64,000 bases of DNA. Origin: Tessaracoccus lacteus. GTDB lineage: Bacteria > Actinomycetota > Actinomycetes > Propionibacteriales > Propionibacteriaceae. The position numbers and the translations under genes were made by a program. The notes beneath the pieces were generated by a model that had not been told where the DNA came from, searched no databases, and was given only the letters and a program-made list of their open reading frames with translations. Positions 1-64,000 of the stretch are shown here, piece after piece. The DNA lies in the NCBI RefSeq assembly GCF_029917005.1, contig NZ_CP123967.1, positions 1,178,001 through 1,242,000 of the forward strand. Reading direction: 5' to 3'. Every line of letters starts with the position of its first letter. Positions within the stretch are counted from its first letter, which is position 1.

Positions 1-1
1 G

Positions 2-433
2 CCGCACGAGCGCGTGCTGGTGATCGGCGACGGAGACGTCGTCGACCTGAAGGACGGCGTCGCGAAGCAGGTGGGCTCCATCGACGCGAGCTACATCTTC
101 GTCGACGGCTCCTTCGTCGGGGACATCTCCGACTCGATCATGGACCGCCGCATCCTGGGCGAGGAGGGGTTCGTCTCCGTCATCACGGTCGTCGACCTGC
201 ACAACCGGAAGATCGTCTCCGGCCCAGAGGTCCAGATCCGCGGCCTCGCCGAGGACGACTCGGTGTTCGAGGACGCACGCTCCCGCGTCGCGAAGGCGCT
301 CGAGGACGCGATGAACGACGGCGTCAACGACGCCTACCGGCTGCAGCAGATCACACGCCGCACCGTCGGCCAGTGGGTGAGCAAGCGCCTGCGTCGCCGC
401 CCGATGATCGTCCCGGTGGTCGTCACGACGTAG
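2..433 (+). CDS. rnj: Ribonuclease J, C-terminal part (5' end outside window)
   Basis: The reading frame is already open at base 2 and ends at a TAG at 431-433, giving the last 143 residues. The sequence matches the C-terminal beta-CASP and tail region of actinobacterial RNase J. Markers are the VIGDGDVVDL segment, the FVDG..VGD segment typical just before the end of the core, and the basic ending RRTVGQWVSKRLRRRPMIVPV, which is very characteristic of this family. RNase J is a 5'-3' exonuclease and endonuclease in mRNA decay and rRNA maturation. The metal-binding N-terminal half lies upstream of the window, so catalytic residues cannot be checked. It lies 25 bp upstream of the rplU promoter and is probably transcribed separately. 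Confidence 0.85.
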   Translation, partial: PHERVLVIGDGDVVDLKDGVAKQVGSIDASYIFVDGSFVGDISDSIMDRRILGEEGFVSVITVVDLHNRKIVSGPEVQIRGLAEDDSVFEDARSRVAKALEDAMNDGVNDAYRLQQITRRTVGQWVSKRLRRRPMIVPVVVTT

Positions 434-458
434 TCGCCGCGTGGTGGGCCGCCCCGGT

Positions 459-487
459 TTGACCCGCTGCAGCCCGCCGCGTAAAGT
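459..487 (+). promoter_or_regulatory. Promoter of rplU-rpmA
   Basis: A -35 box TTGACC at 459-464 and a -10 box TAAAGT at 482-487 are separated by 17 bp, close to the actinobacterial housekeeping sigma consensus. The predicted start near 494 leaves a leader of about 78 nt before rplU. Confidence 0.6.
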
Positions 488-571
488 AGCCCATCGGTGC
501 ATTGCCCCCTGGTTTGATATCGGGTCGGGCGTCCCCAACGCTTTTGAAGTTGAAACGAAGGTAGGTCAGTC

Positions 572-880
572 GTGTACGCGATCGTGCGCAACGGTGGCCG
601 TCAGCACAAGGTTGCTGTCGGTGACGTCCTGGACATCGATCTGGTGTCCGAAGAGGTCGGCGGTACCGTCACCCTGCAGCCGCTGCTGCTGGTCGACGGC
701 GACTCGATCACCTCTGACGCGAAGAAGCTCGACAAGGTGTCCGTCACCGCCGAGGTTCTTGGCGAGACCAAGGGCCCGAAGATCCGGATCCTGAAGTACA
801 AGAACAAGACCGGTTACAAGAAGCGCCAGGGTCACCGTCAGCGGTACACCCAGGTCAAGGTCACCGACATCAAGGCCTGA
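572..880 (+). CDS. rplU: 50S ribosomal protein L21
   Basis: This is L21, a primary 23S rRNA-binding protein of the large subunit. The 102-residue product has the family start [18 protein letters not shown] and the conserved C-terminal region with [14 protein letters not shown], which contacts rRNA. Length is normal for the family. GTG at 572 is chosen as start because it gives the standard L21 N-terminus and follows a purine-rich site (GAAGGTAGG) about 8 nt upstream. rpmA follows after 13 bp with its own ribosome binding site, so the two form the usual L21-L27 operon, read from the promoter at 459-487. Confidence 0.97.
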
Positions 881-893
881 GGAGGAACTTCAG

Positions 894-1145
894 ATGGCAC
901 ACAAGAAGGGCGCGTCCTCGACGCGCAACGGTCGTGACTCGAACGCTCAGCGTCTCGGCGTCAAGCGCTACGGCGGTCAGGTTGTCGGCGCGGGCGAGAT
1001 CCTCGTCCGTCAGCGTGGCACCCACTTCCACCCCGGCGACGGCGTCGGTCGTGGCGGCGACGACACGCTGTTCGCTCTCGTTGAGGGCCAGGTCGAGTTC
1101 GGCGTGAAGCGCGGTCGTCGCGTCGTCAACGTCGTCCCCGCCTGA
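894..1145 (+). CDS. rpmA: 50S ribosomal protein L27
   Basis: This is L27, whose flexible N-terminus reaches toward the peptidyl transferase centre. The 83-residue product begins [17 protein letters not shown] and contains the family block [17 protein letters not shown] followed by FHPG. The start follows a GAGGAAC ribosome binding site at about 881-887. No cleavable N-terminal extension of the Firmicutes type is present, so it needs no Prp protease. It is the last gene of the rplU-rpmA operon and is followed by a strong terminator. Confidence 0.97.
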
Positions 1146-1165
1146 TCCGGGAAGACACTCTCCGA

Positions 1166-1198
1166 GAAACGGCCCTTCGGGGCCGTTTCTTCGTTTTT
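1166..1198 (+). terminator. Rho-independent terminator after rpmA
   Basis: The inverted repeat GAAACGGCCC / GGGGCCGTTTC (1166-1189) has a short TTC loop and runs into a T-rich tail ending at 1198. It lies 20 bp after the rpmA stop and separates the ribosomal protein operon from obgE. Confidence 0.88.
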
Positions 1199-1274
1199 GC
1201 AGGCACGAACCGCGCGGATGACCCGCGCCGCGGTCGCAGTAAGCTGGCCGCAACCGACCCCTAGGAGTCACTTC

Positions 1275-2774
1275 ATGGCCATCCCCTCGTTCGTCGACCG
1301 GGTGAAGCTCACCGTCCAGGCAGGCAACGGCGGCCACGGCTGCGCCTCCATCCACCGTGAGAAGTTCAAGCCCCTCGGGGGACCCGACGGCGGCAACGGC
1401 GGCGAGGGCGGCTCGATCGTGCTGAAAGTCGATGACTCGCTGTCCACCCTGGTCGAGTACCACCGGCAGTCGGTCCGGAAGGCCACCAACGGGCAGCCCG
1501 GCATGGGCGACTTCCGCCATGGCGCCCGCGGTGAGTCGGTGGTGCTGGCGGTGCCGAAGGGCACCGTCGTGACGGACGCGGAGACGGGGGAACTGCTGGC
1601 CGACCTGACGACGCCGGGCGAGGAGCTCGTCGTCGCGCAGGGCGGCAGGGGAGGCCTCGGCAACGCCGCGCTGGCCACGGCGGCCCGCAAGGCCCCAGGC
1701 TTCGCTTTGCTGGGTGAGGAGGGTTCATCGCGCCTGATCCAGCTCGAGCTCAAGGTCGTCGCCGACGTCGGCCTCGTCGGATTCCCGTCGGCCGGCAAGT
1801 CGTCGCTGGTGGCCGCCATCTCCCGCGCCCGGCCGAAGATCGCCGACTACCCCTTCACGACGCTCGTCCCGAACCTCGGCGTGGTCGTCGCGGGTGACGT
1901 CACCTACACCGTCGCCGACGTGCCCGGCCTCATCGAGGGCGCCTCGGAGGGTCGGGGTCTCGGCTTCGACTTCCTCCGCCACATCGAGCGCTGCCAGGCC
2001 ATCGTGCACGTCATCGACCTCGGGACGTACGAGCCCGGCCGCGATCCGGTCGCCGACCTCGAGACCATCGAGGCGGAGCTCGACGCGCACGGAGGCCTCG
2101 AGGACCGCGTGCGGCTCATCGCGCTGAACAAGGTCGATCTGCCCGACGCGCACGAACTCGCAGAGATCACCCGGCCCGAGCTGGAGCGCTTCGGCCACCC
2201 GATCTTCACCATCTCCACCAAGACCGGCGAGGGGCTGAACGAGCTGAAGTTCGCCATGGCCGACATCGTGGAGAAGCGCCGCGCCGCGCTGCCCGCACCG
2301 GTCGAGCGGAAGGTGCTGCGACCCGCACCCGTCGGCTCCCGCAAGGGGGAGAAGGTGGAGGAGTTCACCATCGCGAAGAAGGGCGACGGCGAGGGCGGCT
2401 TCGTGTGGCGCGTCCGCGGCGAGAAGCCCGAGCGCTGGGTCCGCCAGACCGACTTCACCAACGCCGAGGCCGTCGGCTACCTCGCGGACCGCCTCAACCG
2501 CCTCGGCGTCGAGACCAGGCTGCTGGAGATCGGCGCCCGCGCCGGCGACGCGGTGGCCATCGGCGGCGAGAACGCCGTCGTGTTCGACTTCGCCCCGCAG
2601 GTTGAGATCGGCGCGGAGATCCTCAGCCGTCGGGGCGAGGACCAGCGTCTCGAGTCCGAGCGCCCCGCCGTCGCGCGGCGCCGCAGGCTCGACGCCGAAT
2701 ACCACGCCGCCAAGGCGATCGACGCCGCCAGCCAGGGCGTCGAGTTCGATCCCGAGGGCGTCGATGAGGCCTGA
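1275..2774 (+). CDS. obgE: GTPase ObgE/CgtA
   Basis: This is a large-subunit ribosome assembly and stress-response GTPase. The 499-residue product has the glycine-rich Obg fold at residues 1-160 ([23 protein letters not shown]) and a G domain with the P-loop GFPSAGKSS near 169-177. The switch region [10 protein letters not shown], the DVPGLIEGA motif and NKVD follow. The C-terminal OCT domain seen in Gram-positive Obg proteins lies around residues 350-430. A further tail of about 50 charged residues ends the protein. ATG 1275 follows AGGAG at 1263-1267, and the longer upstream frame is not conserved. The stop overlaps the proB start, so the two are translationally coupled. Confidence 0.96.
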
Positions 2775-3858
2775 GGTCACGGAGGCGGGGAGGATCGTCG
2801 TCAAGGTCGGCTCCTCCGCGCTCACGGGTCCCGGTGGCCGCCTCGATCCGGCGCGCGTCACCCAGCTGGCGCGCCTGCTCTCGGCCGTGCAGGCGCGTGG
2901 TATCCGGGTCGTGCTGGTGACCTCCGGCGCCATCGCCGCGGCGATCGGGCCGCTCGGGCTGAAGCGGCGGCCCCGTGACCTCGAGTCGCAGCAGGCCGCG
3001 GCGGCCGTCGGGCAGGGCCTGCTCATCCGAGCGTATGCGGACGCGTTCGCGGAGCACGACACGATGGTCGCGCAGCTGCTGCTGACCGTCGAGGACGTGC
3101 TGCGTCCCAAGACCTACCGCAACGCGCTGAACACCATCTCCCGGCTGTTCCGGCTCGGGGTCGTGCCGATCGTCAACGAGAACGACACCGTCGCGACGCA
3201 CGAGATCCGGTTCGGCGACAACGACCGGCTCGCCGCGCTGATCGCGCACCTGGTGCGCGCCGACGCGCTCTTCCTGATGAGCGACGTGCCCGGCCTGTAC
3301 TCGGCGCATCCCGAGACGCCCGGCGCCCGGTTGATCGAGCGGGTCGAGGACATCGCAGAACTGGACGTCGACACGTCGCGGGTCGGGTCCAAGGTCGGCA
3401 CCGGCGGGATGACCACCAAGCTCATCGCGGCCGACATCGCCACCCAGGCCGGCGTGAGCGTCGTGCTCGGGCACGCCGACGACCTGGAGCGGGCCCTCGC
3501 CGGCGACGAGGTGGGCACGTTCTTCCCCGCCCGCCGGAAGCGCCGTCCCCGCAGGCTGCTCTGGCTGGAGTTCGCCGCCGAGCCACGTGGGGCCCTGCAC
3601 ATCGATGCGGGAGCGGTGCGCGCGCTGCAGTCCCGCCACGCGTCGCTGCTCGCCGCGGGGCTGACCGGCATCGACGGCCACTTCGCCGAAGGGGAGGCCG
3701 TCTCGATCGTCGGCCCCGACGGCATGCCCGTCGGCCGCGGTTTCGTCGGATACTCCAGCGCTCAGCTGACCCGCGAGGTCGGCCACTCCAGCGACGAGGC
3801 CGGCCACCACCGCCAACGCCCCGTCGTGCACCGCGACCACCTGATCCTCAGCGACTGA
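2764..3858 (+). CDS. proB: Glutamate 5-kinase
   Basis: The enzyme phosphorylates L-glutamate at the gamma-carboxyl group, the first step of proline synthesis. The 364-residue product has an amino acid kinase domain ([44 protein letters not shown], then [10 protein letters not shown]) and a C-terminal PUA domain beginning near residue 265 ([11 protein letters not shown] to [11 protein letters not shown]). ATG 2764 lies inside the last codons of obgE, an 11-bp overlap. proA, the next enzyme of the pathway, is 770 bp downstream beyond a PQ-loop gene, so the two pathway genes are near neighbours but not directly joined. Confidence 0.95.
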
Positions 3859-3945
3859 ACCGCCTCGTGCACGGCGTGGCGAGGAACGGGCGGGAATCAG
3901 GTGCCCGGTTTCAAAATGTGTGAACCCGACCCGTAGGCTGCTGGG

Positions 3946-4563
3946 GTGATCGAGGTCTTCGGGTGGGTAGCAGCCGTCATCGGCATCGTGTCCAACATTC
4001 CGCAACTGGTGCGGATCCTGCGGGCCCGCACCAGCGCAGGCGTCTCGCTCCGGCTGTGGCAGCTGACGGTGGCGACGGCGTCGGCGTGGTGCGTGCACGG
4101 CTACCTCGTCCAGCAGCAGCAGATGCAGTGGCCCAACATGCTGATGGCGGCCGCGGGCCTTGTCATCGTCATCTTCATCCTCCGTGACAGGGGGCAGCAG
4201 CTCCTGCCCGCCCTCGTGCTGCCCGTCACCATGGCGCTGCTCCTCTCCTTCACGAACATCGTCTTCGGGGCCCTGGCCTTCGGCATCGTTGTCGCACTTC
4301 CGCAGCTCGTCGGCCAGGGGGCCCAGCTGCGCGAGCTCATCACCGCGCCCGACCTGACGGGAGTGTCCGGGGCCTTCCTCGTGATCTTCCTCGTGGTGCA
4401 GTCGATGTGGTTCTCCTTCGGGATCATGACGACGGACTGGGCGCTGATCACGTGCGCCGGCGCGATGGTGGTCATCTGCGTCGCCAACCTGAGCGTGTAC
4501 CTGGTGCGCACCGCGCGCGCACGGGCCAGGATCCGCGCCGTCGACGTGTCCCCGGCCCGCTGA
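3946..4563 (+). CDS. PQ-loop (SWEET/SemiSWEET-like) membrane protein
   Basis: This 205-residue, very hydrophobic protein has about six or seven predicted membrane spans. It carries two copies of a PQ-loop-like unit: [13 protein letters not shown] with a following SAGVSLRLW segment near the N-terminus, and VALPQLVGQ with a TGVSGAFL segment in the second half. That duplication is typical of small sugar or lysosomal-type transporters of the PQ-loop superfamily. The substrate cannot be read from sequence. GTG 3946 lies 6 nt after a TAGGCT -10 box (3934-3939), so the mRNA is probably leaderless, and there is no Shine-Dalgarno site. It sits alone between proB and proA. Confidence 0.75.
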
Positions 4564-4628
4564 CCGGGGCACGTCCACGCGACCTGAGGCGGCCGCGCGG
4601 TGTCTCGGCCGTCACTAGAATCGCACCC

Positions 4629-5870
4629 ATGGACTTCCAGACCCAGGCTGTTGCCGCCCGCGGGGCGTCGCTCGAACTGTCGACGCTGACCAGGAAGGCG
4701 AAGGACGCAGCCCTGCACGCCATGGCCGATGCGCTGGCCGCGGTTGAGCCTGATCTGCTGGCTGCCAACGCCGAGGACGTGGCCGCGGCCCGCGCCGCGG
4801 GCACGGAGGAGTCGCTGATCGACAGGTTGGCGCTGAGCCCGGCACGCGTCGCCGGGATGGTGCAGGGGCTCCGCGACCTCGCCGCACTGCCAGACCCCGT
4901 CGGCGACGTCATCCGCGGCTGGCGGCTGGCGGGCGGGGTGAAGGTGACGCAGGTACGCGTCCCGTTCGGGGTGATCGGCATCATCTACGAGAGCCGACCC
5001 AACGTCACGGCCGACGCTGCCGGGATCTGCCTCAAGTCCGGCAACGCGGCGCTGCTGCGCGGCTCGTCGGCGGCCCTGCACAGCAACCGTGTCACCGTCG
5101 CCGCACTGCGCCGCGGGCTCGAGAGCGTCGGCGTCTCCCCTGACGCCGTGCACCTCGTGGAGGGCGGCCGCGACGTGACGGGCGAACTGATGCGCGCCCG
5201 CGGGCTCGTCGACGTGCTCATCCCGCGCGGCGGCGCCGGCCTGATCCGCGCCGTGGTCGACGGGTCCACAGTGCCCGTGATCGAGACGGGGACGGGCAAC
5301 TGCCACATCTTCGTCGACGCCTCCGCGGACCTGGACTCGGCGCTGGCGATTCTGCTCAACGCGAAGGCCCAGCGCCCCTCGGTGTGCAACGCCGCGGAGA
5401 CCCTGCTCGTGCATCGCGACATCGCCGACGCGTTCCTCCCGAAGGCGCTGGCCGCCCTTGCCGAGGCCGGAGTGACCGTGCACGGCGACGAGGCCACCGC
5501 CGGCTTCTCGGACGCCGTGGTGCCGGCCCGCGACGACGAGTACGACGCCGAGTACCTGACCCTCGACCTCGCCGCCCGCGTCGTGGACGGCATCGACGAG
5601 GCCATCGACCACATCCGCCGCCACACCACGGGCCACTCGGAGACCATCGTCACCGGCGATCGCCGCGCGGCCGACCATTTCATCGCCTCGGTCGACGCCG
5701 CCGCGGTGCTGGTCAACGCGTCGAGCCGGTTCGTGGATGGGGGAGAGTTCGGCTTCGGCGCCGAGATCGGCATCTCCACGCAGAAGCTGCACGCCCGCGG
5801 CCCCATGGGGCTGCAGGAGATGACGTCGTACAAGTACATCGTCGAGGGGGACGGACAGATCCGGTCCTGA
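4629..5870 (+). CDS. proA: Glutamate-5-semialdehyde dehydrogenase (gamma-glutamyl phosphate reductase)
   Basis: The enzyme reduces gamma-glutamyl phosphate to glutamate-5-semialdehyde with NADPH in proline synthesis. The 413-residue length is typical. Family motifs include [44 protein letters not shown], and the catalytic cysteine region [16 protein letters not shown], with [20 protein letters not shown] near the end. ATG 4629 is 7 nt downstream of a TAGAAT -10 box at 4616-4621 and has no Shine-Dalgarno site, consistent with a near-leaderless transcript separate from proB. Confidence 0.96.
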
Positions 5871-5906
5871 GGCGAACGTGGGCGGGGATTGGTAGGATCC
5901 CGATCC

Positions 5907-6044
5907 ATGACATTCCTTCTTGAGGCCGCGGCGTCGGAGCCGCTCGTGCCGAGCTGGGTCATGGGCCTGATCTTCCTGTGTATCCTCCTCGGCGTCGTCG
6001 CCTGGATCATCGGGTTCGGGTCCGGGCGCCCGCACTCCAAGTGA
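5907..6044 (+). CDS. Small single-span membrane protein between proA and nadD
   Basis: This 45-residue ORF starts at ATG 5907 after a TAGGAT -10 box at 5893-5898. It has a short acidic N-terminal part ([17 protein letters not shown]), one hydrophobic span ([20 protein letters not shown]) and a short basic tail (SGRPHSK). The GTG of nadD overlaps its stop codon (GTGA), so nadD would be translated by coupling from it. That overlap and the promoter placement argue it is a real gene and not chance. I do not recognise a function. It may simply serve as the leader cistron for nadD. Confidence 0.65.
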
Positions 6045-6712
6045 GTTCGACCGAACTCGCGCTGGCCCGCGCCGCTCACCAGGGCCGCCGGTACCGGCTC
6101 GGGGTGATGGGCGGCACGTTCGACCCCATCCACCACGGCCACCTCGTCGCGGCCTCGGAGGTCGCGTCGAAGTTCGGCCTCGACGAGGTCGTGTTCGTGC
6201 CGACGGGGCAGCCGTGGCAGAAGCGCGACCGTCTGGTCTCGCTCGCAGAGGACCGCTACCTCATGACGGTCATCGCCACCGCCTCGAACCCCCGGTTCTC
6301 CGTGTCCCGCGTCGACATCGACCGCGAGGGCGACACCTACACCGTCGACACGCTGACCGACCTGCGTCGCGAGCGGGGCGACGACACCGACCTGTTCTTC
6401 ATCACCGGCGCCGACGCGCTCCGCCAGATCCTCACCTGGCGCGGCGCGGAGCGGCTCTTCGGGCTGGCGCACTTCGTCGGCGTCACCCGGCCGGGCGTGC
6501 CCTTGACCAGCAAGGACCTGTCGCACCTGCCGTCCGACGCCGTCACGCTGCTCGAGGTTCCCGCGCTGGCTATCTCCTCGACCGACTGCCGCGACCGGGT
6601 TCGTGCGCAGCAGCCGATCTGGTACCTCGTGCCAGACGGCATCGTCCAGTACATCGCCAAGCGGGGCCTGTATCCGGTCCCCGGGTTAGGGGTCCCTGAT
6701 GACCGTTCCTGA
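6041..6712 (+). CDS. nadD: Nicotinate-nucleotide adenylyltransferase
   Basis: The enzyme adenylates nicotinate mononucleotide in NAD synthesis. The 223-residue product has the nucleotidyltransferase motif [11 protein letters not shown] at residues 24-34 and the second conserved motif [10 protein letters not shown] near residue 187, where ISSTxIR is usual. [15 protein letters not shown] lies between them. GTG 6041 overlaps the stop of the preceding 45-residue ORF. An in-frame start further upstream would run through that small gene and is rejected. The rsfS start overlaps its 3' end by 14 bp, so nadD, rsfS and the phosphatase gene form one overlapping run. Confidence 0.95.
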
Positions 6713-7079
6713 GAACATCCTGAGCTGGGTCCGCGTCGCGGGCCAGGCCGCCGCCGACAAACTCGGCAGCAACATCGTCGCGTTCGACGTCTCCGAGATG
6801 CTCAGCATCACCGACATCTTCCTCATCGCGTCCGCGGGCAACGAGCGCCAGGTCGGCGCCATCGTCGACGGCGTGGAGGAGGCGCTCCTGAAGGTCGGCG
6901 TGAAGCCGACCCGCCGCGAGGGTGACCGCGAGAACCGCTGGGTGCTGCTCGACTACCTCGACTTCGTCGTGCACGTCCAGCACGACGAGGAGCGCACGCT
7001 CTACAACCTGGAGCGGCTGTGGAGCGACTGCCCGCAGATCGAGCTGAACCTGGACCTGCCCCCGGCCGAGGAAGCGTGA
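6699..7079 (+). CDS. rsfS: Ribosomal silencing factor RsfS
   Basis: RsfS binds L14 on the large subunit and blocks joining with the 30S subunit, lowering translation when nutrients are short. The 126-residue product carries the family core [34 protein letters not shown] in pieces, then [21 protein letters not shown] and the tail [12 protein letters not shown]. Length is normal. ATG 6699 lies 14 bp inside nadD, which usually precedes it in Gram-positive bacteria. The next gene starts at a GTG overlapping its stop. Confidence 0.95.
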
Positions 7080-7675
7080 CGTTCGCCGACGGGACGCGTC
7101 TGGTCCTGCTGCGCCACGGCCAGACCGACTGGAACTTCCAGGGGCGGTTCCAGGGCCGCGCCGACATCCCTCTCAACGCGACGGGGATCGCGCAGGCCGA
7201 GGCCGGACGCAAGCAGCTCGCGGACTTCGACTTCGACGCCGTCTACGCCTCTCCGCAGGCACGGGCGCTCGAGACCGCGCGTCTCGTCCGCCCGGGTGCG
7301 GACATCGTCACCGATCCCCGGCTGATGGAGATCGACGTCGGCACCTGGTCGGGCCGCACGTGGGACGAGGTCAAGGCCGAGATGCCCGAATACGACGAGC
7401 TCTACGCCAAGGGGATCGACTTCCGTCGCTCCGAGACGGGGGAGACCCTCGCCGAGGTCGTGGCCCGCGGGCTGCCGGCGGTGGAGGAGATCGCCGAGCG
7501 GCACCCGCGCCAGACGATCCTGGTCGTCGCCCACGGACTCCTGCTGAACCGCGTGCTGCACGGGCTGCTGGGCCTGAACGGCCGCATCCTCGGCGGCCTC
7601 GGCAACGCCCACTACTCGGAGCTGGACTACTCGCACGGCGGCTGGCGCCTGATCGCCCACAACGTCGGCCACTGA
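7076..7675 (+). CDS. Histidine phosphatase family protein (phosphoglycerate mutase-like)
   Basis: This 199-residue member of the histidine phosphatase superfamily has the catalytic RHG motif at residues 13-15 (LLRHGQTDWN), the FQGR segment, the conserved arginine in ASPQARALETA, the acidic residue region LMEIDVGTWSGRTW and the second catalytic histidine in VVAHGLLLNRVL. The exact substrate is not predictable. Related actinobacterial proteins next to rsfS have been annotated as phosphoglycerate mutases or as phosphatases acting on phosphorylated sugars. GTG 7076 overlaps the rsfS stop (GTGA). It is the last gene before a large repeat array. Confidence 0.88.
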   Translation: MTFADGTRLVLLRHGQTDWNFQGRFQGRADIPLNATGIAQAEAGRKQLADFDFDAVYASPQARALETARLVRPGADIVTDPRLMEIDVGTWSGRTWDEVKAEMPEYDELYAKGIDFRRSETGETLAEVVARGLPAVEEIAERHPRQTILVVAHGLLLNRVLHGLLGLNGRILGGLGNAHYSELDYSHGGWRLIAHNVGH

Positions 7676-7679
7676 TCGC

Positions 7680-8395
7680 GGTTTCCTGAGCTTGTCTCCT
7701 TCGGTTTCCTGAGCTTGTCTCCTTCGGTTCCCTGAGCTTGTCTCCTTCGGTTCCCTGGGCTTGTCTCTTTCGGTTCCCTGAGCCTGTCTCTTTCGGTTCC
7801 CTGAGCCTGTCTCCTTCGGTTCCCTGAGCTGGTCGAAGGGCGCCGAGCGCAGCGAGGCGAATCCCTGGCGTCAGCTGCGTCCCTTCGCTGCGCTCAGGGC
7901 GTTTCGACAAGCTCAACGACCCGGGCTGCCTGAGCTGGTCTGGGTTCCCTGAGCTTGTCTCCTTCGGTTTCCTGAGCCTGTCTCTTTCGGTTCCCTGAGC
8001 TTGTCTCCTTCGGTTCCCTGAGCCTGTCGAAGGGCGCCGAGCGCAGCGAGGCGAATCCCTGGCGTCAGCTGCGTCCCTTCGCTGCGCTCAGGGCGTTTCG
8101 ACAAGCTCAACGACCCGGGCTGCCTGAGCTGGTCTGGTTCCCTGAGCCTGTCTCTTTCGGTTTCCTGAGCTTGTCTCCTTCGGTTCCCTGAGCTTGTCTC
8201 CTCGGTTCCCTGAGCTGGTCGAAGGGCGCCGAGCGCAGCGAGGCGAATCCCTGGCGTCAGCTGCGTCCCTTCGCTGCGCTCAGGGCGTTTCGACAAGCTC
8301 AACGACCCGGGCTGCCTGAGCTGGTCTGGTTCCCTGAGCCTGTCTCTTTCGGTTCCCTGAGCCTGTCGAAGGGCGCCGAGCGAAGCGAGGCGAGG
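7680..8395 (+). repeat. Left repeat array: 23-bp tandem units plus three long palindromic modules
   Basis: Six contiguous 23-bp units of the form GGTTYCCTGAGCYTGTCTCYTTC start at 7680 and end at 7817. They lead into a longer module of about 120 bp beginning CCTGAGCTGGTCGAAGGGCG. The long module recurs at about 7822-7943, 8017-8136 and 8208-8328, with short units between copies and a partial module at 8352-8395. Each long module is itself an imperfect inverted repeat: GTCGAAGGGCGCCGAGCGCAG on one arm answers CTGCGCTCAGGGCGTTTCGAC on the other. Open frames here (peptides such as LSKRPERSEGTQLTP) are translations of the repeat and not genes. Units touch each other without unique spacers. Confidence 0.93.
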
Positions 8396-8514
8396 AACTG
8401 ACCGGCGGCGCTAGGTGCGTTCGTCGGTGCTCATGCAGCGGCCGGCTGCCCGGAGTTATCCCCGGACATGGGCGCGCATGGCATTCTCGCAGCCGGATCC
8501 GCCATCACTGAGTC

Positions 8515-8805
8515 ATGGCATGGATGTACATCCTGGAGTGTGGGGACGGAAGCTACTACGTCGGTAGCACGTCGGATCTGGACGCGCGCATCGACCAGCA
8601 CCTCATGGGCAAAGGCGGCAAGTACACCGCGGAGCGGTTGCCCTTGCAGCTTGCGTTCGCTCAAGAGTTCGAGACGGTCGATGAGGCATGGGCGATGGAG
8701 CGCCGGGTACACGGCTGGAGCCGGGCAAAGAAGAGGGCGCTGATCGACGGCCGCTTCAAGGACCTTCCTGACCTGGCCAGGAGCCGCAGCGATGAGGAGA
8801 GCTAG
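8515..8805 (+). CDS. GIY-YIG nuclease domain protein
   Basis: This 96-residue protein is a single GIY-YIG domain of the UvrC/YhbQ (URI) type. MYILECGDGSYYVGST (residues 4-19) supplies the paired YIL...YVG signature, R25 in DLDARIDQH is the usual catalytic arginine, and E62 in AMERRVHGWSR is the metal-binding glutamate. All the residues needed for a nuclease are therefore present. It is a stand-alone gene with repeat arrays of one family on both sides in opposite orientation (7680-8395 and 8842-9300). Family members have been linked to DNA repair or to mobility; nothing here proves either. The start is the first of two nearby ATGs (8515 or 8524). Confidence 0.88.
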   Translation: MAWMYILECGDGSYYVGSTSDLDARIDQHLMGKGGKYTAERLPLQLAFAQEFETVDEAWAMERRVHGWSRAKKRALIDGRFKDLPDLARSRSDEES

Positions 8806-8841
8806 CCTCTTTCCGAGACGGGCACTGTTGGTGACAGAATT

Positions 8842-9300
8842 CTCGCCTCGCTTCGCTCGGCGCCCTTCGACAGGCTCAGGGAGCCGGTGGGGGCTCAGGG
8901 AGCGTATCTAGGCTCAGGGAACCGGATCTAGGCTCAGGGAACCCGGGGTCGTTGAGCTTGTCGAAACGCCCTGAGCGGAGCGAAGGGACGCAGCTGACGC
9001 CAGGGATTCGCCTCGCTGCGCTCGGCGCCCTTCGACAGGCTCAGGGAACCGGATCCAGGCTCAGGGAACCGGATCTAGGCTCAGGGAGCCGGTGGGGGCT
9101 CAGGGAGCCGGTGGGGGCTCAGGGAGCGTATCTAGGCTCAGGGAACCGGATCCAGGCTCAGGGAACCCGGGGTCGTTGAGCTTGTCGAAACGCCCTGAGC
9201 GGAGCGAAGGGACGCAGCTGACGCCAGGGATTCGCCTCGCTGCGCTCGGCGCCCTTCGACAGGCTCAGGGAGCCGGTGGGGGCTCAGGGAGCCGGGGAAC
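8842..9300 (-). repeat. Right repeat array, inverted copy of the left family
   Basis: This stretch carries the same long palindromic module as 7680-8395 but reversed, with two complete copies at about 8950-9047 and 9172-9268 and a partial one at 8842-8880. Between them are short units of 19-20 bp ending in GGCTCAGGG (variants AACCGGATCTAGGCTCAGGG, AGCCGGTGGGGGCTCAGGG). The short units differ in length and sequence from the 23-bp units of the left array, so the two arrays share the long module but not the spacer-like tandem units. The array stops 4 bp before the hemQ stop codon. Confidence 0.92.
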
Positions 9301-9303
9301 CGG

Positions 9304-10026
9304 TCACTCGAAGACGGGCTGGCGGGAGATCCACTCCGACAGTGACACGCGCGGGCCGGTGTAGAACGGCGTCTCCTCGCGGACGTGGAGGCGGGCCTCC
9401 ACGCCGCGCTGGTGACGCATCGCGTCGGTCAGGCGGTGCAGCTCGTCGGCCTCGAAGGCGAGGATCCACTCGTAGTCGCCCAGCGCGAAGCTTGACAGTG
9501 TCGACGCCACTACGTCCGGGTACTCGCGGCCGGCCATGCCGTGTTCGTAGAGCATCTTCGAGCGGTGTTCGTCGTCCAGGACGTACCAGTCGTAGCTGCG
9601 CACGAACGGGTAGACCGTCAGCCACGGGCGGGGGGCGAAGCCCGCGAAGCAGCTGGGCACGTGCGTCCGGTTGAACTCCGCTGGGCGGTGCACACCCATG
9701 ACGGACCAGACTGGCTCCAGGTACTGACCGAGCGAGCTCTGCCGGAACGCGTGGTAGCCAGCCTGCAGGTCGCGTGGGTCGCTGGCAAGCGTCCACACCA
9801 TCAGGTCCGCGTCCGCGCGGAAGCCGCCGACGTCGTAGAAGCCACGGACGGTCACGCCGGTCGACTCCAGGTCCTGCTCGGCGCGGTCGAGGGTCTCGTC
9901 GATCGCGGACAGCGGCGTGCACGTCGCGTAGACCGAGTACATCGCGTAGAGGGGGGAGGCGTTGATGGCCTCGAGGTCGACGTCGGTGGCGTCGCGCTCG
10001 TCGCGGCCGGGGTGCTTCACGGTCAT
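9304..10026 (-). CDS. hemQ: Coproheme decarboxylase (HemQ/ChdC)
   Basis: HemQ oxidatively decarboxylates two propionates of Fe-coproporphyrin III to make heme b, the last step of the Gram-positive pathway. The 240-residue product has the chlorite dismutase-like fold, with AMYSVYATCTPLS near the start and the active-site region YPFVRSYDWYVL containing the expected tyrosine. KMLYEHGMAGREYPDV follows and supplies the likely proximal histidine. The start ATG at 10026 has AAGGAG about 9 nt upstream; a longer in-frame extension is not supported. It lies downstream of hemH in a hemA-hemH-hemQ run. Confidence 0.95.
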   Translation of the reverse strand: MTVKHPGRDERDATDVDLEAINASPLYAMYSVYATCTPLSAIDETLDRAEQDLESTGVTVRGFYDVGGFRADADLMVWTLASDPRDLQAGYHAFRQSSLGQYLEPVWSVMGVHRPAEFNRTHVPSCFAGFAPRPWLTVYPFVRSYDWYVLDDEHRSKMLYEHGMAGREYPDVVASTLSSFALGDYEWILAFEADELHRLTDAMRHQRGVEARLHVREETPFYTGPRVSLSEWISRQPVFE

Positions 10027-10052
10027 GGGGGCTCCTTCGTCGGGTCGGGTGA

Positions 10053-11084
10053 TCAGCGGGGGAGGCAGTGCTCGCCGGCGCACGGCGCGCAGGCCAGCGC
10101 GGCGGAGCTCAGCTCGCCGCGTGCGACGGCCGCCAGCTCGACGAGCTTGTCGACGAGCAGTTCGACGAACTCGGGATCGTCATCGACGGTGCCGGCCCGC
10201 ACGTACGCCAGCCCCTGGGCCTCGGCGGTCTCGCTCGCCTGCGTGTCGAGGTCGTAGCGGACCTCCATGTGGTCCGAGATGAACCCGATGGGGGCCGTGA
10301 CGACGCCGACGACGCCCTCGAGCTCCTCCATGCGGTCGTTGACGTCGGGCTCCAGCCACGGGATGTGCGGCGACCCGGAGCGCGAGCAGTAGGTCAGCTC
10401 CCAGTCGAGTTCCTCGCCCAGCTCGGCCGACGCCACCTCGGCGACCTTCTCCGCGACCCGCAGCGTCTGCGCGTCGTAGCGCGTCGACGGGGCGCCCGAC
10501 CCGGAGGCGGCGTTCATCGCCAGCGGGATGGAGTGCGTCACGAACAGCAGCTTCGCTGTGCCGTCCCCGAGCTTCGCGCGCAGCTCCCGCCACGCGGCGG
10601 CGACGGCGCGGGCGTTGGCCCGGATGAACTGGGGGGACTCGGCGAAGGGTCCGACCTTGTCGAAGTGCACGGCCCCGTCGACGGCGGCCTCGGCACTGTC
10701 GAGGTCCTCGCGGTACTGGCGGCACGACGAGTAGGAGGAGTAGGCACTGGTGGCGAGCGCGGCGACGCGCTCGTGTCCGCCCGCGGCCAGCTGCTCGACC
10801 GTCTCGGCGAAGTAGGGGTGCCAGTTGCGGTTGCCGATCACGACGGGGACATCGATCCCGCGCCGGCCCAGCTCAGCCCGCAGCCGCTCCATCAGGGCGG
10901 CGTTCAGCTCGTTGAGCGGCGACTTCCCGCCGAACAGGTCGTAGTGCCGCGACACCTCGACGAGCCGCTCGTCCGGGATGTTCCTCCCGGCGGTGGCGTT
11001 GCGCATGAACGGCAGCACGTCCTCGGTCCGGTCCGGTCCCCCGTAGGAGGCCACGAGCACGGCCGTGTACGGCGCCAGGCTCAC
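10053..11084 (-). CDS. hemH: Coproporphyrin III ferrochelatase (CpfC/HemH)
   Basis: The enzyme inserts Fe2+ into coproporphyrin III. The 343-residue product shows the ferrochelatase blocks VLVASYGGPDRTEDVLPF, the metal-binding histidine region IGNRNWHPYF, LATSAYSSYSSCRQYRED, FVTHSIPLAMN and a PIGFISDHMEVRYDLD segment with the catalytic histidine. Actinobacterial ferrochelatases often carry a [2Fe-2S] cluster. The cysteine-rich C-terminus CAPCAGEHCLPR together with the cysteine in SSCRQY would fit such a cluster. GTG 11084 overlaps the hemA stop and has AGGAGG upstream. HemQ beside it shows that the substrate is coproporphyrin and not protoporphyrin. Confidence 0.94.
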   Translation of the reverse strand: MSLAPYTAVLVASYGGPDRTEDVLPFMRNATAGRNIPDERLVEVSRHYDLFGGKSPLNELNAALMERLRAELGRRGIDVPVVIGNRNWHPYFAETVEQLAAGGHERVAALATSAYSSYSSCRQYREDLDSAEAAVDGAVHFDKVGPFAESPQFIRANARAVAAAWRELRAKLGDGTAKLLFVTHSIPLAMNAASGSGAPSTRYDAQTLRVAEKVAEVASAELGEELDWELTYCSRSGSPHIPWLEPDVNDRMEELEGVVGVVTAPIGFISDHMEVRYDLDTQASETAEAQGLAYVRAGTVDDDPEFVELLVDKLVELAAVARGELSSAALACAPCAGEHCLPR

Positions 11085-12352
11085 ATGGCCTCCTGCATTC
11101 CGCTCACCGACTCCAGGTCGCACACCTTCAGATTCGTGACGGGGCATGTCTGCTCCTCCAGCTGGTCGGCATCGATCATGTCTGCCTGCCTGATGCCGTA
11201 CAGCTCGGCCATCGCCGTCAGGTACGCGTCGGTGCGTCCCTCCTCGGCGGCCTGGTGGGCGCGCGCGGAGGGAACGTGAAGCAGGCGGGTCGCGAGCCGG
11301 CGCAGGGCCAGCGCGGCGTCCTCGTGCGTCAGGTCGCGGTGGGGGAGACGGGCGACCTCGTCGGCGACCATGTCCATCACGGACTCGCGCAGACCGACGA
11401 CCACCGGGTCGACGACCCGGGCCCGCAGCTTGGTCATCGCTCCCGAGATGCCGGCGTTGACCAGCGACTTCGCGGCCCTGGCGTCCTCGGCGATGTGCTC
11501 ACCGACGTGCTCCTGGATGGTGGCCAGGTCGATCACGCGGACGCCGTCGAGGGTCGCGACGTCGGGGGCGACGTCGCGCTTGAGCGACAGGTCGAGGAAG
11601 GTGTGGGGGCGAAGCACGTCGGCCGACGTGATCGCGAAGGCGCCCTGCCCGCGGCAGGTGATGACGAGGTCGGCCTTCGCGAGGCCTTCGGTCAGGTGCG
11701 TGACGTGGGAGATGTCGTGGCCAGCGGCGAACGTGGCGGCGCGCCCCGAGAAGGAGTGGACCGTGATGTCGGTCACGCCGCGCTGACGCAGGGACGCGAC
11801 GACGGCGCCCGCGTAGGAGCCGGTGCCGACGATGAGCGCGCGGAGCCGCGGCCAGTCGATCGAGCCGATCAGGTCGAGTCCCGTGCTGACGACCGAACGG
11901 CCGGTCCCCTCGAGCGTGGTCTGGTTCGCGATCCGACGCGACGTCTTGAGCGCCTCCTCGATCGCGATGGTCAGCGGCAGCGACGCCTGGCCGGCCTCCT
12001 GCGACGCGCGCAGCGCGCGCTTGAGCTGGCCGGCGATCTCGCGCTCGCCGACCACCATCGAATCGAGCCCCGCGGCGACGCGGAACAGGTGGCCCAGCGC
12101 GGCCTCTCCGAGGTACAGATCCCACGCGGGGGCGGTGTCGTAGCCGCGGTTCAGCACGCTGCGCAGGCAGGAGTTCGGCACCTCGGCGACGGTGTCGAGG
12201 ATGACCTCCACGCGGTTGCACGTGCTCAGGAGGACGGCGCCGGCGACGCCCTGATACGAGAGCAGGGCCTCGGCAACGCCGTCGATGTGTTCGCTGACCC
12301 GGGCGACTTCGGTCAGGCCCTGGCGGTCGTGTTGGATGGAGAAGACTCGCAT
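11081..12352 (-). CDS. hemA: Glutamyl-tRNA reductase
   Basis: The enzyme reduces glutamyl-tRNA(Glu) to glutamate-1-semialdehyde, the first committed step of C5 heme synthesis. The 423-residue product has the catalytic cysteine C45 in LLSTCNRVEV, the substrate-binding segment FRVAAGLDSMVVGEREIAGQ, a nucleotide-binding region IVGTGSYAGAVVASL and the long C-terminal helical dimerisation part. The usual HHxxAP-like N-terminal motif appears as IQHDRQG. ATG 12352 is chosen as the conserved start; six extra upstream codons are unlikely. It heads the minus-strand hemA-hemH-hemQ operon and is divergent from hemE. Confidence 0.93.
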   Translation of the reverse strand: MRVFSIQHDRQGLTEVARVSEHIDGVAEALLSYQGVAGAVLLSTCNRVEVILDTVAEVPNSCLRSVLNRGYDTAPAWDLYLGEAALGHLFRVAAGLDSMVVGEREIAGQLKRALRASQEAGQASLPLTIAIEEALKTSRRIANQTTLEGTGRSVVSTGLDLIGSIDWPRLRALIVGTGSYAGAVVASLRQRGVTDITVHSFSGRAATFAAGHDISHVTHLTEGLAKADLVITCRGQGAFAITSADVLRPHTFLDLSLKRDVAPDVATLDGVRVIDLATIQEHVGEHIAEDARAAKSLVNAGISGAMTKLRARVVDPVVVGLRESVMDMVADEVARLPHRDLTHEDAALALRRLATRLLHVPSARAHQAAEEGRTDAYLTAMAELYGIRQADMIDADQLEEQTCPVTNLKVCDLESVSGMQEAM

Positions 12353-12409
12353 TGTCACAGTGGGGCCCATTCAACCACTTTTCGGAGGGTGAGGCAGAAT
12401 CTAGGCATC
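12353..12409. promoter_or_regulatory. Divergent hemA / hemE promoter region
   Basis: Only 57 bp separate the two divergent heme operons, so their promoters must overlap. On the plus strand CAGAAT (12395-12400) and TAGGCA (12402-12407) are candidate -10 boxes very close to the hemE ATG, implying a leaderless or nearly leaderless mRNA. I see no convincing operator palindrome. Confidence 0.45.
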
Positions 12410-13417
12410 ATGAGTGCACTGCTTTCCGCGCTGGGCGGACATCGTTCCAAGAGGCTCCCCGTCTGGTTCATGCGACAGGCCGGCCGATCACTTCCCGAGT
12501 ACAGGATCGCCAGAGCCGACACTACGATCCTCGAGGCGTGCCTCCAACCCGACCTGGCCGCCGAGATCACGCTGCAGCCCGTCCGCCGCCACGGCGTCGA
12601 TGCCGCGATCTTCTTCTCCGACATCATGACCCCGCTCGTGCTGGCCGGCGTCGACGTCGAGATCGTCTCCGGCATCGGCCCGGTCGTCGAGAACCCGATC
12701 CGCACGGCGGCCGACGTCGACCGCATCACCGGGAGCCGCATCGAGGACCTGAGCGCCATCACGGAGGCCGTCCGGCTCGTCGTGGCCGAGCTCGGCGACG
12801 AGACGCCGCTCATCGGCTTCGCCGGTGCCCCGTTCACGCTGGCCGCCTACCTCGTCGAGGGCCGCGGCTCCCGCGACCACCTCGCCGCCCGCTCGATGAT
12901 GCACGCCGAGCCCGAGGCCTGGCACCGGCTGCTGGACTGGGCGGCGCGGCTGTCTGGCCAGTTCCTCACCGCCCAGGTCGACGCCGGCGCCCGCGCCGTG
13001 CAGCTGTTCGACTCGTGGGCCGGGTCCCTGACCCGCGCCGACTACACCGGCTTCGTCGCCGACCACTCTGCGACGGCGCTGTCGTCCGTGGCGGGGCGCG
13101 TCCCGCGCATCCACTTCGGCACCGGCACCCGTCATCTCCTCACCGACATGGCCGGCTGCGGGGTCGAGGCGATGGGCATCGACTACCGCATCCCGCTCGA
13201 CGAGGCGGCCGCGGTCCTGCCCGGCCTCCCGCTGCAGGGCAACATCGACCCGGCCCTGCTGGCCGCCGGCTGGGGACCGTTGGAGGCCCACGCCCGCGAC
13301 GTCGTCGAGCGGGGAAAGGCCGCGCCTTCGCACGTGGTCAACCTCGGCCACGGCGTTCCCCCCACCACCGACCCCGCGGTGCTCACCGACCTGGTGGCGC
13401 TCATCCACGAGCTGTGA
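12410..13417 (+). CDS. hemE: Uroporphyrinogen decarboxylase
   Basis: The enzyme decarboxylates the four acetates of uroporphyrinogen III to give coproporphyrinogen III. The 335-residue length is normal. Signature regions are PVWFMRQAGRSLPEYR near the N-terminus, FFSDIMTPLVLAGVDVE with the catalytic aspartate, GFAGAPFTLAAYLVEG, VQLFDSWAG and VNLGHGVPPTTDP near the end. ATG 12410 is the conserved start; the longer upstream frame is antisense to hemA and rejected. The next gene starts inside its stop codon, so hemE through hemL form a chain of overlapping genes. Confidence 0.96.
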   Translation: MSALLSALGGHRSKRLPVWFMRQAGRSLPEYRIARADTTILEACLQPDLAAEITLQPVRRHGVDAAIFFSDIMTPLVLAGVDVEIVSGIGPVVENPIRTAADVDRITGSRIEDLSAITEAVRLVVAELGDETPLIGFAGAPFTLAAYLVEGRGSRDHLAARSMMHAEPEAWHRLLDWAARLSGQFLTAQVDAGARAVQLFDSWAGSLTRADYTGFVADHSATALSSVAGRVPRIHFGTGTRHLLTDMAGCGVEAMGIDYRIPLDEAAAVLPGLPLQGNIDPALLAAGWGPLEAHARDVVERGKAAPSHVVNLGHGVPPTTDPAVLTDLVALIHEL

Positions 13418-14703
13418 GCCGCGTCACGGTGGTCGGCGGCGGGCTGGCCGGCCTGCTCGCCGCGTACCGGCTCCTCGGCCGGGGACACCAGGTCGTGCTG
13501 TTCGAGTCCGCTCCGACGCCGGGCGGGATGATCGCGTCGATCGAGCTGGCCGGGCTCCGCGTCGACTCGGGGGCGGAGGCCTACGCCACGCGCGGCGGGA
13601 ACGTCGCGCCGCTGATGGCCGAGCTCGGGCTCGAGGTCGCCGGACCGACGGGGGACCCCTTCGTCTGGTGGCCAACCGGCAGCTACCCCCTGGCCACAGG
13701 GGTGCTCGGCATCCCGGCGTCCCGCGACGACCCCGCGCTGGCGGCCCTGACCGACGGAGAACGCGCCGTCGCCGCCCACGACGCGGAACTCGGATCCGAG
13801 GTCGGGGCGGACGCCACGACCGTCGGCGAACTCGTCGCCGCCCGGCTCGGGCAGGCGGTCGTCGACAAGCTGGTCGCGCCGCTCACCCAGGGCGTCTACG
13901 CCAGTGACCCTGCTCGGTTGTCGCTGGCCGTGGCTCCGGCGCTGCTGCCTGCGCTCGCGTCCGAGGGGTCGCTGATGGCGGCGGTGGCGAAGGTCCGGGG
14001 ACCCGGCGCGCCGTCGGTCCAGCAGCCCGTCGGAGGCATGTTCCGCCTGATCGACGTCCTCACCGAGCGGGTCCGGGAGCTGGGCGGCGAGATCCGCCTC
14101 GCGATGCCCGTGACGGCCCTCGCGCCCGGTGCCAGAGGCGGCTTCGTCGTCACCTGCCGCGACGGGTCGAGCATCGACAGCGACCGGGTCGTGCTCGCCG
14201 CGCCCGCGGCCGTGTCGCTGCGGCTCTTGGCCCAGCTGGGCGTCGAGGCGGAGGTCCCGGCCGTGAAGAAGGCCCGCCACGTCATGCTCGCCGTCACGAC
14301 CCCCGTGCTGCGCGACGACCCCGTCGGGTCCGGGGTCCTGATGGGCACCACGGCTCCGTCGGTCAGCGCCAAGGCGCTGACGCACTACTCCGCCAAGTGG
14401 CCCTGGGCCCGCGAGGGCACCGACGTCGAGGTGCTGCGGGTGTCCTACCCGGAGCACGTTTTCCCAACCCGCTCGCAAGCCGTTGCAGATGCGTCCGCGC
14501 TGACCGGGGTCGGCATCGACGACGCCGATGTCGTGGGTCTCGCGTCGCTAGGGTGGGAATCGATGCCAGTGCGAATCGCCCCCGCCACGCGCGACCACCT
14601 GCTGCAGGCCGCAGCGGGGGTCGGCGTCGAGCTGGTGGGCGCCTGGCTGGACGGCAACGGCATCTCCACCGTCGTCGCGGGAGTGGAGCGGGTGACCAGA
14701 TGA
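13414..14703 (+). CDS. hemY: Coproporphyrinogen III oxidase (HemY/CgoX)
   Basis: This FAD enzyme oxidises coproporphyrinogen III to coproporphyrin III, removing six electrons with O2. The 429-residue product opens with the dinucleotide-binding motif VVGGGLAGLLAAYRL, followed by VLFESAPTPGGMI and RVDSGAEAYATRGG. LTQGVYASDPARLSL in the middle and the C-terminal FAD-binding segment GAWLDGNGISTVVAGVE are also typical. Because hemQ is in the same cluster, the coproporphyrinogen activity is favoured over protoporphyrinogen oxidase. GTG 13414 overlaps the hemE stop; the hemC-hemD fusion starts inside its own stop. Confidence 0.93.
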   Translation: MSRVTVVGGGLAGLLAAYRLLGRGHQVVLFESAPTPGGMIASIELAGLRVDSGAEAYATRGGNVAPLMAELGLEVAGPTGDPFVWWPTGSYPLATGVLGIPASRDDPALAALTDGERAVAAHDAELGSEVGADATTVGELVAARLGQAVVDKLVAPLTQGVYASDPARLSLAVAPALLPALASEGSLMAAVAKVRGPGAPSVQQPVGGMFRLIDVLTERVRELGGEIRLAMPVTALAPGARGGFVVTCRDGSSIDSDRVVLAAPAAVSLRLLAQLGVEAEVPAVKKARHVMLAVTTPVLRDDPVGSGVLMGTTAPSVSAKALTHYSAKWPWAREGTDVEVLRVSYPEHVFPTRSQAVADASALTGVGIDDADVVGLASLGWESMPVRIAPATRDHLLQAAAGVGVELVGAWLDGNGISTVVAGVERVTR

Positions 14704-16328
14704 GGCTCAGGCTCGGCACGCGCGGCTCGGCGCTGGCCGTCGGACAGTCCGGAATCGTCGCGGACCTGGTCCGCGGGCTGGGCCACGAGGTCGACCTCGT
14801 CCGCATCAGGACGGGTGGAGACGTCGAGCAGGGGTCCCTGACGAGGCTCGGCACGCTGGGCGTGTTCGCGGCCGAGCTGCGCCAGGCGCTCCTCGACGAC
14901 CGCGTGGACTTCGCCGTGCACTCCCTGAAGGACCTTCCCGTCGCGCCGGTACCCGGCCTGACGATCGTCGCGGTGCCCGGCCGCGAGGATCCGCACGACG
15001 CGTTGTGTGCCCGCGACGGGCTCACGCTGGCCGGGCTTCCCGCCGGCGCCACCGTCGGCACCGGGTCGCCGCGCCGCGTCGCCCAACTGCGAGCGCTCCG
15101 CCCCGACCTGAGCTTCGTCGACGTCCGGGGCAACGTCGGGACGCGGCTCGCCCGGGTTGCGTCGGGAGACCTCGACGCCGTCGTGCTGGCCGCAGCCGGC
15201 CTGCGGCGCCTCGGCCTCGACAGCCACATCACGGACCTGCTCGGCATCCTGCCGGCCCCCGGCCAGGGGGCGTTGGCCGTCGAGTGCCGGGCCACCGACA
15301 CCGAGGTGCAGGCCATCCTGGCGGCCCTCGACGACCCTGCTGTGCACGCCGCCATCGACGCGGAGCGGGCCGTGCTCGCCGGGCTCGGCGGGGGGTGCGC
15401 CGCACCCATCGCGGCCTGGGCGCACGACGGCATCATCACGGGCGGCGTCTTCGCCCTCGACGGCACCTCCGCGGCCCACGCCACCAGGGCTCTCGAGGCC
15501 GGCGCGGGTGAGAGGATCGTCGCCGACCTGCTCGCCGCGGGCGCCGCCGACCTCACCGACCTGGGCGCCACCCGCGGATCGCGGCTGGCCGAACTGCACG
15601 ACGACACGTCGCTGTGGGGATCGGACAAGGTGCTGGCCGGCACGCGAGTCTTCCTCCCGCGCCCCGAGGGCGCCCTCGCCGAGGGCATCCGGGCGGCCGG
15701 CGCGGAGGTCGTCGCCCACCCCGTCCAGCACCACCGCACGGTGCCGGCCGACGTCGCGCTCGACGGCGCCGACTGGGTCGCTTTCACGTCCGCCGCGACG
15801 CTGGACGCGCTCGATCAGCTCGGCGTCCTGGTGCCGGAGGGGCCACGCATCGCGGCGGTCGGAGCCTCCACCGCGGAAGCGCTCGCTGCCCGCGGCATCG
15901 ACGTCGACCTCGTGCCCGAGGGGCCGTCGACCGCCGCCTCCCTCGTCGAGGCCTTCCCCTCCGGCCACGGCACCGTCGTGATCCCCGGCTCCGCGCTCAG
16001 CTCGGCGACGCTCGCTGACGGCCTTGCCGCCAAGGGATGGCGCGTGACCGCGGTGCCCGTCTACACCGTTGAGCCCGTGCGGCAGCTGCCGCAGACCCTG
16101 CTCGAGGAGTGGCGCCTCGGACACTTCGACGTCGTCGTCGTCACGGCCGGATCGATCGGTCGGGCGGTGGGCGGTCTGCTCGGCTGGCCCGAGGGGGTCC
16201 GCGTCGTGGCCTTCGGCGAACCCACCGCCCGGGCGCTGGCCGAGCAGGGCGTCCGGGTGCACGCCGTCGCACAGACCCAGGACGCCGCCGGCGTCATCGA
16301 AGCCATTTCCTCGTTGGGAGAGTCATGA
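14700..16328 (+). CDS. hemCD: Fused hydroxymethylbilane synthase / uroporphyrinogen III synthase
   Basis: One 542-residue protein joins two consecutive heme enzymes. Residues 1 to about 300 are porphobilinogen deaminase: RLGTRGSALAVGQ, FAVHSLKDLPVAP with the catalytic Asp, GTGSPRRVAQ, DVRGNVGTRLARV with R143, LPAPGQGALAVECR, and C233 in GGGCAAPIAA, which anchors the dipyrromethane cofactor. Residues from about 310 to 542 form the two-lobed uroporphyrinogen III synthase: VFLPRPEGALAEGI, DWVAFTSAATL, AAVGASTAEAL, VVIPGS, VVVTAGSIGRAVGG, VVAFGEPTARAL. All key residues of the first enzyme are present. ATG 14700 overlaps the hemY stop, and hemB starts in the stop of this gene. A degenerate paralogue lies at 18642-20321. 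Confidence 0.95.
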   Translation: MRLRLGTRGSALAVGQSGIVADLVRGLGHEVDLVRIRTGGDVEQGSLTRLGTLGVFAAELRQALLDDRVDFAVHSLKDLPVAPVPGLTIVAVPGREDPHDALCARDGLTLAGLPAGATVGTGSPRRVAQLRALRPDLSFVDVRGNVGTRLARVASGDLDAVVLAAAGLRRLGLDSHITDLLGILPAPGQGALAVECRATDTEVQAILAALDDPAVHAAIDAERAVLAGLGGGCAAPIAAWAHDGIITGGVFALDGTSAAHATRALEAGAGERIVADLLAAGAADLTDLGATRGSRLAELHDDTSLWGSDKVLAGTRVFLPRPEGALAEGIRAAGAEVVAHPVQHHRTVPADVALDGADWVAFTSAATLDALDQLGVLVPEGPRIAAVGASTAEALAARGIDVDLVPEGPSTAASLVEAFPSGHGTVVIPGSALSSATLADGLAAKGWRVTAVPVYTVEPVRQLPQTLLEEWRLGHFDVVVVTAGSIGRAVGGLLGWPEGVRVVAFGEPTARALAEQGVRVHAVAQTQDAAGVIEAISSLGES

Positions 16329-17290
16329 TCACCGTCCGTCCGAGAAGGCTGCGCACCACGCCCGCCATGCGGCGTCTCGTGCGCGAGGTCAACCCGCGCC
16401 CCTCGCAGCTCGTGCTGCCGATGTTCGTCGGCGAGTCCGGCGCCGACATCTCCTCGATGCCCGGCGTGCGGCGCCACGACCTCGACGGGCTCAGGCGGGC
16501 CGCCGTCGACGCTGTCGAGGCCGGCGTCGGCGGGCTGATGCTGTTCGGTGTGCCGGACGAGGCGGACAAGGACGACCGCGGAACTCAGGCGTGGGCCGCT
16601 GACGGCATCCTGCAGCGCGGGCTCAGCGCCCTGCGCGAGGCGGTCGGCGACGACACCGTCATCATGGCCGACACCTGCCTGGACGAGTTCACCACGCACG
16701 GCCACTGCGGCTTTCTCACGCCCGACGGCCGCGTCGACAACGACCCGACGCTCGCAGCCTACGTCTCGATGGCCATTGCACAGGCCGCCGCCGGCGCGCA
16801 CGTCGTCGCCCCCTCGGGGATGATGGACGGTCAGGTCGAGGCCATCCGCGCAGGCCTGGACGGCGAGGGCTTCGAGGACGTCGCGATCCTTGCGTACGCG
16901 GCCAAGTACGCATCTGCCTTCTATGGCCCCTTCCGGGAGGCCGTCGACTCCACGCTCACGGGCGACCGGAAGACGTACCAGCAGGACCCCGCGAACCGGC
17001 GAGAGGGCCTGCGTGAGGCCGAGCTCGACCTCGCGGAGGCCGCCGACATGGTCATGGTCAAGCCGGCCGGCTACTACCTGGACGTCCTGGCCGACGTCGC
17101 CGAGATCTCCGACGTGCCGGTGGCCGCCTACCAGGTGTCGGGGGAGTACGCGATGATCGAGGCCGCGGCCGCCAACGGCTGGATCGACCGTCAGCGGGCG
17201 ATCGACGAGTCCGTGACCGCGATCGTGCGGGCCGGCGCGGACATCGTGCTGACCTACTGGGCCAAGGAACTCGCAGGATGGTGGAAGTGA
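16325..17290 (+). CDS. hemB: Delta-aminolevulinic acid dehydratase (porphobilinogen synthase)
   Basis: The enzyme condenses two aminolevulinates to porphobilinogen. The 321-residue product has the two Schiff-base lysine regions [19 protein letters not shown] and [11 protein letters not shown], and ends with the usual [11 protein letters not shown]. The metal motif reads [14 protein letters not shown]: the first and third positions of the zinc triad are Cys but the middle one is Asp, an intermediate between zinc and magnesium types. [12 protein letters not shown] is also conserved. ATG 16325 overlaps the hemCD stop. hemL overlaps its end by 13 bp. Confidence 0.96.
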
Positions 17291-18576
17291 ACCGCGACCA
17301 GGAACTCTTCGAGCGCGCCCGCCGCGTGATCCCGGGCGGCGTCGACTCGCCCGTCAGGGCCTTCGGGTCGGTCGGCGGTACCCCGCTGTTCATCTCCCGC
17401 GCCGAGGGTGCGTACGTCTTCGACGAGAACGGCGACCGCTACGTCGACCTTGTCTGCTCGTGGGGGCCGGCGCTGCTGGGTCACGCGCACCCCGAGGTCG
17501 TCGCGGCCGTCCGCGAGGCCGCCGTGAGGGGCCTGTCCTTCGGCGCCCCGACCTTGGCCGAGGTCGAGCTCGCCGAAGCCGTGCGCGCGAGGGTGCCCGC
17601 CGCCGAGCAGGTCCGTTTCGTGTCGACAGGCACCGAGGCCACCATGACCGCGGTCCGGCTGGCCCGCGGCGCCACGGGCCGCGACGCCATCGTCAAGTTC
17701 GCCGGCTGCTACCACGGACACTCCGACGCGCTGCTCGCCGCCGCCGGGTCCGGCGTCGCCACGCAGGGCCTGCCCGGCTCCGCCGGCGTCACGCAGGCAG
17801 CCGCCCGCGACACCATCGTCGTCGACTACAACGACCTGGACGCGCTGGAGCGGGTCTTCGCCGAGGCGGGCGACCGGATCGCGGCCGTCATCACCGAGGC
17901 CGCCCCCTGCAACATGGGCGTCGTCGCGCCCGCGCCGGGCTTCAACGCTGCCCTGCGTGACCTGACCAGCCGCCACGGCGCGCTCCTGATCGTCGACGAG
18001 GTCCTCACCGGCTTCCGCGTCCACGGGGGCGGCTGGCTCGGGCTCGAGGGCAACGCGTACGCGCCCGACCTCGTGACGTTCGGCAAGGTCGTCGGCGGCG
18101 GCATGCCGCTGGCCGCGCTCGGCGGCCGGGCCGACCTCATGCAGCTGCTCGCCCCCGTCGGGCCCGTCTACCAGGCCGGCACGCTGTCGGGGAACCCGCT
18201 GGCCACCGCCGCCGGCCTCGCGACGCTCCGGCTGGCCGACCGCGGCATCTACGGCCACGTCGACGACCGCTCGACCCAGCTGCAACTCGCCGTCGGCGAG
18301 GCGCTGACCGCCGCGGGGGTGCCGCACGTCGTGCAGAACGCCGGGAACCTGTTCTCCGTCTTCTTCCGCGACGGGGAGGTCTCCACCTACGACGACGCCA
18401 AGGCGCAGGACCAGGCGGCGTTCGCCCGGTTCTTCCACGCCATGCTCGACCAGAAGGTGGCCCTGCCGCCGTCGGCGTTCGAGGCCTGGTTCCTGTCCGC
18501 AGCCCACGATGACAAGGCCATGGACCAGATCGTCTCCGCACTTCCGGCAGCGGCACGCGCCGCGGCGGGTTCATGA
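17278..18576 (+). CDS. hemL: Glutamate-1-semialdehyde 2,1-aminomutase
   Basis: This PLP enzyme moves the amino group of glutamate-1-semialdehyde to form aminolevulinate. The 432-residue product has [16 protein letters not shown] at the N-terminus, the [18 protein letters not shown] phosphate-binding region, [25 protein letters not shown] and the PLP lysine in [17 protein letters not shown]. Length is normal. ATG 17278 overlaps hemB by 13 bp; GTG 17287 is an alternative. With hemA, hemB, hemCD, hemE, hemY, hemH and hemQ it completes every step from glutamyl-tRNA to heme within 9.3 kb. Confidence 0.96.
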
Positions 18577-18584
18577 GAAACTAG

Positions 18585-18600
18585 GCACACTTTCGTGTGC
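18585..18600 (+). other. Short hairpin in the hemL - second hemCD spacer
   Basis: GCACAC at 18585-18590 and GTGTGC at 18595-18600 form a perfect 6-bp stem with a TTTC loop, without a following T tract. It is too weak for a clear terminator and may be a leader structure or an operator for the gene starting at 18642. Confidence 0.4.
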
Positions 18601-18641
18601 GATGTACTTCGGCCATAGGCGGCCTGAGGGAAGGAATCATT

Positions 18642-20321
18642 GTGAAGCTTCGGTTGGGTGTGCGCGGGTCGGCATTGGCGCTGGCACGTAGCGAGTTCGT
18701 GGCGGGCAGGCTGCGCGACGCCGGACATGAGGTGGAGGTGGTGCAGGTCACCACGGAGGCGGCCGATGCGAGCCACATGGCCGACGGCTACTCCGTGCTG
18801 TCCTTCGCCGGCGAGCTGCGCGACGCGTTGCGCGACGGCAAGTGCGACGTGGTCGTCCACTCCCACAAGGATCTTCCGCTGAGCAACTACCCCGAGGACC
18901 TGACGATCGCCGCCGTCCCGAAGCGGGGCGACCACCGCGACGTGCTCGTCTCGCTGTCGGGGCGCCCTCTTGCCGCGCTGCCGCGCAAGTCCCGCGTCGG
19001 TGTCTCCGCGCTGCGCCGCATGGCCCAGGTGCGCGCGCTGCGGCCCGACCTGACGTTCGTCGAGGTCGGGGGCACCGCTGAGGAGCGGTTCCGTCGCGTC
19101 GAACCGGGCGATCTGGACGCGATCGTCATCTCGGCTATCGCGGCCAAGTCGCTGGGCCACGAGGGCCGCATCGCCGAGTACCTGCCGATCCTTCCCGCGC
19201 CGGGCCAGGGCGCGTTGGCGCTCGAATGCCCCAGGGATGCATCCGACGTGATCGAGGCGCTCTCGGTCATCGACGACATCGAGACCCGCATCTGCGTGGA
19301 GGCCGAGCGCGCCGTGCTGACGGGCCTACACACGACCTACCTGGCGCCGGTCGGTGCGATCGCGTCGCGGCGAGGAGTGCTGGGCCTGAAGGCCGGCGTG
19401 TTCTCCGTGGACGGCACCAAGCGCGTCGTGCTGGAGATCGGCCTCCCGACCTCGCATCTGCACGCTGAGCGCACCGGCCACAACGTGGCGAACGCCCTCC
19501 TGCAGCGCCGCGCCGACCGGTTCATCGCTCCAGAGGTCCTCGCCAACGTCGACCTCAACGCGGAGCAGGTCGATCCCGAGTCGATGTTCGTGGAGAGCGC
19601 CGCCGACGACGATCGCGTCCGCGTGCTGCTGCCGCGACTTGAGGGCCGCCTCGCGACGTCGCTGCGCAGCAACGGGCTCCGCGTCGACTGCGTCACGCTC
19701 CAGGAGGGAAAGCTCATTGCGGCAGACAACCTGATGCGCGGCGCCGACTGGGTCGTCATCCCGTCGGGTCAGACCATGTGGGCACTGCGCGAGCGAGGTT
19801 GGGACATTCCCGACGGCGCGAAGGTCGCCGCGATGGGCACCACCACCCAGCAGATCGTCGAGGAGGCCGGGTACACGGTGACGCTGTGCCCCGAGGGCAC
19901 GGCGAGCTCGCAGCGCCTCGTCGAGATGTTCCCACCCGCGGAGGGCGACCAGCGGGTTGTCATCCCCGGGCCCCGTCAGCTGTCCACCAAGCTGGAGGAG
20001 GGGCTGCGTGACAAGGGCTATGCCGTCGAGCGCAACGAGATCTACTCCATGGAGGATGTGGCCGAGATCGAGCCGGAGCTGCGGGCCAAGTGGGACGCTG
20101 GCACCTGGGACGCGATCCTGCTGTCGCAGCCGTCGACGGCCGAGGCCTACATCAACGTCCTGGGTAACCGCGACGACGTCCTCGCGCTCGCCTGGGACGA
20201 TGAGACCGCCTCCGTTCTCGAGGCCGCAGGGGTCCCCGTTTTCGAGACCGCGAAGTCCAAGGACGTCTACGGCGTGGCCGCCCTCGCCCGGGCCCTGAAA
20301 GGCCACTTCAACAGGGAATGA
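18642..20321 (+). CDS. Degenerate second HemC-HemD fusion protein
   Basis: This 559-residue protein aligns along its whole length with the HemC-HemD fusion at 14700-16328 and even keeps the same residue numbering through the first domain. Kept features are RLGVRGSALALARSEF, VVVHSHKDLPLS, VSALRRMAQVRALRP and LPAPGQGALALEC. Key residues are lost. The cofactor-anchoring Cys233 is Tyr233 (HTTYLAPVGA replaces GGGCAAPIAA), and the substrate-binding Arg143 is Gly (VGGTAEERF replaces VRGNVGTRL). The HemD half also departs from the family in its last lobe (ALAWDDETASVL). The frame is fully open and GTG 18642 follows GGAAGGA, so it is a real gene, but it should not work as a deaminase. A regulatory or scaffold role in the pathway is only a guess. 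Confidence 0.85.
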   Translation: MKLRLGVRGSALALARSEFVAGRLRDAGHEVEVVQVTTEAADASHMADGYSVLSFAGELRDALRDGKCDVVVHSHKDLPLSNYPEDLTIAAVPKRGDHRDVLVSLSGRPLAALPRKSRVGVSALRRMAQVRALRPDLTFVEVGGTAEERFRRVEPGDLDAIVISAIAAKSLGHEGRIAEYLPILPAPGQGALALECPRDASDVIEALSVIDDIETRICVEAERAVLTGLHTTYLAPVGAIASRRGVLGLKAGVFSVDGTKRVVLEIGLPTSHLHAERTGHNVANALLQRRADRFIAPEVLANVDLNAEQVDPESMFVESAADDDRVRVLLPRLEGRLATSLRSNGLRVDCVTLQEGKLIAADNLMRGADWVVIPSGQTMWALRERGWDIPDGAKVAAMGTTTQQIVEEAGYTVTLCPEGTASSQRLVEMFPPAEGDQRVVIPGPRQLSTKLEEGLRDKGYAVERNEIYSMEDVAEIEPELRAKWDAGTWDAILLSQPSTAEAYINVLGNRDDVLALAWDDETASVLEAAGVPVFETAKSKDVYGVAALARALKGHFNRE

Positions 20322-20362
20322 CAAGGACTTCTGCTGTGTCCCGGCGGTCACGGACCCCCGAT

Positions 20363-20392
20363 TTGGCACCCTCCGCCGGGATGCGCTAGAGT
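20363..20392 (+). promoter_or_regulatory. Promoter of tRNA-Ala
   Basis: TTGGCA (20363-20368) and TAGAGT (20387-20392) are 18 bp apart and lie about 50 bp before the mature tRNA. They fit the same consensus as the rRNA and rplU promoters here. Confidence 0.6.
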
Positions 20393-20441
20393 CTTCCAAG
20401 TCGCCGGGAGGCGGCAGGAGAGTGATCCAGATCACAGGTCT

Positions 20442-20514
20442 GGGGGTATGGCGCAGTTGGTAGCGCGCTTCCATGGCATGGAAGAGGCCAGGGGTTCGAA
20501 TCCCCTTACCTCCA
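20442..20514 (+). tRNA. tRNA-Ala (anticodon GGC)
   Basis: A 73-nt cloverleaf can be folded. The acceptor stem GGGGGTA pairs with TACCTCC (one G-T pair), the D-arm contains GCGCAGTTGGTAGCGC, the anticodon stem is CTTCC/GGAAG around loop ATGGCAT with anticodon GGC, and the T-arm is AGGGGTTCGAATCCCCT. The discriminator base is A. The next bases are CCG, so the CCA end is not encoded. A terminator hairpin and the remains of a serine recombinase follow directly. Confidence 0.95.
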
Positions 20515-20525
20515 CCGAAAGTAGA
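20511..20525 (+). repeat. Possible attachment-site repeat at the tRNA-Ala 3' end (left)
   Basis: TCCACCGAAAGTAGA begins in the last bases of tRNA-Ala and recurs as TCCACCGAAAGCAGA at 25600-25614 (14 of 15 bases). The two copies are direct repeats bracketing the recombinase remnant, both IS fragments, csoR and copB, and could be old att sites. The match is short and could be chance. Confidence 0.35.
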
Positions 20526-20533
20526 GAAAATCG

Positions 20534-20565
20534 AAACCTGCCCCGCCTGATGGCGGGGCAGGTTT
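20534..20565. terminator. Strong bidirectional hairpin after tRNA-Ala
   Basis: AAACCTGCCCCGCC and GGCGGGGCAGGTTT form a perfect 14-bp stem with a TGAT loop, flanked by A residues on the left and T residues on the right. It can end the tRNA transcript on the plus strand and any minus-strand transcript from the recombinase remnant. Confidence 0.85.
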
Positions 20566-21324
20566 GTTTCTGCGGTCTCCTGGGCCGGGGCATCGCTGGT
20601 TACGTGGGCAAGGATGCTGGCTGTAGGTTCGGTCGGCACCGGGAGGATGTTCTCGTCGTCGTCGATGATGATGCGGTCGAACAGGGCGCGGTTGAGCATG
20701 CGGCGTTCGGCAGGTTCGCACCGGTTGTAGAGGTCGCCGAGGTCGGTGAGTAGGTCGACGATGTCATCGAGGTCTTCTCGGGCGCTGGTGTAGGTAGTGG
20801 CCATGGTGTCGAGCCGGCCCGCGATCTTGTCGAGGCTGGCGCTGATACGTTCCTGCTCGCTCTTGAGCAGGTCGAGCGGGATCGCATCGGCATAGTGGGC
20901 TTGGACGAGCTTCAGTCGTTCAGCTTCGAGCTTCCTTCTGTGCTTCGAGGAGTGTGCGTTCGTCGTCGCTGGAGGCTTCGAGCTGATCGAACACCCGATG
21001 CAGCATCTCCCGAACCCGATCAGCTTCGGTCGCGGTGAGACCGTTGCTGTTGTAGGTCTCTTCGATTCGCTGCTCGATCCGCTCGGCGTGAATCGCGGAG
21101 CGGGTGCAGGTGGTGCGTTTGCGGCGTCGTCCGGAGCAGGTGAAGTACTCGTACCGATCCCCGGTCTTGTCGCGGGGGCGTTCGATCATGAGCTTGGCGC
21201 CGCAGGAGCAGTACAGCGAGCCTTTGAGGTAGTGGTCGTACTTCTGTGGTCTCTCCCCGCGGGCGTTCTTCGCAGCCAGTTGGGTTTGTACACGCAGCCA
21301 GGTCTCGGAGTCGACCAGCGGGAC
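20566..21324 (-). pseudogene. Serine recombinase (large resolvase family), C-terminal remnant with a frameshift
   Basis: On the minus strand the sequence reads PLVDSETWLRVQTQLAAKN and LYCSCGAKLMIERPRDKTGDRYEYFTCSGR, the recombinase and zinc-ribbon domains of large serine integrases, with paired cysteines (CSC near the start of the ribbon, then TCSG and TTCTRSAIH). After QLEASSDDERTLLEAQKE the frame shifts near 20930 and continues as KLEAERLKLVQAHYADAIPLDLLKSEQERI, then DNENILPV-like C-terminal residues. The catalytic serine domain is missing because the IS copy at 21325 replaces it. The C-terminal frame has no stop before the tRNA. The gene is dead, but it marks an old integration next to tRNA-Ala. 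Confidence 0.82.
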
Positions 21325-21920
21325 TGCTGCACGAGTTGGTGACAGTTTCGGTTAGGCCGCTTTGGCCTGGGTGTTGTTCATGATGGTCTCGTATTCGATG
21401 GGCGTCAATCGGCCCAGGCTGGCCTGTCGGCGCCTGCGGTGGTAGGTCTGTTCGATCCAGGTCACCATGGCGATGCGCAGCTGGTCGAGGGTGTTCCAGG
21501 AGCGTGGGTCGAGGACGTTCTTGTGCAGGAGCGAGAAGAAGCTCTCCATGGCCGCGTTGTCTCCACTCGACCCGACCCGGCCCATGGACCCGACCATGCG
21601 GTGATGGGTCAGTGCTCGGACCATCTTCCGGCTGCGGAACTGAGAACCCCTGTCGGAGTGAACGATGCAGCCGGCGACGTCGCCGCGCATCGCGACGGCG
21701 TTGTTGAGGGCCGCAACAGCCAGCCGGGACTTCATCCTCGAGTCGATCGAGTAGCCGACGATCCTGCCGGAGTAGGCGTCCTTGATCGCGCAGAGGTAGA
21801 GCTTTCCTTCCGCGGTCTGATGCTCGGTGATGTCGGTGAGCCACAGCTGGTTCTGTGCCTGGGCGGTGGTGAACACGTGACGGGTCCGGCCGTGTTCGTC
21901 GGTGACGGCGCAGAGGTGGA
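21325..21920 (-). mobile_element. IS3-family element, copy 1: 3' part of orfB only
   Basis: The element end TGCTGCA lies at 21325-21331, preceded by GGGAC. The minus-strand frame down to 21352 encodes the C-terminal half of an IS3-type DDE transposase: NQLWLTDITEHQTAEGKLYL, IVHSDRGSQFRS with the second Asp, SSGDNAAMESFFSLLHKN with the Glu, and TYHRRRRQASLGRLTPIEYE. The 5' side is lost; at about 21915-21935 the sequence passes into csoR. orfA and the first half of orfB are absent, so it cannot move by itself. It is nearly identical to the second copy at 24271-24986. Confidence 0.85.
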
Positions 21921-21924
21921 GGTG

Positions 21925-22094
21925 ATCGCGCTGAGCTGGGTGAGGATGTCGATGCAGTAGGTGTCGTCGTCGATCATTCGGTGGATGCCGCGGGCTTGGC
22001 CCTCGATACGCCGGAGGCGGGCGAGGTAGCGTTCCTTGTCGTTGATGTAGCCGTGCCTCGGCGTCGTGATGTAGGCGGGCGTGGTGGTCGTCAT
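21925..22094 (-). pseudogene. csoR: CsoR-family metal-sensing repressor, truncated by the IS element
   Basis: The start ATG at 22094 has GAGGGA upstream and gives MTTTTPAYITTPRHGYINDK, RLRRIEGQARGIHRMIDDD and TYCIDILTQLSAIT, the first two helices of the CsoR/RcnR (DUF156) family with the DNA-contacting arginines and the Cys of the copper site. The protein then breaks into IS sequence, losing the second half with the His-Cys ligand pair. It starts 17 bp after the copB stop in the same direction, a normal copB-csoR arrangement. The remnant could not bind copper in the standard way, so the pump is probably no longer under its own repressor. Confidence 0.82.
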
Positions 22095-22111
22095 GATCTG
22101 TCCCTCAGGCT

Positions 22112-24241
22112 TCAGGTGCGGTCGAGGATGCGGTTGGTGCTGGATTCGGGTGTGAGGTCGAGGCGGCGCAGCAGTTGCGCGTTGAGGGCCACCACGACGG
22201 TGGAGGCCGACATGAGGATCGCCCCGATGCTCATCGGCAGCACGAATCCGATCGGGGCGAGGATGCCCGCTGCGAGCGGCACAGAGATGAGGTTGTAGCC
22301 AGCGGCCCACCACAGGTTCTGCTTCATCTTCCGGTAGCTCGCACGCGACAGTTCGAATACCGACAGCACCGACCTCGGGTCCGACGAGGCGAGGATGACT
22401 CCCGCCGAGCCGATCGCCACATCGGTGCCGGCGCCGATGGCGATGCCCACATCGGCCTGTGCGAGGGCCGGGGCGTCGTTCACGCCGTCGCCGACCATCG
22501 CGACCTTGCGCCCCTCGTCCTGCAATTCGGAGACCTTGGCAGCTTTGTCCTCGGGACGCACGCCGGCGAACACACGGTCGATGCCGAGATCCTTGGCGAC
22601 GGTGTCAGCGACCGCCTGGGCGTCTCCAGTGATCATCACGACCTGCGCACCCTGAGAGTGGAGGGCATCGACCGCGTCGCGAGACTCAGACCGGACCTCA
22701 TCGGCCAGGCGTAGTGCACCGATGACCGTGCCGTCGGCGAGGACATGGAGGATGATCGCCCCTTCCTCTCGCCACTGGTCGGCCACACTCAGCTCGTCTG
22801 CGGAGTGCTGTTCGAGCAGATAGGGTCCGCCGACCTCGATGACGGTCCCATCCACGGTGGCCTTCACGCCGACCGCTGGGGAGGAGGTGAAGTCCGAGGC
22901 CTTTGGCACGCGCACTTCGCGGGTTCTGGCGGCTCCGGTGATGGCGCGGGCGAGCGGGTGCTCGCTGTCGGCCTCAGCCGCAGCCGCCAGCGCCAGCACC
23001 TGGCGCTCGTCGCGACCTTGGACAGGCTCAATCGCGGTGACGGTGGGCTCGCCCTTGGTCAGCGTTCCAGTCTTGTCGAACAGGACTGCGTCCACGGTGC
23101 GCATCGACTCCAGCGCGAGGCGATCCTTGATGAGCACCCCGCCGCGAGCGGCGCGTTCAGTGGCGATGGAGACCACCAGCGGGATCGCCAGGCCAAGGGC
23201 GTGGGGGCAGGCGATGACGAGCACGGTGATGGTGCGCACCACGGCGGTGTCGGGCATTCCAACCAGCGCCCACACAATCGCGGTGACTACGGCAGCGCCG
23301 AGGGCGAACCAGAACAGCCACGCCGCCGCGGTATCGGCGATTCGCTGGGCGCGGGAGGACGATGCCTGTGCATCGGTGACGAGCTTCTGGATACCCGCGA
23401 GTGCGGTGTCGTCACCGGTGGCGGTGACCTCGACGCGCAGGCCGGAGTCGGTGGCGACGGTGCCGGCGACGACGTGGTCGCCGCTCTCGCGGCGCACGGT
23501 CTTGGACTCGCCGGTCACCATCGACTCATCCATGCTCGCGCTACCGTCGACGATCTTCCCGTCGGCGGGCACCGAGGAGCCGGGTCGGACGATGACCACG
23601 TCGCCGACGACGAGGTCAGCGGGCGCGACCTTGACGACGTCGTCGCCGTCGACCTTCTCGGCCTCGTCGGGCAGCAGCGCGGCCAGGGAATCCAACGCGG
23701 AGGTGGTCTGGGCCAGGGAACGCATCTCGATCCAATGACCCAGCAGCATAATCACCACCAGCAGGGCCAGTTCCCACCAGAAGTTCAACTCGTGATCGAG
23801 CAGGCGCAGGCTTGCGCCCCAGGATGCGAGGAACGCCACTGTGATCGCCAGCCCGATCAGCAGCATCATCCCCGGCTTGCGGGAGCGGATCTCGCTTAGC
23901 CCGCCGGCGAGGAACGGCCAACCGCCCCAGAAATACATGATGGTGCCCAGGACAGGTGAGACCCACCACACCCACTCGGCCTCAGGTAGTCCGTAGCCGA
24001 TGAGGTTGGCGAACATGTCGTTGAAGCCGACCACGGGCACCGCGAAGACGAGCATGATCCAGAAGAGGCGACGGAACTGCCCGACATGGTCGCCGTGACC
24101 AGCATGTCCCGCGTGGCCGGCATGGCCCTCATGTCCGGCGTGGGCATCGTGAGGGTCGTGACCGGTCGCGTGGTCGTGACCCTCGTGACGATCGTGCACG
24201 GCGTGGTCATCGTGGTGGTGGGCACCGTTCTCATTGCTCAT
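22112..24241 (-). CDS. copB: CopB-type heavy-metal P-type ATPase
   Basis: This 709-residue P1B-type ATPase has a histidine-rich N-terminal tail (residues 1-60, many HEGH/HAGH repeats). The transmembrane CPH motif in VLVIACPHALGL is typical of the P1B-3 (CopB) class and replaces CPC. Other motifs are the phosphatase loop TGESKTV, the phosphorylation site DKTGTLTKGEP, the HP motif SEHPLARAI and the hinge MVGDGVNDAPALAQ. It should export copper (Cu+/Cu2+) across the membrane. No CxxC metal-binding domain is present. ATG 24241 is chosen because the His-rich tail begins there. The frame is also open upstream through IS remnants to 24922, making an accidental 936-codon ORF. Confidence 0.9.
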   Translation of the reverse strand: MSNENGAHHHDDHAVHDRHEGHDHATGHDPHDAHAGHEGHAGHAGHAGHGDHVGQFRRLFWIMLVFAVPVVGFNDMFANLIGYGLPEAEWVWWVSPVLGTIMYFWGGWPFLAGGLSEIRSRKPGMMLLIGLAITVAFLASWGASLRLLDHELNFWWELALLVVIMLLGHWIEMRSLAQTTSALDSLAALLPDEAEKVDGDDVVKVAPADLVVGDVVIVRPGSSVPADGKIVDGSASMDESMVTGESKTVRRESGDHVVAGTVATDSGLRVEVTATGDDTALAGIQKLVTDAQASSSRAQRIADTAAAWLFWFALGAAVVTAIVWALVGMPDTAVVRTITVLVIACPHALGLAIPLVVSIATERAARGGVLIKDRLALESMRTVDAVLFDKTGTLTKGEPTVTAIEPVQGRDERQVLALAAAAEADSEHPLARAITGAARTREVRVPKASDFTSSPAVGVKATVDGTVIEVGGPYLLEQHSADELSVADQWREEGAIILHVLADGTVIGALRLADEVRSESRDAVDALHSQGAQVVMITGDAQAVADTVAKDLGIDRVFAGVRPEDKAAKVSELQDEGRKVAMVGDGVNDAPALAQADVGIAIGAGTDVAIGSAGVILASSDPRSVLSVFELSRASYRKMKQNLWWAAGYNLISVPLAAGILAPIGFVLPMSIGAILMSASTVVVALNAQLLRRLDLTPESSTNRILDRT

Positions 24242-24270
24242 ACCGGTCTCGTTTCTGCTGATGTGGGGAA

Positions 24271-24986
24271 TGCTGCACGAGTTGGTGACAGTTTCGGTTA
24301 GGCCGCTTTGGCCTAGGTGTTGTTCATGATGGTCTCGTATTCGATGGGCGTCAATCGGCCCAGGCGGGCCTGTCGGCGCCTGCGGTGGTAGGTCTGTTCG
24401 ATCCAGGTCACCATGGCGATGCGCAGCTGGTCGAGGGTGTTCCAGGAGCGTGGGTCGAGGACGTTCTTGTGCAGGAGCGAGAAGAAGCTCTCCATGGCCG
24501 CGTTGTCTCCACTCGACCCGACCCGGCCCATGGACCCGACCATGCGGTGATGGGTCAGTGCTCGGACCATCTTCCGGCTGCGGAACTGAGAACCCCTGTC
24601 GGAGTGGACGATGCAGCCGGCGACGTCGCCGCGCATCGCGACGGCGTTGTTGAGGGCCGCAACAGCCAGCCCGTCTGAGGGCCTCGTTCTCCTGCTCGAG
24701 GAGCCGGTTCCGGCGACGCAGCTCCCGCAGTTCCGCGGACTCGCTCACCGTTGTTCCCGGACGGTTGCCGTCCTCGACATCGGCCTGACGCAACCAGTTC
24801 TGCAGACAGGTCTCGCTGATCCCGAAGTCCGTAGCGACTTGCCGGATCGTGACGCCGTCGTCGCGTTGACGGGCCACTCGCACGACATCGTCGCGGAACT
24901 CACGGGGATAGGGCTTGGGCATGATGACAGCCTCTCAACTGGCACCACGTGGCACCACAAGTCAGTTGTCACCTATCCATGCAGCA
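24271..24986 (-). mobile_element. IS3-family element, copy 2, with an internal deletion
   Basis: Both ends are present. The left end reads GGGAATGCTGCA (TGCTGCA at 24271-24277) and the right end, on the minus strand, GGGACTGCTGCA (24980-24986), with GGTGACA shortly inside each. The element is 716 bp, well short of the roughly 1.2-1.3 kb expected. At about 24669 orfA sequence jumps straight to the middle of orfB, at the shared GGCCGCAACAGCCAG boundary, so the 3' part of orfA and the 5' half of orfB are deleted. It lies directly upstream of copB and may supply or disrupt its promoter. Confidence 0.85.
24313..24922 (-). pseudogene. IS3-type transposase orfA-orfB remnant (copy 2)
   Basis: orfA starts at ATG 24922 with KPYPREFRDDVVRVAR, a DNA-binding helix-turn-helix (TIRQVATDFGISETCLQNWL) and the leucine-zipper-like LRRRNRLLEQENEALRRA. 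It breaks at about 24669. The remaining orfB part is in another frame and covers GCIVHSDRGSQFRS to PIEYETIMNNT, ending at a TAG (24313-24315) where copy 1 has a Gln codon. The first Asp of the DDE triad is missing, so no active transposase can be made. Confidence 0.82.
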
Positions 24987-25169
24987 GTCCCGAGCTAGAT
25001 GCTGTAGCGCCCGCGTCGAGTGACAGGTCTGAGTCTGCACCCTCGCTGCTCAATGTCGCGAGAGCAGGAAAGTGGCTGAAGGTCGACGCAAAGCCCGTCT
25101 ACCGATAGACGCAGCCTTCACCGGTGGCGTTGCGGTGACCTCGTGTCGGCAGACCTCAGGAGTACGGGG

Positions 25170-25757
25170 TCATTGCTCACGACCCTGCGGGTCACGCAGA
25201 GTCACTCCTGACGCGATCAAGTGGTTCCGAATCGTGCCAGCTGAGAATCCCAGACGCCCACCAACGCGTTCGAGCGATTCCCCGTCCTGGTAGCGCCGAG
25301 CCATCTCTCGAACCTCGGCCGGAGAAGGAGCAGCCCGGCGGATGCGGACGCCCCGCTCCCGGAGTAGAGAAGCCAGCCGGTGACGGCTCGGGCCGACATC
25401 GTTCGCAATCGCGCGGAGGGTCTCGCCAGCGTGGTACCGCACTTCCACACAGTCGAGCGTCTCGTCACTGATGCTGTGGTGCGGGCCGACTGGTGCCAGC
25501 TCACGCTGGGTTGGCCGGGCCGTGCGAGCGCGGATCGTTCGGTGCAGTGATTCGATGCGGAAAAGCGGCGGGGCAAGCTTCGACAACCCTTCCGCTAGGT
25601 CCACCGAAAGCAGAAGGCCCGCCGGAGACGGTGGGCCTTGTGTATTTCCCCGACGGTGGCCTCGCGCTTCCGGCCTGCGACGCGAGCGCTCGATCCTGAG
25701 CTTCCGGTCACCCGGCGTTGACTCAAGGGTGTCAGGATCGCCACATGGGTCAGTCAC
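25170..25757 (-). CDS. Helix-turn-helix DNA-binding protein, probably a serine-recombinase C-terminal remnant
   Basis: The last 95 residues contain two tandem helix-turn-helix units: VEVRYHAGETLRAIANDVG with HRLASLLRERGV, and VREMARRYQDGESLERVGG with AGTIRNHLIASGV. They are preceded by TARPTQREL and FRIESLHRTIRAR. This layout is common in proteins encoded near, or fused to, serine recombinases of high-GC Gram-positive bacteria. The first 80 residues look unlike any domain, and the frame start overlaps the opposite-strand permease remnant, so the true start is unclear and the gene may be a fragment. It sits near the right border of the copper region. Confidence 0.5.
   Translation of the reverse strand: MTDPCGDPDTLESTPGDRKLRIERSRRRPEARGHRRGNTQGPPSPAGLLLSVDLAEGLSKLAPPLFRIESLHRTIRARTARPTQRELAPVGPHHSISDETLDCVEVRYHAGETLRAIANDVGPSRHRLASLLRERGVRIRRAAPSPAEVREMARRYQDGESLERVGGRLGFSAGTIRNHLIASGVTLRDPQGREQ
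25600..25614 (+). repeat. Possible attachment-site repeat (right)
   Basis: TCCACCGAAAGCAGA matches the tRNA-Ala 3' junction at 20511-20525 in 14 of 15 bases and in the same orientation. A hairpin AAGGCCCGCC / GGTGGGCCTT follows immediately (25614-25639), as a hairpin also follows the tRNA copy. Confidence 0.35.
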
Positions 25758-26227
25758 ACCTCGCGAGACAACTCGGTCCCGGTGACGCCGTCGTGATCGG
25801 GAAGACCGCCTCGTGTGCGGCGATGGCTATGACATTCGCCGCCCACGCCCTGCCCGAAGCCTCGTCGTGGTGACACCGTCTCCTCGCCGCCGCTGCCGTT
25901 GTCACCCTGACGTCGGCCAACCTGCGGGGCATCCACAGGACGGCGTTGGTCGCGCGGGTGCTGCTCGGAGCCACGCTCCTGACATTGGGCGTGGTGATCA
26001 TCGTCTGCACGGCGGGCGAGGCAGGGAACCCCGATACGTGGCGCTCGGGCGATCAGCGGGGCCTTCCCGGGGTTCTCCAGTCCGCGGGCCTGTTCTTCTT
26101 TGCATTCGCCGGGCCCGTTCCGATGGCGACGCTCGCTGAGGAGGTCCGCAGCCCTCATGGGGCGTGTGGCCCACCAACGAGCCGGGGGCACGGCAACGCA
26201 GTGAGCCGCTCAGGGCAGGCGTTGTAG
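25744..26227 (+). pseudogene. APC-superfamily amino acid permease remnant
   Basis: ATG 25744 opens a reading frame GQSHLARQLGPGDAVVIG, the hallmark N-terminus of amino acid/polyamine permeases, but it stops after about 42 residues. In another frame further on come VTLTSANLRGIHRTALVARVL, LLGATLLTLGVVIIVCTAG and GVLQSAGLFFFAFAGPVPM with ATLAEEVRSP, which match the middle of the same family. Several transmembrane segments between and after these pieces are gone. The order of the pieces is right for one gene that has lost internal parts and its 3' half. Confidence 0.7.
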
Positions 26228-26276
26228 CCGGGGGCCGGTGGGTGGGTGCCCCTGTGCCAACAGCTAGGCTGAGGGC

Positions 26277-26708
26277 GTGACAGCGGATTCCTCGATGGCG
26301 GTGGGCGTGGCCCGTCTGCTCAGGTGTCTGCTTCTTGGCGGGGCCGTCATCCTCGGACTACTCACCATGCATGGTCTGAACGCGCCTGAGGCGACGGCAC
26401 CGCCCAACGGACAGACGGTCCTCGGCTCGGGGTCGCCTGCGGGACCCATCACCGATGCCGAGACACACGCCGCCGTCCACTTCGACGGCGGGTCCGCCGG
26501 GGCGATCGACTGCGGGTCCGGAGCTGGCCTGACCACCGCCATGGCCTGCCTCCTCGCGCTGTTCCTATTGCTCGGCACCCTTGGGCCGCCGCGTGAACTG
26601 CGCGAGTCGGTGGCGACGCGCTGGCGCCGGCTTCTGCGCGTGTCACGGCCGGAGCCGGTCCGGGCGGCGGCCCCTCGCCTGGAAGTCCTCTGCATCAGTC
26701 GAACCTGA
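26277..26708 (+). CDS. DUF6153-like small membrane protein
   Basis: This 143-residue protein has a first hydrophobic span containing LLLGGAVILGLLTMHGLNAP, a central loop rich in Gly, Ser and His, a second span TTAMACLLALFLLLGTLGPP and a basic cytoplasmic tail. The MHGL segment at the end of the first span and the overall plan resemble actinobacterial DUF6153 proteins of unknown function. GTG 26277 is 6 nt downstream of a TAGGCT -10 box (26265-26270), so it is probably leaderless. cueP follows in the same direction after 107 bp, which suggests a link with copper handling but does not prove it. Confidence 0.6.
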   Translation: MTADSSMAVGVARLLRCLLLGGAVILGLLTMHGLNAPEATAPPNGQTVLGSGSPAGPITDAETHAAVHFDGGSAGAIDCGSGAGLTTAMACLLALFLLLGTLGPPRELRESVATRWRRLLRVSRPEPVRAAAPRLEVLCISRT

Positions 26709-26815
26709 CGGGTGATCCATGCCGAGCGCTCGCGCATCCGGCCCCGTCATTCACGCGCCTCCGCGGTCTGCCGCTTGGCGCGCCAGGTGCACCCATGCTT
26801 ATGAAGGACAATTCC

Positions 26816-27424
26816 ATGACATCTTCCATCACACCCCGCAGGCGCACTTTCATCGTTTCGGCTGCCCTCACCCTGCTCGTGACCGGTCTCGCAGTGAGCG
26901 GTTGCGCGGAGTCGGCGCCGGATGCGTCAAGCCAGCAGGCAGGCGACGGGCTCCTCGCCGACCATGACCTCGAGGGCCTCGACGCTGCGGCGATCATCGA
27001 GCGACTCGACACCATGCCCGTCGCGCAGCGCCCGACCGATCTGATGGCCTCGATCCGGCCGGACTCGTTGCTGCTCTCCGATGACGAGGGTCGCGAGGCG
27101 GAGCTTCCCATGCCACGAGACGTCGTGTACGTCTCGGTCGCGCCCTACCTCAATGAGACCCACGAGTGCTACTACCACAGCCTGACGACCTGCACGGGTG
27201 AGCTCGCCAGCGCTGACATCTCGGTCACGCTCACCGACGACTCGGGAGATGTCCTAGTGGACGACGTGCTCACGACCTACGACAACGGTTTCGTCGGGCT
27301 CTGGGTTCCGCGTGACCTGGAGGCGACGCTGACCGCAAGCTACGCGGGGCGCAGCGCCACCACGAGTGTCTCCACGCGCAGCGACGACGACGCGACCTGC
27401 ATCACCACGCTGCACCTGATCTGA
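26816..27424 (+). CDS. cueP: CueP-family copper-binding lipoprotein
   Basis: This 202-residue secreted protein has a lipoprotein signal with lipobox AVSGC (Cys30). The mature part matches CueP, a copper-binding protein outside the cytoplasmic membrane. It includes LDTMPVAQRPTDLMASIRPD, LPMPRDVVYVSVAPYLNETHECYYHSLTTCTGEL (split here: the Cys of HECYYHSLTTC and CITTLHLI are the expected metal ligands) and NGFVGLWVPRDLEATL. ATG 26816 is preferred over 26795 because AAGGA lies 7 nt upstream and the signal peptide then has a normal length. It is the second copper gene in this accessory region, after copB. Confidence 0.82.
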   Translation: MTSSITPRRRTFIVSAALTLLVTGLAVSGCAESAPDASSQQAGDGLLADHDLEGLDAAAIIERLDTMPVAQRPTDLMASIRPDSLLLSDDEGREAELPMPRDVVYVSVAPYLNETHECYYHSLTTCTGELASADISVTLTDDSGDVLVDDVLTTYDNGFVGLWVPRDLEATLTASYAGRSATTSVSTRSDDDATCITTLHLI

Positions 27425-27466
27425 GCAGATCCCAGTGGTAGCTGGGGTATCCCGTATCCCATGCGG

Positions 27467-27498
27467 ATGTGCGGCGTCGGGCACCCGACGCCGCACAT
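27467..27498. terminator. Perfect hairpin between convergent genes
   Basis: ATGTGCGGCGTCGGG and CCCGACGCCGCACAT form a perfect 15-bp stem around a CA loop, between the convergent cueP and the dehydrogenase gene. It lacks a T tract but its placement suggests a bidirectional terminator. Confidence 0.7.
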
Positions 27499-27504
27499 GC
27501 ATGC

Positions 27505-28455
27505 TCAGGCGACGCGGTTGATGGGGCTGCCTGCGGCGAACGCGCGGATGTTGTCGCCGACCATCGAGACGAGGCGCTGCCTCGTCTCCAATCCGCGCCA
27601 CCCCATGTGCGGTGTGATGATGACGGTGTCCATGGAGTACAGCGGGCTGGAGTCGTCGAGCGGCTCGTTCTCCTGGACATCCAGGCCGGCGCCGGCGACG
27701 ACGCCGTCGCGGATGGCCTCGATGAGCGCCTGCTCGTCGATCAGGGGTCCCCGGGCGGTGTTGATGACGTAGGCGGAGGGCTTCATCAGCGCGAGGGTGT
27801 GCGCGTTCACGAGATGCCTCGTCTGCTCGTTCAGAGGGCAGTTGAGCGAGAGGAAGTCACTGCGCCGGAACAGCTCCTCCTGGGTGGTGAAGTGCACGCC
27901 GTCGGTGTCCTCACGTGGGGTGCGGGTGGCGACGATCACCTGCATGCCGAGAGCCTGGGCGACGGCGATCATCTGCCTGGCGATGTTGCCGTAGCCGATG
28001 ACCCCCAGCGTCTTGCCGTTGATCTCGACGTGGTCGACCATCAGATGCCGGTGGAAGTTGTCGTGGTTGCCGTCGGCCAGCATCCGGATCTGCTTCTGCA
28101 GCGAGCTTGCCAGGCTGAGGATCAGGAGGATCGCGGTGTGCGCGACGCGCTCGCTGCTGTAGGCGGGGATGTTGCAGACAGCGATGCCCTTCTCCCGCGC
28201 GGCCTCGAGGTCGAGGTTGTTGTATCCGGTGCCCGCCTCGCAGATCATCTTCACGCTGTCCGGGAACTGCCGGATGACCTCCCCGCTGACCCGCATCTCC
28301 TTGGTGACGACGACGTCGAAGCCCGCCACCCGCTCCAGGATCAGCTCCTCGGGTGTCTCGTCGTAGATGACGACCTCGTCGGCGATCCGGTCGTATCCGG
28401 CCAGGCCGTCGTAGTTCACGAGTGCGGCGTTCAGCACCACGGTCCGGTAGGTCAA
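27505..28455 (-). CDS. D-isomer-specific 2-hydroxyacid dehydrogenase
   Basis: This 316-residue NAD-dependent oxidoreductase resembles glycerate, D-lactate or phosphonate-type dehydrogenases. The substrate-binding segment is EAGTGYNNLDLEAA, the nucleotide-binding loop is LGVIGYGNIARQM, and the catalytic triad is Arg in NTARGPLIDE, Glu in DVQENEPLDD and His in ITPHMGW. The start codon is TTG at 28455, supported by a strong AAAGGAGA site about 8 nt upstream and by the absence of a better in-frame start. The physiological substrate is unknown. Its neighbour abfA is 235 bp upstream on the same strand, separated by a repeat. Confidence 0.87.
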   Translation of the reverse strand: MTYRTVVLNAALVNYDGLAGYDRIADEVVIYDETPEELILERVAGFDVVVTKEMRVSGEVIRQFPDSVKMICEAGTGYNNLDLEAAREKGIAVCNIPAYSSERVAHTAILLILSLASSLQKQIRMLADGNHDNFHRHLMVDHVEINGKTLGVIGYGNIARQMIAVAQALGMQVIVATRTPREDTDGVHFTTQEELFRRSDFLSLNCPLNEQTRHLVNAHTLALMKPSAYVINTARGPLIDEQALIEAIRDGVVAGAGLDVQENEPLDDSSPLYSMDTVIITPHMGWRGLETRQRLVSMVGDNIRAFAAGSPINRVA

Positions 28456-28530
28456 GATCTCGTCTCCTTTGAGGGCGGTGGGGCTGCTCGCCTCTGAGGC
28501 CCCGCAGCGACTCTACCGCCAGTTGCCCGC

Positions 28531-28575
28531 CGGTTCTCTGAGCCCGTCGAAGGGCGCGAGCGCAGCGAGGCGAGC
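28531..28575 (+). repeat. Isolated copy of the GTCGAAGGGCG repeat family
   Basis: TTCTCTGAGCCCGTCGAAGGG followed by CGCGAGCGCAGCGAGGCGAG is one arm of the module that makes up the arrays at 7680-8395 and 8842-9300. It stands alone in the 235-bp gap between abfA and the dehydrogenase gene; I see nothing else in that gap. Confidence 0.8.
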
Positions 28576-28690
28576 ACGGCGAGGTAGCCACGCAGGTACC
28601 CGCGCAGTCGGGACAGGTGTGGGTTCCGCACGATGCCAGAGCCCGGCGTCCCCGAGGGGACATCGAGCTCCGGACCGGTCGGGCCGTGGC

Positions 28691-30202
28691 TCAGAAGGTG
28701 AGCCGGATCGCTGCCCAGGAGACCGGAGGCAGCTGCGCCGAGACCATCGCGCCGACGGCGACCTCCAGCGCCTCCGGAGCGACGCGTTGCGGATCCGTCA
28801 GCGTGTTGGCGGCCGTCAGATCCTCGTCGGCGATCACGTGGGCCTCGGCGAGGGTCAGCACGCGGCCACCGGCGAGCTGGCTCAGGTCGACGCCGAGGTC
28901 GAAGGCGTCGGTCAGAGACCGGTTCACCACGAACAGGGAGATGCCCTTCTCGTCGAGCGTGGCGACGGCGTTGACGGTCGGGACATCCGCGTTGGCCTTG
29001 CGGGAGAAGACAGTGGGGCACTCGACGTCGACGGGAATCGACTCGCCGGCGGTGAGCCGCGAGGTGATCGAGAACGGGAAGAACGTCGTCTGGCGCCAGG
29101 TCGGGCCACCGGGCTCCGTCATGATCGGGGCGATCACGTTGACGAGCTGGGCCAGCGACGCCGAGCGGACCCGGTCGGAGTGGCGAAGCAGGGTGATGAG
29201 GAGGTCGCCGACGACGACGGCGTCCTTGACGTTGTAGGAGTCCTCGAGGAGTCGGGGAGCCGTGGGCCACACGTCGACGGGGATCTTGCCCTCGATCTTC
29301 TGCCACTCGGTCAGGTACCAGACGTTCCACTCGTCGAACGAGATCATGATCTGCTTGTCGGAGTTGTGCTTCGCCGCGGCGGCGTCACACACGGCGACGA
29401 CCTGCTTGATGAAGAGGTCCATGTCGGCGGCCGAGGTCAGGAACTCCTGCGTGTCGCCGTCGATCTCCTCGTAGTAGGCGTGGCAGGAGATGAAGTCGAG
29501 GTCGTCGAAAGCGTGCTCGAGGACGGTCTCCTCCCACTTCCCGAAGGTCGGCATGGCACGCGACGACGAGCCGCAGGCGACGAACTCCAGGGAGTTGTCG
29601 AGCATCTTCATGGCCTTGGCGGTCTGCGAGGCGATCTTGGCGTAGTCCTCCGCGGAGCGGTGTCCGACCTGCCAGGGGCCGTCCATCTCGTTGCCCAGAC
29701 ACCACATCTTGATCCCGAAGGGATCGGGGTGTCCGTTGGCGGCGCGCTGCCGGGTGCGGGTGGTCGGGTTCGGGACGTTGCAGTACTCCAGCAGCGCGAG
29801 GGCCTCCGCGACGCCGCGGGTGCCGAGGTTGACGGCCATCATCATGTCCGAGCCGACCGCGTCGCACCAGTCGGCGAACTCATGTAGGCCCACCTGGTTG
29901 GTCTCGGTGGTGTGCCAGGCGAGGTCGAGTCGCTCGGGACGCTGATCGCGTGGCCCGACGCCGTCCTCCCAGTTGTAGCCGGAGACGAAGTTGCCTCCGG
30001 GGTAGCGGATGGTGCTGACGCCGAGCTCCTTCACGAGCTCGATCACGTCAGTGCGGAAGCCGTTCTCATCCGCGGAGGGGTGGCCGGGTTCGAAGATCCC
30101 GTCGTAGATGTGGCGGCCAAGGTGCTCGACGAAGGCGCCGAAGATGCGCCGGTCGATCTGGCCGAGGGAGCGTTGGGGGTCCACCGTTGCCGAAGCGTTC
30201 AC
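28691..30202 (-). CDS. abfA: Alpha-L-arabinofuranosidase, GH51
   Basis: This 503-residue, apparently cytoplasmic enzyme (no signal peptide) releases arabinose from arabino-oligosaccharides. GH51 hallmarks are RRIFGAFVEHLGRHIYDGI at the start, RYPGGNFVSGYNWEDGVGP, the acid/base Glu in CLGNEMDGPWQ, and the nucleophile Glu in SFDEWNVWY. HAYYEEIDGD and the C-terminal beta domain ending PVSWAAIRLTF are also typical. Length is normal. The start ATG at 30202 gives the standard N-terminus. A broken alpha-galactosidase gene lies divergently upstream, so the area once formed a plant-oligosaccharide utilisation locus. Confidence 0.93.
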   Translation of the reverse strand: MNASATVDPQRSLGQIDRRIFGAFVEHLGRHIYDGIFEPGHPSADENGFRTDVIELVKELGVSTIRYPGGNFVSGYNWEDGVGPRDQRPERLDLAWHTTETNQVGLHEFADWCDAVGSDMMMAVNLGTRGVAEALALLEYCNVPNPTTRTRQRAANGHPDPFGIKMWCLGNEMDGPWQVGHRSAEDYAKIASQTAKAMKMLDNSLEFVACGSSSRAMPTFGKWEETVLEHAFDDLDFISCHAYYEEIDGDTQEFLTSAADMDLFIKQVVAVCDAAAAKHNSDKQIMISFDEWNVWYLTEWQKIEGKIPVDVWPTAPRLLEDSYNVKDAVVVGDLLITLLRHSDRVRSASLAQLVNVIAPIMTEPGGPTWRQTTFFPFSITSRLTAGESIPVDVECPTVFSRKANADVPTVNAVATLDEKGISLFVVNRSLTDAFDLGVDLSQLAGGRVLTLAEAHVIADEDLTAANTLTDPQRVAPEALEVAVGAMVSAQLPPVSWAAIRLTF

Positions 30203-30315
30203 AGTTCGTCCTTGTCTGTGGTCGGTTGGCTTCTCGTGAAGTGAGTCTATCTGGAATGTGACCGTTCAGATTCCTGGGGCGACGACACGGCGATGTGCGA
30301 GGAGGAAGCGCTACA

Positions 30316-31890
30316 TGCTCTAGCTGACCTGGGGCGAGGGTGACTCGCCGCTGTACCTCACCGACGATGCCGGCCCGGTGCGCCTTGCGCTCACCCAGCG
30401 GCGATTCACGCCCGACTCGGGGCCTCTCCACACGATCGCGCTGGTGGAGGTGCTGGCCGTCGGATACGGCCGCTCGCCGAACAGCATGCGCGCCAGTGGG
30501 ACGGTCATCGGCGACAGGCTCCGGTACGTCGGCCACGAGACGGCCAGCGTCGGCGGGGTCCGAACGCTGCTGGTGCGACAGGTCGATGCGCGTTCGGGGC
30601 TGTCGGCGATCACGTCGGTGACGCACACCGTCGGGCAGCGGGCGTACCGGTTCGCCACGACGCTCACCAACGGTGGCGAGGGGCGGCTGCAGATCCAGCA
30701 GGTCACCTCCGCGGCGGTCACGGGCTGACCGGGTTCCTCGGGGAGCGGTCCGAGCTCGACCTCTGGAGTGCGAGCGACGAATGGTGCGGTGAGAGCCGCT
30801 GAATCGCGACCGGCCTCGGAGGAGCGGCCGGCCTGGCTGACATCGACGCCCGCGCGCATGAGCACTTCACGCGCGGCGCCATCTCGTCGGTAGGCCGCTC
30901 GACCTGGTCGTGCGACGGGCGACGGGTCCCTGCCAGTCGCGGTACTCGAGAACCGTACGTCGGGTCGTGCCCTGGCCTGACAGACCGAGAATAACGGACC
31001 CTGGCGGTCGGAGCTGGAGACGCTCTTCGAGGACGGCGACGGGTCGGCCTGGCGCTGCTCGGACCCACCGACCTCGACCACTCGTGGCTCATCGGCCTCC
31101 GGCCGGGGGAGAGCTTTACGACGGTGCCGGCGTCGGTCGCGCTGTCCGACGGAGGTCTCTCGGGCGCGATCAGCGAGCTGACGCGACACCGGCGGTCGTC
31201 GCATCTCGGTGCGGAGGCCGACGCGACCAGGCCGCTGGTCTTCAACGACCACATGAACGCGCTCATGGGTGACCCGACCACCGAGAAGCTGATTCCGTTG
31301 ATGGATGCAGGCGCCGAGGTGGGCGCCGGGTACTTCTGCATGGACGCAGGCTGGTACGACGACGACGGCGACCGGTGGCCGAGTGTCGGCGCCTGGGAAC
31401 CGTCCACCGTGCGGTTCGGGGAGCACGGCCTCGCCGGCGTGCTCGACCGCATCCGTGCGAAGGGCATGAGCCCTGGCCTCTGGGCGGAGCCTGAGGTGGT
31501 CGGCGTGCGGTCGCCCGTCGCCCACCAGCTTCCCGAAGAGGCCTTCATGCACAGGCGCGGCGCGCGCATCGTCGAACACGACCGCTACTTCCTCGACTTC
31601 CGCAGCCAGGCGGCGCGCGACCATCTCGACGGCGTGTTCGAACGTCTCATCGGCACGTACGGTGCGACGTACTTCAAGTGGGACTACAACGTCACGCCGG
31701 GGGCGGGGCCGGACACCGAGGCACCATCCCCGGGCACAGGGCTGGTCGACCACACCCGCGCCCTGCTGGCCTGGGTGGAGGCGCTGCGCGCCGACACCCG
31801 GAGATCATCCTCGAGGCATGCTCGTCGGGCGCCCAGTGCATGGACCCCGCAACCCTGGCGCGTTTCGACCTGCAGTCCACCCGCGACCGA
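30316..31890 (+). pseudogene. GH36 alpha-galactosidase, inactivated by stops and frameshifts and truncated
   Basis: AGGAGG precedes ATG 30316, but the third codon is TAG. Beyond it the frame reads LTWGEGDSPLYLTDDAGPVR and TSVTHTVGQRAYRFATTLTN, the GH36 N-terminal domain, to a TGA at 30726-30728. After a shift come GFLGERSELDLWSASDEW and another stop, then further shifted pieces (LALLGPTDLDHSW, GESFTTVPASVALSDGG). From 31124 a long frame contains the catalytic barrel: LVFNDHMNALMGDPT, GYFCMDAGWYDDDGD, GLWAEPEVVG and YFKWDYN with the nucleophile Asp. It shifts again near LEACSSGAQCMDP and ends at FDLQSTRDRP, where a dispersed repeat begins. At least four lesions are visible. Confidence 0.9.
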
Positions 31891-31891
31891 C

Positions 31892-31950
31892 CCCGAAAAT
31901 CGGTCAGTGGTCGATTCTCCCCGGTCAGGCCACGAGAACCGAACACCGCC
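31892..31950 (+). repeat. Dispersed palindromic repeat, copy A
   Basis: CCCGAAAATCGGTCAGTGGTC, then GATTCTCCCCGGTCAGGCCAC and GAGAACCGAACACCGCC. It aligns with copies at 38157-38215 and, inverted, at 38797-38853. GATTCTC and GAGAACC are inverted halves. It starts exactly where the GH36 pseudogene loses its homology. Confidence 0.75.
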
Positions 31951-32000
31951 TCGCGAGGACAGGTGGGACGGATGCTGGAACGGGGTGGCATCGTTGGACC

Positions 32001-32249
32001 ATGAACGAGACCCGCTACACCTATACCGCCACCGACGGCAGCACATTCTCCGGCGCCGCTGCAGAACTCGGGGGACAGCTCGCCGACTGGCACGGCGTAA
32101 CCGACGACAACCCGGGGCCCTGGCTGATCCTGGGGGAGGACGGCGACACCGCTCCGCGAGAGTGCACCCGGGACGAGCTTGTCGAGTGGATCAGTGAGGT
32201 CGAGGAGCGGCCTGAGGACCAGGTACACGAGGCGCTGGTCGAAGACTGA
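32001..32249 (+). CDS. Small acidic hypothetical protein
   Basis: This 82-residue frame begins MNETRYTYTATDGSTFSG and is strongly acidic, ending EERPEDQVHEALVED. The composition is ordinary for a small soluble protein and codon third positions are GC-rich, which favours a real gene. There is no clear ribosome binding site and no recognised domain. It lies between a dispersed repeat and the rRNA promoter region. The following 178 bp (32250-32427) show no gene or motif that I can name. Confidence 0.5.
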   Translation: MNETRYTYTATDGSTFSGAAAELGGQLADWHGVTDDNPGPWLILGEDGDTAPRECTRDELVEWISEVEERPEDQVHEALVED

Positions 32250-32427
32250 GCTCCGGGAGGGTGCCACGCCGGTGTCCAGCGGCCTGACAAGGCTTGTAGC
32301 CGCCACGCCTGTGCCGCGTCGGCCTGACCTACCCCCCGATTTGTCTTCGAGCCCGGGCCGGGGTAGTGTTCTCCGAGTTGCCACGGCAGCAGCAAGACAA
32401 CCGAAACAGGGCGAGAAGGCCCCGGAT

Positions 32428-32456
32428 TTGACCGGGAAGAGCAAGCCAAGTAAGGT
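32428..32456 (+). promoter_or_regulatory. rRNA operon promoter P1
   Basis: TTGACC at 32428-32433 and TAAGGT at 32451-32456 with a 17-bp spacer, 410 bp before 16S rRNA. Confidence 0.65.
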
Positions 32457-32514
32457 TGATCGAGCTGCCGGAAGGCGGCGAACAACTCGATACGATCTGG
32501 TTCGAAGTGCTGTT

Positions 32515-32544
32515 TTGACAGTGTGGAGATTTGGGGAGTAGGGT
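32515..32544 (+). promoter_or_regulatory. rRNA operon promoter P2
   Basis: TTGACA at 32515-32520 and TAGGGT at 32539-32544 with an 18-bp spacer. Together with P1 this makes a tandem promoter pair; the -35 is a full consensus match. Confidence 0.7.
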
Positions 32545-32611
32545 TGGTGGAGTTGCCCCGCGGCTGGTCTGGACAGGTTTTTTTGTCTGGGTTGGTGTGG
32601 TGTGTACCCGA

Positions 32612-32634
32612 AACTTGAGAACTCAACAGCGTGC
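32612..32634 (+). promoter_or_regulatory. boxA-like antitermination site in the rRNA leader
   Basis: AACTTGAGAACTCAACAGCG resembles the conserved TTTGAGAACTCAA segment of actinobacterial rRNA leaders, which recruits the Nus antitermination complex. The rest of the leader (32635-32868) is T-rich and is presumably RNase III/processing sequence. Confidence 0.6.
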
Positions 32635-32868
32635 TTTAAGTCAATGCCAATTTTTTGATGCATCAAGCAATGTGGCCTCTTTGGGGTTGTGTTGTTTGTC
32701 GCGTTTTTACCCCGTCGGCATGGCCCTTGTGGTTGTGTCGCGGTTTTTCTTTGAGATTGATTGATTGATTGATTCAGCCAGTTTTGGTTGTTTCTGTTTG
32801 TCAGTGTCTTCTTTTTGTTGACAGTGTTTTCCTGCTGGCCTTTGGGTTGGTGGGTGCTGAAATGTTTT

Positions 32869-34395
<1,527 letters not shown>

Positions 34396-34719
34396 AGCTT
34401 TTGGCAGGCCGGCCCGTGTGGTTGGTTTGTTCAATTCACTTCAGTTCCGGGGCATGTGTTCCCGGCTGGAGGGTTCTGGTTGGTGGAACATTGACTGAGA
34501 GTCATCCCCCGTGAGTACAACCCGGTTTTCCGGGAGTGGGAAGTGGTGGGGTGGCTTGTTTGCACGTTGTTGGGTCCTGAAGGGTCGGTTACCTAGTTGG
34601 TGGCGCCTTCTTGCGGACCATTTGCCGGGCCTGGTCATCTGTTGGTGGCTGGTGTTGGTGGTGGGCTCGCTCGTTTTTTGAGAATTTCACAGTGGACGCG
34701 AGCATCTTTGTAGATTATT

Positions 34720-37825
<3,106 letters not shown>

Positions 37826-37942
37826 CTACAAAGATGCTACGCGTCCACTGTGTAATGTCTCGAACAACGATCGAGACAACCCCCGCACGCAATCCTTCCG
37901 GGTTGTGAGGGTGAGGGTTGTTCGTGGTACAGTTCAATAACT

Positions 37943-38060
37943 GTTTCGGTGGTCATAGCGAGAAGGAAACACCCGGTCCCATCCCGAACCCGGAAGTTAA
38001 GCTTCTCAGCGCCGATGGTACTGCAGCGGGGACGCTGTGGGAGACTAGGACGCCGCCGGA
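37943..38060 (+). rRNA. rrf: 5S ribosomal RNA
   Basis: The sequence GTTTCGGTGGTCATAGCGAGA through CCCGGTCCCATCCCGAACCCG to GACTAGGACGCCGCCGGAC folds as a standard 118-nt 5S rRNA, with the conserved CCGAAC loop. It lies 117 bp after the 23S gene and completes the 16S-23S-5S operon. Confidence 0.95.
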
Positions 38061-38072
38061 CCAACACTTACA

Positions 38073-38120
38073 AGAGAGAGCACCCACCCCTCACCCGGGG
38101 CCGGGTGCTCTCTCTTTTTT
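38073..38120 (+). terminator. rRNA operon terminator
   Basis: AGAGAGAGCACCC and GGGTGCTCTCTCT form a long stem with a C-rich loop, ending in a run of six T residues at 38115-38120. Confidence 0.92.
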
Positions 38121-38156
38121 CATGCTCCGACACACGCCCCCCGGGGGAAGCGAACA

Positions 38157-38215
38157 TCGAAAAGTGGGCAGTGCCCGATTCTGGACGGTCCGGTCACGAG
38201 AATCGGACAACAATC
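38157..38215 (+). repeat. Dispersed palindromic repeat, copy B
   Basis: ATCGAAAAGTGGGCAGTGCC, then CGATTCTGGACGGTCCGGTC and ACGAGAATCGGACAACAATC. It lies 37 bp after the rRNA terminator. CGATTCT and AGAATCG are perfect inverted halves. It aligns with copy A (31892-31950) and inverted copy C (38797-38853). Confidence 0.72.
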
Positions 38216-38383
38216 TGGCGAGCTTCTTGACCGGACCCGGTGAGCAGATCCTCCTGCCCGCCGACGACGTCAGCGCTCACACACCCGGAATCCCTCGATG
38301 ACAAGTGTGTCGTGCTCATCGTTTGACTCCTGACGTGTGGGCAGGGCGGTCAGAACGCTCGTCCAGCGGAGGTGATCGGCGTG

Positions 38384-38796
38384 CTAGGTCCGGAGTTCCC
38401 GCCAACCATCGAGGTCGTGGATGGCTATGCCGGCGAAGGTGGAGTCTCCGGTGTGGCTGAGTTGACCAGCCGCAACTCGCGGTCCATTGCTCGTCGCCCC
38501 TCCAGGGAGAAGGTCGCGTGGGCTCCCTCGCGTCATGGCCTTGTCTCGACCCCGAGCCGGTAGTGACGTCCGAGGGAGGTGAGGATCGATCGTGCCTCGC
38601 CCATGGCCTCGAGGATGGCCGGCGCACGGTCGCGGTAGGCGAGCACCGTCACCGCGTCGGCCTCCGCGGCCACCTGGCGGAAGGCCGGCCCATGCCGGAC
38701 AGCAAGCCAACCGGGAGGTCGATTTCGGTGGGAAGACCAGTCCAGGAGCGAAGGGAACCGGTGCGCTTCTCGAGCCTCGCGAGCACGTTGGGCAGG
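38384..38796 (-). pseudogene. Degenerate C-terminal remnant, possibly of a TIM-barrel glycosidase-like protein
   Basis: The minus strand shows protein-like pieces in different frames: WLAVRHGPAFRQVAAEADAV, ILEAMGEARSILTSLGRHYR and LGVETRP, then a shifted EGRRAMDRELRLVNSA and TFAGIAIHDLDGWREL. This order (VET segment, a helix with an acidic Met-Glu-Arg core, then GIAIHDLDGWR) recalls the end of uncharacterised TIM-barrel glycosidase-like proteins, but I cannot name the family with confidence. The upstream end is cut at repeat copy C. The flanking 38216-38383 contains nothing I can identify. Confidence 0.4.
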
Positions 38797-38853
38797 CGTT
38801 GTGCGGTTTTCGGGGGCAGTCCGGGGAGAAGCGGGCAGTGGTCGATTTTCGGG
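38797..38853 (-). repeat. Dispersed palindromic repeat, copy C (inverted)
   Basis: Read on the minus strand: CCCGAAAATCGACCACTGCC, CGCTTCTCCCCGGACTGCC and CCCGAAAACCGCACAACGCC. It aligns with copies A and B over the whole length. It lies between the remnant at 38384-38796 and the GH4 gene. Confidence 0.75.
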
Positions 38854-38901
38854 ATGGGTCTGCAACTGCTGGCGGTGGGCAGACCGGTGGCGCTCGGGAG
38901 C

Positions 38902-40233
38902 TCAGGCGAAGAGCGACGCGATCTCGGGATGGGCGGCGGTGTAGCCGGTCAGGAGCTTGGCGCCCAGGGCGGGGGAGTTCACAAGGGGGTGGATGCTGAA
39001 GCCCTCCCAGGCGCGGTTCTGCGAACCCGTGAGCGCCGCGTCCATGATGGCCGCCTCCGAGGCGCGGAGGGTCGCGATCCGACCCAGCTGGTCGAGCGCG
39101 AGCGGAGCGACCTGCTGTGGGTGGGGGCCGTCACCGTCGACGATGCACGGAACCTCGACGACGACGTCGTCCGGCAGCGCGTCGCTGACCCGACCCCGTG
39201 CGTGGGCGTTGCCGACGTCGAGGATCATGCGCTCCCGGCTGCCCGTCGCGATCGCGGTCATCAGGCGCAGCGCCACCTCCTGATACCCGCCCCCCGCGAC
39301 GTCCTCCTCGCGACGGTCCTCGTCGCGGGCCTCGGCCATGTAGGTCTCCTCACGGTTGCGGAGCGCGGAGCGCCAGGTCTCCAGCGGGGAGTCGGTGCAG
39401 CAGGCGGCCTCGTAGAACCGTCCCTGCGTCGCGTGGAGGAACTCGCCGCGGGTCTGCCCGCCGTGGAGGATGCTGGCCACGGCCTCCTCGGTGTGCAGGT
39501 AGTAGTAGAGGTACTCGTTCGGCAGGGCCCCGGTCGCGCGGACCCAGTCCTTGCCGATCAGCCGCGCCTCCTCGATTTGGTCGAGCGCCGAGTCGTCGGC
39601 GAGGATCCCGCCGAGCCGCTCGACCCCGTCGATCCGGACGGAACGGAGCCAGCCGAGGTGGTTGAGTCCGATGTAGTCGTAGTCCACGCGTGCCTCTTCG
39701 GTCTGCAGGTCGACGCCCAGGAGGCGCGAGACCCGCTTCACCAGGCCGATCGGGGTGTCGCAGATGCCGACGACCCGGTCGCCGAGCACGCGGCGCATCG
39801 CCTGCGTCACGATGCCGGCCGGATTGGTGAAGTTGATCGTCCAGGCATCCGGAGCGACGCGGGCGATCGTTTCCGCCACGTGGTTCATGACGGGGATGGT
39901 GCGCAGGGCGTACGCGAGGCCGCCGGGCCCGATCGTCTCCTGGCCGAGGAGACCCAGGCCGAGCGCGACCCGCTCGTCCGCTATCCGCCCGGCGGCCCCG
40001 CCGACGCGGATAGCGGCGAACACGAAGTCGGCGCCGGTCAGGGACCGGGCGAGGTCGGTGCTGATCGTGACCCGCGGGCCGGCTGGGAGCTGCCTGATGA
40101 TCCGTTCGATGGTGCGGAGCCGGTCGGTCGAGGAGTCATACAGCGTCACCTCGTCGATGAGTGGGCTGCCCGTGAGTGCTCCATAGACGAGGGGCACGCG
40201 GAATCCTCCGCCACCAAGGATGACCAGCTTCAC
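38902..40233 (-). CDS. GH4 family 6-phospho-beta-glucosidase / alpha-glycosidase
   Basis: This 443-residue GH4 enzyme uses NAD+ and a divalent metal in a redox-elimination mechanism on (phospho)glycosides. The Rossmann motif is VILGGGGFRVP, followed by VTLYDSSTDRL, NFTNPAGIVTQAM, the metal-binding Cys in GICDTPIGL and the metal-binding His in IGLNHLGWL. Catalytic Tyr lies in the YDYIG/EYLYYYL region. GTG 40233 has GGAGGAAGAG just upstream, and the longer frame would overlap the divergent transporter promoter. It is divergent from a sugar ABC operon, and the two probably serve one disaccharide. Substrate anomer and phosphorylation state are not decided by sequence. Confidence 0.88.
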   Translation of the reverse strand: MKLVILGGGGFRVPLVYGALTGSPLIDEVTLYDSSTDRLRTIERIIRQLPAGPRVTISTDLARSLTGADFVFAAIRVGGAAGRIADERVALGLGLLGQETIGPGGLAYALRTIPVMNHVAETIARVAPDAWTINFTNPAGIVTQAMRRVLGDRVVGICDTPIGLVKRVSRLLGVDLQTEEARVDYDYIGLNHLGWLRSVRIDGVERLGGILADDSALDQIEEARLIGKDWVRATGALPNEYLYYYLHTEEAVASILHGGQTRGEFLHATQGRFYEAACCTDSPLETWRSALRNREETYMAEARDEDRREEDVAGGGYQEVALRLMTAIATGSRERMILDVGNAHARGRVSDALPDDVVVEVPCIVDGDGPHPQQVAPLALDQLGRIATLRASEAAIMDAALTGSQNRAWEGFSIHPLVNSPALGAKLLTGYTAAHPEIASLFA

Positions 40234-40396
40234 TTCTCTTCCTCCACGTCGACGTCCCGCCAAGGGTATCGCCGCACTCATCGACGCGCGCAGCAGAGCC
40301 GCCGGCCTCAATCTGGCCCGGTCCGGCGTGCGATGGCCGGGGTGATGCTTGAAAAGTGGAAGGATGTGCACGAAACACCCGACCCAGGAGGATCCC

Positions 40397-41758
40397 ATGC
40401 CACTGTTCCGACCCGCCCTGCGCGTGCTGGGTGGTGGGGCCCTCGCCGGCGTGCTGGCGCTCACCGCCTGCGCCCCCGGCGACAACTCCACCAGCTCCGC
40501 GCCCACCGCGTCCTCCCCGTCGGCCGTCTCGACGGACATCTCAGCCCTCGGGGATGTCGAACTGGTCGTGTGGGACCAGGAGGTCCGCGGCTCACAGAAT
40601 GAAGCCCTCGAGGCGCTCAACGCCGCGTTCGAGGACACCTATCCGAACGTCACGATCAAGCGGACCAGCCAGGCGACCGATGACCTCAAGCAGCAGGTGA
40701 CACTCGCTCTCGGCGGCACGGACGTGCCGGACATCGTGCAGGTCAACAACGCCCGCGGCGACATGGGGCAGTTCGTCTCGGCCGGCCAGCTCACCGACCT
40801 CACCGGGTACGCGGAGGCCTACGGCTGGACCGACAGGTTCACCGACTCGGTCCTGAGCAAGGTCCGCTACTCGTCGGACGCCACAACCTTCGGCGACGGC
40901 AACCTGTACGGGCTGCCGCAGACCGGCGAGATCGTCGGCATCTTCTACTCGCAGTCCAAGCTCCACGCCCTCGGCCTCGAGGCGCCGACGAGCTGGGACG
41001 AATACCTCACGGCCCTCGATACGGCCATGGAGGCCGGTGAGCAGCCGATGGTGCTCGGGAACCTCGACAAGTGGCCCGCCCTCCACGTCTTCGGCCCCCT
41101 GCAGAGCAACTTCGTCGTGGCCGACGACATCGTCGCGCTCGGCATGGGCAACGCGGGATCGACCTGGCTCGACGACGGCAACACCGCAGCCATGGAGCAG
41201 TTCGAGACGTGGGGCTCCGAGGGCTACTTCGGCTCCTCGCCCAACGGGACCGACTATGACGCCGCCTGGACGGCCTTCACCAAGGGCACCGGCGTGTTCC
41301 TGCCGGGCGGCAGCTGGCTTGCCACCGACATGGAGGCCGTGATGGGCGACGACCTGCACTTCATCACCCTGGCCGGCCTCGACGGCCAGGTCGTCACCAC
41401 AGGCGGCACGGGCATCCCGTTCTCGATCCCGGCCAAGGCCGAGAATCCCGACGTCGCGGCCGCCTACCTCGACTTCATCACGTCGGACGAGGCGATGAAG
41501 ATGATCGCTGACAACGGCGGCATGCCCGTCAACGACACCGCGGAGCTCGCTCCCGCCGACGGCGTCCAGAACGACATCTTCACCGCATTCGCGACGGTGT
41601 CCGAGACGGGTACGCTGCTGCCCTACCTCGACTACGCGACCCCGACCTTCTCCGACACGGCGGGCCAGGGACTGCAGGAGGTCCTCGGTGGGCAGCGTTC
41701 CGCGCAGCAGGTTCTGGAGGCCTTCGAGGATGACTACTCTGCCTTCGTCGGCTCCTGA
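40397..41758 (+). CDS. Sugar ABC transporter substrate-binding lipoprotein
   Basis: This 453-residue extracytoplasmic solute-binding protein of family 1 captures an oligosaccharide or sugar. It has a lipoprotein signal with lipobox LTAC (Cys25), a Ser/Thr-rich linker and the mature fold with VELVVWDQEV, NVTIKRTSQATDDLKQQVTL, DVPDIVQVNN, YGLPQTGEIVGIFYS and the C-terminal PDVAAAYLDFITSDEAM. ATG 40397 follows AGGAGG by 6 nt. It is the first gene of an operon with two permeases and a kinase. No ATPase gene is present, so a shared MsmK/UgpC-like ATPase elsewhere must power it. Confidence 0.93.
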   Translation: MPLFRPALRVLGGGALAGVLALTACAPGDNSTSSAPTASSPSAVSTDISALGDVELVVWDQEVRGSQNEALEALNAAFEDTYPNVTIKRTSQATDDLKQQVTLALGGTDVPDIVQVNNARGDMGQFVSAGQLTDLTGYAEAYGWTDRFTDSVLSKVRYSSDATTFGDGNLYGLPQTGEIVGIFYSQSKLHALGLEAPTSWDEYLTALDTAMEAGEQPMVLGNLDKWPALHVFGPLQSNFVVADDIVALGMGNAGSTWLDDGNTAAMEQFETWGSEGYFGSSPNGTDYDAAWTAFTKGTGVFLPGGSWLATDMEAVMGDDLHFITLAGLDGQVVTTGGTGIPFSIPAKAENPDVAAAYLDFITSDEAMKMIADNGGMPVNDTAELAPADGVQNDIFTAFATVSETGTLLPYLDYATPTFSDTAGQGLQEVLGGQRSAQQVLEAFEDDYSAFVGS

Positions 41759-42650
41759 GCGGCGCGCCCGGAGGCGGCCGTCGGCCGTCGCCGCTTCCCG
41801 GGCGACCCCGTACCTGTACCTGCTGCCCGCGCTGGTGGTCTACGCGGCCTTCATGCTGTACCCCCTCGTGCAGACGGCGAACTACTCCCTCTACGAGTGG
41901 AAGGGGTTCGGCCCCGCGACGTTCGTCGGCGCGCAGAACTACCTTGATCTGCTCGCCGACCGCGCCTTCCACGCCGCGATCTGGCACGCGCTGGTGCTCG
42001 TGTTCTTCTACGCCATCGCCCCGACCGCCGTCGGGCTGGTTCTCGCGTCGGTGCTGCGCCGCGGCCGGGTCAGGGGACTAGGGATCTTCCGGGCCCTGAT
42101 CTTCCTGCCGCAGGTGATCGCGCTGGTGGTCGTTGCCGTGGCCTGGCGTCACATCTACGCCACCGACGGCACCCTCAATGCGCTGCTCGGCGCGCTGGGG
42201 AGCCACTCCGACATCGGCTGGCTCGGTGACGCCGACCTCGCGCTCCCCGCCGTCGGCCTCATCGGGTTCTGGCTCTCGACGGGGCTCGTCATGCTCATCC
42301 TGCTGGCCGGCATGCTCCGCATCCCGCGCGAGCTCTTCGAGGCCGCCCGGCTCGACGGGGCGTCGGCGGTGCAGGAGTTCTTCGCCGTGACGCTGCCGAG
42401 CGTCCGCGGCGAGATCGCCACCGCGCTCGTGCTGACGATCATCGCGGCGCTGAAGACGTTCGATCTGGTGTACATGACGACGGCGGGCGGCCCCGGCACG
42501 GCGACGACGGTGCCGAGCTACGAGGTGTTCAACCGCGCGTTCAACCACAAGAATGTCGGCTCGGCGGCCGCCGTCGCCGTCGTCCTGACGGTCCTGGTGT
42601 TCCTCATCAACGCCGCCGTCAGCCGCATCGGCGAGGAGAAGGACCGATGA
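41730..42650 (+). CDS. Sugar ABC transporter permease (MalF-type)
   Basis: This 306-residue inner-membrane permease with six predicted spans belongs to the MalF/UgpA class. It opens with a basic cytoplasmic tail (RRARRRPSAVAASR), then YLYLLPALVVYAAFMLYPL, and carries the EAA loop EAARLDGASAVQEFFAVTLP that docks onto the ATPase. ATG 41730 overlaps the binding-protein gene by 29 bp, which ties their translation. The next permease overlaps its stop by 4 bp. Confidence 0.92.
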   Translation: MTTLPSSAPERRARRRPSAVAASRATPYLYLLPALVVYAAFMLYPLVQTANYSLYEWKGFGPATFVGAQNYLDLLADRAFHAAIWHALVLVFFYAIAPTAVGLVLASVLRRGRVRGLGIFRALIFLPQVIALVVVAVAWRHIYATDGTLNALLGALGSHSDIGWLGDADLALPAVGLIGFWLSTGLVMLILLAGMLRIPRELFEAARLDGASAVQEFFAVTLPSVRGEIATALVLTIIAALKTFDLVYMTTAGGPGTATTVPSYEVFNRAFNHKNVGSAAAVAVVLTVLVFLINAAVSRIGEEKDR

Positions 42651-43453
42651 AGGTCTCGGCGACGGAGAGGACGCTCAACTACGTGCTGCTGATCGTGTTC
42701 GCCGTCTTCGCCACCGCGCCGGTCGTGACGATCGTCCTGACGGCGCTCGGTCCGCAGCTCGGGGTTGCGACCGGTGGGCTGCACTGGGGGAACTTCGCCG
42801 ACGCGTGGGCCCAGGGCGACTTCGGCGGCGCGCTGGCCCGCTCCCTCACCGTCGCGATGGTCGTCGTCACCGCCTCTCTGGTGCTGTCCATCCTCGCCGG
42901 TTACGCGTTCGGGACCATGCGCTTCCGAGGCGCCACCGCGCTGTTCTACCTGTTCCTGCTCGGCCTGATGATCCCGGCCGAGGCGATCGTCATTCCGCTG
43001 TTCTACACCTTCCAGTCACTCAGCCTCACCGACACGCTCTGGGCGGTCGCGCTCCCGCAGATCGCACAGTCGACGGCGTTCGGCACATTCTGGATGCGCA
43101 CGCAGTTCCGGGCCCTGCCCGACAACCTGATCGAGGCCGCCGCGCTCGACGGGGCCACGAGCTGGCCTGCGCTGTGGCGGGTGGCAGCGCCGCCGCTCGT
43201 GCCGGCCATCTCCACCGTCGCGGTGCTGATGTTCATGTGGACCTGGAACGAGTTCCTGATCCCACTGGTCATGTCGCCGTCGCGGACCTGGGCGACCGCG
43301 CCGCTCGCCCTGAACATCTTCCAGGGTCAGTACACCGCGGACACCGCGCTGATGTCGGCGGCCGGCGTGATCATCGCCGCGCCGATCGTCGCGGCCTTCG
43401 TGGTCCTGCAGCGGTACTTCATCAACGGAATGCTGGAAGGGGCCGTCAGATGA
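42647..43453 (+). CDS. Sugar ABC transporter permease (MalG-type)
   Basis: This 268-residue permease is the MalG/UgpE-class partner of the preceding one. It has about six spans (LLIVFAVFATAPVVTIVL at the start), the EAA loop EAAALDGATSWPALWRVAAP and the conserved WTWNEFLIPLV segment before the last spans. It overlaps the previous gene (ATGA), and the following kinase gene overlaps its stop. Confidence 0.92.
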   Translation: MKVSATERTLNYVLLIVFAVFATAPVVTIVLTALGPQLGVATGGLHWGNFADAWAQGDFGGALARSLTVAMVVVTASLVLSILAGYAFGTMRFRGATALFYLFLLGLMIPAEAIVIPLFYTFQSLSLTDTLWAVALPQIAQSTAFGTFWMRTQFRALPDNLIEAAALDGATSWPALWRVAAPPLVPAISTVAVLMFMWTWNEFLIPLVMSPSRTWATAPLALNIFQGQYTADTALMSAAGVIIAAPIVAAFVVLQRYFINGMLEGAVR

Positions 43454-44547
43454 CCGTCCGACCTGAGCGCTGGGACCCGCTCGCGGATCTCCGGCGGGCC
43501 GACGACCCGCCGCTGGATGTCCTGACCAGCGGTCGGGTGTTCTTCGACATCATCTTCACGTCGTTGGAGCGCATGCCACGCCCCGGGGAGGAAATCTGGA
43601 GCGGAGGCCTCGGCTCGTGCCCGGGCGGCATCGCCAACCTGGCGACGGCCCTCTCTCGCCTGGGGCTCAGGACCGGCCTCGTCGCGGGATTCGGCGACGA
43701 CGCGTATGCCGACTGGATGTGGAACACCCTGCGCGACCAGGAGCACATCGACCTCGACAGCTCGCCGCGGTTTCCACGGTTCCATACGTCGCTGACCGTC
43801 GCCATGTCGGTCGGCGGGGACCGGGCGATGGTCACCCACGGGCACGACCTCCCGACGCCGCTGGACGAGCGGATCCTCCAGGCACCCCGGGCGCGCGCCG
43901 CCGTCGTCGATCTCGGCGGGGAGACAGGCTGGTTCGCGGCCATGTCCGAGCGGGGCACGGCCCTCTACGCCGACATCGGCTTCGATGACTCGGGCCGGTG
44001 GGACCCTGCCGACCTCGAGCCGCTGCGGCACTGCCGCGCGTTCATGCCGAACGCCATCGAGGCGATGAACTACACCCGGACGGACTCGCCGCGTGCCGCG
44101 CTCAGGGCCCTCGGCGAACTGGTCGAGATCGCCGTCGTCACAGACGGTGCCTCGGGGGCCCATGCGGTGGATCAGGCGACGGGAGAGGAGTGCTGGTGCC
44201 CTGCCCTGCCGGTGACGGCGGTCGACCCCACCGGCGCAGGCGACGTGTTCGGGTCGGGATTCGTGCTCGGCACGCTGGCGGGCTGGCCTCTCGAGATCCG
44301 GCTCCGCTTCGCCACCCTCACCGCCTCGCTCGCAGTGCAGGAGTTCGGCGGATCACTCGCGGCTCCGGGGTGGGGCGACATCAGCGACTGGTGGTACCGA
44401 CTCCGGGCACGGGTCCGCCACGGCGACGGACTGGCCGCCCGCACGGAGGCCCGCTACGGGTTCCTCGCCGACCTGCTGCCGCCGGGCCGGGTGCAGGGCG
44501 TGCGTCGCGCCCAGGCCACCTTCGGCATGCATCCCGATCTGCGCTGA
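43450..44547 (+). CDS. PfkB-family carbohydrate kinase
   Basis: This 365-residue ribokinase-like kinase has the N-terminal sugar-binding motif GGLGSCPGGIANLATALSRLG and the C-terminal ATP/anion-hole motif DPTGAGDVFGSGF with the catalytic Asp. The C-terminal extension of about 65 residues beyond the kinase core (QEFGGSLAAPGWGDISDWW onward) is longer than in fructokinases. ATG 43450 overlaps the MalG-type permease stop, so the kinase probably phosphorylates the sugar imported by this operon or the product of the divergent GH4 enzyme. Substrate not determined. Confidence 0.85.
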   Translation: MTVRPERWDPLADLRRADDPPLDVLTSGRVFFDIIFTSLERMPRPGEEIWSGGLGSCPGGIANLATALSRLGLRTGLVAGFGDDAYADWMWNTLRDQEHIDLDSSPRFPRFHTSLTVAMSVGGDRAMVTHGHDLPTPLDERILQAPRARAAVVDLGGETGWFAAMSERGTALYADIGFDDSGRWDPADLEPLRHCRAFMPNAIEAMNYTRTDSPRAALRALGELVEIAVVTDGASGAHAVDQATGEECWCPALPVTAVDPTGAGDVFGSGFVLGTLAGWPLEIRLRFATLTASLAVQEFGGSLAAPGWGDISDWWYRLRARVRHGDGLAARTEARYGFLADLLPPGRVQGVRRAQATFGMHPDLR

Positions 44548-44644
44548 ACCGGAGATCCCCGGGCCAGGGGTAGCCTGCGGTCATGAGCGCCGGTGACGTG
44601 AGGGGCGCCACGAAGCGGGCGTCGCCCCCCGTGGACCGGCGGCC

Positions 44645-46300
44645 TCAGCCCGCGGCGGCGGCCAGCTCGCGGGCCACATGGCTGCGGGCGTGCGCGACGG
44701 CCTCGTCCAGGTCGTCGAACAGGTGCTCCGTCACCCGCAGCGAGTCGATCACGCCGACCCGGGTGGCCAGTTTCATGTGCGAGGCGCGGATGCCCTTGAT
44801 GAGCACGGTGATGCCGCGCCCCTCCAGCGCGGTCACAAGCTCCGTGAGGGCCTGCGCGCCGGTGGCGTCCAGGATCTGCACCTGCGACATGCGCAGAACC
44901 ACGACGCTGACCCCCTGTGTCGCCTCGACGCGCGCGAGTACACGCTCGGCCGCACCGAAGAACAGGGCCCCGTCGATCCGGAAGACCGCGATGCGTTCGT
45001 CGCCAGGCTGCGCCGGGCCGGGGAGCTCCTGCCGGTGCACGCCGCTGCTCTTTGCGAGCGCCCGCAGCGAGAAGAATGCGGCGGCCAGGATGCCGATCCC
45101 GACGGCGTAGATCAGGTCGACGCTCACCGTGACCAGCGCGGTGAGGACGAAGATGGCCGCGGCTGAACGGGTCGAGGTGAGGATGACCCGCATGGCGCGT
45201 ACCGGCACCATCTTCACGGAGGTGACCATCAGCACCCCGGCGAGGGCGGCGAGCGGGATGGTGGCGACAGCCTGACTAGCCAGGTAGACGACGCCGAGCA
45301 GGACGACTGCGTGCACCACTGCGGCAAGGCGCGTGCGGCCGCCCGAGCGGATGTTGACCGCCGTGCGGGCGATGGCGCCGGTGGCCGGCATCCCGCCGAA
45401 GAACCCGGCTGCGATCGATGCCAGCCCCTGGCCGACGAGCTCCCGGTCGGCGAGCACCTGGCCGGTGTCCGAGATGGAGGCTGCCACCCGCGCGGACAGC
45501 AGCGACTCGATCGCGGCCAGCATCGCAACGGTGAACGCCGGGCCCAGTAGAGCGATCCAGGTCTCGAGCCCCGCCGTCGGCATCGACGGTGCTGGCAGTG
45601 CGTCGGGCAGTTCCCCGATCGTGGCCACCGGGAGTCGCAGCACGGCGGCGGCCGCGGCGGCCATCACGATGGCGATGATCGAGCCGGGGACGGCCCGCGT
45701 GATCCGCGGCGTGAGGAGCATGATGGCGACGACCAACGCGACGATGCCCAGCGTCCACCCGGCCACCGACCAGTCGATGCCGGGGGCTGCCTGGAGGGCT
45801 GCGAGGAACGCGTTGCTGCTCGGTCCCGCGGCCACGCCGAAGGCGGCGGGCACCTGCTGCAGGAAGATGATCACGGCGATGCCGAGCGTGAACCCCTCGA
45901 TCACCGGCCAGGGGATGAAGGAGACCAGCTGTCCGAGCCTGCACAGACCCATCGCAAGGACCATGGCGCCGGCCAGCACGCACACAACGCCGAGGGCCCG
46001 GATCCCGTAGTTGGCGATGATCGGTCCGAGGACCACGACCATCGCACCCGTCGGCCCGGAGACCTGCACGTTCGACCCGCCGAAGACCGCCGCCACGATT
46101 CCGGCGATGATGGCGGTGATGAGGCCAGCCTCGGCGCCGGCGCCGGAGCTGACACCGAAGGCGAGGGCGAGGGGGAGCGCGACGATGCCGACGGTGACGC
46201 CCGCCAGGGCGTCCCTGCGCCAGGTGCGCTTCACATCGCGGTAGTCGTCCCGGTGGGGGAGCAGATCGACAAAGTGGCGCCAGAGTGCCGCGGTGCTCAT
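44645..46300 (-). CDS. SulP-family anion transporter with STAS domain
   Basis: This 551-residue membrane protein has a SulP transporter domain of 10-14 spans (LAGVTVGIVALPLALAFGVSSG, VFGGSNVQVSGPTGAMVVVL, GFFGGMPATGAIARTAVNIRSG) and a C-terminal STAS domain from about residue 435 (IAVFRIDGALFFGAAERVLA, VVLRMSQVQILDATGAQAL). SulP proteins carry sulfate, bicarbonate or dicarboxylates; which one is not visible. Its ATG overlaps the stop of the ArsR-type regulator (4 bp), so the regulator and transporter form one operon. Confidence 0.9.
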   Translation of the reverse strand: MSTAALWRHFVDLLPHRDDYRDVKRTWRRDALAGVTVGIVALPLALAFGVSSGAGAEAGLITAIIAGIVAAVFGGSNVQVSGPTGAMVVVLGPIIANYGIRALGVVCVLAGAMVLAMGLCRLGQLVSFIPWPVIEGFTLGIAVIIFLQQVPAAFGVAAGPSSNAFLAALQAAPGIDWSVAGWTLGIVALVVAIMLLTPRITRAVPGSIIAIVMAAAAAAVLRLPVATIGELPDALPAPSMPTAGLETWIALLGPAFTVAMLAAIESLLSARVAASISDTGQVLADRELVGQGLASIAAGFFGGMPATGAIARTAVNIRSGGRTRLAAVVHAVVLLGVVYLASQAVATIPLAALAGVLMVTSVKMVPVRAMRVILTSTRSAAAIFVLTALVTVSVDLIYAVGIGILAAAFFSLRALAKSSGVHRQELPGPAQPGDERIAVFRIDGALFFGAAERVLARVEATQGVSVVVLRMSQVQILDATGAQALTELVTALEGRGITVLIKGIRASHMKLATRVGVIDSLRVTEHLFDDLDEAVAHARSHVARELAAAAG

Positions 46301-46662
46301 CGCTGCTGGCCCAGGTCAGGAAGCGCTGCTGTTGAGGCGAGCTGCTCCTGCGTCGTGTGCAGCAGCTGCGCGAGCAGTCCGCGGGCCACGCTCAGCAGGT
46401 CCGCCACTTCCGGAAAGGAGAGGCGGTAGAACACCTGTGAGGCCCGGCGGTCCGAGACGACGAGGTTGTGGCGGCGCAGGACGGCCAGGTGCTGCGACAG
46501 GTGGGAGGCCTCGAGCCCGGTGTCTTCGATGAGCTGGGTGACCGACGCCTCGTCGGCCGCGGCCAGCACCTCGAGGATCCGCACCCGGACCGGGTGCGAC
46601 AGCCCCTTGAAGAGGTTCGCCTTCACCTGGTAGAGGGGTAACTGTCCGCCGATTGAATCCAC
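46297..46662 (-). CDS. ArsR-family transcriptional regulator
   Basis: This 121-residue winged-helix repressor has KGLSHPVRVRILEVLAAA, the recognition helix region TGLEASHLSQHLAVLRRHN and the wing DRRASQVFYRLSFPE. There is no Cys pair, so the classic arsenic or cadmium sites (CxC in helix alpha3) are absent; the signal may not be a metal. It lies directly upstream of, and overlaps, sulP, and probably controls that operon through the site at 46688-46703. The start is ATG 46662. Confidence 0.88.
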   Translation of the reverse strand: MDSIGGQLPLYQVKANLFKGLSHPVRVRILEVLAAADEASVTQLIEDTGLEASHLSQHLAVLRRHNLVVSDRRASQVFYRLSFPEVADLLSVARGLLAQLLHTTQEQLASTAALPDLGQQR

Positions 46663-46687
46663 TGGGCCTCCTGGTCTGATGGAATGA

Positions 46688-46703
46688 TCATATCGTCATA
46701 TCG
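46688..46703. promoter_or_regulatory. Candidate ArsR-type operator
   Basis: TCATATCG is directly repeated (46688-46695 and 46696-46703), preceded by ATGA, just upstream of the arsR-sulP operon in an AT-rich island of an otherwise GC-rich region. ATATCGTCATAT also has partial dyad symmetry. Confidence 0.5.
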
Positions 46704-46775
46704 GCGTGGCCTGAACACAGGGTAGGCCGGTTGGACCGTCGCGCCACACTGGTGCCACGGGACTGGAGGTTGACG

Positions 46776-48473
46776 ATGGATGATGCTCTGCTGCTGATCG
46801 CGGCTGCCGTGATCATCATTGTGGTCGTGTCGGTGGCCGCGAAGCGTTTCGGGATCGCCGCGCCGGTGGCGCTGGTGGTCGTCGGGCTGCTCGTCAGCCT
46901 GGTGCCGGGCGTGCCAACCGTTGCGCTCGAGCCGGAGTGGATCCTCATCGGAGTCCTCCCTCCGCTGCTCTACTCGGCCGCGGTCAACATGCCGACCACC
47001 GACTTCAGGCGGGACTTCGGCGCCATCGGAGCACTGTCCGTCCTGCTGGTGATCGCTTCGGCCTTCGCCTCTGGTGCCGTCATCTACTGGCTGCTGCCCG
47101 ACCTCAGCTTCGCCTCCGCCGTCGCCCTCGGCGCCGTCATCAGCCCGCCGGACGCGGTCGCCGCCACCAGCATCGGCAAGCGTCTCGGCCTCCCGTCGAG
47201 GCTCGTGACCATCCTCGAGGGAGAGGGTCTCGTCAACGACGCGACCGCGCTGGTGCTCATGCGCACCGCCATCGCCGCGACGGCGGGCGGCATCTCGCTC
47301 GGCGGGGCGCTCGGCGACTTCGCGTACGCCGTTGTCGTCGCGGTGGTGGTCGGGTTCGTGGTCGGGGCCGTCAGCGTCTGGGGCCGTTCCACGGTCGACG
47401 ACCCCGTGCTGACCTCATTGATCTCGTTCGTGGTGCCCTTCCTCGCCTACATACCGGCTGAGGAGTTGGGTGCCTCGGGGGTGCTCGCCGTCGTCGTCAC
47501 GGGCCTCTTCACGGGCTCAACGAGCGTGAAGCACCTGACGCCGCACGACCGGATGGCGGAGCGCACGAACTGGCGCACCATCTCACTGATCCTCGAGTCC
47601 GGCGTGTTCCTCCTGATGGGGTTCCAGCTGATGGACCTCGTCGGCGACGTGATCGACGGCGGGTTGAGCGTCGGTCATGCGGTGCTCATAGGGATGGCCG
47701 CCACCGTGGTGCTGATCGCCGTGCGGTGCGTCTTCGTGATACCGCTCATGGCGTGGCTGCGGAACCGTCAGGACCGCAGCCGCGACCTGCTCGGCCGGAT
47801 GGACGACTTCCGGGAACGGGTGGACGCGGCCCCGGACCACCCGCGCAAGGCCCAGGTCGAGCGACGGTTGGACCGTGTCGAGGCCGATGCGCAGTTCTAC
47901 ACAGAGCAGATGCTCGGCTGGCGCGGAGGGGCGGTCATCGCGTGGTCCGGGATGAGGGGAGTGGTCACGCTGGCGGCGGCCCAGTCGTTGCCGCACAGTT
48001 TCCCGTACCGCTCCGAGCTCACCCTGATCGCGTTCACCGTCGCCATCGTGACGCTGATCGGTCACGGGTCGACGCTGCCGTGGCTGATCCGGACCCTCGG
48101 TGTCCGCGGCGATGATGAGGCCCGGCAGCGCGAGGACTACGTCCGGCTCGTCGAGGAGTTGAGTCGCGCGACGTTGGATGCCCTGGACAGCGATGCCCTG
48201 AGGCGGGCCGACGGGTCGAGGTTCAGTGCCGAGATCGTCGAGCAGGCGCGGAAGCGCGCGCTCAAGGCTGACAGCAGGAAGTTCACCAAGGCCACCGAGG
48301 AGCTCAGTGATGAGCTGCGGCAGACCCTCGAACTACAGCGGATGATGGCCGAGGCCAGGCAGGAGGCGCTGCTCGAGGCCCGCAGCAAGGGGACCTACCG
48401 CTCGTCGACCATCCGCAGGGCGCAGGGCTTCCTCGATGCGCAGGCCACCAGGTTCGGGATCGTCGCGGAGTAG
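46776..48473 (+). CDS. CPA1-family Na+/H+ antiporter
   Basis: This 565-residue cation/proton antiporter has about 12 spans. Family motifs are VVVGLLVSLVPGVP, LIGVLPPLLYSAAVNM, GAVISPPDAVAATSIGKRLG and ILEGEGLVNDATALVL, the last holding the ion-binding Asp/Asn region of NhaP/NhaK proteins. GMRGVVTLAAAQSLP lies in the late part, and a cytoplasmic coiled-coil-like tail of about 100 residues follows. ATG 46776 has GGAGG 6 nt upstream; the in-frame ATG at 46731 would add a non-membrane extension. It converges directly on yeiH, which ends one base after its stop. Confidence 0.9.
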   Translation: MDDALLLIAAAVIIIVVVSVAAKRFGIAAPVALVVVGLLVSLVPGVPTVALEPEWILIGVLPPLLYSAAVNMPTTDFRRDFGAIGALSVLLVIASAFASGAVIYWLLPDLSFASAVALGAVISPPDAVAATSIGKRLGLPSRLVTILEGEGLVNDATALVLMRTAIAATAGGISLGGALGDFAYAVVVAVVVGFVVGAVSVWGRSTVDDPVLTSLISFVVPFLAYIPAEELGASGVLAVVVTGLFTGSTSVKHLTPHDRMAERTNWRTISLILESGVFLLMGFQLMDLVGDVIDGGLSVGHAVLIGMAATVVLIAVRCVFVIPLMAWLRNRQDRSRDLLGRMDDFRERVDAAPDHPRKAQVERRLDRVEADAQFYTEQMLGWRGGAVIAWSGMRGVVTLAAAQSLPHSFPYRSELTLIAFTVAIVTLIGHGSTLPWLIRTLGVRGDDEARQREDYVRLVEELSRATLDALDSDALRRADGSRFSAEIVEQARKRALKADSRKFTKATEELSDELRQTLELQRMMAEARQEALLEARSKGTYRSSTIRRAQGFLDAQATRFGIVAE

Positions 48474-49469
48474 TCAGCCGACGAGCAGGACGCCGGCCAG
48501 CCCGATGCCGGAGACCAGAACGGTCGCGAGCGTGGCAAGAACGATGGGCCCCGGGCCGATCCGGGCGAGGATCCTCGCTCGTGCGCCGGTTCCCAGCGCG
48601 AACATCGCCGCGCACAGCAGCACGTCCTGGGCCTCCGCCGCCACCGGCACGACCGCTGCGGGCACGAGGCCGGCGGACCGCAGGGCCGCCGCGGCCAGGA
48701 ATCCGATCACGAACAGCGGAACCACGGGTGGGTGGGCGCCGGTCGACGCGCCGGCGCGGCGCTGCAGGAGGGAGATCACGGCCAACGCCGGGGCGAGCAG
48801 GACGACACGGGCCAGCTTGACCACGACCGCAACGGCCAGGGCCGGGCCGCCGAGCGAGGCCCCGATCGCGACGACCTGAGCCACTTCGTGAACGGAGGCG
48901 CCCGCCCACATCGCCGTCGACTCCGGCGCCAGCCCCAATCGGGCGCCCAGCAGGGGCAGCACCGGGATCATGACGGTGCCGAAGGCCACCACGAGCCCGA
49001 CGGCCGTGACCACCTCCTCCTCGTCCGCGTCCACGACCCCGTCGAGGGCCCCGATCGCGGCGGCCCCGCAGATGGAGAAGCCACAGGCGATCAGCAACGA
49101 CTGGGAACGGCCGAGGCCGAGCCTCAGCCCCAGCCAGGTGGTGGTGGCGACGCCGACAGCCACGACCGCCGCGACGGTGAGCAGCATCCCCGAGCCCAGG
49201 GACGTGACATCGGAGAGCGTCAACCGCAGACCGAGCAGCACCACGCCGAGGCGCAGCAGCCGTCGCGAGGAGAACGCGATGCCCGGCGCGCAGGACGCCG
49301 GCAGCCGGACCGTGTTGCCCACGGCGATACCGAGGACCATGGCCACCAGGAGCGGGCTCAGCCCCGGCAACAACCTGCCCAGGGAGAGCGCCGCGACCGT
49401 GCCGCATCCGCAGAGCGCCAGTCCCGGCCAGGTGTTGAGTCTCCAGGAGGGGGTGGAATGTCGCAGCAT
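48474..49469 (-). CDS. YeiH-family (UPF0324) putative sulfate/sulfite exporter
   Basis: This 331-residue membrane protein has about ten spans. The family shows up as LLVAMVLGIAVGNTV, RRLLRLGVVLLGLRLTLSDV, the FSICGAAAIGALDGVVDADEEE segment and AGASVHEVAQVVAIGASLG. YeiH proteins are thought to export sulfite or sulfate. The divergent LysR gene 70 bp away matches the usual YeiE-YeiH pairing and supports co-regulation with sulfur compounds. The start is ATG 49469. Confidence 0.87.
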   Translation of the reverse strand: MLRHSTPSWRLNTWPGLALCGCGTVAALSLGRLLPGLSPLLVAMVLGIAVGNTVRLPASCAPGIAFSSRRLLRLGVVLLGLRLTLSDVTSLGSGMLLTVAAVVAVGVATTTWLGLRLGLGRSQSLLIACGFSICGAAAIGALDGVVDADEEEVVTAVGLVVAFGTVMIPVLPLLGARLGLAPESTAMWAGASVHEVAQVVAIGASLGGPALAVAVVVKLARVVLLAPALAVISLLQRRAGASTGAHPPVVPLFVIGFLAAAALRSAGLVPAAVVPVAAEAQDVLLCAAMFALGTGARARILARIGPGPIVLATLATVLVSGIGLAGVLLVG

Positions 49470-49539
49470 GGGGTCAGTCTCACCGGCCGCGGTCCTGGAC
49501 GGTAGCCCTCGATCCCGGGTGAGGGCATACGATTCCGAT

Positions 49540-50445
49540 ATGACCAGTCGGTGGCCGGACCTCGTTGCGTTGGAACTGCTGGCAGCGGTCGCGGATCAGG
49601 GCAGCATCGGGGCGGCCGCCCGCTCGCTGCGGATCGCGCAGCCCAATGCCAGCAGGGACCTGGCGGCTCTGGAGGCGCAACTCGGGGTCAGGTTGCTCGT
49701 CCGGCATCCCCGTGGTGCCCGCCTGACCCCGGAGGGGGAGCGGATCCTCGAGGCCGCCCGGCAGGTGCTCGCCGCGGCCGATGCTCTGATGACCGAGGCC
49801 GCCGCGACCAACGAGCAGCTGAGCGGACACCTGGACGTGGCCGCGTCCCAGACCATCGCCGAGCAGCTCCTGCCCGCCTGGCTGGCGGCTGCCCACTCTG
49901 CGAGACCGGGGCTCGAGGTGCGCCTCAAGGTCTGCAACAGCGAGGAGGTCTTCGATCTCGTCGAGGCCGGACGCTATGAGCTGGGGTTCGTCGAGACGCC
50001 CGAGGTGCGGCCCGGGCTCCGGTCGGCTGTGGTGGGCAGGGATGAGTTGGTGGTCGTCGTGCCGCCGACGCACCCGTGGGCCTCGGGCGGCCAGATCACG
50101 GCGACCGACCTCGCGGCTACCCGGCTGGTTCTCCGGGAACCGGGATCCGGCGGGCGGGCGACCCTGGATGCGGCGCTGCGGGATGAAGGCCCGGCGCGGG
50201 TCGCGCTGGAGCTGGGCAGCAACGCGGCCGTCCGTGAGGGAGTGCTCGCCGGGGCCGGGCCGGGGGTGATCAGCGAACTGGCTGCGCTGAGCGACCCCCG
50301 ACTCGTGGTCGTGCCCACCGCGGGAGTACGGCTCGGAAGAGAGCTGAGAGCCGTGTGGCGCGGCAGGCCGACCGCCGCGGCCAGCTGGCTGGTGCGGCTG
50401 GCGGAGGGGGCGGCCCGGCGTCAGATCAGGTCGCCGGGTACGTAG
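49540..50445 (+). CDS. LysR-family transcriptional regulator
   Basis: This 301-residue LysR regulator has an N-terminal winged helix (LELLAAVADQGSIGAAARSL, RDLAALEAQLGVRLLVRHPR) and a periplasmic-binding-type sensor domain from about residue 90. ATG 49540 is 6 nt downstream of a TACGAT -10 box (49528-49533) and has no Shine-Dalgarno site, so the mRNA is probably leaderless. It is divergent from yeiH and likely regulates it, possibly in response to a sulfur compound. Its 3' end overlaps the convergent small gene at 50421-50705 by 25 bp. Confidence 0.88.
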   Translation: MTSRWPDLVALELLAAVADQGSIGAAARSLRIAQPNASRDLAALEAQLGVRLLVRHPRGARLTPEGERILEAARQVLAAADALMTEAAATNEQLSGHLDVAASQTIAEQLLPAWLAAAHSARPGLEVRLKVCNSEEVFDLVEAGRYELGFVETPEVRPGLRSAVVGRDELVVVVPPTHPWASGGQITATDLAATRLVLREPGSGGRATLDAALRDEGPARVALELGSNAAVREGVLAGAGPGVISELAALSDPRLVVVPTAGVRLGRELRAVWRGRPTAAASWLVRLAEGAARRQIRSPGT

Positions 50446-50705
50446 AGGTCGATCCCCAGGCCGTGACTCACGATCACGGCGATGCCGTAGAGGATCGCCA
50501 GAATCACGATGGCGAAGCACAGGTACGCGACGATCCGGGCGACCGGATGCGGCTTGTGGTTGACGATGTCGGCGTCGCCGCCGACCCCGTACGAGAGCGC
50601 GCGGATGCCGAGCGAGAAGATGAGTGGCAGCCCGGCGCCGAGCACCATGCCTGCCAGGAGCACGTGGAAGCCGCCCTCGAGGGCGAGCCAGAGCTGGTTC
50701 ATCAT
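50421..50705 (-). CDS. Small membrane protein coupled to the PiT phosphate transporter
   Basis: This 94-residue protein has two predicted spans, one in GGFHVLLAGMVLGAGLPLIFSLGIRAL and one in IVAYLCFAIVILAILYGIAVIV, linked by a short loop with NHKPHPVA, and a short C-terminal tail. Its start ATG at 50705 overlaps the stop of the PiT gene (ATGA), so it is coupled to it and may act as a partner or regulator of phosphate transport. I do not recognise a named family. A second ATG at 50702 is possible. Confidence 0.75.
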   Translation of the reverse strand: MMNQLWLALEGGFHVLLAGMVLGAGLPLIFSLGIRALSYGVGGDADIVNHKPHPVARIVAYLCFAIVILAILYGIAVIVSHGLGIDLYVPGDLI

Positions 50706-51934
50706 CGGGCGCTCCTGGCGGCTGCGGCGGTCTCGGGGGTACGGTCGGTGGCGTTCTCCACCCATTCGTCGTTGACGTTGCTGTGGTCGACGCGCGTGCG
50801 GCGCGAGTACAGGAACATCCACAGCGACAGGGCCAGCAGGATGGCGAAGACGACCAGCGCGCCGGCGAGCCCGCCGATCGTGTGGCCGACGAACCACGTC
50901 AGGGCGCCCATCGCTCCGGCCGCAGGGAGCGTGATACCCCAGGCCATCAGCATGCGCAGCGCCACGTTCCAGTTGACCTTGGCGCCGCGCTTGCCTACTC
51001 CCGACCCGAGGATCGATCCCGTGGCGACGTGCGTCGTCGACAGCGCGAATCCCAGGTGGCTGGAGGCAAGGATGACCGCGGCGGAGGAGGACTCTGCCGC
51101 CATGCCCTGCGGCGCGCTGATCTCGACCAGCCCCTTGCCGAGCGTACGGATGATGCGCCAGCCACCGATGTAGGTGCCCAGCGCAATGGCGAGAGCGCAG
51201 GCGAGCTTCACCCAGAACGGGACCGCGGTCAGGTCGGTCCAGGCGCCGGTGGCGATCAGGGCGAGGGTGATGATGCCCATCGTCTTCTGCGCGTCGTTGG
51301 TGCCGTGCGCCAGTGAGACCAACGAGGCCGACCCGATCTGTCCCCAGCGGAAGCCGGACTCGCGGTACTTGTTGGCGACGCCCTCGGTCACCTTGTAGAC
51401 GAGCCAGGTGCCGACCGTGGCGATCGCGATGGCGATGAACGGAGACATCAGGGCGGGGAGGATGACCTTGCCGACGACGCCGTCCAGCTTGGTCCCGTCG
51501 CCGACCCACTTCACGCCCTCCACGCCGAGGCCGGCGATGGTCGCGCCGATGAGGCCGCCGAACAGGGCATGCGAGGAACTGGACGGCAGGCCGAGCAGCC
51601 AGGTCAGCAGGTTCCAGACGATCGCTCCGACCAGGCCCGAGAGGATGATCAGCAGAAGCGACATGCCGCCGTCGGCGATCAACTCTGCGCGGGGGGAGCC
51701 GTCGTCGGCCTGGATCCGTACGACCGCGTTCGTCACGGTGAGGGCGACCTGCACCGAGAGGAACGCGCCAACGAGGTTCAGAACCGCCGACAGCGCGACC
51801 GCCGTCTTGGGGCGGAGCGCACCGGTCGCGATGGATGTGGCCATCGCGTTCCCGGTGTCATGGAATCCATTGGTGAAGTCGAACGCCAGAGCGGTGACGA
51901 CGACGAGACATAGCACGACCAGTTCAGGGGGCAC
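50702..51934 (-). CDS. pit: PiT-family inorganic phosphate transporter
   Basis: This 410-residue proton-coupled phosphate (or metal-phosphate) symporter has the PiT signature twice: FDFTNGFHDTGNAMATSIATG near the N-terminus and LAHGTNDAQKTMGIITLALI in the second half. LLGLPSSSSHALFGGLIGA and ALSTTHVATGSILGSGVGK are also typical. About ten to twelve membrane spans are predicted. The start is taken as GTG 51934; the GGAGG immediately before it leaves almost no spacing, so a start a few codons later (GTG, residue 7) is possible. It overlaps the following small membrane gene by 4 bp. Confidence 0.9.
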   Translation of the reverse strand: MPPELVVLCLVVVTALAFDFTNGFHDTGNAMATSIATGALRPKTAVALSAVLNLVGAFLSVQVALTVTNAVVRIQADDGSPRAELIADGGMSLLLIILSGLVGAIVWNLLTWLLGLPSSSSHALFGGLIGATIAGLGVEGVKWVGDGTKLDGVVGKVILPALMSPFIAIAIATVGTWLVYKVTEGVANKYRESGFRWGQIGSASLVSLAHGTNDAQKTMGIITLALIATGAWTDLTAVPFWVKLACALAIALGTYIGGWRIIRTLGKGLVEISAPQGMAAESSSAAVILASSHLGFALSTTHVATGSILGSGVGKRGAKVNWNVALRMLMAWGITLPAAGAMGALTWFVGHTIGGLAGALVVFAILLALSLWMFLYSRRTRVDHSNVNDEWVENATDRTPETAAAARSAR

Positions 51935-52086
51935 CCTCCTAGTCTGCTCCCTCAGGGCCTCATCCGCGACATCGGGGGTCAGGTTACTGCCCGGTTACTG
52001 AGCGCTGCGCCGATCAAACGCGCAGTCGTGGCGGGCTTTGTCGAACCGGTGAGACTGTCGGAGCCGCCGTCTAGCCTGGGGACACC

Positions 52087-52800
52087 ATGAGGAGCCCAAC
52101 CACCCGTCCCGTATGCCTCGAACACAGGGGATTCCACGTCGAGGTGACCCGCAAGGACGTCAAGACGCTGCGGCTGCGCGTCCAGCGCTACACCGGGGAG
52201 ATCCGGCTCAGCGTGCCTCGGCGCGCGCCCATGTCGACGGTCTACGCCTTCCTCGACGCCAACCTCGACTGGCTGGCCGACGCGCGCCATCGCATGCAGT
52301 CGGTCGAGCATCCGGCGGAGAAGCGGCTGTCGCAGCTGACCCGGGTCGCGCTCTGGGGCAGCGAGCTCGAGCTCGAGGTCCGACAGGGTCCCCGGGCCAC
52401 TGCGACCCGTAACCCGGACGGCAGCCTGCTCCTCACCGGGCCCGACGACGCCGGTCTCCGCAGGGCGCTGGACGCGTTCTACCGCCGGGAGCTCGGCCGC
52501 CTCGCCGAGGGGATGCTGGCCGCCTGGCAACCGGTGGTCGACCGCGAGGCCTCATCGCTGAAACTGCGCCGCATGTCGACGCGGTGGGGCACCTGCAATG
52601 TCCGCTCGCGGGCAGTCACGCTGAACCTGGCGCTCGCCGAGCGGGAACCCGACCTGCTCGAGTACGTCGTGGTCCACGAACTCACGCACCTGAGGGTGGC
52701 GGACCATGGGCCGGACTTCCAGTGGTTCATGGGGATGTACCTGCCCGACTGGAAGCAGCGGCGCCGGCGCCTGAACAGCCGCGCCGCGGACGCCGTCTGA
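52087..52800 (+). CDS. YgjP-type zinc metallopeptidase (DUF45, M48-like)
   Basis: This 237-residue protein has the zinc site VVHELTHLRVADHGPDFQWFM (HELTH plus a downstream His) and the upstream conserved segment RMSTRWGTCNVRSRAVTLNL, both typical of the YgjP/DUF45 metal-dependent hydrolase family. The N-terminal part (TRKDVKTLRLRVQRYTGEIRLSVPRRA) matches the family's beta region. The physiological substrate is unknown. ATG 52087 is 9 nt after a TAGCCT -10 box (52072-52077), so the leader is very short. It is a stand-alone gene. Confidence 0.87.
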   Translation: MRSPTTRPVCLEHRGFHVEVTRKDVKTLRLRVQRYTGEIRLSVPRRAPMSTVYAFLDANLDWLADARHRMQSVEHPAEKRLSQLTRVALWGSELELEVRQGPRATATRNPDGSLLLTGPDDAGLRRALDAFYRRELGRLAEGMLAAWQPVVDREASSLKLRRMSTRWGTCNVRSRAVTLNLALAEREPDLLEYVVVHELTHLRVADHGPDFQWFMGMYLPDWKQRRRRLNSRAADAV

Positions 52801-52891
52801 CGAGGGACCCGAGCGTGTTGTGCGGCTCCCCGGTTCGACGCAACGTATGCTCCACATGTCCACCGACGTCTTCTTCCCCGAGGTCTGTGTC

Positions 52892-54025
52892 GTGAGAGTC
52901 CACTGGAAGTACGCCGCCGCATCCGTCGCGGTCGCCCTGATCGCCGCGCTCAGCGGGTGCGCCCCCGATCCGGAGGCCGTGCCGGCCGAGCCGGTCGCCG
53001 GGACGAGCGTCGCTGTCGCCTCCACCCCGCCCGCCACCTCCACGCCCACGCCGTCTCCGACGCCGAGCGCGGAGGAGTCCGTGACGGCGATCCCGGACGC
53101 CACCGAGACGCCGACGCCGACCCCCACGTCGGCCGCGCTGCTGCAGGAGGGTGACGACTCCGACGAGGTCCGTGAGCTCCAGCACCGGCTGCTGCAGTTG
53201 CAGTGGTACGAGGGCGACATCACATCCACGTTCGACGAGAAGACGCGCCTGGCTGTCGAGGGGTTTCAGACCAAGCGGGGGTTCAATGCCACCGGGGAGG
53301 TGGACCAGGAGACCTGGGACAAGCTCGTCGACATGACCCGGCAGCCGACCGACGACGAGATGCACAACATCCTGCGCGCCGGCCCCGCGCTCTTCTCGAA
53401 GGGCGACAGCGGGGACGAGGTCAAGGAGATCCAGGCCAGGCTGAAGCAGATCGCCTGGTTCTCAGGTGACATCACGGGAAACTACGGGGATGTCACAGTG
53501 GAGGCGGTCAAGGGATTCCAGAGGAAGCGGGAGATCCCTGTCACAGGTGAGGTCGACCAGCGAACCCTCGACCGCCTTGATGCGATGACCCGTACCCCGA
53601 CCACGGACGAGCTGAACAACGTGGTCACGACGGCTTCGTCCACGTCCATGACGCTTGATGACCGGTGTCTCACCGGGCGTGTCATCTGCATCTCCAAGGC
53701 CCAGCGCAAGCTGGCCTGGGTGGTCGATGGCCAGATCTCGATGGTGGTCGACGTGCGGTTCGGTTCCGAGCTCACGCCCACCCGCAACGGTGTCTTCTCC
53801 GTGAACTGGAAGTCACGGGACCACGTGTCGAGCCTGTACCACACGTCCATGCCCTATGCGCTGTTCTTCAGTGGTGGCCAGGCGGTGCACTACTCGTCCG
53901 ACTTCGCGGCGCGAGGGTACAACGGCGCCTCGCACGGCTGCGTGAACGTCCGCGACAAGGCCGCCGTCGCGAAGCTGTTCGACCTCGCACAGGTCGGCGA
54001 CAAGGTCGTGGTCTACACGGGCTGA
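52892..54025 (+). CDS. L,D-transpeptidase lipoprotein with two peptidoglycan-binding domains
   Basis: This 377-residue secreted enzyme has a lipoprotein signal (RVHWKYAAASVAVALIAALSGC, lipobox LSGC at Cys23) and a long Pro/Thr/Ser linker. Two PG_binding_1 units follow (DDSDEVRELQHRLLQL and GDSGDEVKEIQARLKQ, each ending in GF plus a Thr/Leu-rich helix). The C-terminal YkuD domain carries the catalytic motif SHGCVNVRD. It should form 3-3 cross-links or attach to peptidoglycan. GTG 52892 gives a clean signal peptide; ATG 52856, 6 nt after a TATGCT box, would instead add an acidic n-region and is less likely. Confidence 0.88.
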   Translation: MRVHWKYAAASVAVALIAALSGCAPDPEAVPAEPVAGTSVAVASTPPATSTPTPSPTPSAEESVTAIPDATETPTPTPTSAALLQEGDDSDEVRELQHRLLQLQWYEGDITSTFDEKTRLAVEGFQTKRGFNATGEVDQETWDKLVDMTRQPTDDEMHNILRAGPALFSKGDSGDEVKEIQARLKQIAWFSGDITGNYGDVTVEAVKGFQRKREIPVTGEVDQRTLDRLDAMTRTPTTDELNNVVTTASSTSMTLDDRCLTGRVICISKAQRKLAWVVDGQISMVVDVRFGSELTPTRNGVFSVNWKSRDHVSSLYHTSMPYALFFSGGQAVHYSSDFAARGYNGASHGCVNVRDKAAVAKLFDLAQVGDKVVVYTG

Positions 54026-54129
54026 CGAACCTGGACCCTGGTCGCACCCTGGCCAGACCCCGGGCCGAGCCGGTTGCGGAGGCCTGTCGGATACGATTCC
54101 CAGGTCAGCCAGCGCCCAGGAGGCCAGTT

Positions 54130-55062
54130 GTGGATCCCATGATCTTCGTCGCGATCGGCATGCAGGTCGTGTCGTCGTTCCTCTTCGCGAGTGGGGCGAT
54201 CCTCCAGAGCCTCGGCGTCCACAGCACGTTCGCTTCGGGTCGTTCGGCCTCCAGCAACAGGCTTTCCCTGAGCGGGCTCCTTTCGCTGTTCCTGATCCCG
54301 AAATGGCTCCTCGGCCTGCTGTTCGTGCTCGTCGGGGCCGGCATCCATCTCGTCGCCCTGTCGTTCGCGCCGGTGGCCGTCGTGCAGCCGGTCGGTATCC
54401 TCGCCGTCCCGTGGTCCGTCCTGCTCGCCTCCCGCATTCACAAGCACCAGATCACGCGGAAGCTGTGGCTCGCCGTCGCCGTGACCATCCTCGGGGTGAT
54501 GGGCTTCACGGTGTTCTCCGCGAAGTATGCGACGGGGGAGAAGGAACTCACCTTCCCGCCGATGGTCTCCGCGTTCGTCATCGTCTGCATCGTGTGCGCC
54601 GTGATGTCGTTCTTCGCCATGCGCGCAGCACCCTGGGCCAAGGCGATGCTGTGGTCCGCCGTGGGCGCAACGTTCTACGGACTCGCCTCCGGTTTCATGA
54701 AGGCCGCGATGCTGCTCTACCAGCATGGTCACCCGCTCACGGGCTGGCACATCGTCGCGACCATCGCCATGATGATCGCCTGCTACGGGCTCGGGGTGTG
54801 GATGATCCAGCAGGGCTACGCCTCCGGGCCCGCGGAGATCACCGTCGGCACCATGACGACGGTCGATCCTCTCGTCGCGGTGCTGTTCGGGCTCATCGTG
54901 CTCGGCGAGGGCGCCGACCTGACGGTTGCCTCCATCATCGGCATGGTCGTCTTCGGTGCGGTGGCGGTCTACGGGGTCGTGATGCTGAGCAAGGACCACC
55001 CCGACGCCATCGAGGAACGCGAGAAGGCCGAGGCAGCGGCAGGGACCGCCGGGGTGAGCTGA
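54130..55062 (+). CDS. DMT-superfamily (EamA-like) membrane transporter
   Basis: This 310-residue protein of the drug/metabolite transporter superfamily has about ten spans in two repeats: VVSSFLFASGAILQSLGVHS at the start, VALSFAPVAVVQPVGILAVP at the end of the first half, and TMTTVDPLVAVLFGLIVLGEG in the second half. Actinobacterial relatives are mostly uncharacterised. GTG 54130 is chosen because AGGAGG ends 6 nt upstream; an ATG at 54139 is possible. A TACGAT -10 box at 54092-54097 would give a leader of about 26 nt. It converges on the next gene with a 7-bp gap. Confidence 0.82.
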   Translation: MDPMIFVAIGMQVVSSFLFASGAILQSLGVHSTFASGRSASSNRLSLSGLLSLFLIPKWLLGLLFVLVGAGIHLVALSFAPVAVVQPVGILAVPWSVLLASRIHKHQITRKLWLAVAVTILGVMGFTVFSAKYATGEKELTFPPMVSAFVIVCIVCAVMSFFAMRAAPWAKAMLWSAVGATFYGLASGFMKAAMLLYQHGHPLTGWHIVATIAMMIACYGLGVWMIQQGYASGPAEITVGTMTTVDPLVAVLFGLIVLGEGADLTVASIIGMVVFGAVAVYGVVMLSKDHPDAIEEREKAEAAAGTAGVS

Positions 55063-55069
55063 GGGACGT

Positions 55070-55714
55070 TCAGCCCTTCACGGGCAGAGCGTTCAGGGCG
55101 ATGCGCCCCGACGGCGTCGTCAGGACGATGGTCGAGTCGGCCCTGGGCATGATGAAGGTCACGTCCCCTTCGAACGGTGCGTCCTCGGAGGCGCTGAATG
55201 CGCCGGGGTCGACGGGGTCGTAGCTCGCCCTGGTGTCGTTGGTGAAGGCGAACAGCGCGAAGCTGTACTCGCCGCCCGTCACCTCGACCCGGACCCGCAG
55301 GTTCAGCTGGTCCTCACCGTCCCACGAGGCGGACACGATCTCGAAGATGCCGTCGCCGTTGCCCTCGAACGGGATGTAGTTGCCCGTGCGGGTGGCCGTC
55401 TGGGCCGCCGTGGCCACGCTGGCGGACGGGCTGACCGTCGAGGTGGCCTGCGGCCCCCCGAGGAACAGCATGCCCAACACCACCGCGGCCACGATCACGA
55501 TGGCGCCGACGACGTACCAGATCCTCTTCGGCGAGCCCTTGGGTGGCTCCGGGTCCCAGGCAGGCTGCGTCGCACCGCCCGGCTGCTGACCGAACGGCTG
55601 TCGAGGGTCGCGCGCGGGAGCGTCATGGAACTGCTGCGGGCGCCAGTTCGGGTCCTGCCTCGCCCACGGCGAGCTGTTCTGGTTGCCCTGGCCGGGCCAC
55701 TGCGCGTTGCTCAT
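55070..55714 (-). CDS. Membrane-anchored hypothetical protein
   Basis: This 214-residue protein begins with a Gln/Pro/Trp-rich cytoplasmic tail (AQWPGQGNQNSSPW, PRQPFGQQPGGATQP), one span (IWYVVGAIVIVAAVVLGMLF) and an extracellular beta-rich domain ending FIMPRADSTIVLTTPSGRIA. The plan resembles actinobacterial DUF4352-like or similar anchored domains, but I cannot assign the family. The start is ATG 55714. Confidence 0.75.
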   Translation of the reverse strand: MSNAQWPGQGNQNSSPWARQDPNWRPQQFHDAPARDPRQPFGQQPGGATQPAWDPEPPKGSPKRIWYVVGAIVIVAAVVLGMLFLGGPQATSTVSPSASVATAAQTATRTGNYIPFEGNGDGIFEIVSASWDGEDQLNLRVRVEVTGGEYSFALFAFTNDTRASYDPVDPGAFSASEDAPFEGDVTFIMPRADSTIVLTTPSGRIALNALPVKG

Positions 55715-55795
55715 GATGCGGCCAGCGTACTGGCCTGTGTCCACAGGGCCGTACGAAGTTGGGCCACACGGACCCCTAACCGTCATCACGGACAC

Positions 55796-56722
55796 ATGAA
55801 CCCTGTCGTCATCCGCGGAGCCAGCCGCGAAGAGATCCTGGCCGCACCTCCCGTCCTGCTCGGCTTTCACCCGCGTGAATCGGTCGTCCTGCTGCTTCTG
55901 GACGCCGGCGTGGTCGCATGCTGCATCCGCGTCGACCTCGACTGGTTCGCGCACGACTTCTACCCTGTCGCCTCCCAGCTGGAGCGCGCCGCCTCCCAGG
56001 TGCCGGCGGCTGCACTCGTCCTCATCGGGTACGGTGCCGACGAGGACGGTGTGCGGCTGGCCATGGACGAGCTGCTTGCGGTCGTCGGTCACGGCCGACG
56101 GACGGACGAGTTCCTACTGCGGGATGGCAGCTTCCTCTGCCTGTGCGGAGACTGCGAGGAGGCGCCGTTCCAGTTCGAGAACACCGGTCTTGCCGCGCAG
56201 GCCGTCTATGAGGGGATCCGGATCGAACCGGACAGGGACACCGCGGTCGCGCCGGTGCTGCTGCACCATCCCGTCGGCGACGAAGAGGCCCTGCGCGCGC
56301 TCGAGGAGGTCGCGGTCCTCCCCGAGCGTCGGGCGATGCGGCTCACGAGGGAACTGGCCGAGCGACCTGGCCCGCTGACCGCCCACGAGGCGCTCATCCT
56401 CGGCACGCTGCTCGGGGACGAGGAGCGTCAGTCGGCCCTCGCCCAGCGACTGCTCGGCCGCTCCGTGGGACCGGAGATCGGCGACCGCATCTGGGAGCAC
56501 CTGGCCCAGGCGAGGGCCGTGGTGCCGGACCACCTCGTGGGAGATGTGCTCGGGCTGCTGGCGCTGGGGTCCTGGACCACGGGCCGGGGCGCGGCGCACA
56601 GCTGCTGCCTCGAGCAGCTGGCACTCATCGACCCCTGGAACCCGTTCGGTCTGTTCGCGGCCCAGGTGCACCGCGAGGCGACGTCGCCGCGCACTTTCCG
56701 GGCCGGACTCAGGCCGAGGTGA
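55796..56722 (+). CDS. DUF4192 domain protein
   Basis: This 308-residue protein of the actinobacterial DUF4192 family has an N-terminal region with AAPPVLLGFHPRESVVLLLL and VALVLIGYGADEDGVRLAMDEL-like helices, a middle CLCGDCEEAPF Cys pair, and a helical C-terminal half ending in LALIDPWNPFGLFAAQVHR. No function is established for the family. ATG 55796 is the usual N-terminus of the family. It lies 22 bp upstream of a PfkB kinase gene on the same strand. Confidence 0.8.
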   Translation: MNPVVIRGASREEILAAPPVLLGFHPRESVVLLLLDAGVVACCIRVDLDWFAHDFYPVASQLERAASQVPAAALVLIGYGADEDGVRLAMDELLAVVGHGRRTDEFLLRDGSFLCLCGDCEEAPFQFENTGLAAQAVYEGIRIEPDRDTAVAPVLLHHPVGDEEALRALEEVAVLPERRAMRLTRELAERPGPLTAHEALILGTLLGDEERQSALAQRLLGRSVGPEIGDRIWEHLAQARAVVPDHLVGDVLGLLALGSWTTGRGAAHSCCLEQLALIDPWNPFGLFAAQVHREATSPRTFRAGLRPR

Positions 56723-56744
56723 GCGATGCCGGTAGGGTGCAGCC

Positions 56745-57668
56745 ATGCGTTTCGTCGTATGTGGTGAGGCCCTGATCGACCTCATGCCCCAGGAGGTGCT
56801 CTCGCCGGAGGAGAGCCTGTGGGTCGCGCGTTCCGGTGGGGGGCCGCTCAACTCCGCGGTGGCCCTCGCGAAGCTCGGGTGCGACACCCATTTCCTCGGC
56901 CGGCTGAGCACTGACGCGTTCGGGAGGCAGCTGTCGGCGCACCTGGCATCGGCCGGCGCCCAGCTCGACCTGGCCGTCACCACCGACGACCCGACGACCA
57001 TGGCCGTCGTCAGCCTCGACGACGAGGGCAAGGCCACCTACGCCTTCCACTTCGAGGGCACCACGAACTTCAACTGGCGACCCGAGGAGTTCCCCACCCT
57101 CGCCGGGGACGACTGGCTGCACCTCGGCTCCATCGGAACCATCATCGAGCCGGGCTTCCGGCACATCCGTGACTTCGTGAACCAGACCGAGGCGACCGTC
57201 AGCTTCGACCTCAACGTCCGCCCCTCGACGTTGCCCGACCGCGCCGAGTACTTCGCACGGATCTCCGACCTGATGGCCGCGGTGGGCCGCAACGGCGGCA
57301 TCGCCAAGGCCAGCGACGAGGACATCGCCTGGCTCGTCGACGACGACTCGGATCCGCTGGCCTACGCTGGCACGTGGGCCGAGGAGTTCGGGCTCTCCCT
57401 CTTCATCGTCACCCTCGGCTCCGACGGTGTGGCCGCGGTGAAGCCCGATGGCAGGGTCGTCCGGGTCCCCGGGCGGCGCGTCGAGGTCGTCGACACGGTC
57501 GGTGCGGGGGACACTTTCATGGCCGGGTTCCTGTCGGCGTATGCGGAGGACCCCTCCGACGTGGAGGGTGCGCTGGCCCGGGGCGCGGCCGCCGCCGCGA
57601 TCGTCTGCACGCGCCAGGGGGCCAAGCCCCCGACCGCCGCAGAGGTGGACGCACTGCTCGCGTCCTAA
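56745..57668 (+). CDS. PfkB-family kinase, fructokinase-like
   Basis: This 307-residue ribokinase-family enzyme has GEALIDLMPQ at the start, RSGGGPLNSAVALAKLG as the sugar-binding motif, and VDTVGAGDTFMAGFLSAYA with the catalytic Asp. Sequence and length are closest to fructokinases. ATG 56745 follows a TAGGGT -10 box (56733-56738) by 6 nt with no Shine-Dalgarno site, so the mRNA is probably leaderless. Substrate is inferred, not proven. Confidence 0.85.
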   Translation: MRFVVCGEALIDLMPQEVLSPEESLWVARSGGGPLNSAVALAKLGCDTHFLGRLSTDAFGRQLSAHLASAGAQLDLAVTTDDPTTMAVVSLDDEGKATYAFHFEGTTNFNWRPEEFPTLAGDDWLHLGSIGTIIEPGFRHIRDFVNQTEATVSFDLNVRPSTLPDRAEYFARISDLMAAVGRNGGIAKASDEDIAWLVDDDSDPLAYAGTWAEEFGLSLFIVTLGSDGVAAVKPDGRVVRVPGRRVEVVDTVGAGDTFMAGFLSAYAEDPSDVEGALARGAAAAAIVCTRQGAKPPTAAEVDALLAS

Positions 57669-57716
57669 CGGGTGGGCCCGCGGCTCTCCGACTAGGGACG
57701 CCGCGGCGCCGCGCGG

Positions 57717-57753
57717 TATATTTGGCGCCTTAGTGCGCGGAGGTCTTCCGCGC
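57717..57753 (+). promoter_or_regulatory. leuS promoter -10 and 5' leader hairpin
   Basis: A TATATT -10 box (57717-57722) precedes a leader whose GCGCGGA (57735-57741) pairs with TCCGCGC (57747-57753) in a 7-bp hairpin. The mRNA leader is about 55 nt, too short for a T-box, and no leucine-rich leader peptide is visible. Confidence 0.45.
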
Positions 57754-57781
57754 GCCGATTTCAACGTGCAGGAGATGAGCC

Positions 57782-60250
57782 GTGAGCCAGGAACCGGGTC
57801 ACTACGACAAGGTGCAGGCGCAGGAGAAGTGGCAGGCCTTCTGGGAGGCCGACCGCACCTTTGAGCCGCTCGATGACGGTAGTCGCGAGCGCCGCTACGT
57901 GCTCGACATGTTCCCCTACCCCTCCGGCGACCTCCACATGGGGCACGCCGAAGCGTACGCCATGGGCGATGTCGTCTCGCGCTACCTGCGTCTCAAGGGT
58001 TTCGACGTCATGCACCCGATCGGCTGGGACTCCTTCGGGCTGCCCGCCGAGAACGCGGCGATCAAGCACAACACGCACCCGTCCGAGTGGACCTACGCCA
58101 ACATCGAGACGCAGGTGCGCTCGTTCAAGCGCTACGGCCTGAGCCTGGACTGGTCGCGTCGGCTGCACACCTCCGATGAGGAGTACTACCGCTGGACGCA
58201 GTGGTTGTTCCTCCGGTTCTTCGAGCGCGGGCTGGCGTACCGCAAGGACTCCTACGTCAACTGGTGCCCGAAGGACCAGACCGTGCTCGCCAACGAGCAG
58301 GTCGTCCAGGGGCACTGTGAGCGCTGCGGTACCGAGGTCACCAAGCGCAAGCTGAACCAGTGGTACTTCACGACCACCGACTACGCCCAGCAGTTGCTGG
58401 ACGACATGCAGCAGCTGGAGGGTGGCTGGCCCGAGCACGTCCTCGCCATGCAGCGAAACTGGATCGGCCGCTCCGAGGGCGCGCACGTCCAGTTCGCCAT
58501 CGAGGGCCGCGACGAGCCCGTCACCGTGTTCACCACCCGCCCGGACACGCTGTTCGGCGCCACCTTCATGGTGGTCGCGCCCGACAGCGAACTGGCGCAG
58601 GAACTGGTGACCGCCGCCCAGCGCCCCGCCTTCGACGCCTACCTGGAGCAGGTGAAGAAGACCACCGAGATCGAGCGTCAGTCCACCGAGCACGAGAAGA
58701 CCGGTGTCTGGCTGGGTCTGAGCGCCACCAACCCTGTCAACGGGGAGCAGGTGCCCGTCTGGGCGGCCGACTACGTGCTAGCCGACTACGGCACCGGCGC
58801 GATCATGGCCGTGCCCGCTCACGACCAGCGCGACCTGGACTTCGCGCTGAAGTACGACCTGCCCGTGCGCACGGTGCTGGACGTGGACGGCACCGACCCG
58901 GCCGTCACCGGTGTCGCGACGGTCGGCGACGGCGCCTACCTGAACTCCGGGCTGCTGGACGGCCTGACCGACAAGTTGTCGGGCGTGTCGACGATCATCG
59001 CCCAGCTGGAGGAGCAGGGCACCGGCACCGGCACCATCCAGTACCGCCTGCGGGACTGGCTGCTGTCGCGCCAGCGCTTCTGGGGCTGCCCCATCCCGAT
59101 CGTGCACTGCGAGCAGTGCGGTGAGGTCGCCGTCCCCGACGACCAGCTGCCGGTGAAGCTGCCCGACCTGCGCGGCGCCGCCCTCGCTCCCAAGGGCATC
59201 TCGCCCCTGGCCGCGGCGACGGACTGGGTCGCCACGACGTGCCCCCGGTGCGGCGGCCCGGCCAAGCGGGACACCGACACGATGGACACGTTCGTCGACT
59301 CCTCGTGGTACTTCTTCCGCTACTGCTCACCCCACTTCGCCGACGGCCCGTTCGACGTGGAGGCGGTCCGCAACTGGATGCCGGTCGCCCAGTACGTCGG
59401 TGGCGTCGAGCACGCGATTCTGCACCTGCTGTACATGCGGTTCTTCACCAAGGTGCTGCGCGACATGGGCATGGTCGACTTCGACGAGCCCATGCTCAAG
59501 CTGCTGAACCAGGGCCAGGTCATCAACCAGGGTCGCGCGATGAGTAAGTCGCTCGGCAACGGTGTCGACCTGGGCGCGCAGATCGACGAGTTCGGCGTCG
59601 ACGCGGTCCGCCTGACCGTCGTGTTCGCCGGCCCGCCGGAGGACGACATCGACTGGGCGGACATGTCCCCGGCCTCGAGCCTGAAGTTCCTGCAGCGCGC
59701 CTATCGCATCGCATCCGAGGTGACGTCGACGCCTGACGTGGACTTCGCAGCCGGCGACGCTGCGCTGCGCAAGGCCACGCACAAGGCGATCGGCGAGATC
59801 TCCCAGCTCATCGAGTCCGGCCGCTTCAACGTGGCCATCGCGCGCACCATGGAGCTCGTCAACGCGACGCGCAAGGCGATCGACGGGGCCGCTGGTCCGG
59901 CCGATCCGGCCGTGCGGGAGGCCACGATGTTCATCGCGCAGTCGCTGAGCCTGGTAGCGCCGTACGTCGCGGAGGAGATGTGGGAGGCCCTCGGCCTGCC
60001 GCCGTCGATCGCGAACAGCATCTGGCCCGCCTTCGACGAGTCCCTGACCCGGGACGACACCGTCACGATGGTCGTCCAGATCCAGGGCAAGATCCGCGGC
60101 AAGCTGGAGGTCCCCGCCGACGTGACCGAGGAGGCCGCGCTCGAGCTGGCGCTGGCCGACGAGGGCGTCCAGCGGTCTCTCGCCGGTCGTGAGATCGTCA
60201 AGGTCATCGCGCGCCTGCCGAAGATGCTGAGCCTCGTGCCCGGCAAGTGA
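57782..60250 (+). CDS. leuS: Leucyl-tRNA synthetase
   Basis: The enzyme charges tRNA(Leu) with leucine. The 822-residue product has the ATP site HMGH at residues 52-55 ([15 protein letters not shown]), the editing (CP1) domain with [18 protein letters not shown] and [16 protein letters not shown], and the KMSKS loop as AMSKSLGN near residue 587. The anticodon-binding and C-terminal domains end in [11 protein letters not shown] and [12 protein letters not shown] zinc-type Cys cluster [23 protein letters not shown], with a second [11 protein letters not shown], is present. GTG 57782 follows GCAGGAGATGAGCC and gives the normal start. Confidence 0.97.
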
Positions 60251-60314
60251 CCCGCGGGCGGCCGACGCCGCCCGACTCCGGCCCCACTGTCGACGGTGGA
60301 CGCCAGCCTTGTCG

Positions 60315-60346
60315 ACAGAAGCCACCGCCATGGCGGTGGCTTCTGT
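60315..60346. terminator. Perfect palindrome between leuS and the MFS gene
   Basis: ACAGAAGCCACCGCCA followed by TGGCGGTGGCTTCTGT is a perfect 32-bp palindrome with no spacer, 65 bp after leuS and 33 bp after the end of the convergent transporter gene. It can act as a terminator for both strands. Confidence 0.75.
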
Positions 60347-60378
60347 GTTCAGGTTCGCGGTTGTGCCCTTAGGTGGCG

Positions 60379-61644
60379 TCAGGCGCGGTGCTGGAGGGTG
60401 GCCGCGAGGCGGTGCTTGAGGGTCGTCTCCAGCCGGTCGAAGCGCCTCTCGAGGGCGACGATGCCGAGGTGGCCGTGGCTGAACTTCAGGACCAGCGCCA
60501 GGCAGGCCGCAGCGGCCAGCACGCCGAAGATGAACATGACGGGGTAGCTGATCCACGTCGCGAGGACCGCGAGGATCGCGGGGACGAAGAACCCGAGGTA
60601 ACCGATCGAGTAGTAGACGGCGGTCAGGCCTGCGAGGTCGTCGGCGGTCGCCATGCGGCGGACCTCGCTCAGCCCGGCGACCAGGGCGAGCCCGTAGCCG
60701 CAGCCGAGCACCACCGCCGCGGCGAGCACCAGCGCGAGGTTCAGAGTGCGCGAGGCTCCGGCTGCCAGCGCCATGCCGGCCACGAGGATCACGAGCGAGA
60801 CGACCGAGGCGCGGGCGGAGCGGTCGGTGTCGATCGCCTTGCCCAGCACCTGAACGCCGAGCCCGGCGCCGAGTGTGACGACGGTCATCAGGGCGGAGAA
60901 GGCGATGGGTGTGTCGCCGACGTGGCCGAGCATGAGGCCGGGCAGGACGGCGTAGGCGGAGCCGACGGCGCCGAATACCCACGGGGCGAGCGGGAGCACG
61001 ACCAGCAGGAAGCGGCGATGCCTAAACGGCGGCACGCGCAGGTCGTCGCGCAGCTTCGGGCGGGTTGCCCGCGGCTCGACCTCCCTGGTCTCCGGCACGC
61101 CGAGCAGCCACAGCCCCGTCGCCAGCGTGAGGACGATGTGAATGAGGTAGGACAGGGTCGTCGGCCACGGGGCCCATTCCGCGAGCGAACCCGAGACCCC
61201 GGCGCCGACCATGAACCCGCCCGTCAGCGCCAGGGCGGAGCGCCGGGGCCCTGCGTCGGGGTGGTCACCGCGGCTGAGCTCGGTGATCCAGGTGCCGCCG
61301 ACGGCCATGACGAGACCCAGCGCGATGCCGCAGAGGATCCGGCCGACGGCGAGCAGGGGGCTGGTCTGTGGGAAGAGCGCCAGCAGCAGCGAGCCGGCCA
61401 GGCTGAGGGGTGCGGCCGGGAGCATCAGGGGGCGACGACCGTAGCGGTCCGACAGCGGGCCGCCGATCAGGAGGGCGGGGACGATCCCGAGGACGTAGGC
61501 GCCGAGCAGCATGTCCACGATGACGGCCGAGAAGGAGCTCACCTGGCGGTACATGACCAGCAGCGGCGTGAACTCGTTGCCTCCCCATGCCACCGCCATG
61601 AGCGCGGCGGCGACGGGCAGCCAGGGGCGCCTGCTACCGCTCAT
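60379..61644 (-). CDS. Major facilitator superfamily transporter
   Basis: This 421-residue transporter has 12 predicted spans and the MFS signature GGPLSDRYGRRPLMLPAA between spans 2 and 3. Other segments are GTWITELSRGDHPDAGPRR and a C-terminal half beginning RPKLRDDLRVPPFRHRRF. It has a cytoplasmic tail of about 30 residues. The substrate is unknown; relatives include drug and sugar exporters. ATG 61644 overlaps the stop of the GntR regulator gene, so regulator and transporter form one operon. Confidence 0.87.
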   Translation of the reverse strand: MSGSRRPWLPVAAALMAVAWGGNEFTPLLVMYRQVSSFSAVIVDMLLGAYVLGIVPALLIGGPLSDRYGRRPLMLPAAPLSLAGSLLLALFPQTSPLLAVGRILCGIALGLVMAVGGTWITELSRGDHPDAGPRRSALALTGGFMVGAGVSGSLAEWAPWPTTLSYLIHIVLTLATGLWLLGVPETREVEPRATRPKLRDDLRVPPFRHRRFLLVVLPLAPWVFGAVGSAYAVLPGLMLGHVGDTPIAFSALMTVVTLGAGLGVQVLGKAIDTDRSARASVVSLVILVAGMALAAGASRTLNLALVLAAAVVLGCGYGLALVAGLSEVRRMATADDLAGLTAVYYSIGYLGFFVPAILAVLATWISYPVMFIFGVLAAAACLALVLKFSHGHLGIVALERRFDRLETTLKHRLAATLQHRA

Positions 61645-62288
61645 CGGGTCGCCTCCGGGTAGGCGCCGGACAGGTGAGCGGCCAGCGCCGCGCGGAAGCC
61701 CTCGGCATTGCCTGCCGTGAGCAGGTCGATCAGCGCGCTGTGCTCCTCGACGAACCCGCGGGCGTCGTCGAGCGTGGTCGTCCTGTGTGCGAACATGCGG
61801 TCCTGCCGCTCGTGAAGCGTGACGGCGAACGCCGCGAGCAGGTCGTTGCCGGTGGCGTCGATGAGCTGCTCGTGGAACGAGGAGTCGAGGTCGCCGTAGG
61901 TGGAGAGGTCGCCCGCATCGAGGGCCGAGTCCTGCGCCGACACGATGCGGCGGAGCCGTCCGAGCGTGTCGGCCCGCCGGCCCGGCGGCTGCTGCGCGAT
62001 GGACGCGCCGCCGTGACCCTCCAACAGGAGACGGGCCTGGAGCACGTCGTCGGCCTCGCCGGCGGCGACCGGCACGACGAGGGCGCCGCGCTTCGGGTAA
62101 AGCTGGAGCCATCCCTCCGATTCAAGGCGGAGGAATGCCTCGCGCACGGGCGTGCGGCTGACCCCGAGCTCCGAGGCCACCTCGCCCTCGCTGAGCATGG
62201 TGCCTCCCGCCAGTTCCGAGCGCAGGATCTGGTCCTTCACGTAGCGGTAGGCGGTCTGGGCTGCTGAGGGGGTCGCTGCAATGGACAC
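61641..62288 (-). CDS. GntR-family regulator with FCD domain
   Basis: This 215-residue FadR-type regulator has an N-terminal winged helix (YRYVKDQILRSELAGGTMLSEGEVASELGVSRTPVREAFLRLES in pieces) and a C-terminal FCD effector domain with the metal-binding His/Asp pattern (DLDSSFHEQLIDATGN, EHSALIDLLTAGNAEGFRAALAAH). It lies directly upstream of the MFS gene with a 4-bp overlap, so it probably controls that transporter and itself through the palindrome at 62314-62325. Confidence 0.9.
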   Translation of the reverse strand: MSIAATPSAAQTAYRYVKDQILRSELAGGTMLSEGEVASELGVSRTPVREAFLRLESEGWLQLYPKRGALVVPVAAGEADDVLQARLLLEGHGGASIAQQPPGRRADTLGRLRRIVSAQDSALDAGDLSTYGDLDSSFHEQLIDATGNDLLAAFAVTLHERQDRMFAHRTTTLDDARGFVEEHSALIDLLTAGNAEGFRAALAAHLSGAYPEATR

Positions 62289-62313
62289 GCCTCCAAGCTA
62301 AACATGTATGGAA

Positions 62314-62325
62314 CTTGTATACAAG
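62314..62325. promoter_or_regulatory. GntR operator
   Basis: CTTGTATACAAG is a perfect 12-bp palindrome, 25 bp upstream of the GntR start. It fits the GntR-family TTGTATACAA-type consensus; CATGTATG (62303-62310) may be a second half-site. Confidence 0.7.
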
Positions 62326-62419
62326 GTGAGGCGCCGCGTGACCACTTCCGGGCAGCCGACTTCTCCACAGGTGTCCCGGAGCCTGACGCATCGGGGGAGG
62401 GATCGGCCATCACGGTCGC

Positions 62420-63175
62420 ATGGGACGAAGTGACGCAGAGGAGCTCATCCGCGCGCGGCTCGCGTACCTGGGCGCCGGGCGTCGCGGGCTGGGGGAGCCG
62501 CGGCGTGGAGTCGTCGAAGACGCAGCGCCGACGTCGCCTCCGCAGACCTCGACCCCGGCAGCGCCAGGGTCGCCACGGTTCCCGGTGCAGCTCCGCCACG
62601 TGGCCGTCGTCGCGCTGCTTGTCCTGGTCGGTATCGGGGTCAGCCTCGCGACGCTCGGCCGCAGCTCGGCCACCGAGGTCCCGGTGGAGCCGGTCGTCGT
62701 GACGAGCGGGTCGCCGGTCGCTCCGACCCCCTCCGCGGCCGGGGCGTCGTCGGCCCCGCTGCGGGTGCACGTGGCCGGTGAGGTCCGCAGCCCCGGCGTC
62801 GTGCTCGTCAGTCCTGGCGCGATCGTGCTGGACGCGATCGAGGCCGCCGGAGGCCTGACGAAGGAGGCCGATCCTGCGCTGCTCAACCTGGCGGCGCGGG
62901 TCGCGGACGGCGTGCAGATCGTCGTGGGCAGCAGCCGGAGTCCCGCGGGGGAGATCGTGGGCGAGGCCACCGCCACCCAGGGGATGCTGGTGAACCTCAA
63001 CACCGCCACCGCCGCGCAGCTCGAGGAACTGCCCGGGGTGGGACCCGTGACCGCCGCGGCGATCATCGCGTGGCGCGAGGAGAGCGGCCCGTTCAGTGCG
63101 GTCGACGATCTGCAGGAGGTCAGCGGCATCGGGCCGAAGACGTACGAGCAGCTCAGGGAACTCGTGACGATATGA
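62420..63175 (+). CDS. comEA: Competence protein ComEA
   Basis: This 251-residue DNA-binding protein, anchored in the membrane, takes up or binds external DNA in transformation systems. It has a cytoplasmic N-terminal part rich in Pro/Thr, one span (HVAVVALLVLVGIGVSLATL), an SLBB domain (LRVHVAGEVRSPGVVLVSPGA, IVLDAIEAAGGLTKEADPAL) and a C-terminal helix-hairpin-helix domain (VNLNTATAAQLEELPGVGPV, then ISGIG-like SGIGPKTYEQLRELV). The start is ATG 62420. The comEC start overlaps its stop. Confidence 0.92.
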   Translation: MGRSDAEELIRARLAYLGAGRRGLGEPRRGVVEDAAPTSPPQTSTPAAPGSPRFPVQLRHVAVVALLVLVGIGVSLATLGRSSATEVPVEPVVVTSGSPVAPTPSAAGASSAPLRVHVAGEVRSPGVVLVSPGAIVLDAIEAAGGLTKEADPALLNLAARVADGVQIVVGSSRSPAGEIVGEATATQGMLVNLNTATAAQLEELPGVGPVTAAAIIAWREESGPFSAVDDLQEVSGIGPKTYEQLRELVTI

Positions 63176-64000
63176 GCGCCACGCATGACCTGAGGCTGGT
63201 GCCGGTCGCGGCCGTGACCTGGGTCGGCGCCTGGGTCGGCGTCTCCGGATGGCGTCCCGAGCCCCAGGTGCTGCTTCCGCTGACCGCGGCGCTGGTGCTC
63301 GCGATGGTCGTGGCGGCGCGGGCAGGGCGGTGGTGGCTCGCGGTGTGCCTGCTGGTACTCACCTCCTCCTCGCTTGCGGCGGGGGCCCTCTCCTGGCAGC
63401 GCCACGGGTCGCCGGTGGCCGAACTCGCGGCGGCCGGGCGGGTCGGCACGGTGGAGTTCGTGGTGCGGGCGCTCCCACATCAGGGTGCGAGGGCGGTGGC
63501 GGTCGACGCCGATTTCGCGGAGGTCCAGGCCCGGGGCGTGAGGGTCGAGGGGTCGGTGCCTGTGGTGCTGCTGGGCTCGGGCGACCGGGCCGACGATCTG
63601 CTGGCGCTCCGGGTGGGCGCCAGGTACCGCGCGGTCGCGCGGCTCGGCGCCGCCGAGTTGTCCGATCGCGAGGCGGCCGTCGTGAGCCTCCGCGCGGCCC
63701 CGGAGGAGCTCGCGGGGCCGGGGTCCACGGATGCCTGGGCGGCCAGCCTGCGGGAGGGGCTGCGCTCCGCGATGAGTCACTCCCCGCCGGACCAGGCCGC
63801 CATCGTCCCCTCGCTGGTGGTCGGCGACACCAGGGCGGTGGGCGAGGAGCTGCGGGAGGACTTCCGGGCCACGGGGTTGACGCACCTGATGGCCGTCTCG
63901 GGGGCGAACCTGTCCCTGATGCTGGGGGCGCTCCTGGCCGCGGCCAGGGTCTGCGGGGTGCGAGGGTGGGGCCTGCGGGGCCTCGCGGTCGCCGGCGTCG
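63172..64000 (+). CDS. comEC: ComEC/Rec2 competence protein, N-terminal part (3' end outside window)
   Basis: The frame starts at ATG 63172 (overlapping the comEA stop) and is open to the window end, giving the first 276 residues of the DNA-uptake channel ComEC. Hydrophobic spans near residues 7-25 and 35-65 are followed by an OB-fold-like region and the ComEC signature GLTHLMAVSGANLSLMLGA. The metallo-beta-lactamase-like C-terminus lies beyond the window. Confidence 0.93.
   Translation, partial: MSATHDLRLVPVAAVTWVGAWVGVSGWRPEPQVLLPLTAALVLAMVVAARAGRWWLAVCLLVLTSSSLAAGALSWQRHGSPVAELAAAGRVGTVEFVVRALPHQGARAVAVDADFAEVQARGVRVEGSVPVVLLGSGDRADDLLALRVGARYRAVARLGAAELSDREAAVVSLRAAPEELAGPGSTDAWAASLREGLRSAMSHSPPDQAAIVPSLVVGDTRAVGEELREDFRATGLTHLMAVSGANLSLMLGALLAAARVCGVRGWGLRGLAVAGV

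Follow-up and report, generated by a model that had tools for sequence, protein, structure and literature searches.

A conserved HemC-HemD paralogue in the heme gene cluster of Tessaracoccus, predicted to lack hydroxymethylbilane synthase activity

The last gene of the heme cluster of Tessaracoccus lacteus, which we call hemCD2, encodes a second HemC-HemD fusion that is predicted to be catalytically dead, is retained by nearly all sampled members of its genus, and is very probably a heme-pathway pseudoenzyme that has been conserved and neofunctionalised. The gene (18642..20321, plus strand, 559 aa) lies in the 64,000-nucleotide stretch of contig NZ_CP123967.1 referred to here as the window. 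If our reading is true, hemCD2 is, to our knowledge, the first known conserved pseudoenzyme of hydroxymethylbilane synthase (HMBS); a literature search that left subscription journals mostly outside its reach found no paper on a HemC pseudoenzyme or on Tessaracoccus heme genes. Little is known of how coproporphyrin-branch bacteria control the earliest steps of heme synthesis. HMBS is the enzyme by which porphobilinogen is committed to tetrapyrroles, and a dead twin of it with an invariant patch of its own is a concrete candidate for such control.

The hemCD2 gene, its fold, and its active site

The cluster in the window runs hemQ-hemH-hemA on the minus strand and then hemE-hemY-hemCD1-hemB-hemL-hemCD2 on the plus strand. 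The minus-strand genes are hemQ (chlorite-dismutase-like coproheme decarboxylase, 9304..10083), hemH (ferrochelatase, 10053..11147), and hemA (glutamyl-tRNA reductase, 11081..12370). They are followed on the plus strand by hemE (uroporphyrinogen decarboxylase, 12395..13417), a hemY-like oxidase gene (13402..14703), the working HemC-HemD fusion hemCD1 with complete active-site residues (14700..16328), hemB (porphobilinogen synthase, 16325..17290), and hemL (glutamate-1-semialdehyde aminomutase, 17278..18576); the starts of hemQ, hemH, hemE, and the hemY-like gene are approximate. The end of hemL lies 65 bp upstream of hemCD2, so the two genes adjoin as a sequence-only reading of this DNA had stated. 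P. freudenreichii has a hemYHBXRL cluster.

The hemCD2 frame begins with GTG, aligned with residue 1 of the orthologues, and stays open for 559 amino acids plus a stop, in agreement with the intact 560-codon frame first described. HemCD1 and HemCD2 (CD1 and CD2 for short) are the only two HemC-HemD copies in the source genome and align over their full length with 38% identity; the residue numbering said to be common to both first domains holds overall, with a one-residue shift around residues 52-85. The HemC region (residues 3-287, 18648..19502) was delimited by PF01379 and PF03900, and the HemD (uroporphyrinogen-III synthase) region (residues 337-541, 19650..20264) by PF02602; Foldseek supports both folds. 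The AF2 model (pLDDT 85.8, pTM 0.64, 23 sequences) and the profiles agree on a three-domain HMBS fold, with Foldseek TM scores, normalized by target, of 0.92 to Vibrio HMBS (5h6o) and 0.69 to P. aeruginosa HemD. The HEM4 fold is present as well, its profile scoring well over the cut-off. Pfam and NCBIfam scans found no DNA-binding, winged-helix, or other output domain. The NCBIfam hemC equivalog model (TIGR00212) gives hemCD2 195 bits against a cut-off of 164, and it names both hemCD2 and a second, Cys-to-Thr form (below) hydroxymethylbilane synthase. This exposes a naming error, and a rule demanding the cofactor Cys would catch such cases.

Alignment confirmed the two substitutions already noticed in the sequence: Tyr at codon 233 (19338..19340), where CD1 has the dipyrromethane-anchoring Cys (E. 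coli C242), and Gly at codon 143 (19068..19070) in place of the first Arg of the RGNVGTR motif (E. coli R149). Three further losses were found that had gone unlisted, namely Q19 to Arg, N151 to Thr, and R176 to Ser (E. coli numbering), while R11, K83, D84, R131, R132, and R155 are retained in alignment with E. coli HMBS. The thioether link to C242 and the role of R149 are described for HMBS in PMC8561815. PMC3945110 covers mutants of E. coli HMBS: the changes R11H, R149H, R155H, and R176H are detrimental, the cofactor is lost in R131L and R132L, and neither D84A nor D84N is active. By analogy with these mutants, hemCD2 would be without hydroxymethylbilane synthase activity; that activity would be lost along with the cofactor Cys, and a dipyrromethane cofactor cannot be expected on the protein. 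The view that hemCD2 is unlikely to be a second ordinary HMBS thus stands, with the anchoring Cys and several catalytic residues gone.

Distribution, selection, and gene position across the genus

Our family sample comprised 197 genomes, 38 of them in the genus; five of the genomes sampled gave no match. The sample yielded 91 rows: 22 dead copies of branch A, which includes the window protein, 14 of branch B, 3 of branch C, 42 working fusions longer than 500 aa, and 10 shorter rows that were left out of the counts (6 fragments or unfused copies with HemC, all keeping the Cys, and 4 HemD pieces). A search of named genus members, mostly Tessaracoccus (T. bendigoensis, massiliensis, lapidicaptus, caeni, oleiagri, flavescens, and coleopterorum), gave 15 loci, and 4 further loci belonged to Georgenia or Oceanitalea. 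A dead second HemC-HemD of branch A or B was present in 36 of the 38 sampled genus genomes, which settles that hemCD2 is not the property of one strain. No dead copy was found in G190 (87% complete, with a working fusion only) or G196 (60% complete, with nothing found). The working copy accompanies the dead one in all of the 36 except G194 (85% complete), and in G129 it is split over contigs.

All 36 dead copies have lost the cofactor Cys, which is kept by 42/42 working fusions and by 17/17 working HemCs sampled elsewhere in the order and family; 16 of these 17 have all nine residues examined, and the remaining one has a gap at the first. The Cys-to-Tyr change is conserved within branch A (Tyr in 22/22) and not in branch B, where the residue is Glu in eight copies and Asp in six. 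Losses common to both branches are Q19 (36/36), R149 (34/36, the exceptions in the full alignment being one A copy and one B copy that still have Arg), and N151 (35/36). In branch A, R11, K83, D84, R131, R132, and R155 are retained in 22/22 copies, and H45 and M46 of the active-site loop are invariant. All 14 copies of branch B, only 34-38% identical to the window protein, have D84 replaced by Arg, K83 by His or Asn, R131 by Leu or Val, and R11 by Lys, and have lost R155.

In a tree of 81 rows, a single branch separates A, and another B, from the remaining rows (SH-aLRT 100 each), and the two are sisters (SH-aLRT 99), a grouping recovered again with SH-aLRT 99 from 46 rows of the HemC part. 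Branch C has Thr in place of the cofactor Cys and Leu in place of R131 (R131 is Leu in 3/3 C and 13/14 B), with the other key residues kept. It belongs to a different genus of the family, where six genomes have it, three of them among the 91 rows above and three in addition. These loci (L062, L066, L068, L124, L125, and L127, genus g7) carry a dead HemC-HemD of their own; three C loci lie near LemA and sortase genes, and two of those three also lie near a methylase-HemD fusion. As for a single origin of A, B, and C, the free tree keeps C apart, but the joint constraint was not rejected (p-AU 0.118), so we make no claim of an independent origin for C.

In an order sample of 127 genomes, two HemCs were found in 12/12 genus genomes and a real second HemC in 3/115 outside the genus (G202, G214, and G217), all three genomes keeping the Cys in both copies; three further double rows were one copy in two pieces. 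A profile of A and B, run against 394 class genomes in which the genus was represented by the window's genome alone, turned up nothing comparable outside the genus: the best match there had 270.6 bits, the window protein 868, and the Cys is kept in all 19 of the top-scoring outside rows that yielded loci. This profile would miss dead copies of other kinds, such as C. In a class sample of 138 genomes, second copies in some other genomes scored above 270 bits, and genus g56 and some others have two or three HemCs per genome, all scoring like working enzymes.

There was no frameshift among the 36 A and B copies. Selection was evaluated as dN/dS by the NG86 method, and we rely on the five pairs with dS < 0.5, three of which share genomes. 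For the dead and the working copy, respectively, the ratios were 0.066 and 0.155 (G000/G095), 0.070 and 0.186 (G070/G159), 0.094 and 0.169 (G147/G159), 0.083 and 0.186 (G070/G147), and 0.105 and 0.165 (G036/G192), such that the dead copy fell below the working copy in 5/5 pairs, and at 0.07-0.11 well below 1, as had been anticipated for a gene under selection. Among 27 pairs with dS < 0.65 in all, the other 22 (dS 0.53-0.65) gave 0.08-0.70 for the dead copy, not consistently under the working copy, with synonymous sites near saturation; our conclusion leans on the closest five and not on these wider 22. A gene of one strain under relaxed selection, the outcome that would have spoken for decay, was not what we found, and a pseudogene or single-strain oddity is ruled out by the 36 open copies together with dN/dS. 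A conserved pseudoenzyme is marked by lost catalytic residues, by purifying selection, and by a working paralogue beside it in the genome, and hemCD2 has all three marks. In T. coleopterorum (L106), hemCD2 is frameshifted in its assembly; the neighboring genes are seemingly broken too, which points to sequencing error in the draft.

The dead copy directly follows hemL in 19/36 genomes (16/22 A and 3/14 B), and eight further B copies sit beyond hemQ-hemH in the same heme cluster, which makes 27/36 inside the cluster and 9/36 elsewhere (6 A and 3 B). A phosphate-transporter gene pair (c13-c14) lies closely behind the dead copy in A (G195) and in B (G139 and G124), and with a few genes between in three more A genomes (G119, G084, and G170). 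Because this pair is found close behind the dead copy in both branches, the place after hemL is ancestral. A place next to hemL is no requirement, however: 19/36 copies keep it, and 9/36 are outside the cluster. Four of the six displaced A copies are right behind nadD-rsfS-phosphatase, that of G105 is behind rsfS, and that of G193 has a hemY-like gene in between; at these displaced copies it is the rest of the heme cluster that moved and hemCD2 that stayed put. The neighbors of the relocated copies (nadD, rsfS, and phosphatase in A, unrelated genes in B) gave no hint of function.

Some local features of these loci deserve mention. In G193, a second hemY-like gene (L035:5787-7088) precedes hemCD2 at the old site, with the complete heme cluster some 190 kb distant. 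In the window, about 30 kb (20322-50420) separate hemCD2 from c13-c14, which adjoin it closely in several other genomes. This stretch, likely an insertion or rearrangement, contains genes for a P-type ATPase, an arabinofuranosidase, a GH4 glycosidase, a sugar-binding protein, and a sulfate permease. The frame 22112-24922 has an HTH_Tnp_1 transposase match at its start (24700-24922, minus strand), ahead of the P-type ATPase, perhaps the remnant of an insertion sequence, and two mutually similar gene calls (cluster c123; 21352-21876 and 24313-24636, minus strand) flank the P-type ATPase.

A derived patch in domain 3 and the possible roles of hemCD2

The old active sites of A and B have decayed differently, yet a derived patch in HemC domain 3 is common to both. 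It consists of an Arg at codon 243 (19368..19370), invariant in A and B (36/36) and absent from working copies, and of the motif GxPTSxxHAxR at codons 267-277 (19440..19472). The motif is present in 22/22 A and 14/14 B copies, in 0/42 working fusions and 0/3 C copies, and in 0/20 further rows (17 working and 3 C). The HemC columns common to A and B and absent from working copies, chosen after the alignment was seen, are R16, R243, L247, G267, P269, T270, S271, H274, A275, and R277. Because G267, P269, and A275 are also present in E. coli HMBS, the new part of the motif is T270, S271, H274, and R277.

Measured from the Cys column through residue 288, domain 3 has 56 residues in 36/36 dead copies. 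The same span is 47 residues in 20/20 working fusions of A genomes, and in those of B genomes (n = 14) it is 46-47 residues in eight, 55 in three, and 88 in three. The 88-residue form, found in G180, G151, and G163 (L090, L052, and L054), contains an insertion, the other working fusions having 47-55 residues. In the AF2 model, R243 ends strand 237-244, and strand 261-267 leads directly into helix 272-288, so the PTS residues are predicted to cap this helix; judging from the topology, R243 and the motif residues would be close in space. A profile alignment (A6) to human HMBS ends at chain residue 293, just ahead of the insert at 296-324. PMC10448817 puts this 29-residue insert between domains 1 and 3, a long way from the active site, and gives its function as unknown. 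We infer that the derived patch is the working site of hemCD2.

The HemD half gained residues as well. R383, W387, and L447 are common to A and B and absent from working copies; codons 383-387 (19788..19802) run from R383 to W387, each of which occurs in at least 90% of A and B. Branch A has Pro374, Pro497, and Asp519 in 22/22 copies (T363 to Pro, G484 to Pro, and G506 to Asp) at columns that are conserved in 95-100% of working fusions and kept by B. In the HemC half, the dead copies have fewer invariant columns than the working copies of the same genomes (77/296 vs 118/285 in A, 80/284 vs 124/283 in B), and in the HemD half they have more (44/229 vs 39/227 in A, 86/227 vs 47/221 in B). As the HemC site is gone in B and the HemD site is altered in A, probably neither is the shared function, whereas the domain-3 patch could be.

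We tentatively favor, at somewhat less than an even chance, the view that hemCD2 serves heme enzymes as a partner or regulator without catalysis of its own; protein binding within the pathway is the step we infer. On this view, an ancient copy of the HemC-HemD fusion, found in each of the two sampled branches of the genus, would have lost the cofactor Cys and turned into a non-catalytic protein while keeping its whole two-domain fold. R243 and GxPTSxxHAxR would form a new working surface where a strand of HemC domain 3 meets a helix, and R383 and W387 of the HemD half are probably part of this surface. As a partner or regulatory subunit, the protein might bind working HemCD1 or a neighboring heme-pathway enzyme and tune or channel the early pathway. 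Counted against this model are the 9/36 copies outside the heme cluster, and a mirror-tree comparison in branch A singled out no heme enzyme (a non-heme phosphatase had r 0.82, equal to HemA at 0.82 and above CD1 at 0.64). The roles of A and B may also differ, given the 34-38% identity of B to the window protein.

A rather unlikely but sizable alternative is a ligand-binding sensor or carrier, in which the clam-shell fold was repurposed to bind, and not convert, a tetrapyrrole, heme, or other anion and to report or deliver it. HMBS domains 1-2 resemble periplasmic binding proteins, and with R11, K83, D84, R131, R132, and R155 kept in 22/22 copies, the cleft of A might accommodate a carboxylated pyrrole. 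Arg and His abound in the new motif, which also has a helix N-cap, a common setting for anion binding. A precedent of sorts is the HemD domain of NnaR, dead in S. coelicolor and proposed as such a sensor (PMC11162112). Branch B, having lost K83, D84, R131, R155, and R11, rules the cleft out as a site common to A and B, and hemCD2 lacks a DNA-binding or other output domain. The porphyrin sensing raised by the sequence-only reading is therefore unlikely to be a role of the HemC cleft common to both branches, B being without nearly all pyrrole-binding residues.

That the HemD half might serve as an extra uroporphyrinogen-III synthase, with the HemC half a mere scaffold, is in keeping with its strong conservation, its HEM4 match, and the three columns that B keeps and A has lost. 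We consider it improbable: the changes at those conserved columns in 22/22 A copies make an extra synthase unlikely for A, even if Pro at the second of them (G484 to Pro) occurs in other synthases, and the working fusion already has a HemD half. Slightly more improbable still is a different reaction, in which the domain-3 motif and Tyr233 would make a new enzyme or the Tyr would anchor dipyrromethane through its oxygen. Tyr233, H45, and M46 are invariant in A, but B has Asp or Glu at the Tyr233 column, R149 is lost in 21/22 A copies, and we know of no chemistry for a dipyrromethane-Tyr oxygen link. A slowly decaying, functionless duplicate would fit the varying position of the copies, the frameshifted copy of T. 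coleopterorum L106 (with neighbors broken too), and the lack of a copy in G190 and G196, but is highly improbable in view of 36 open frames, an invariant motif, and a dN/dS of 0.07-0.11 in the closest pairs, under that of the working enzyme.

The partner or regulator reading can be extended into a broader, doubtful but possible proposal: that a dead HemC-HemD became a genus-wide control subunit of the heme pathway, that the patch marks a general docking place for HMBS partners at the site of the animal insert, and that the Cys-to-Thr form is a second case.

Comparison with known systems

Compared with HMBS enzymes (HemC/PBGD; TIGR00212, PF01379), hemCD2 has the same fold and three-domain layout, and several pyrrole-contacting residues are kept in branch A, but it lacks the cofactor Cys, R149, Q19, and N151 and has the derived domain-3 motif. 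The HemC-HemD fusions of the Propionibacteriaceae, represented here by CD1, share its architecture and gene cluster at 38% identity. CD1 keeps all of the named residues, several of which CD2 has lost, and in branch A genomes domain 3 of CD1 is shorter by 9 residues, exactly at the motif of CD2.

NnaR of Actinomycetes is likewise a heme-pathway enzyme domain that is inactive in S. coelicolor and kept for another role (PMC11162112). As that source presents it, NnaR joins HemD to a winged-helix DNA-binding domain and has no HemC, whereas CD2 joins HemC to HemD and lacks a domain for DNA binding. HemX of B. subtilis and S. aureus, described in PMC10991733 as a non-enzymatic regulator of the level of glutamyl-tRNA reductase, exemplifies non-enzymatic control of early heme synthesis, a way in which CD2 may work, but it is a membrane protein unrelated to CD2 in sequence. 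Human HMBS carries an elaboration at the same place of domain 3 as the motif of CD2 (PMC10448817). The human insert is 29 residues long in an active enzyme, whereas CD2 is 3 residues longer than E. coli HMBS there and is predicted to be dead.
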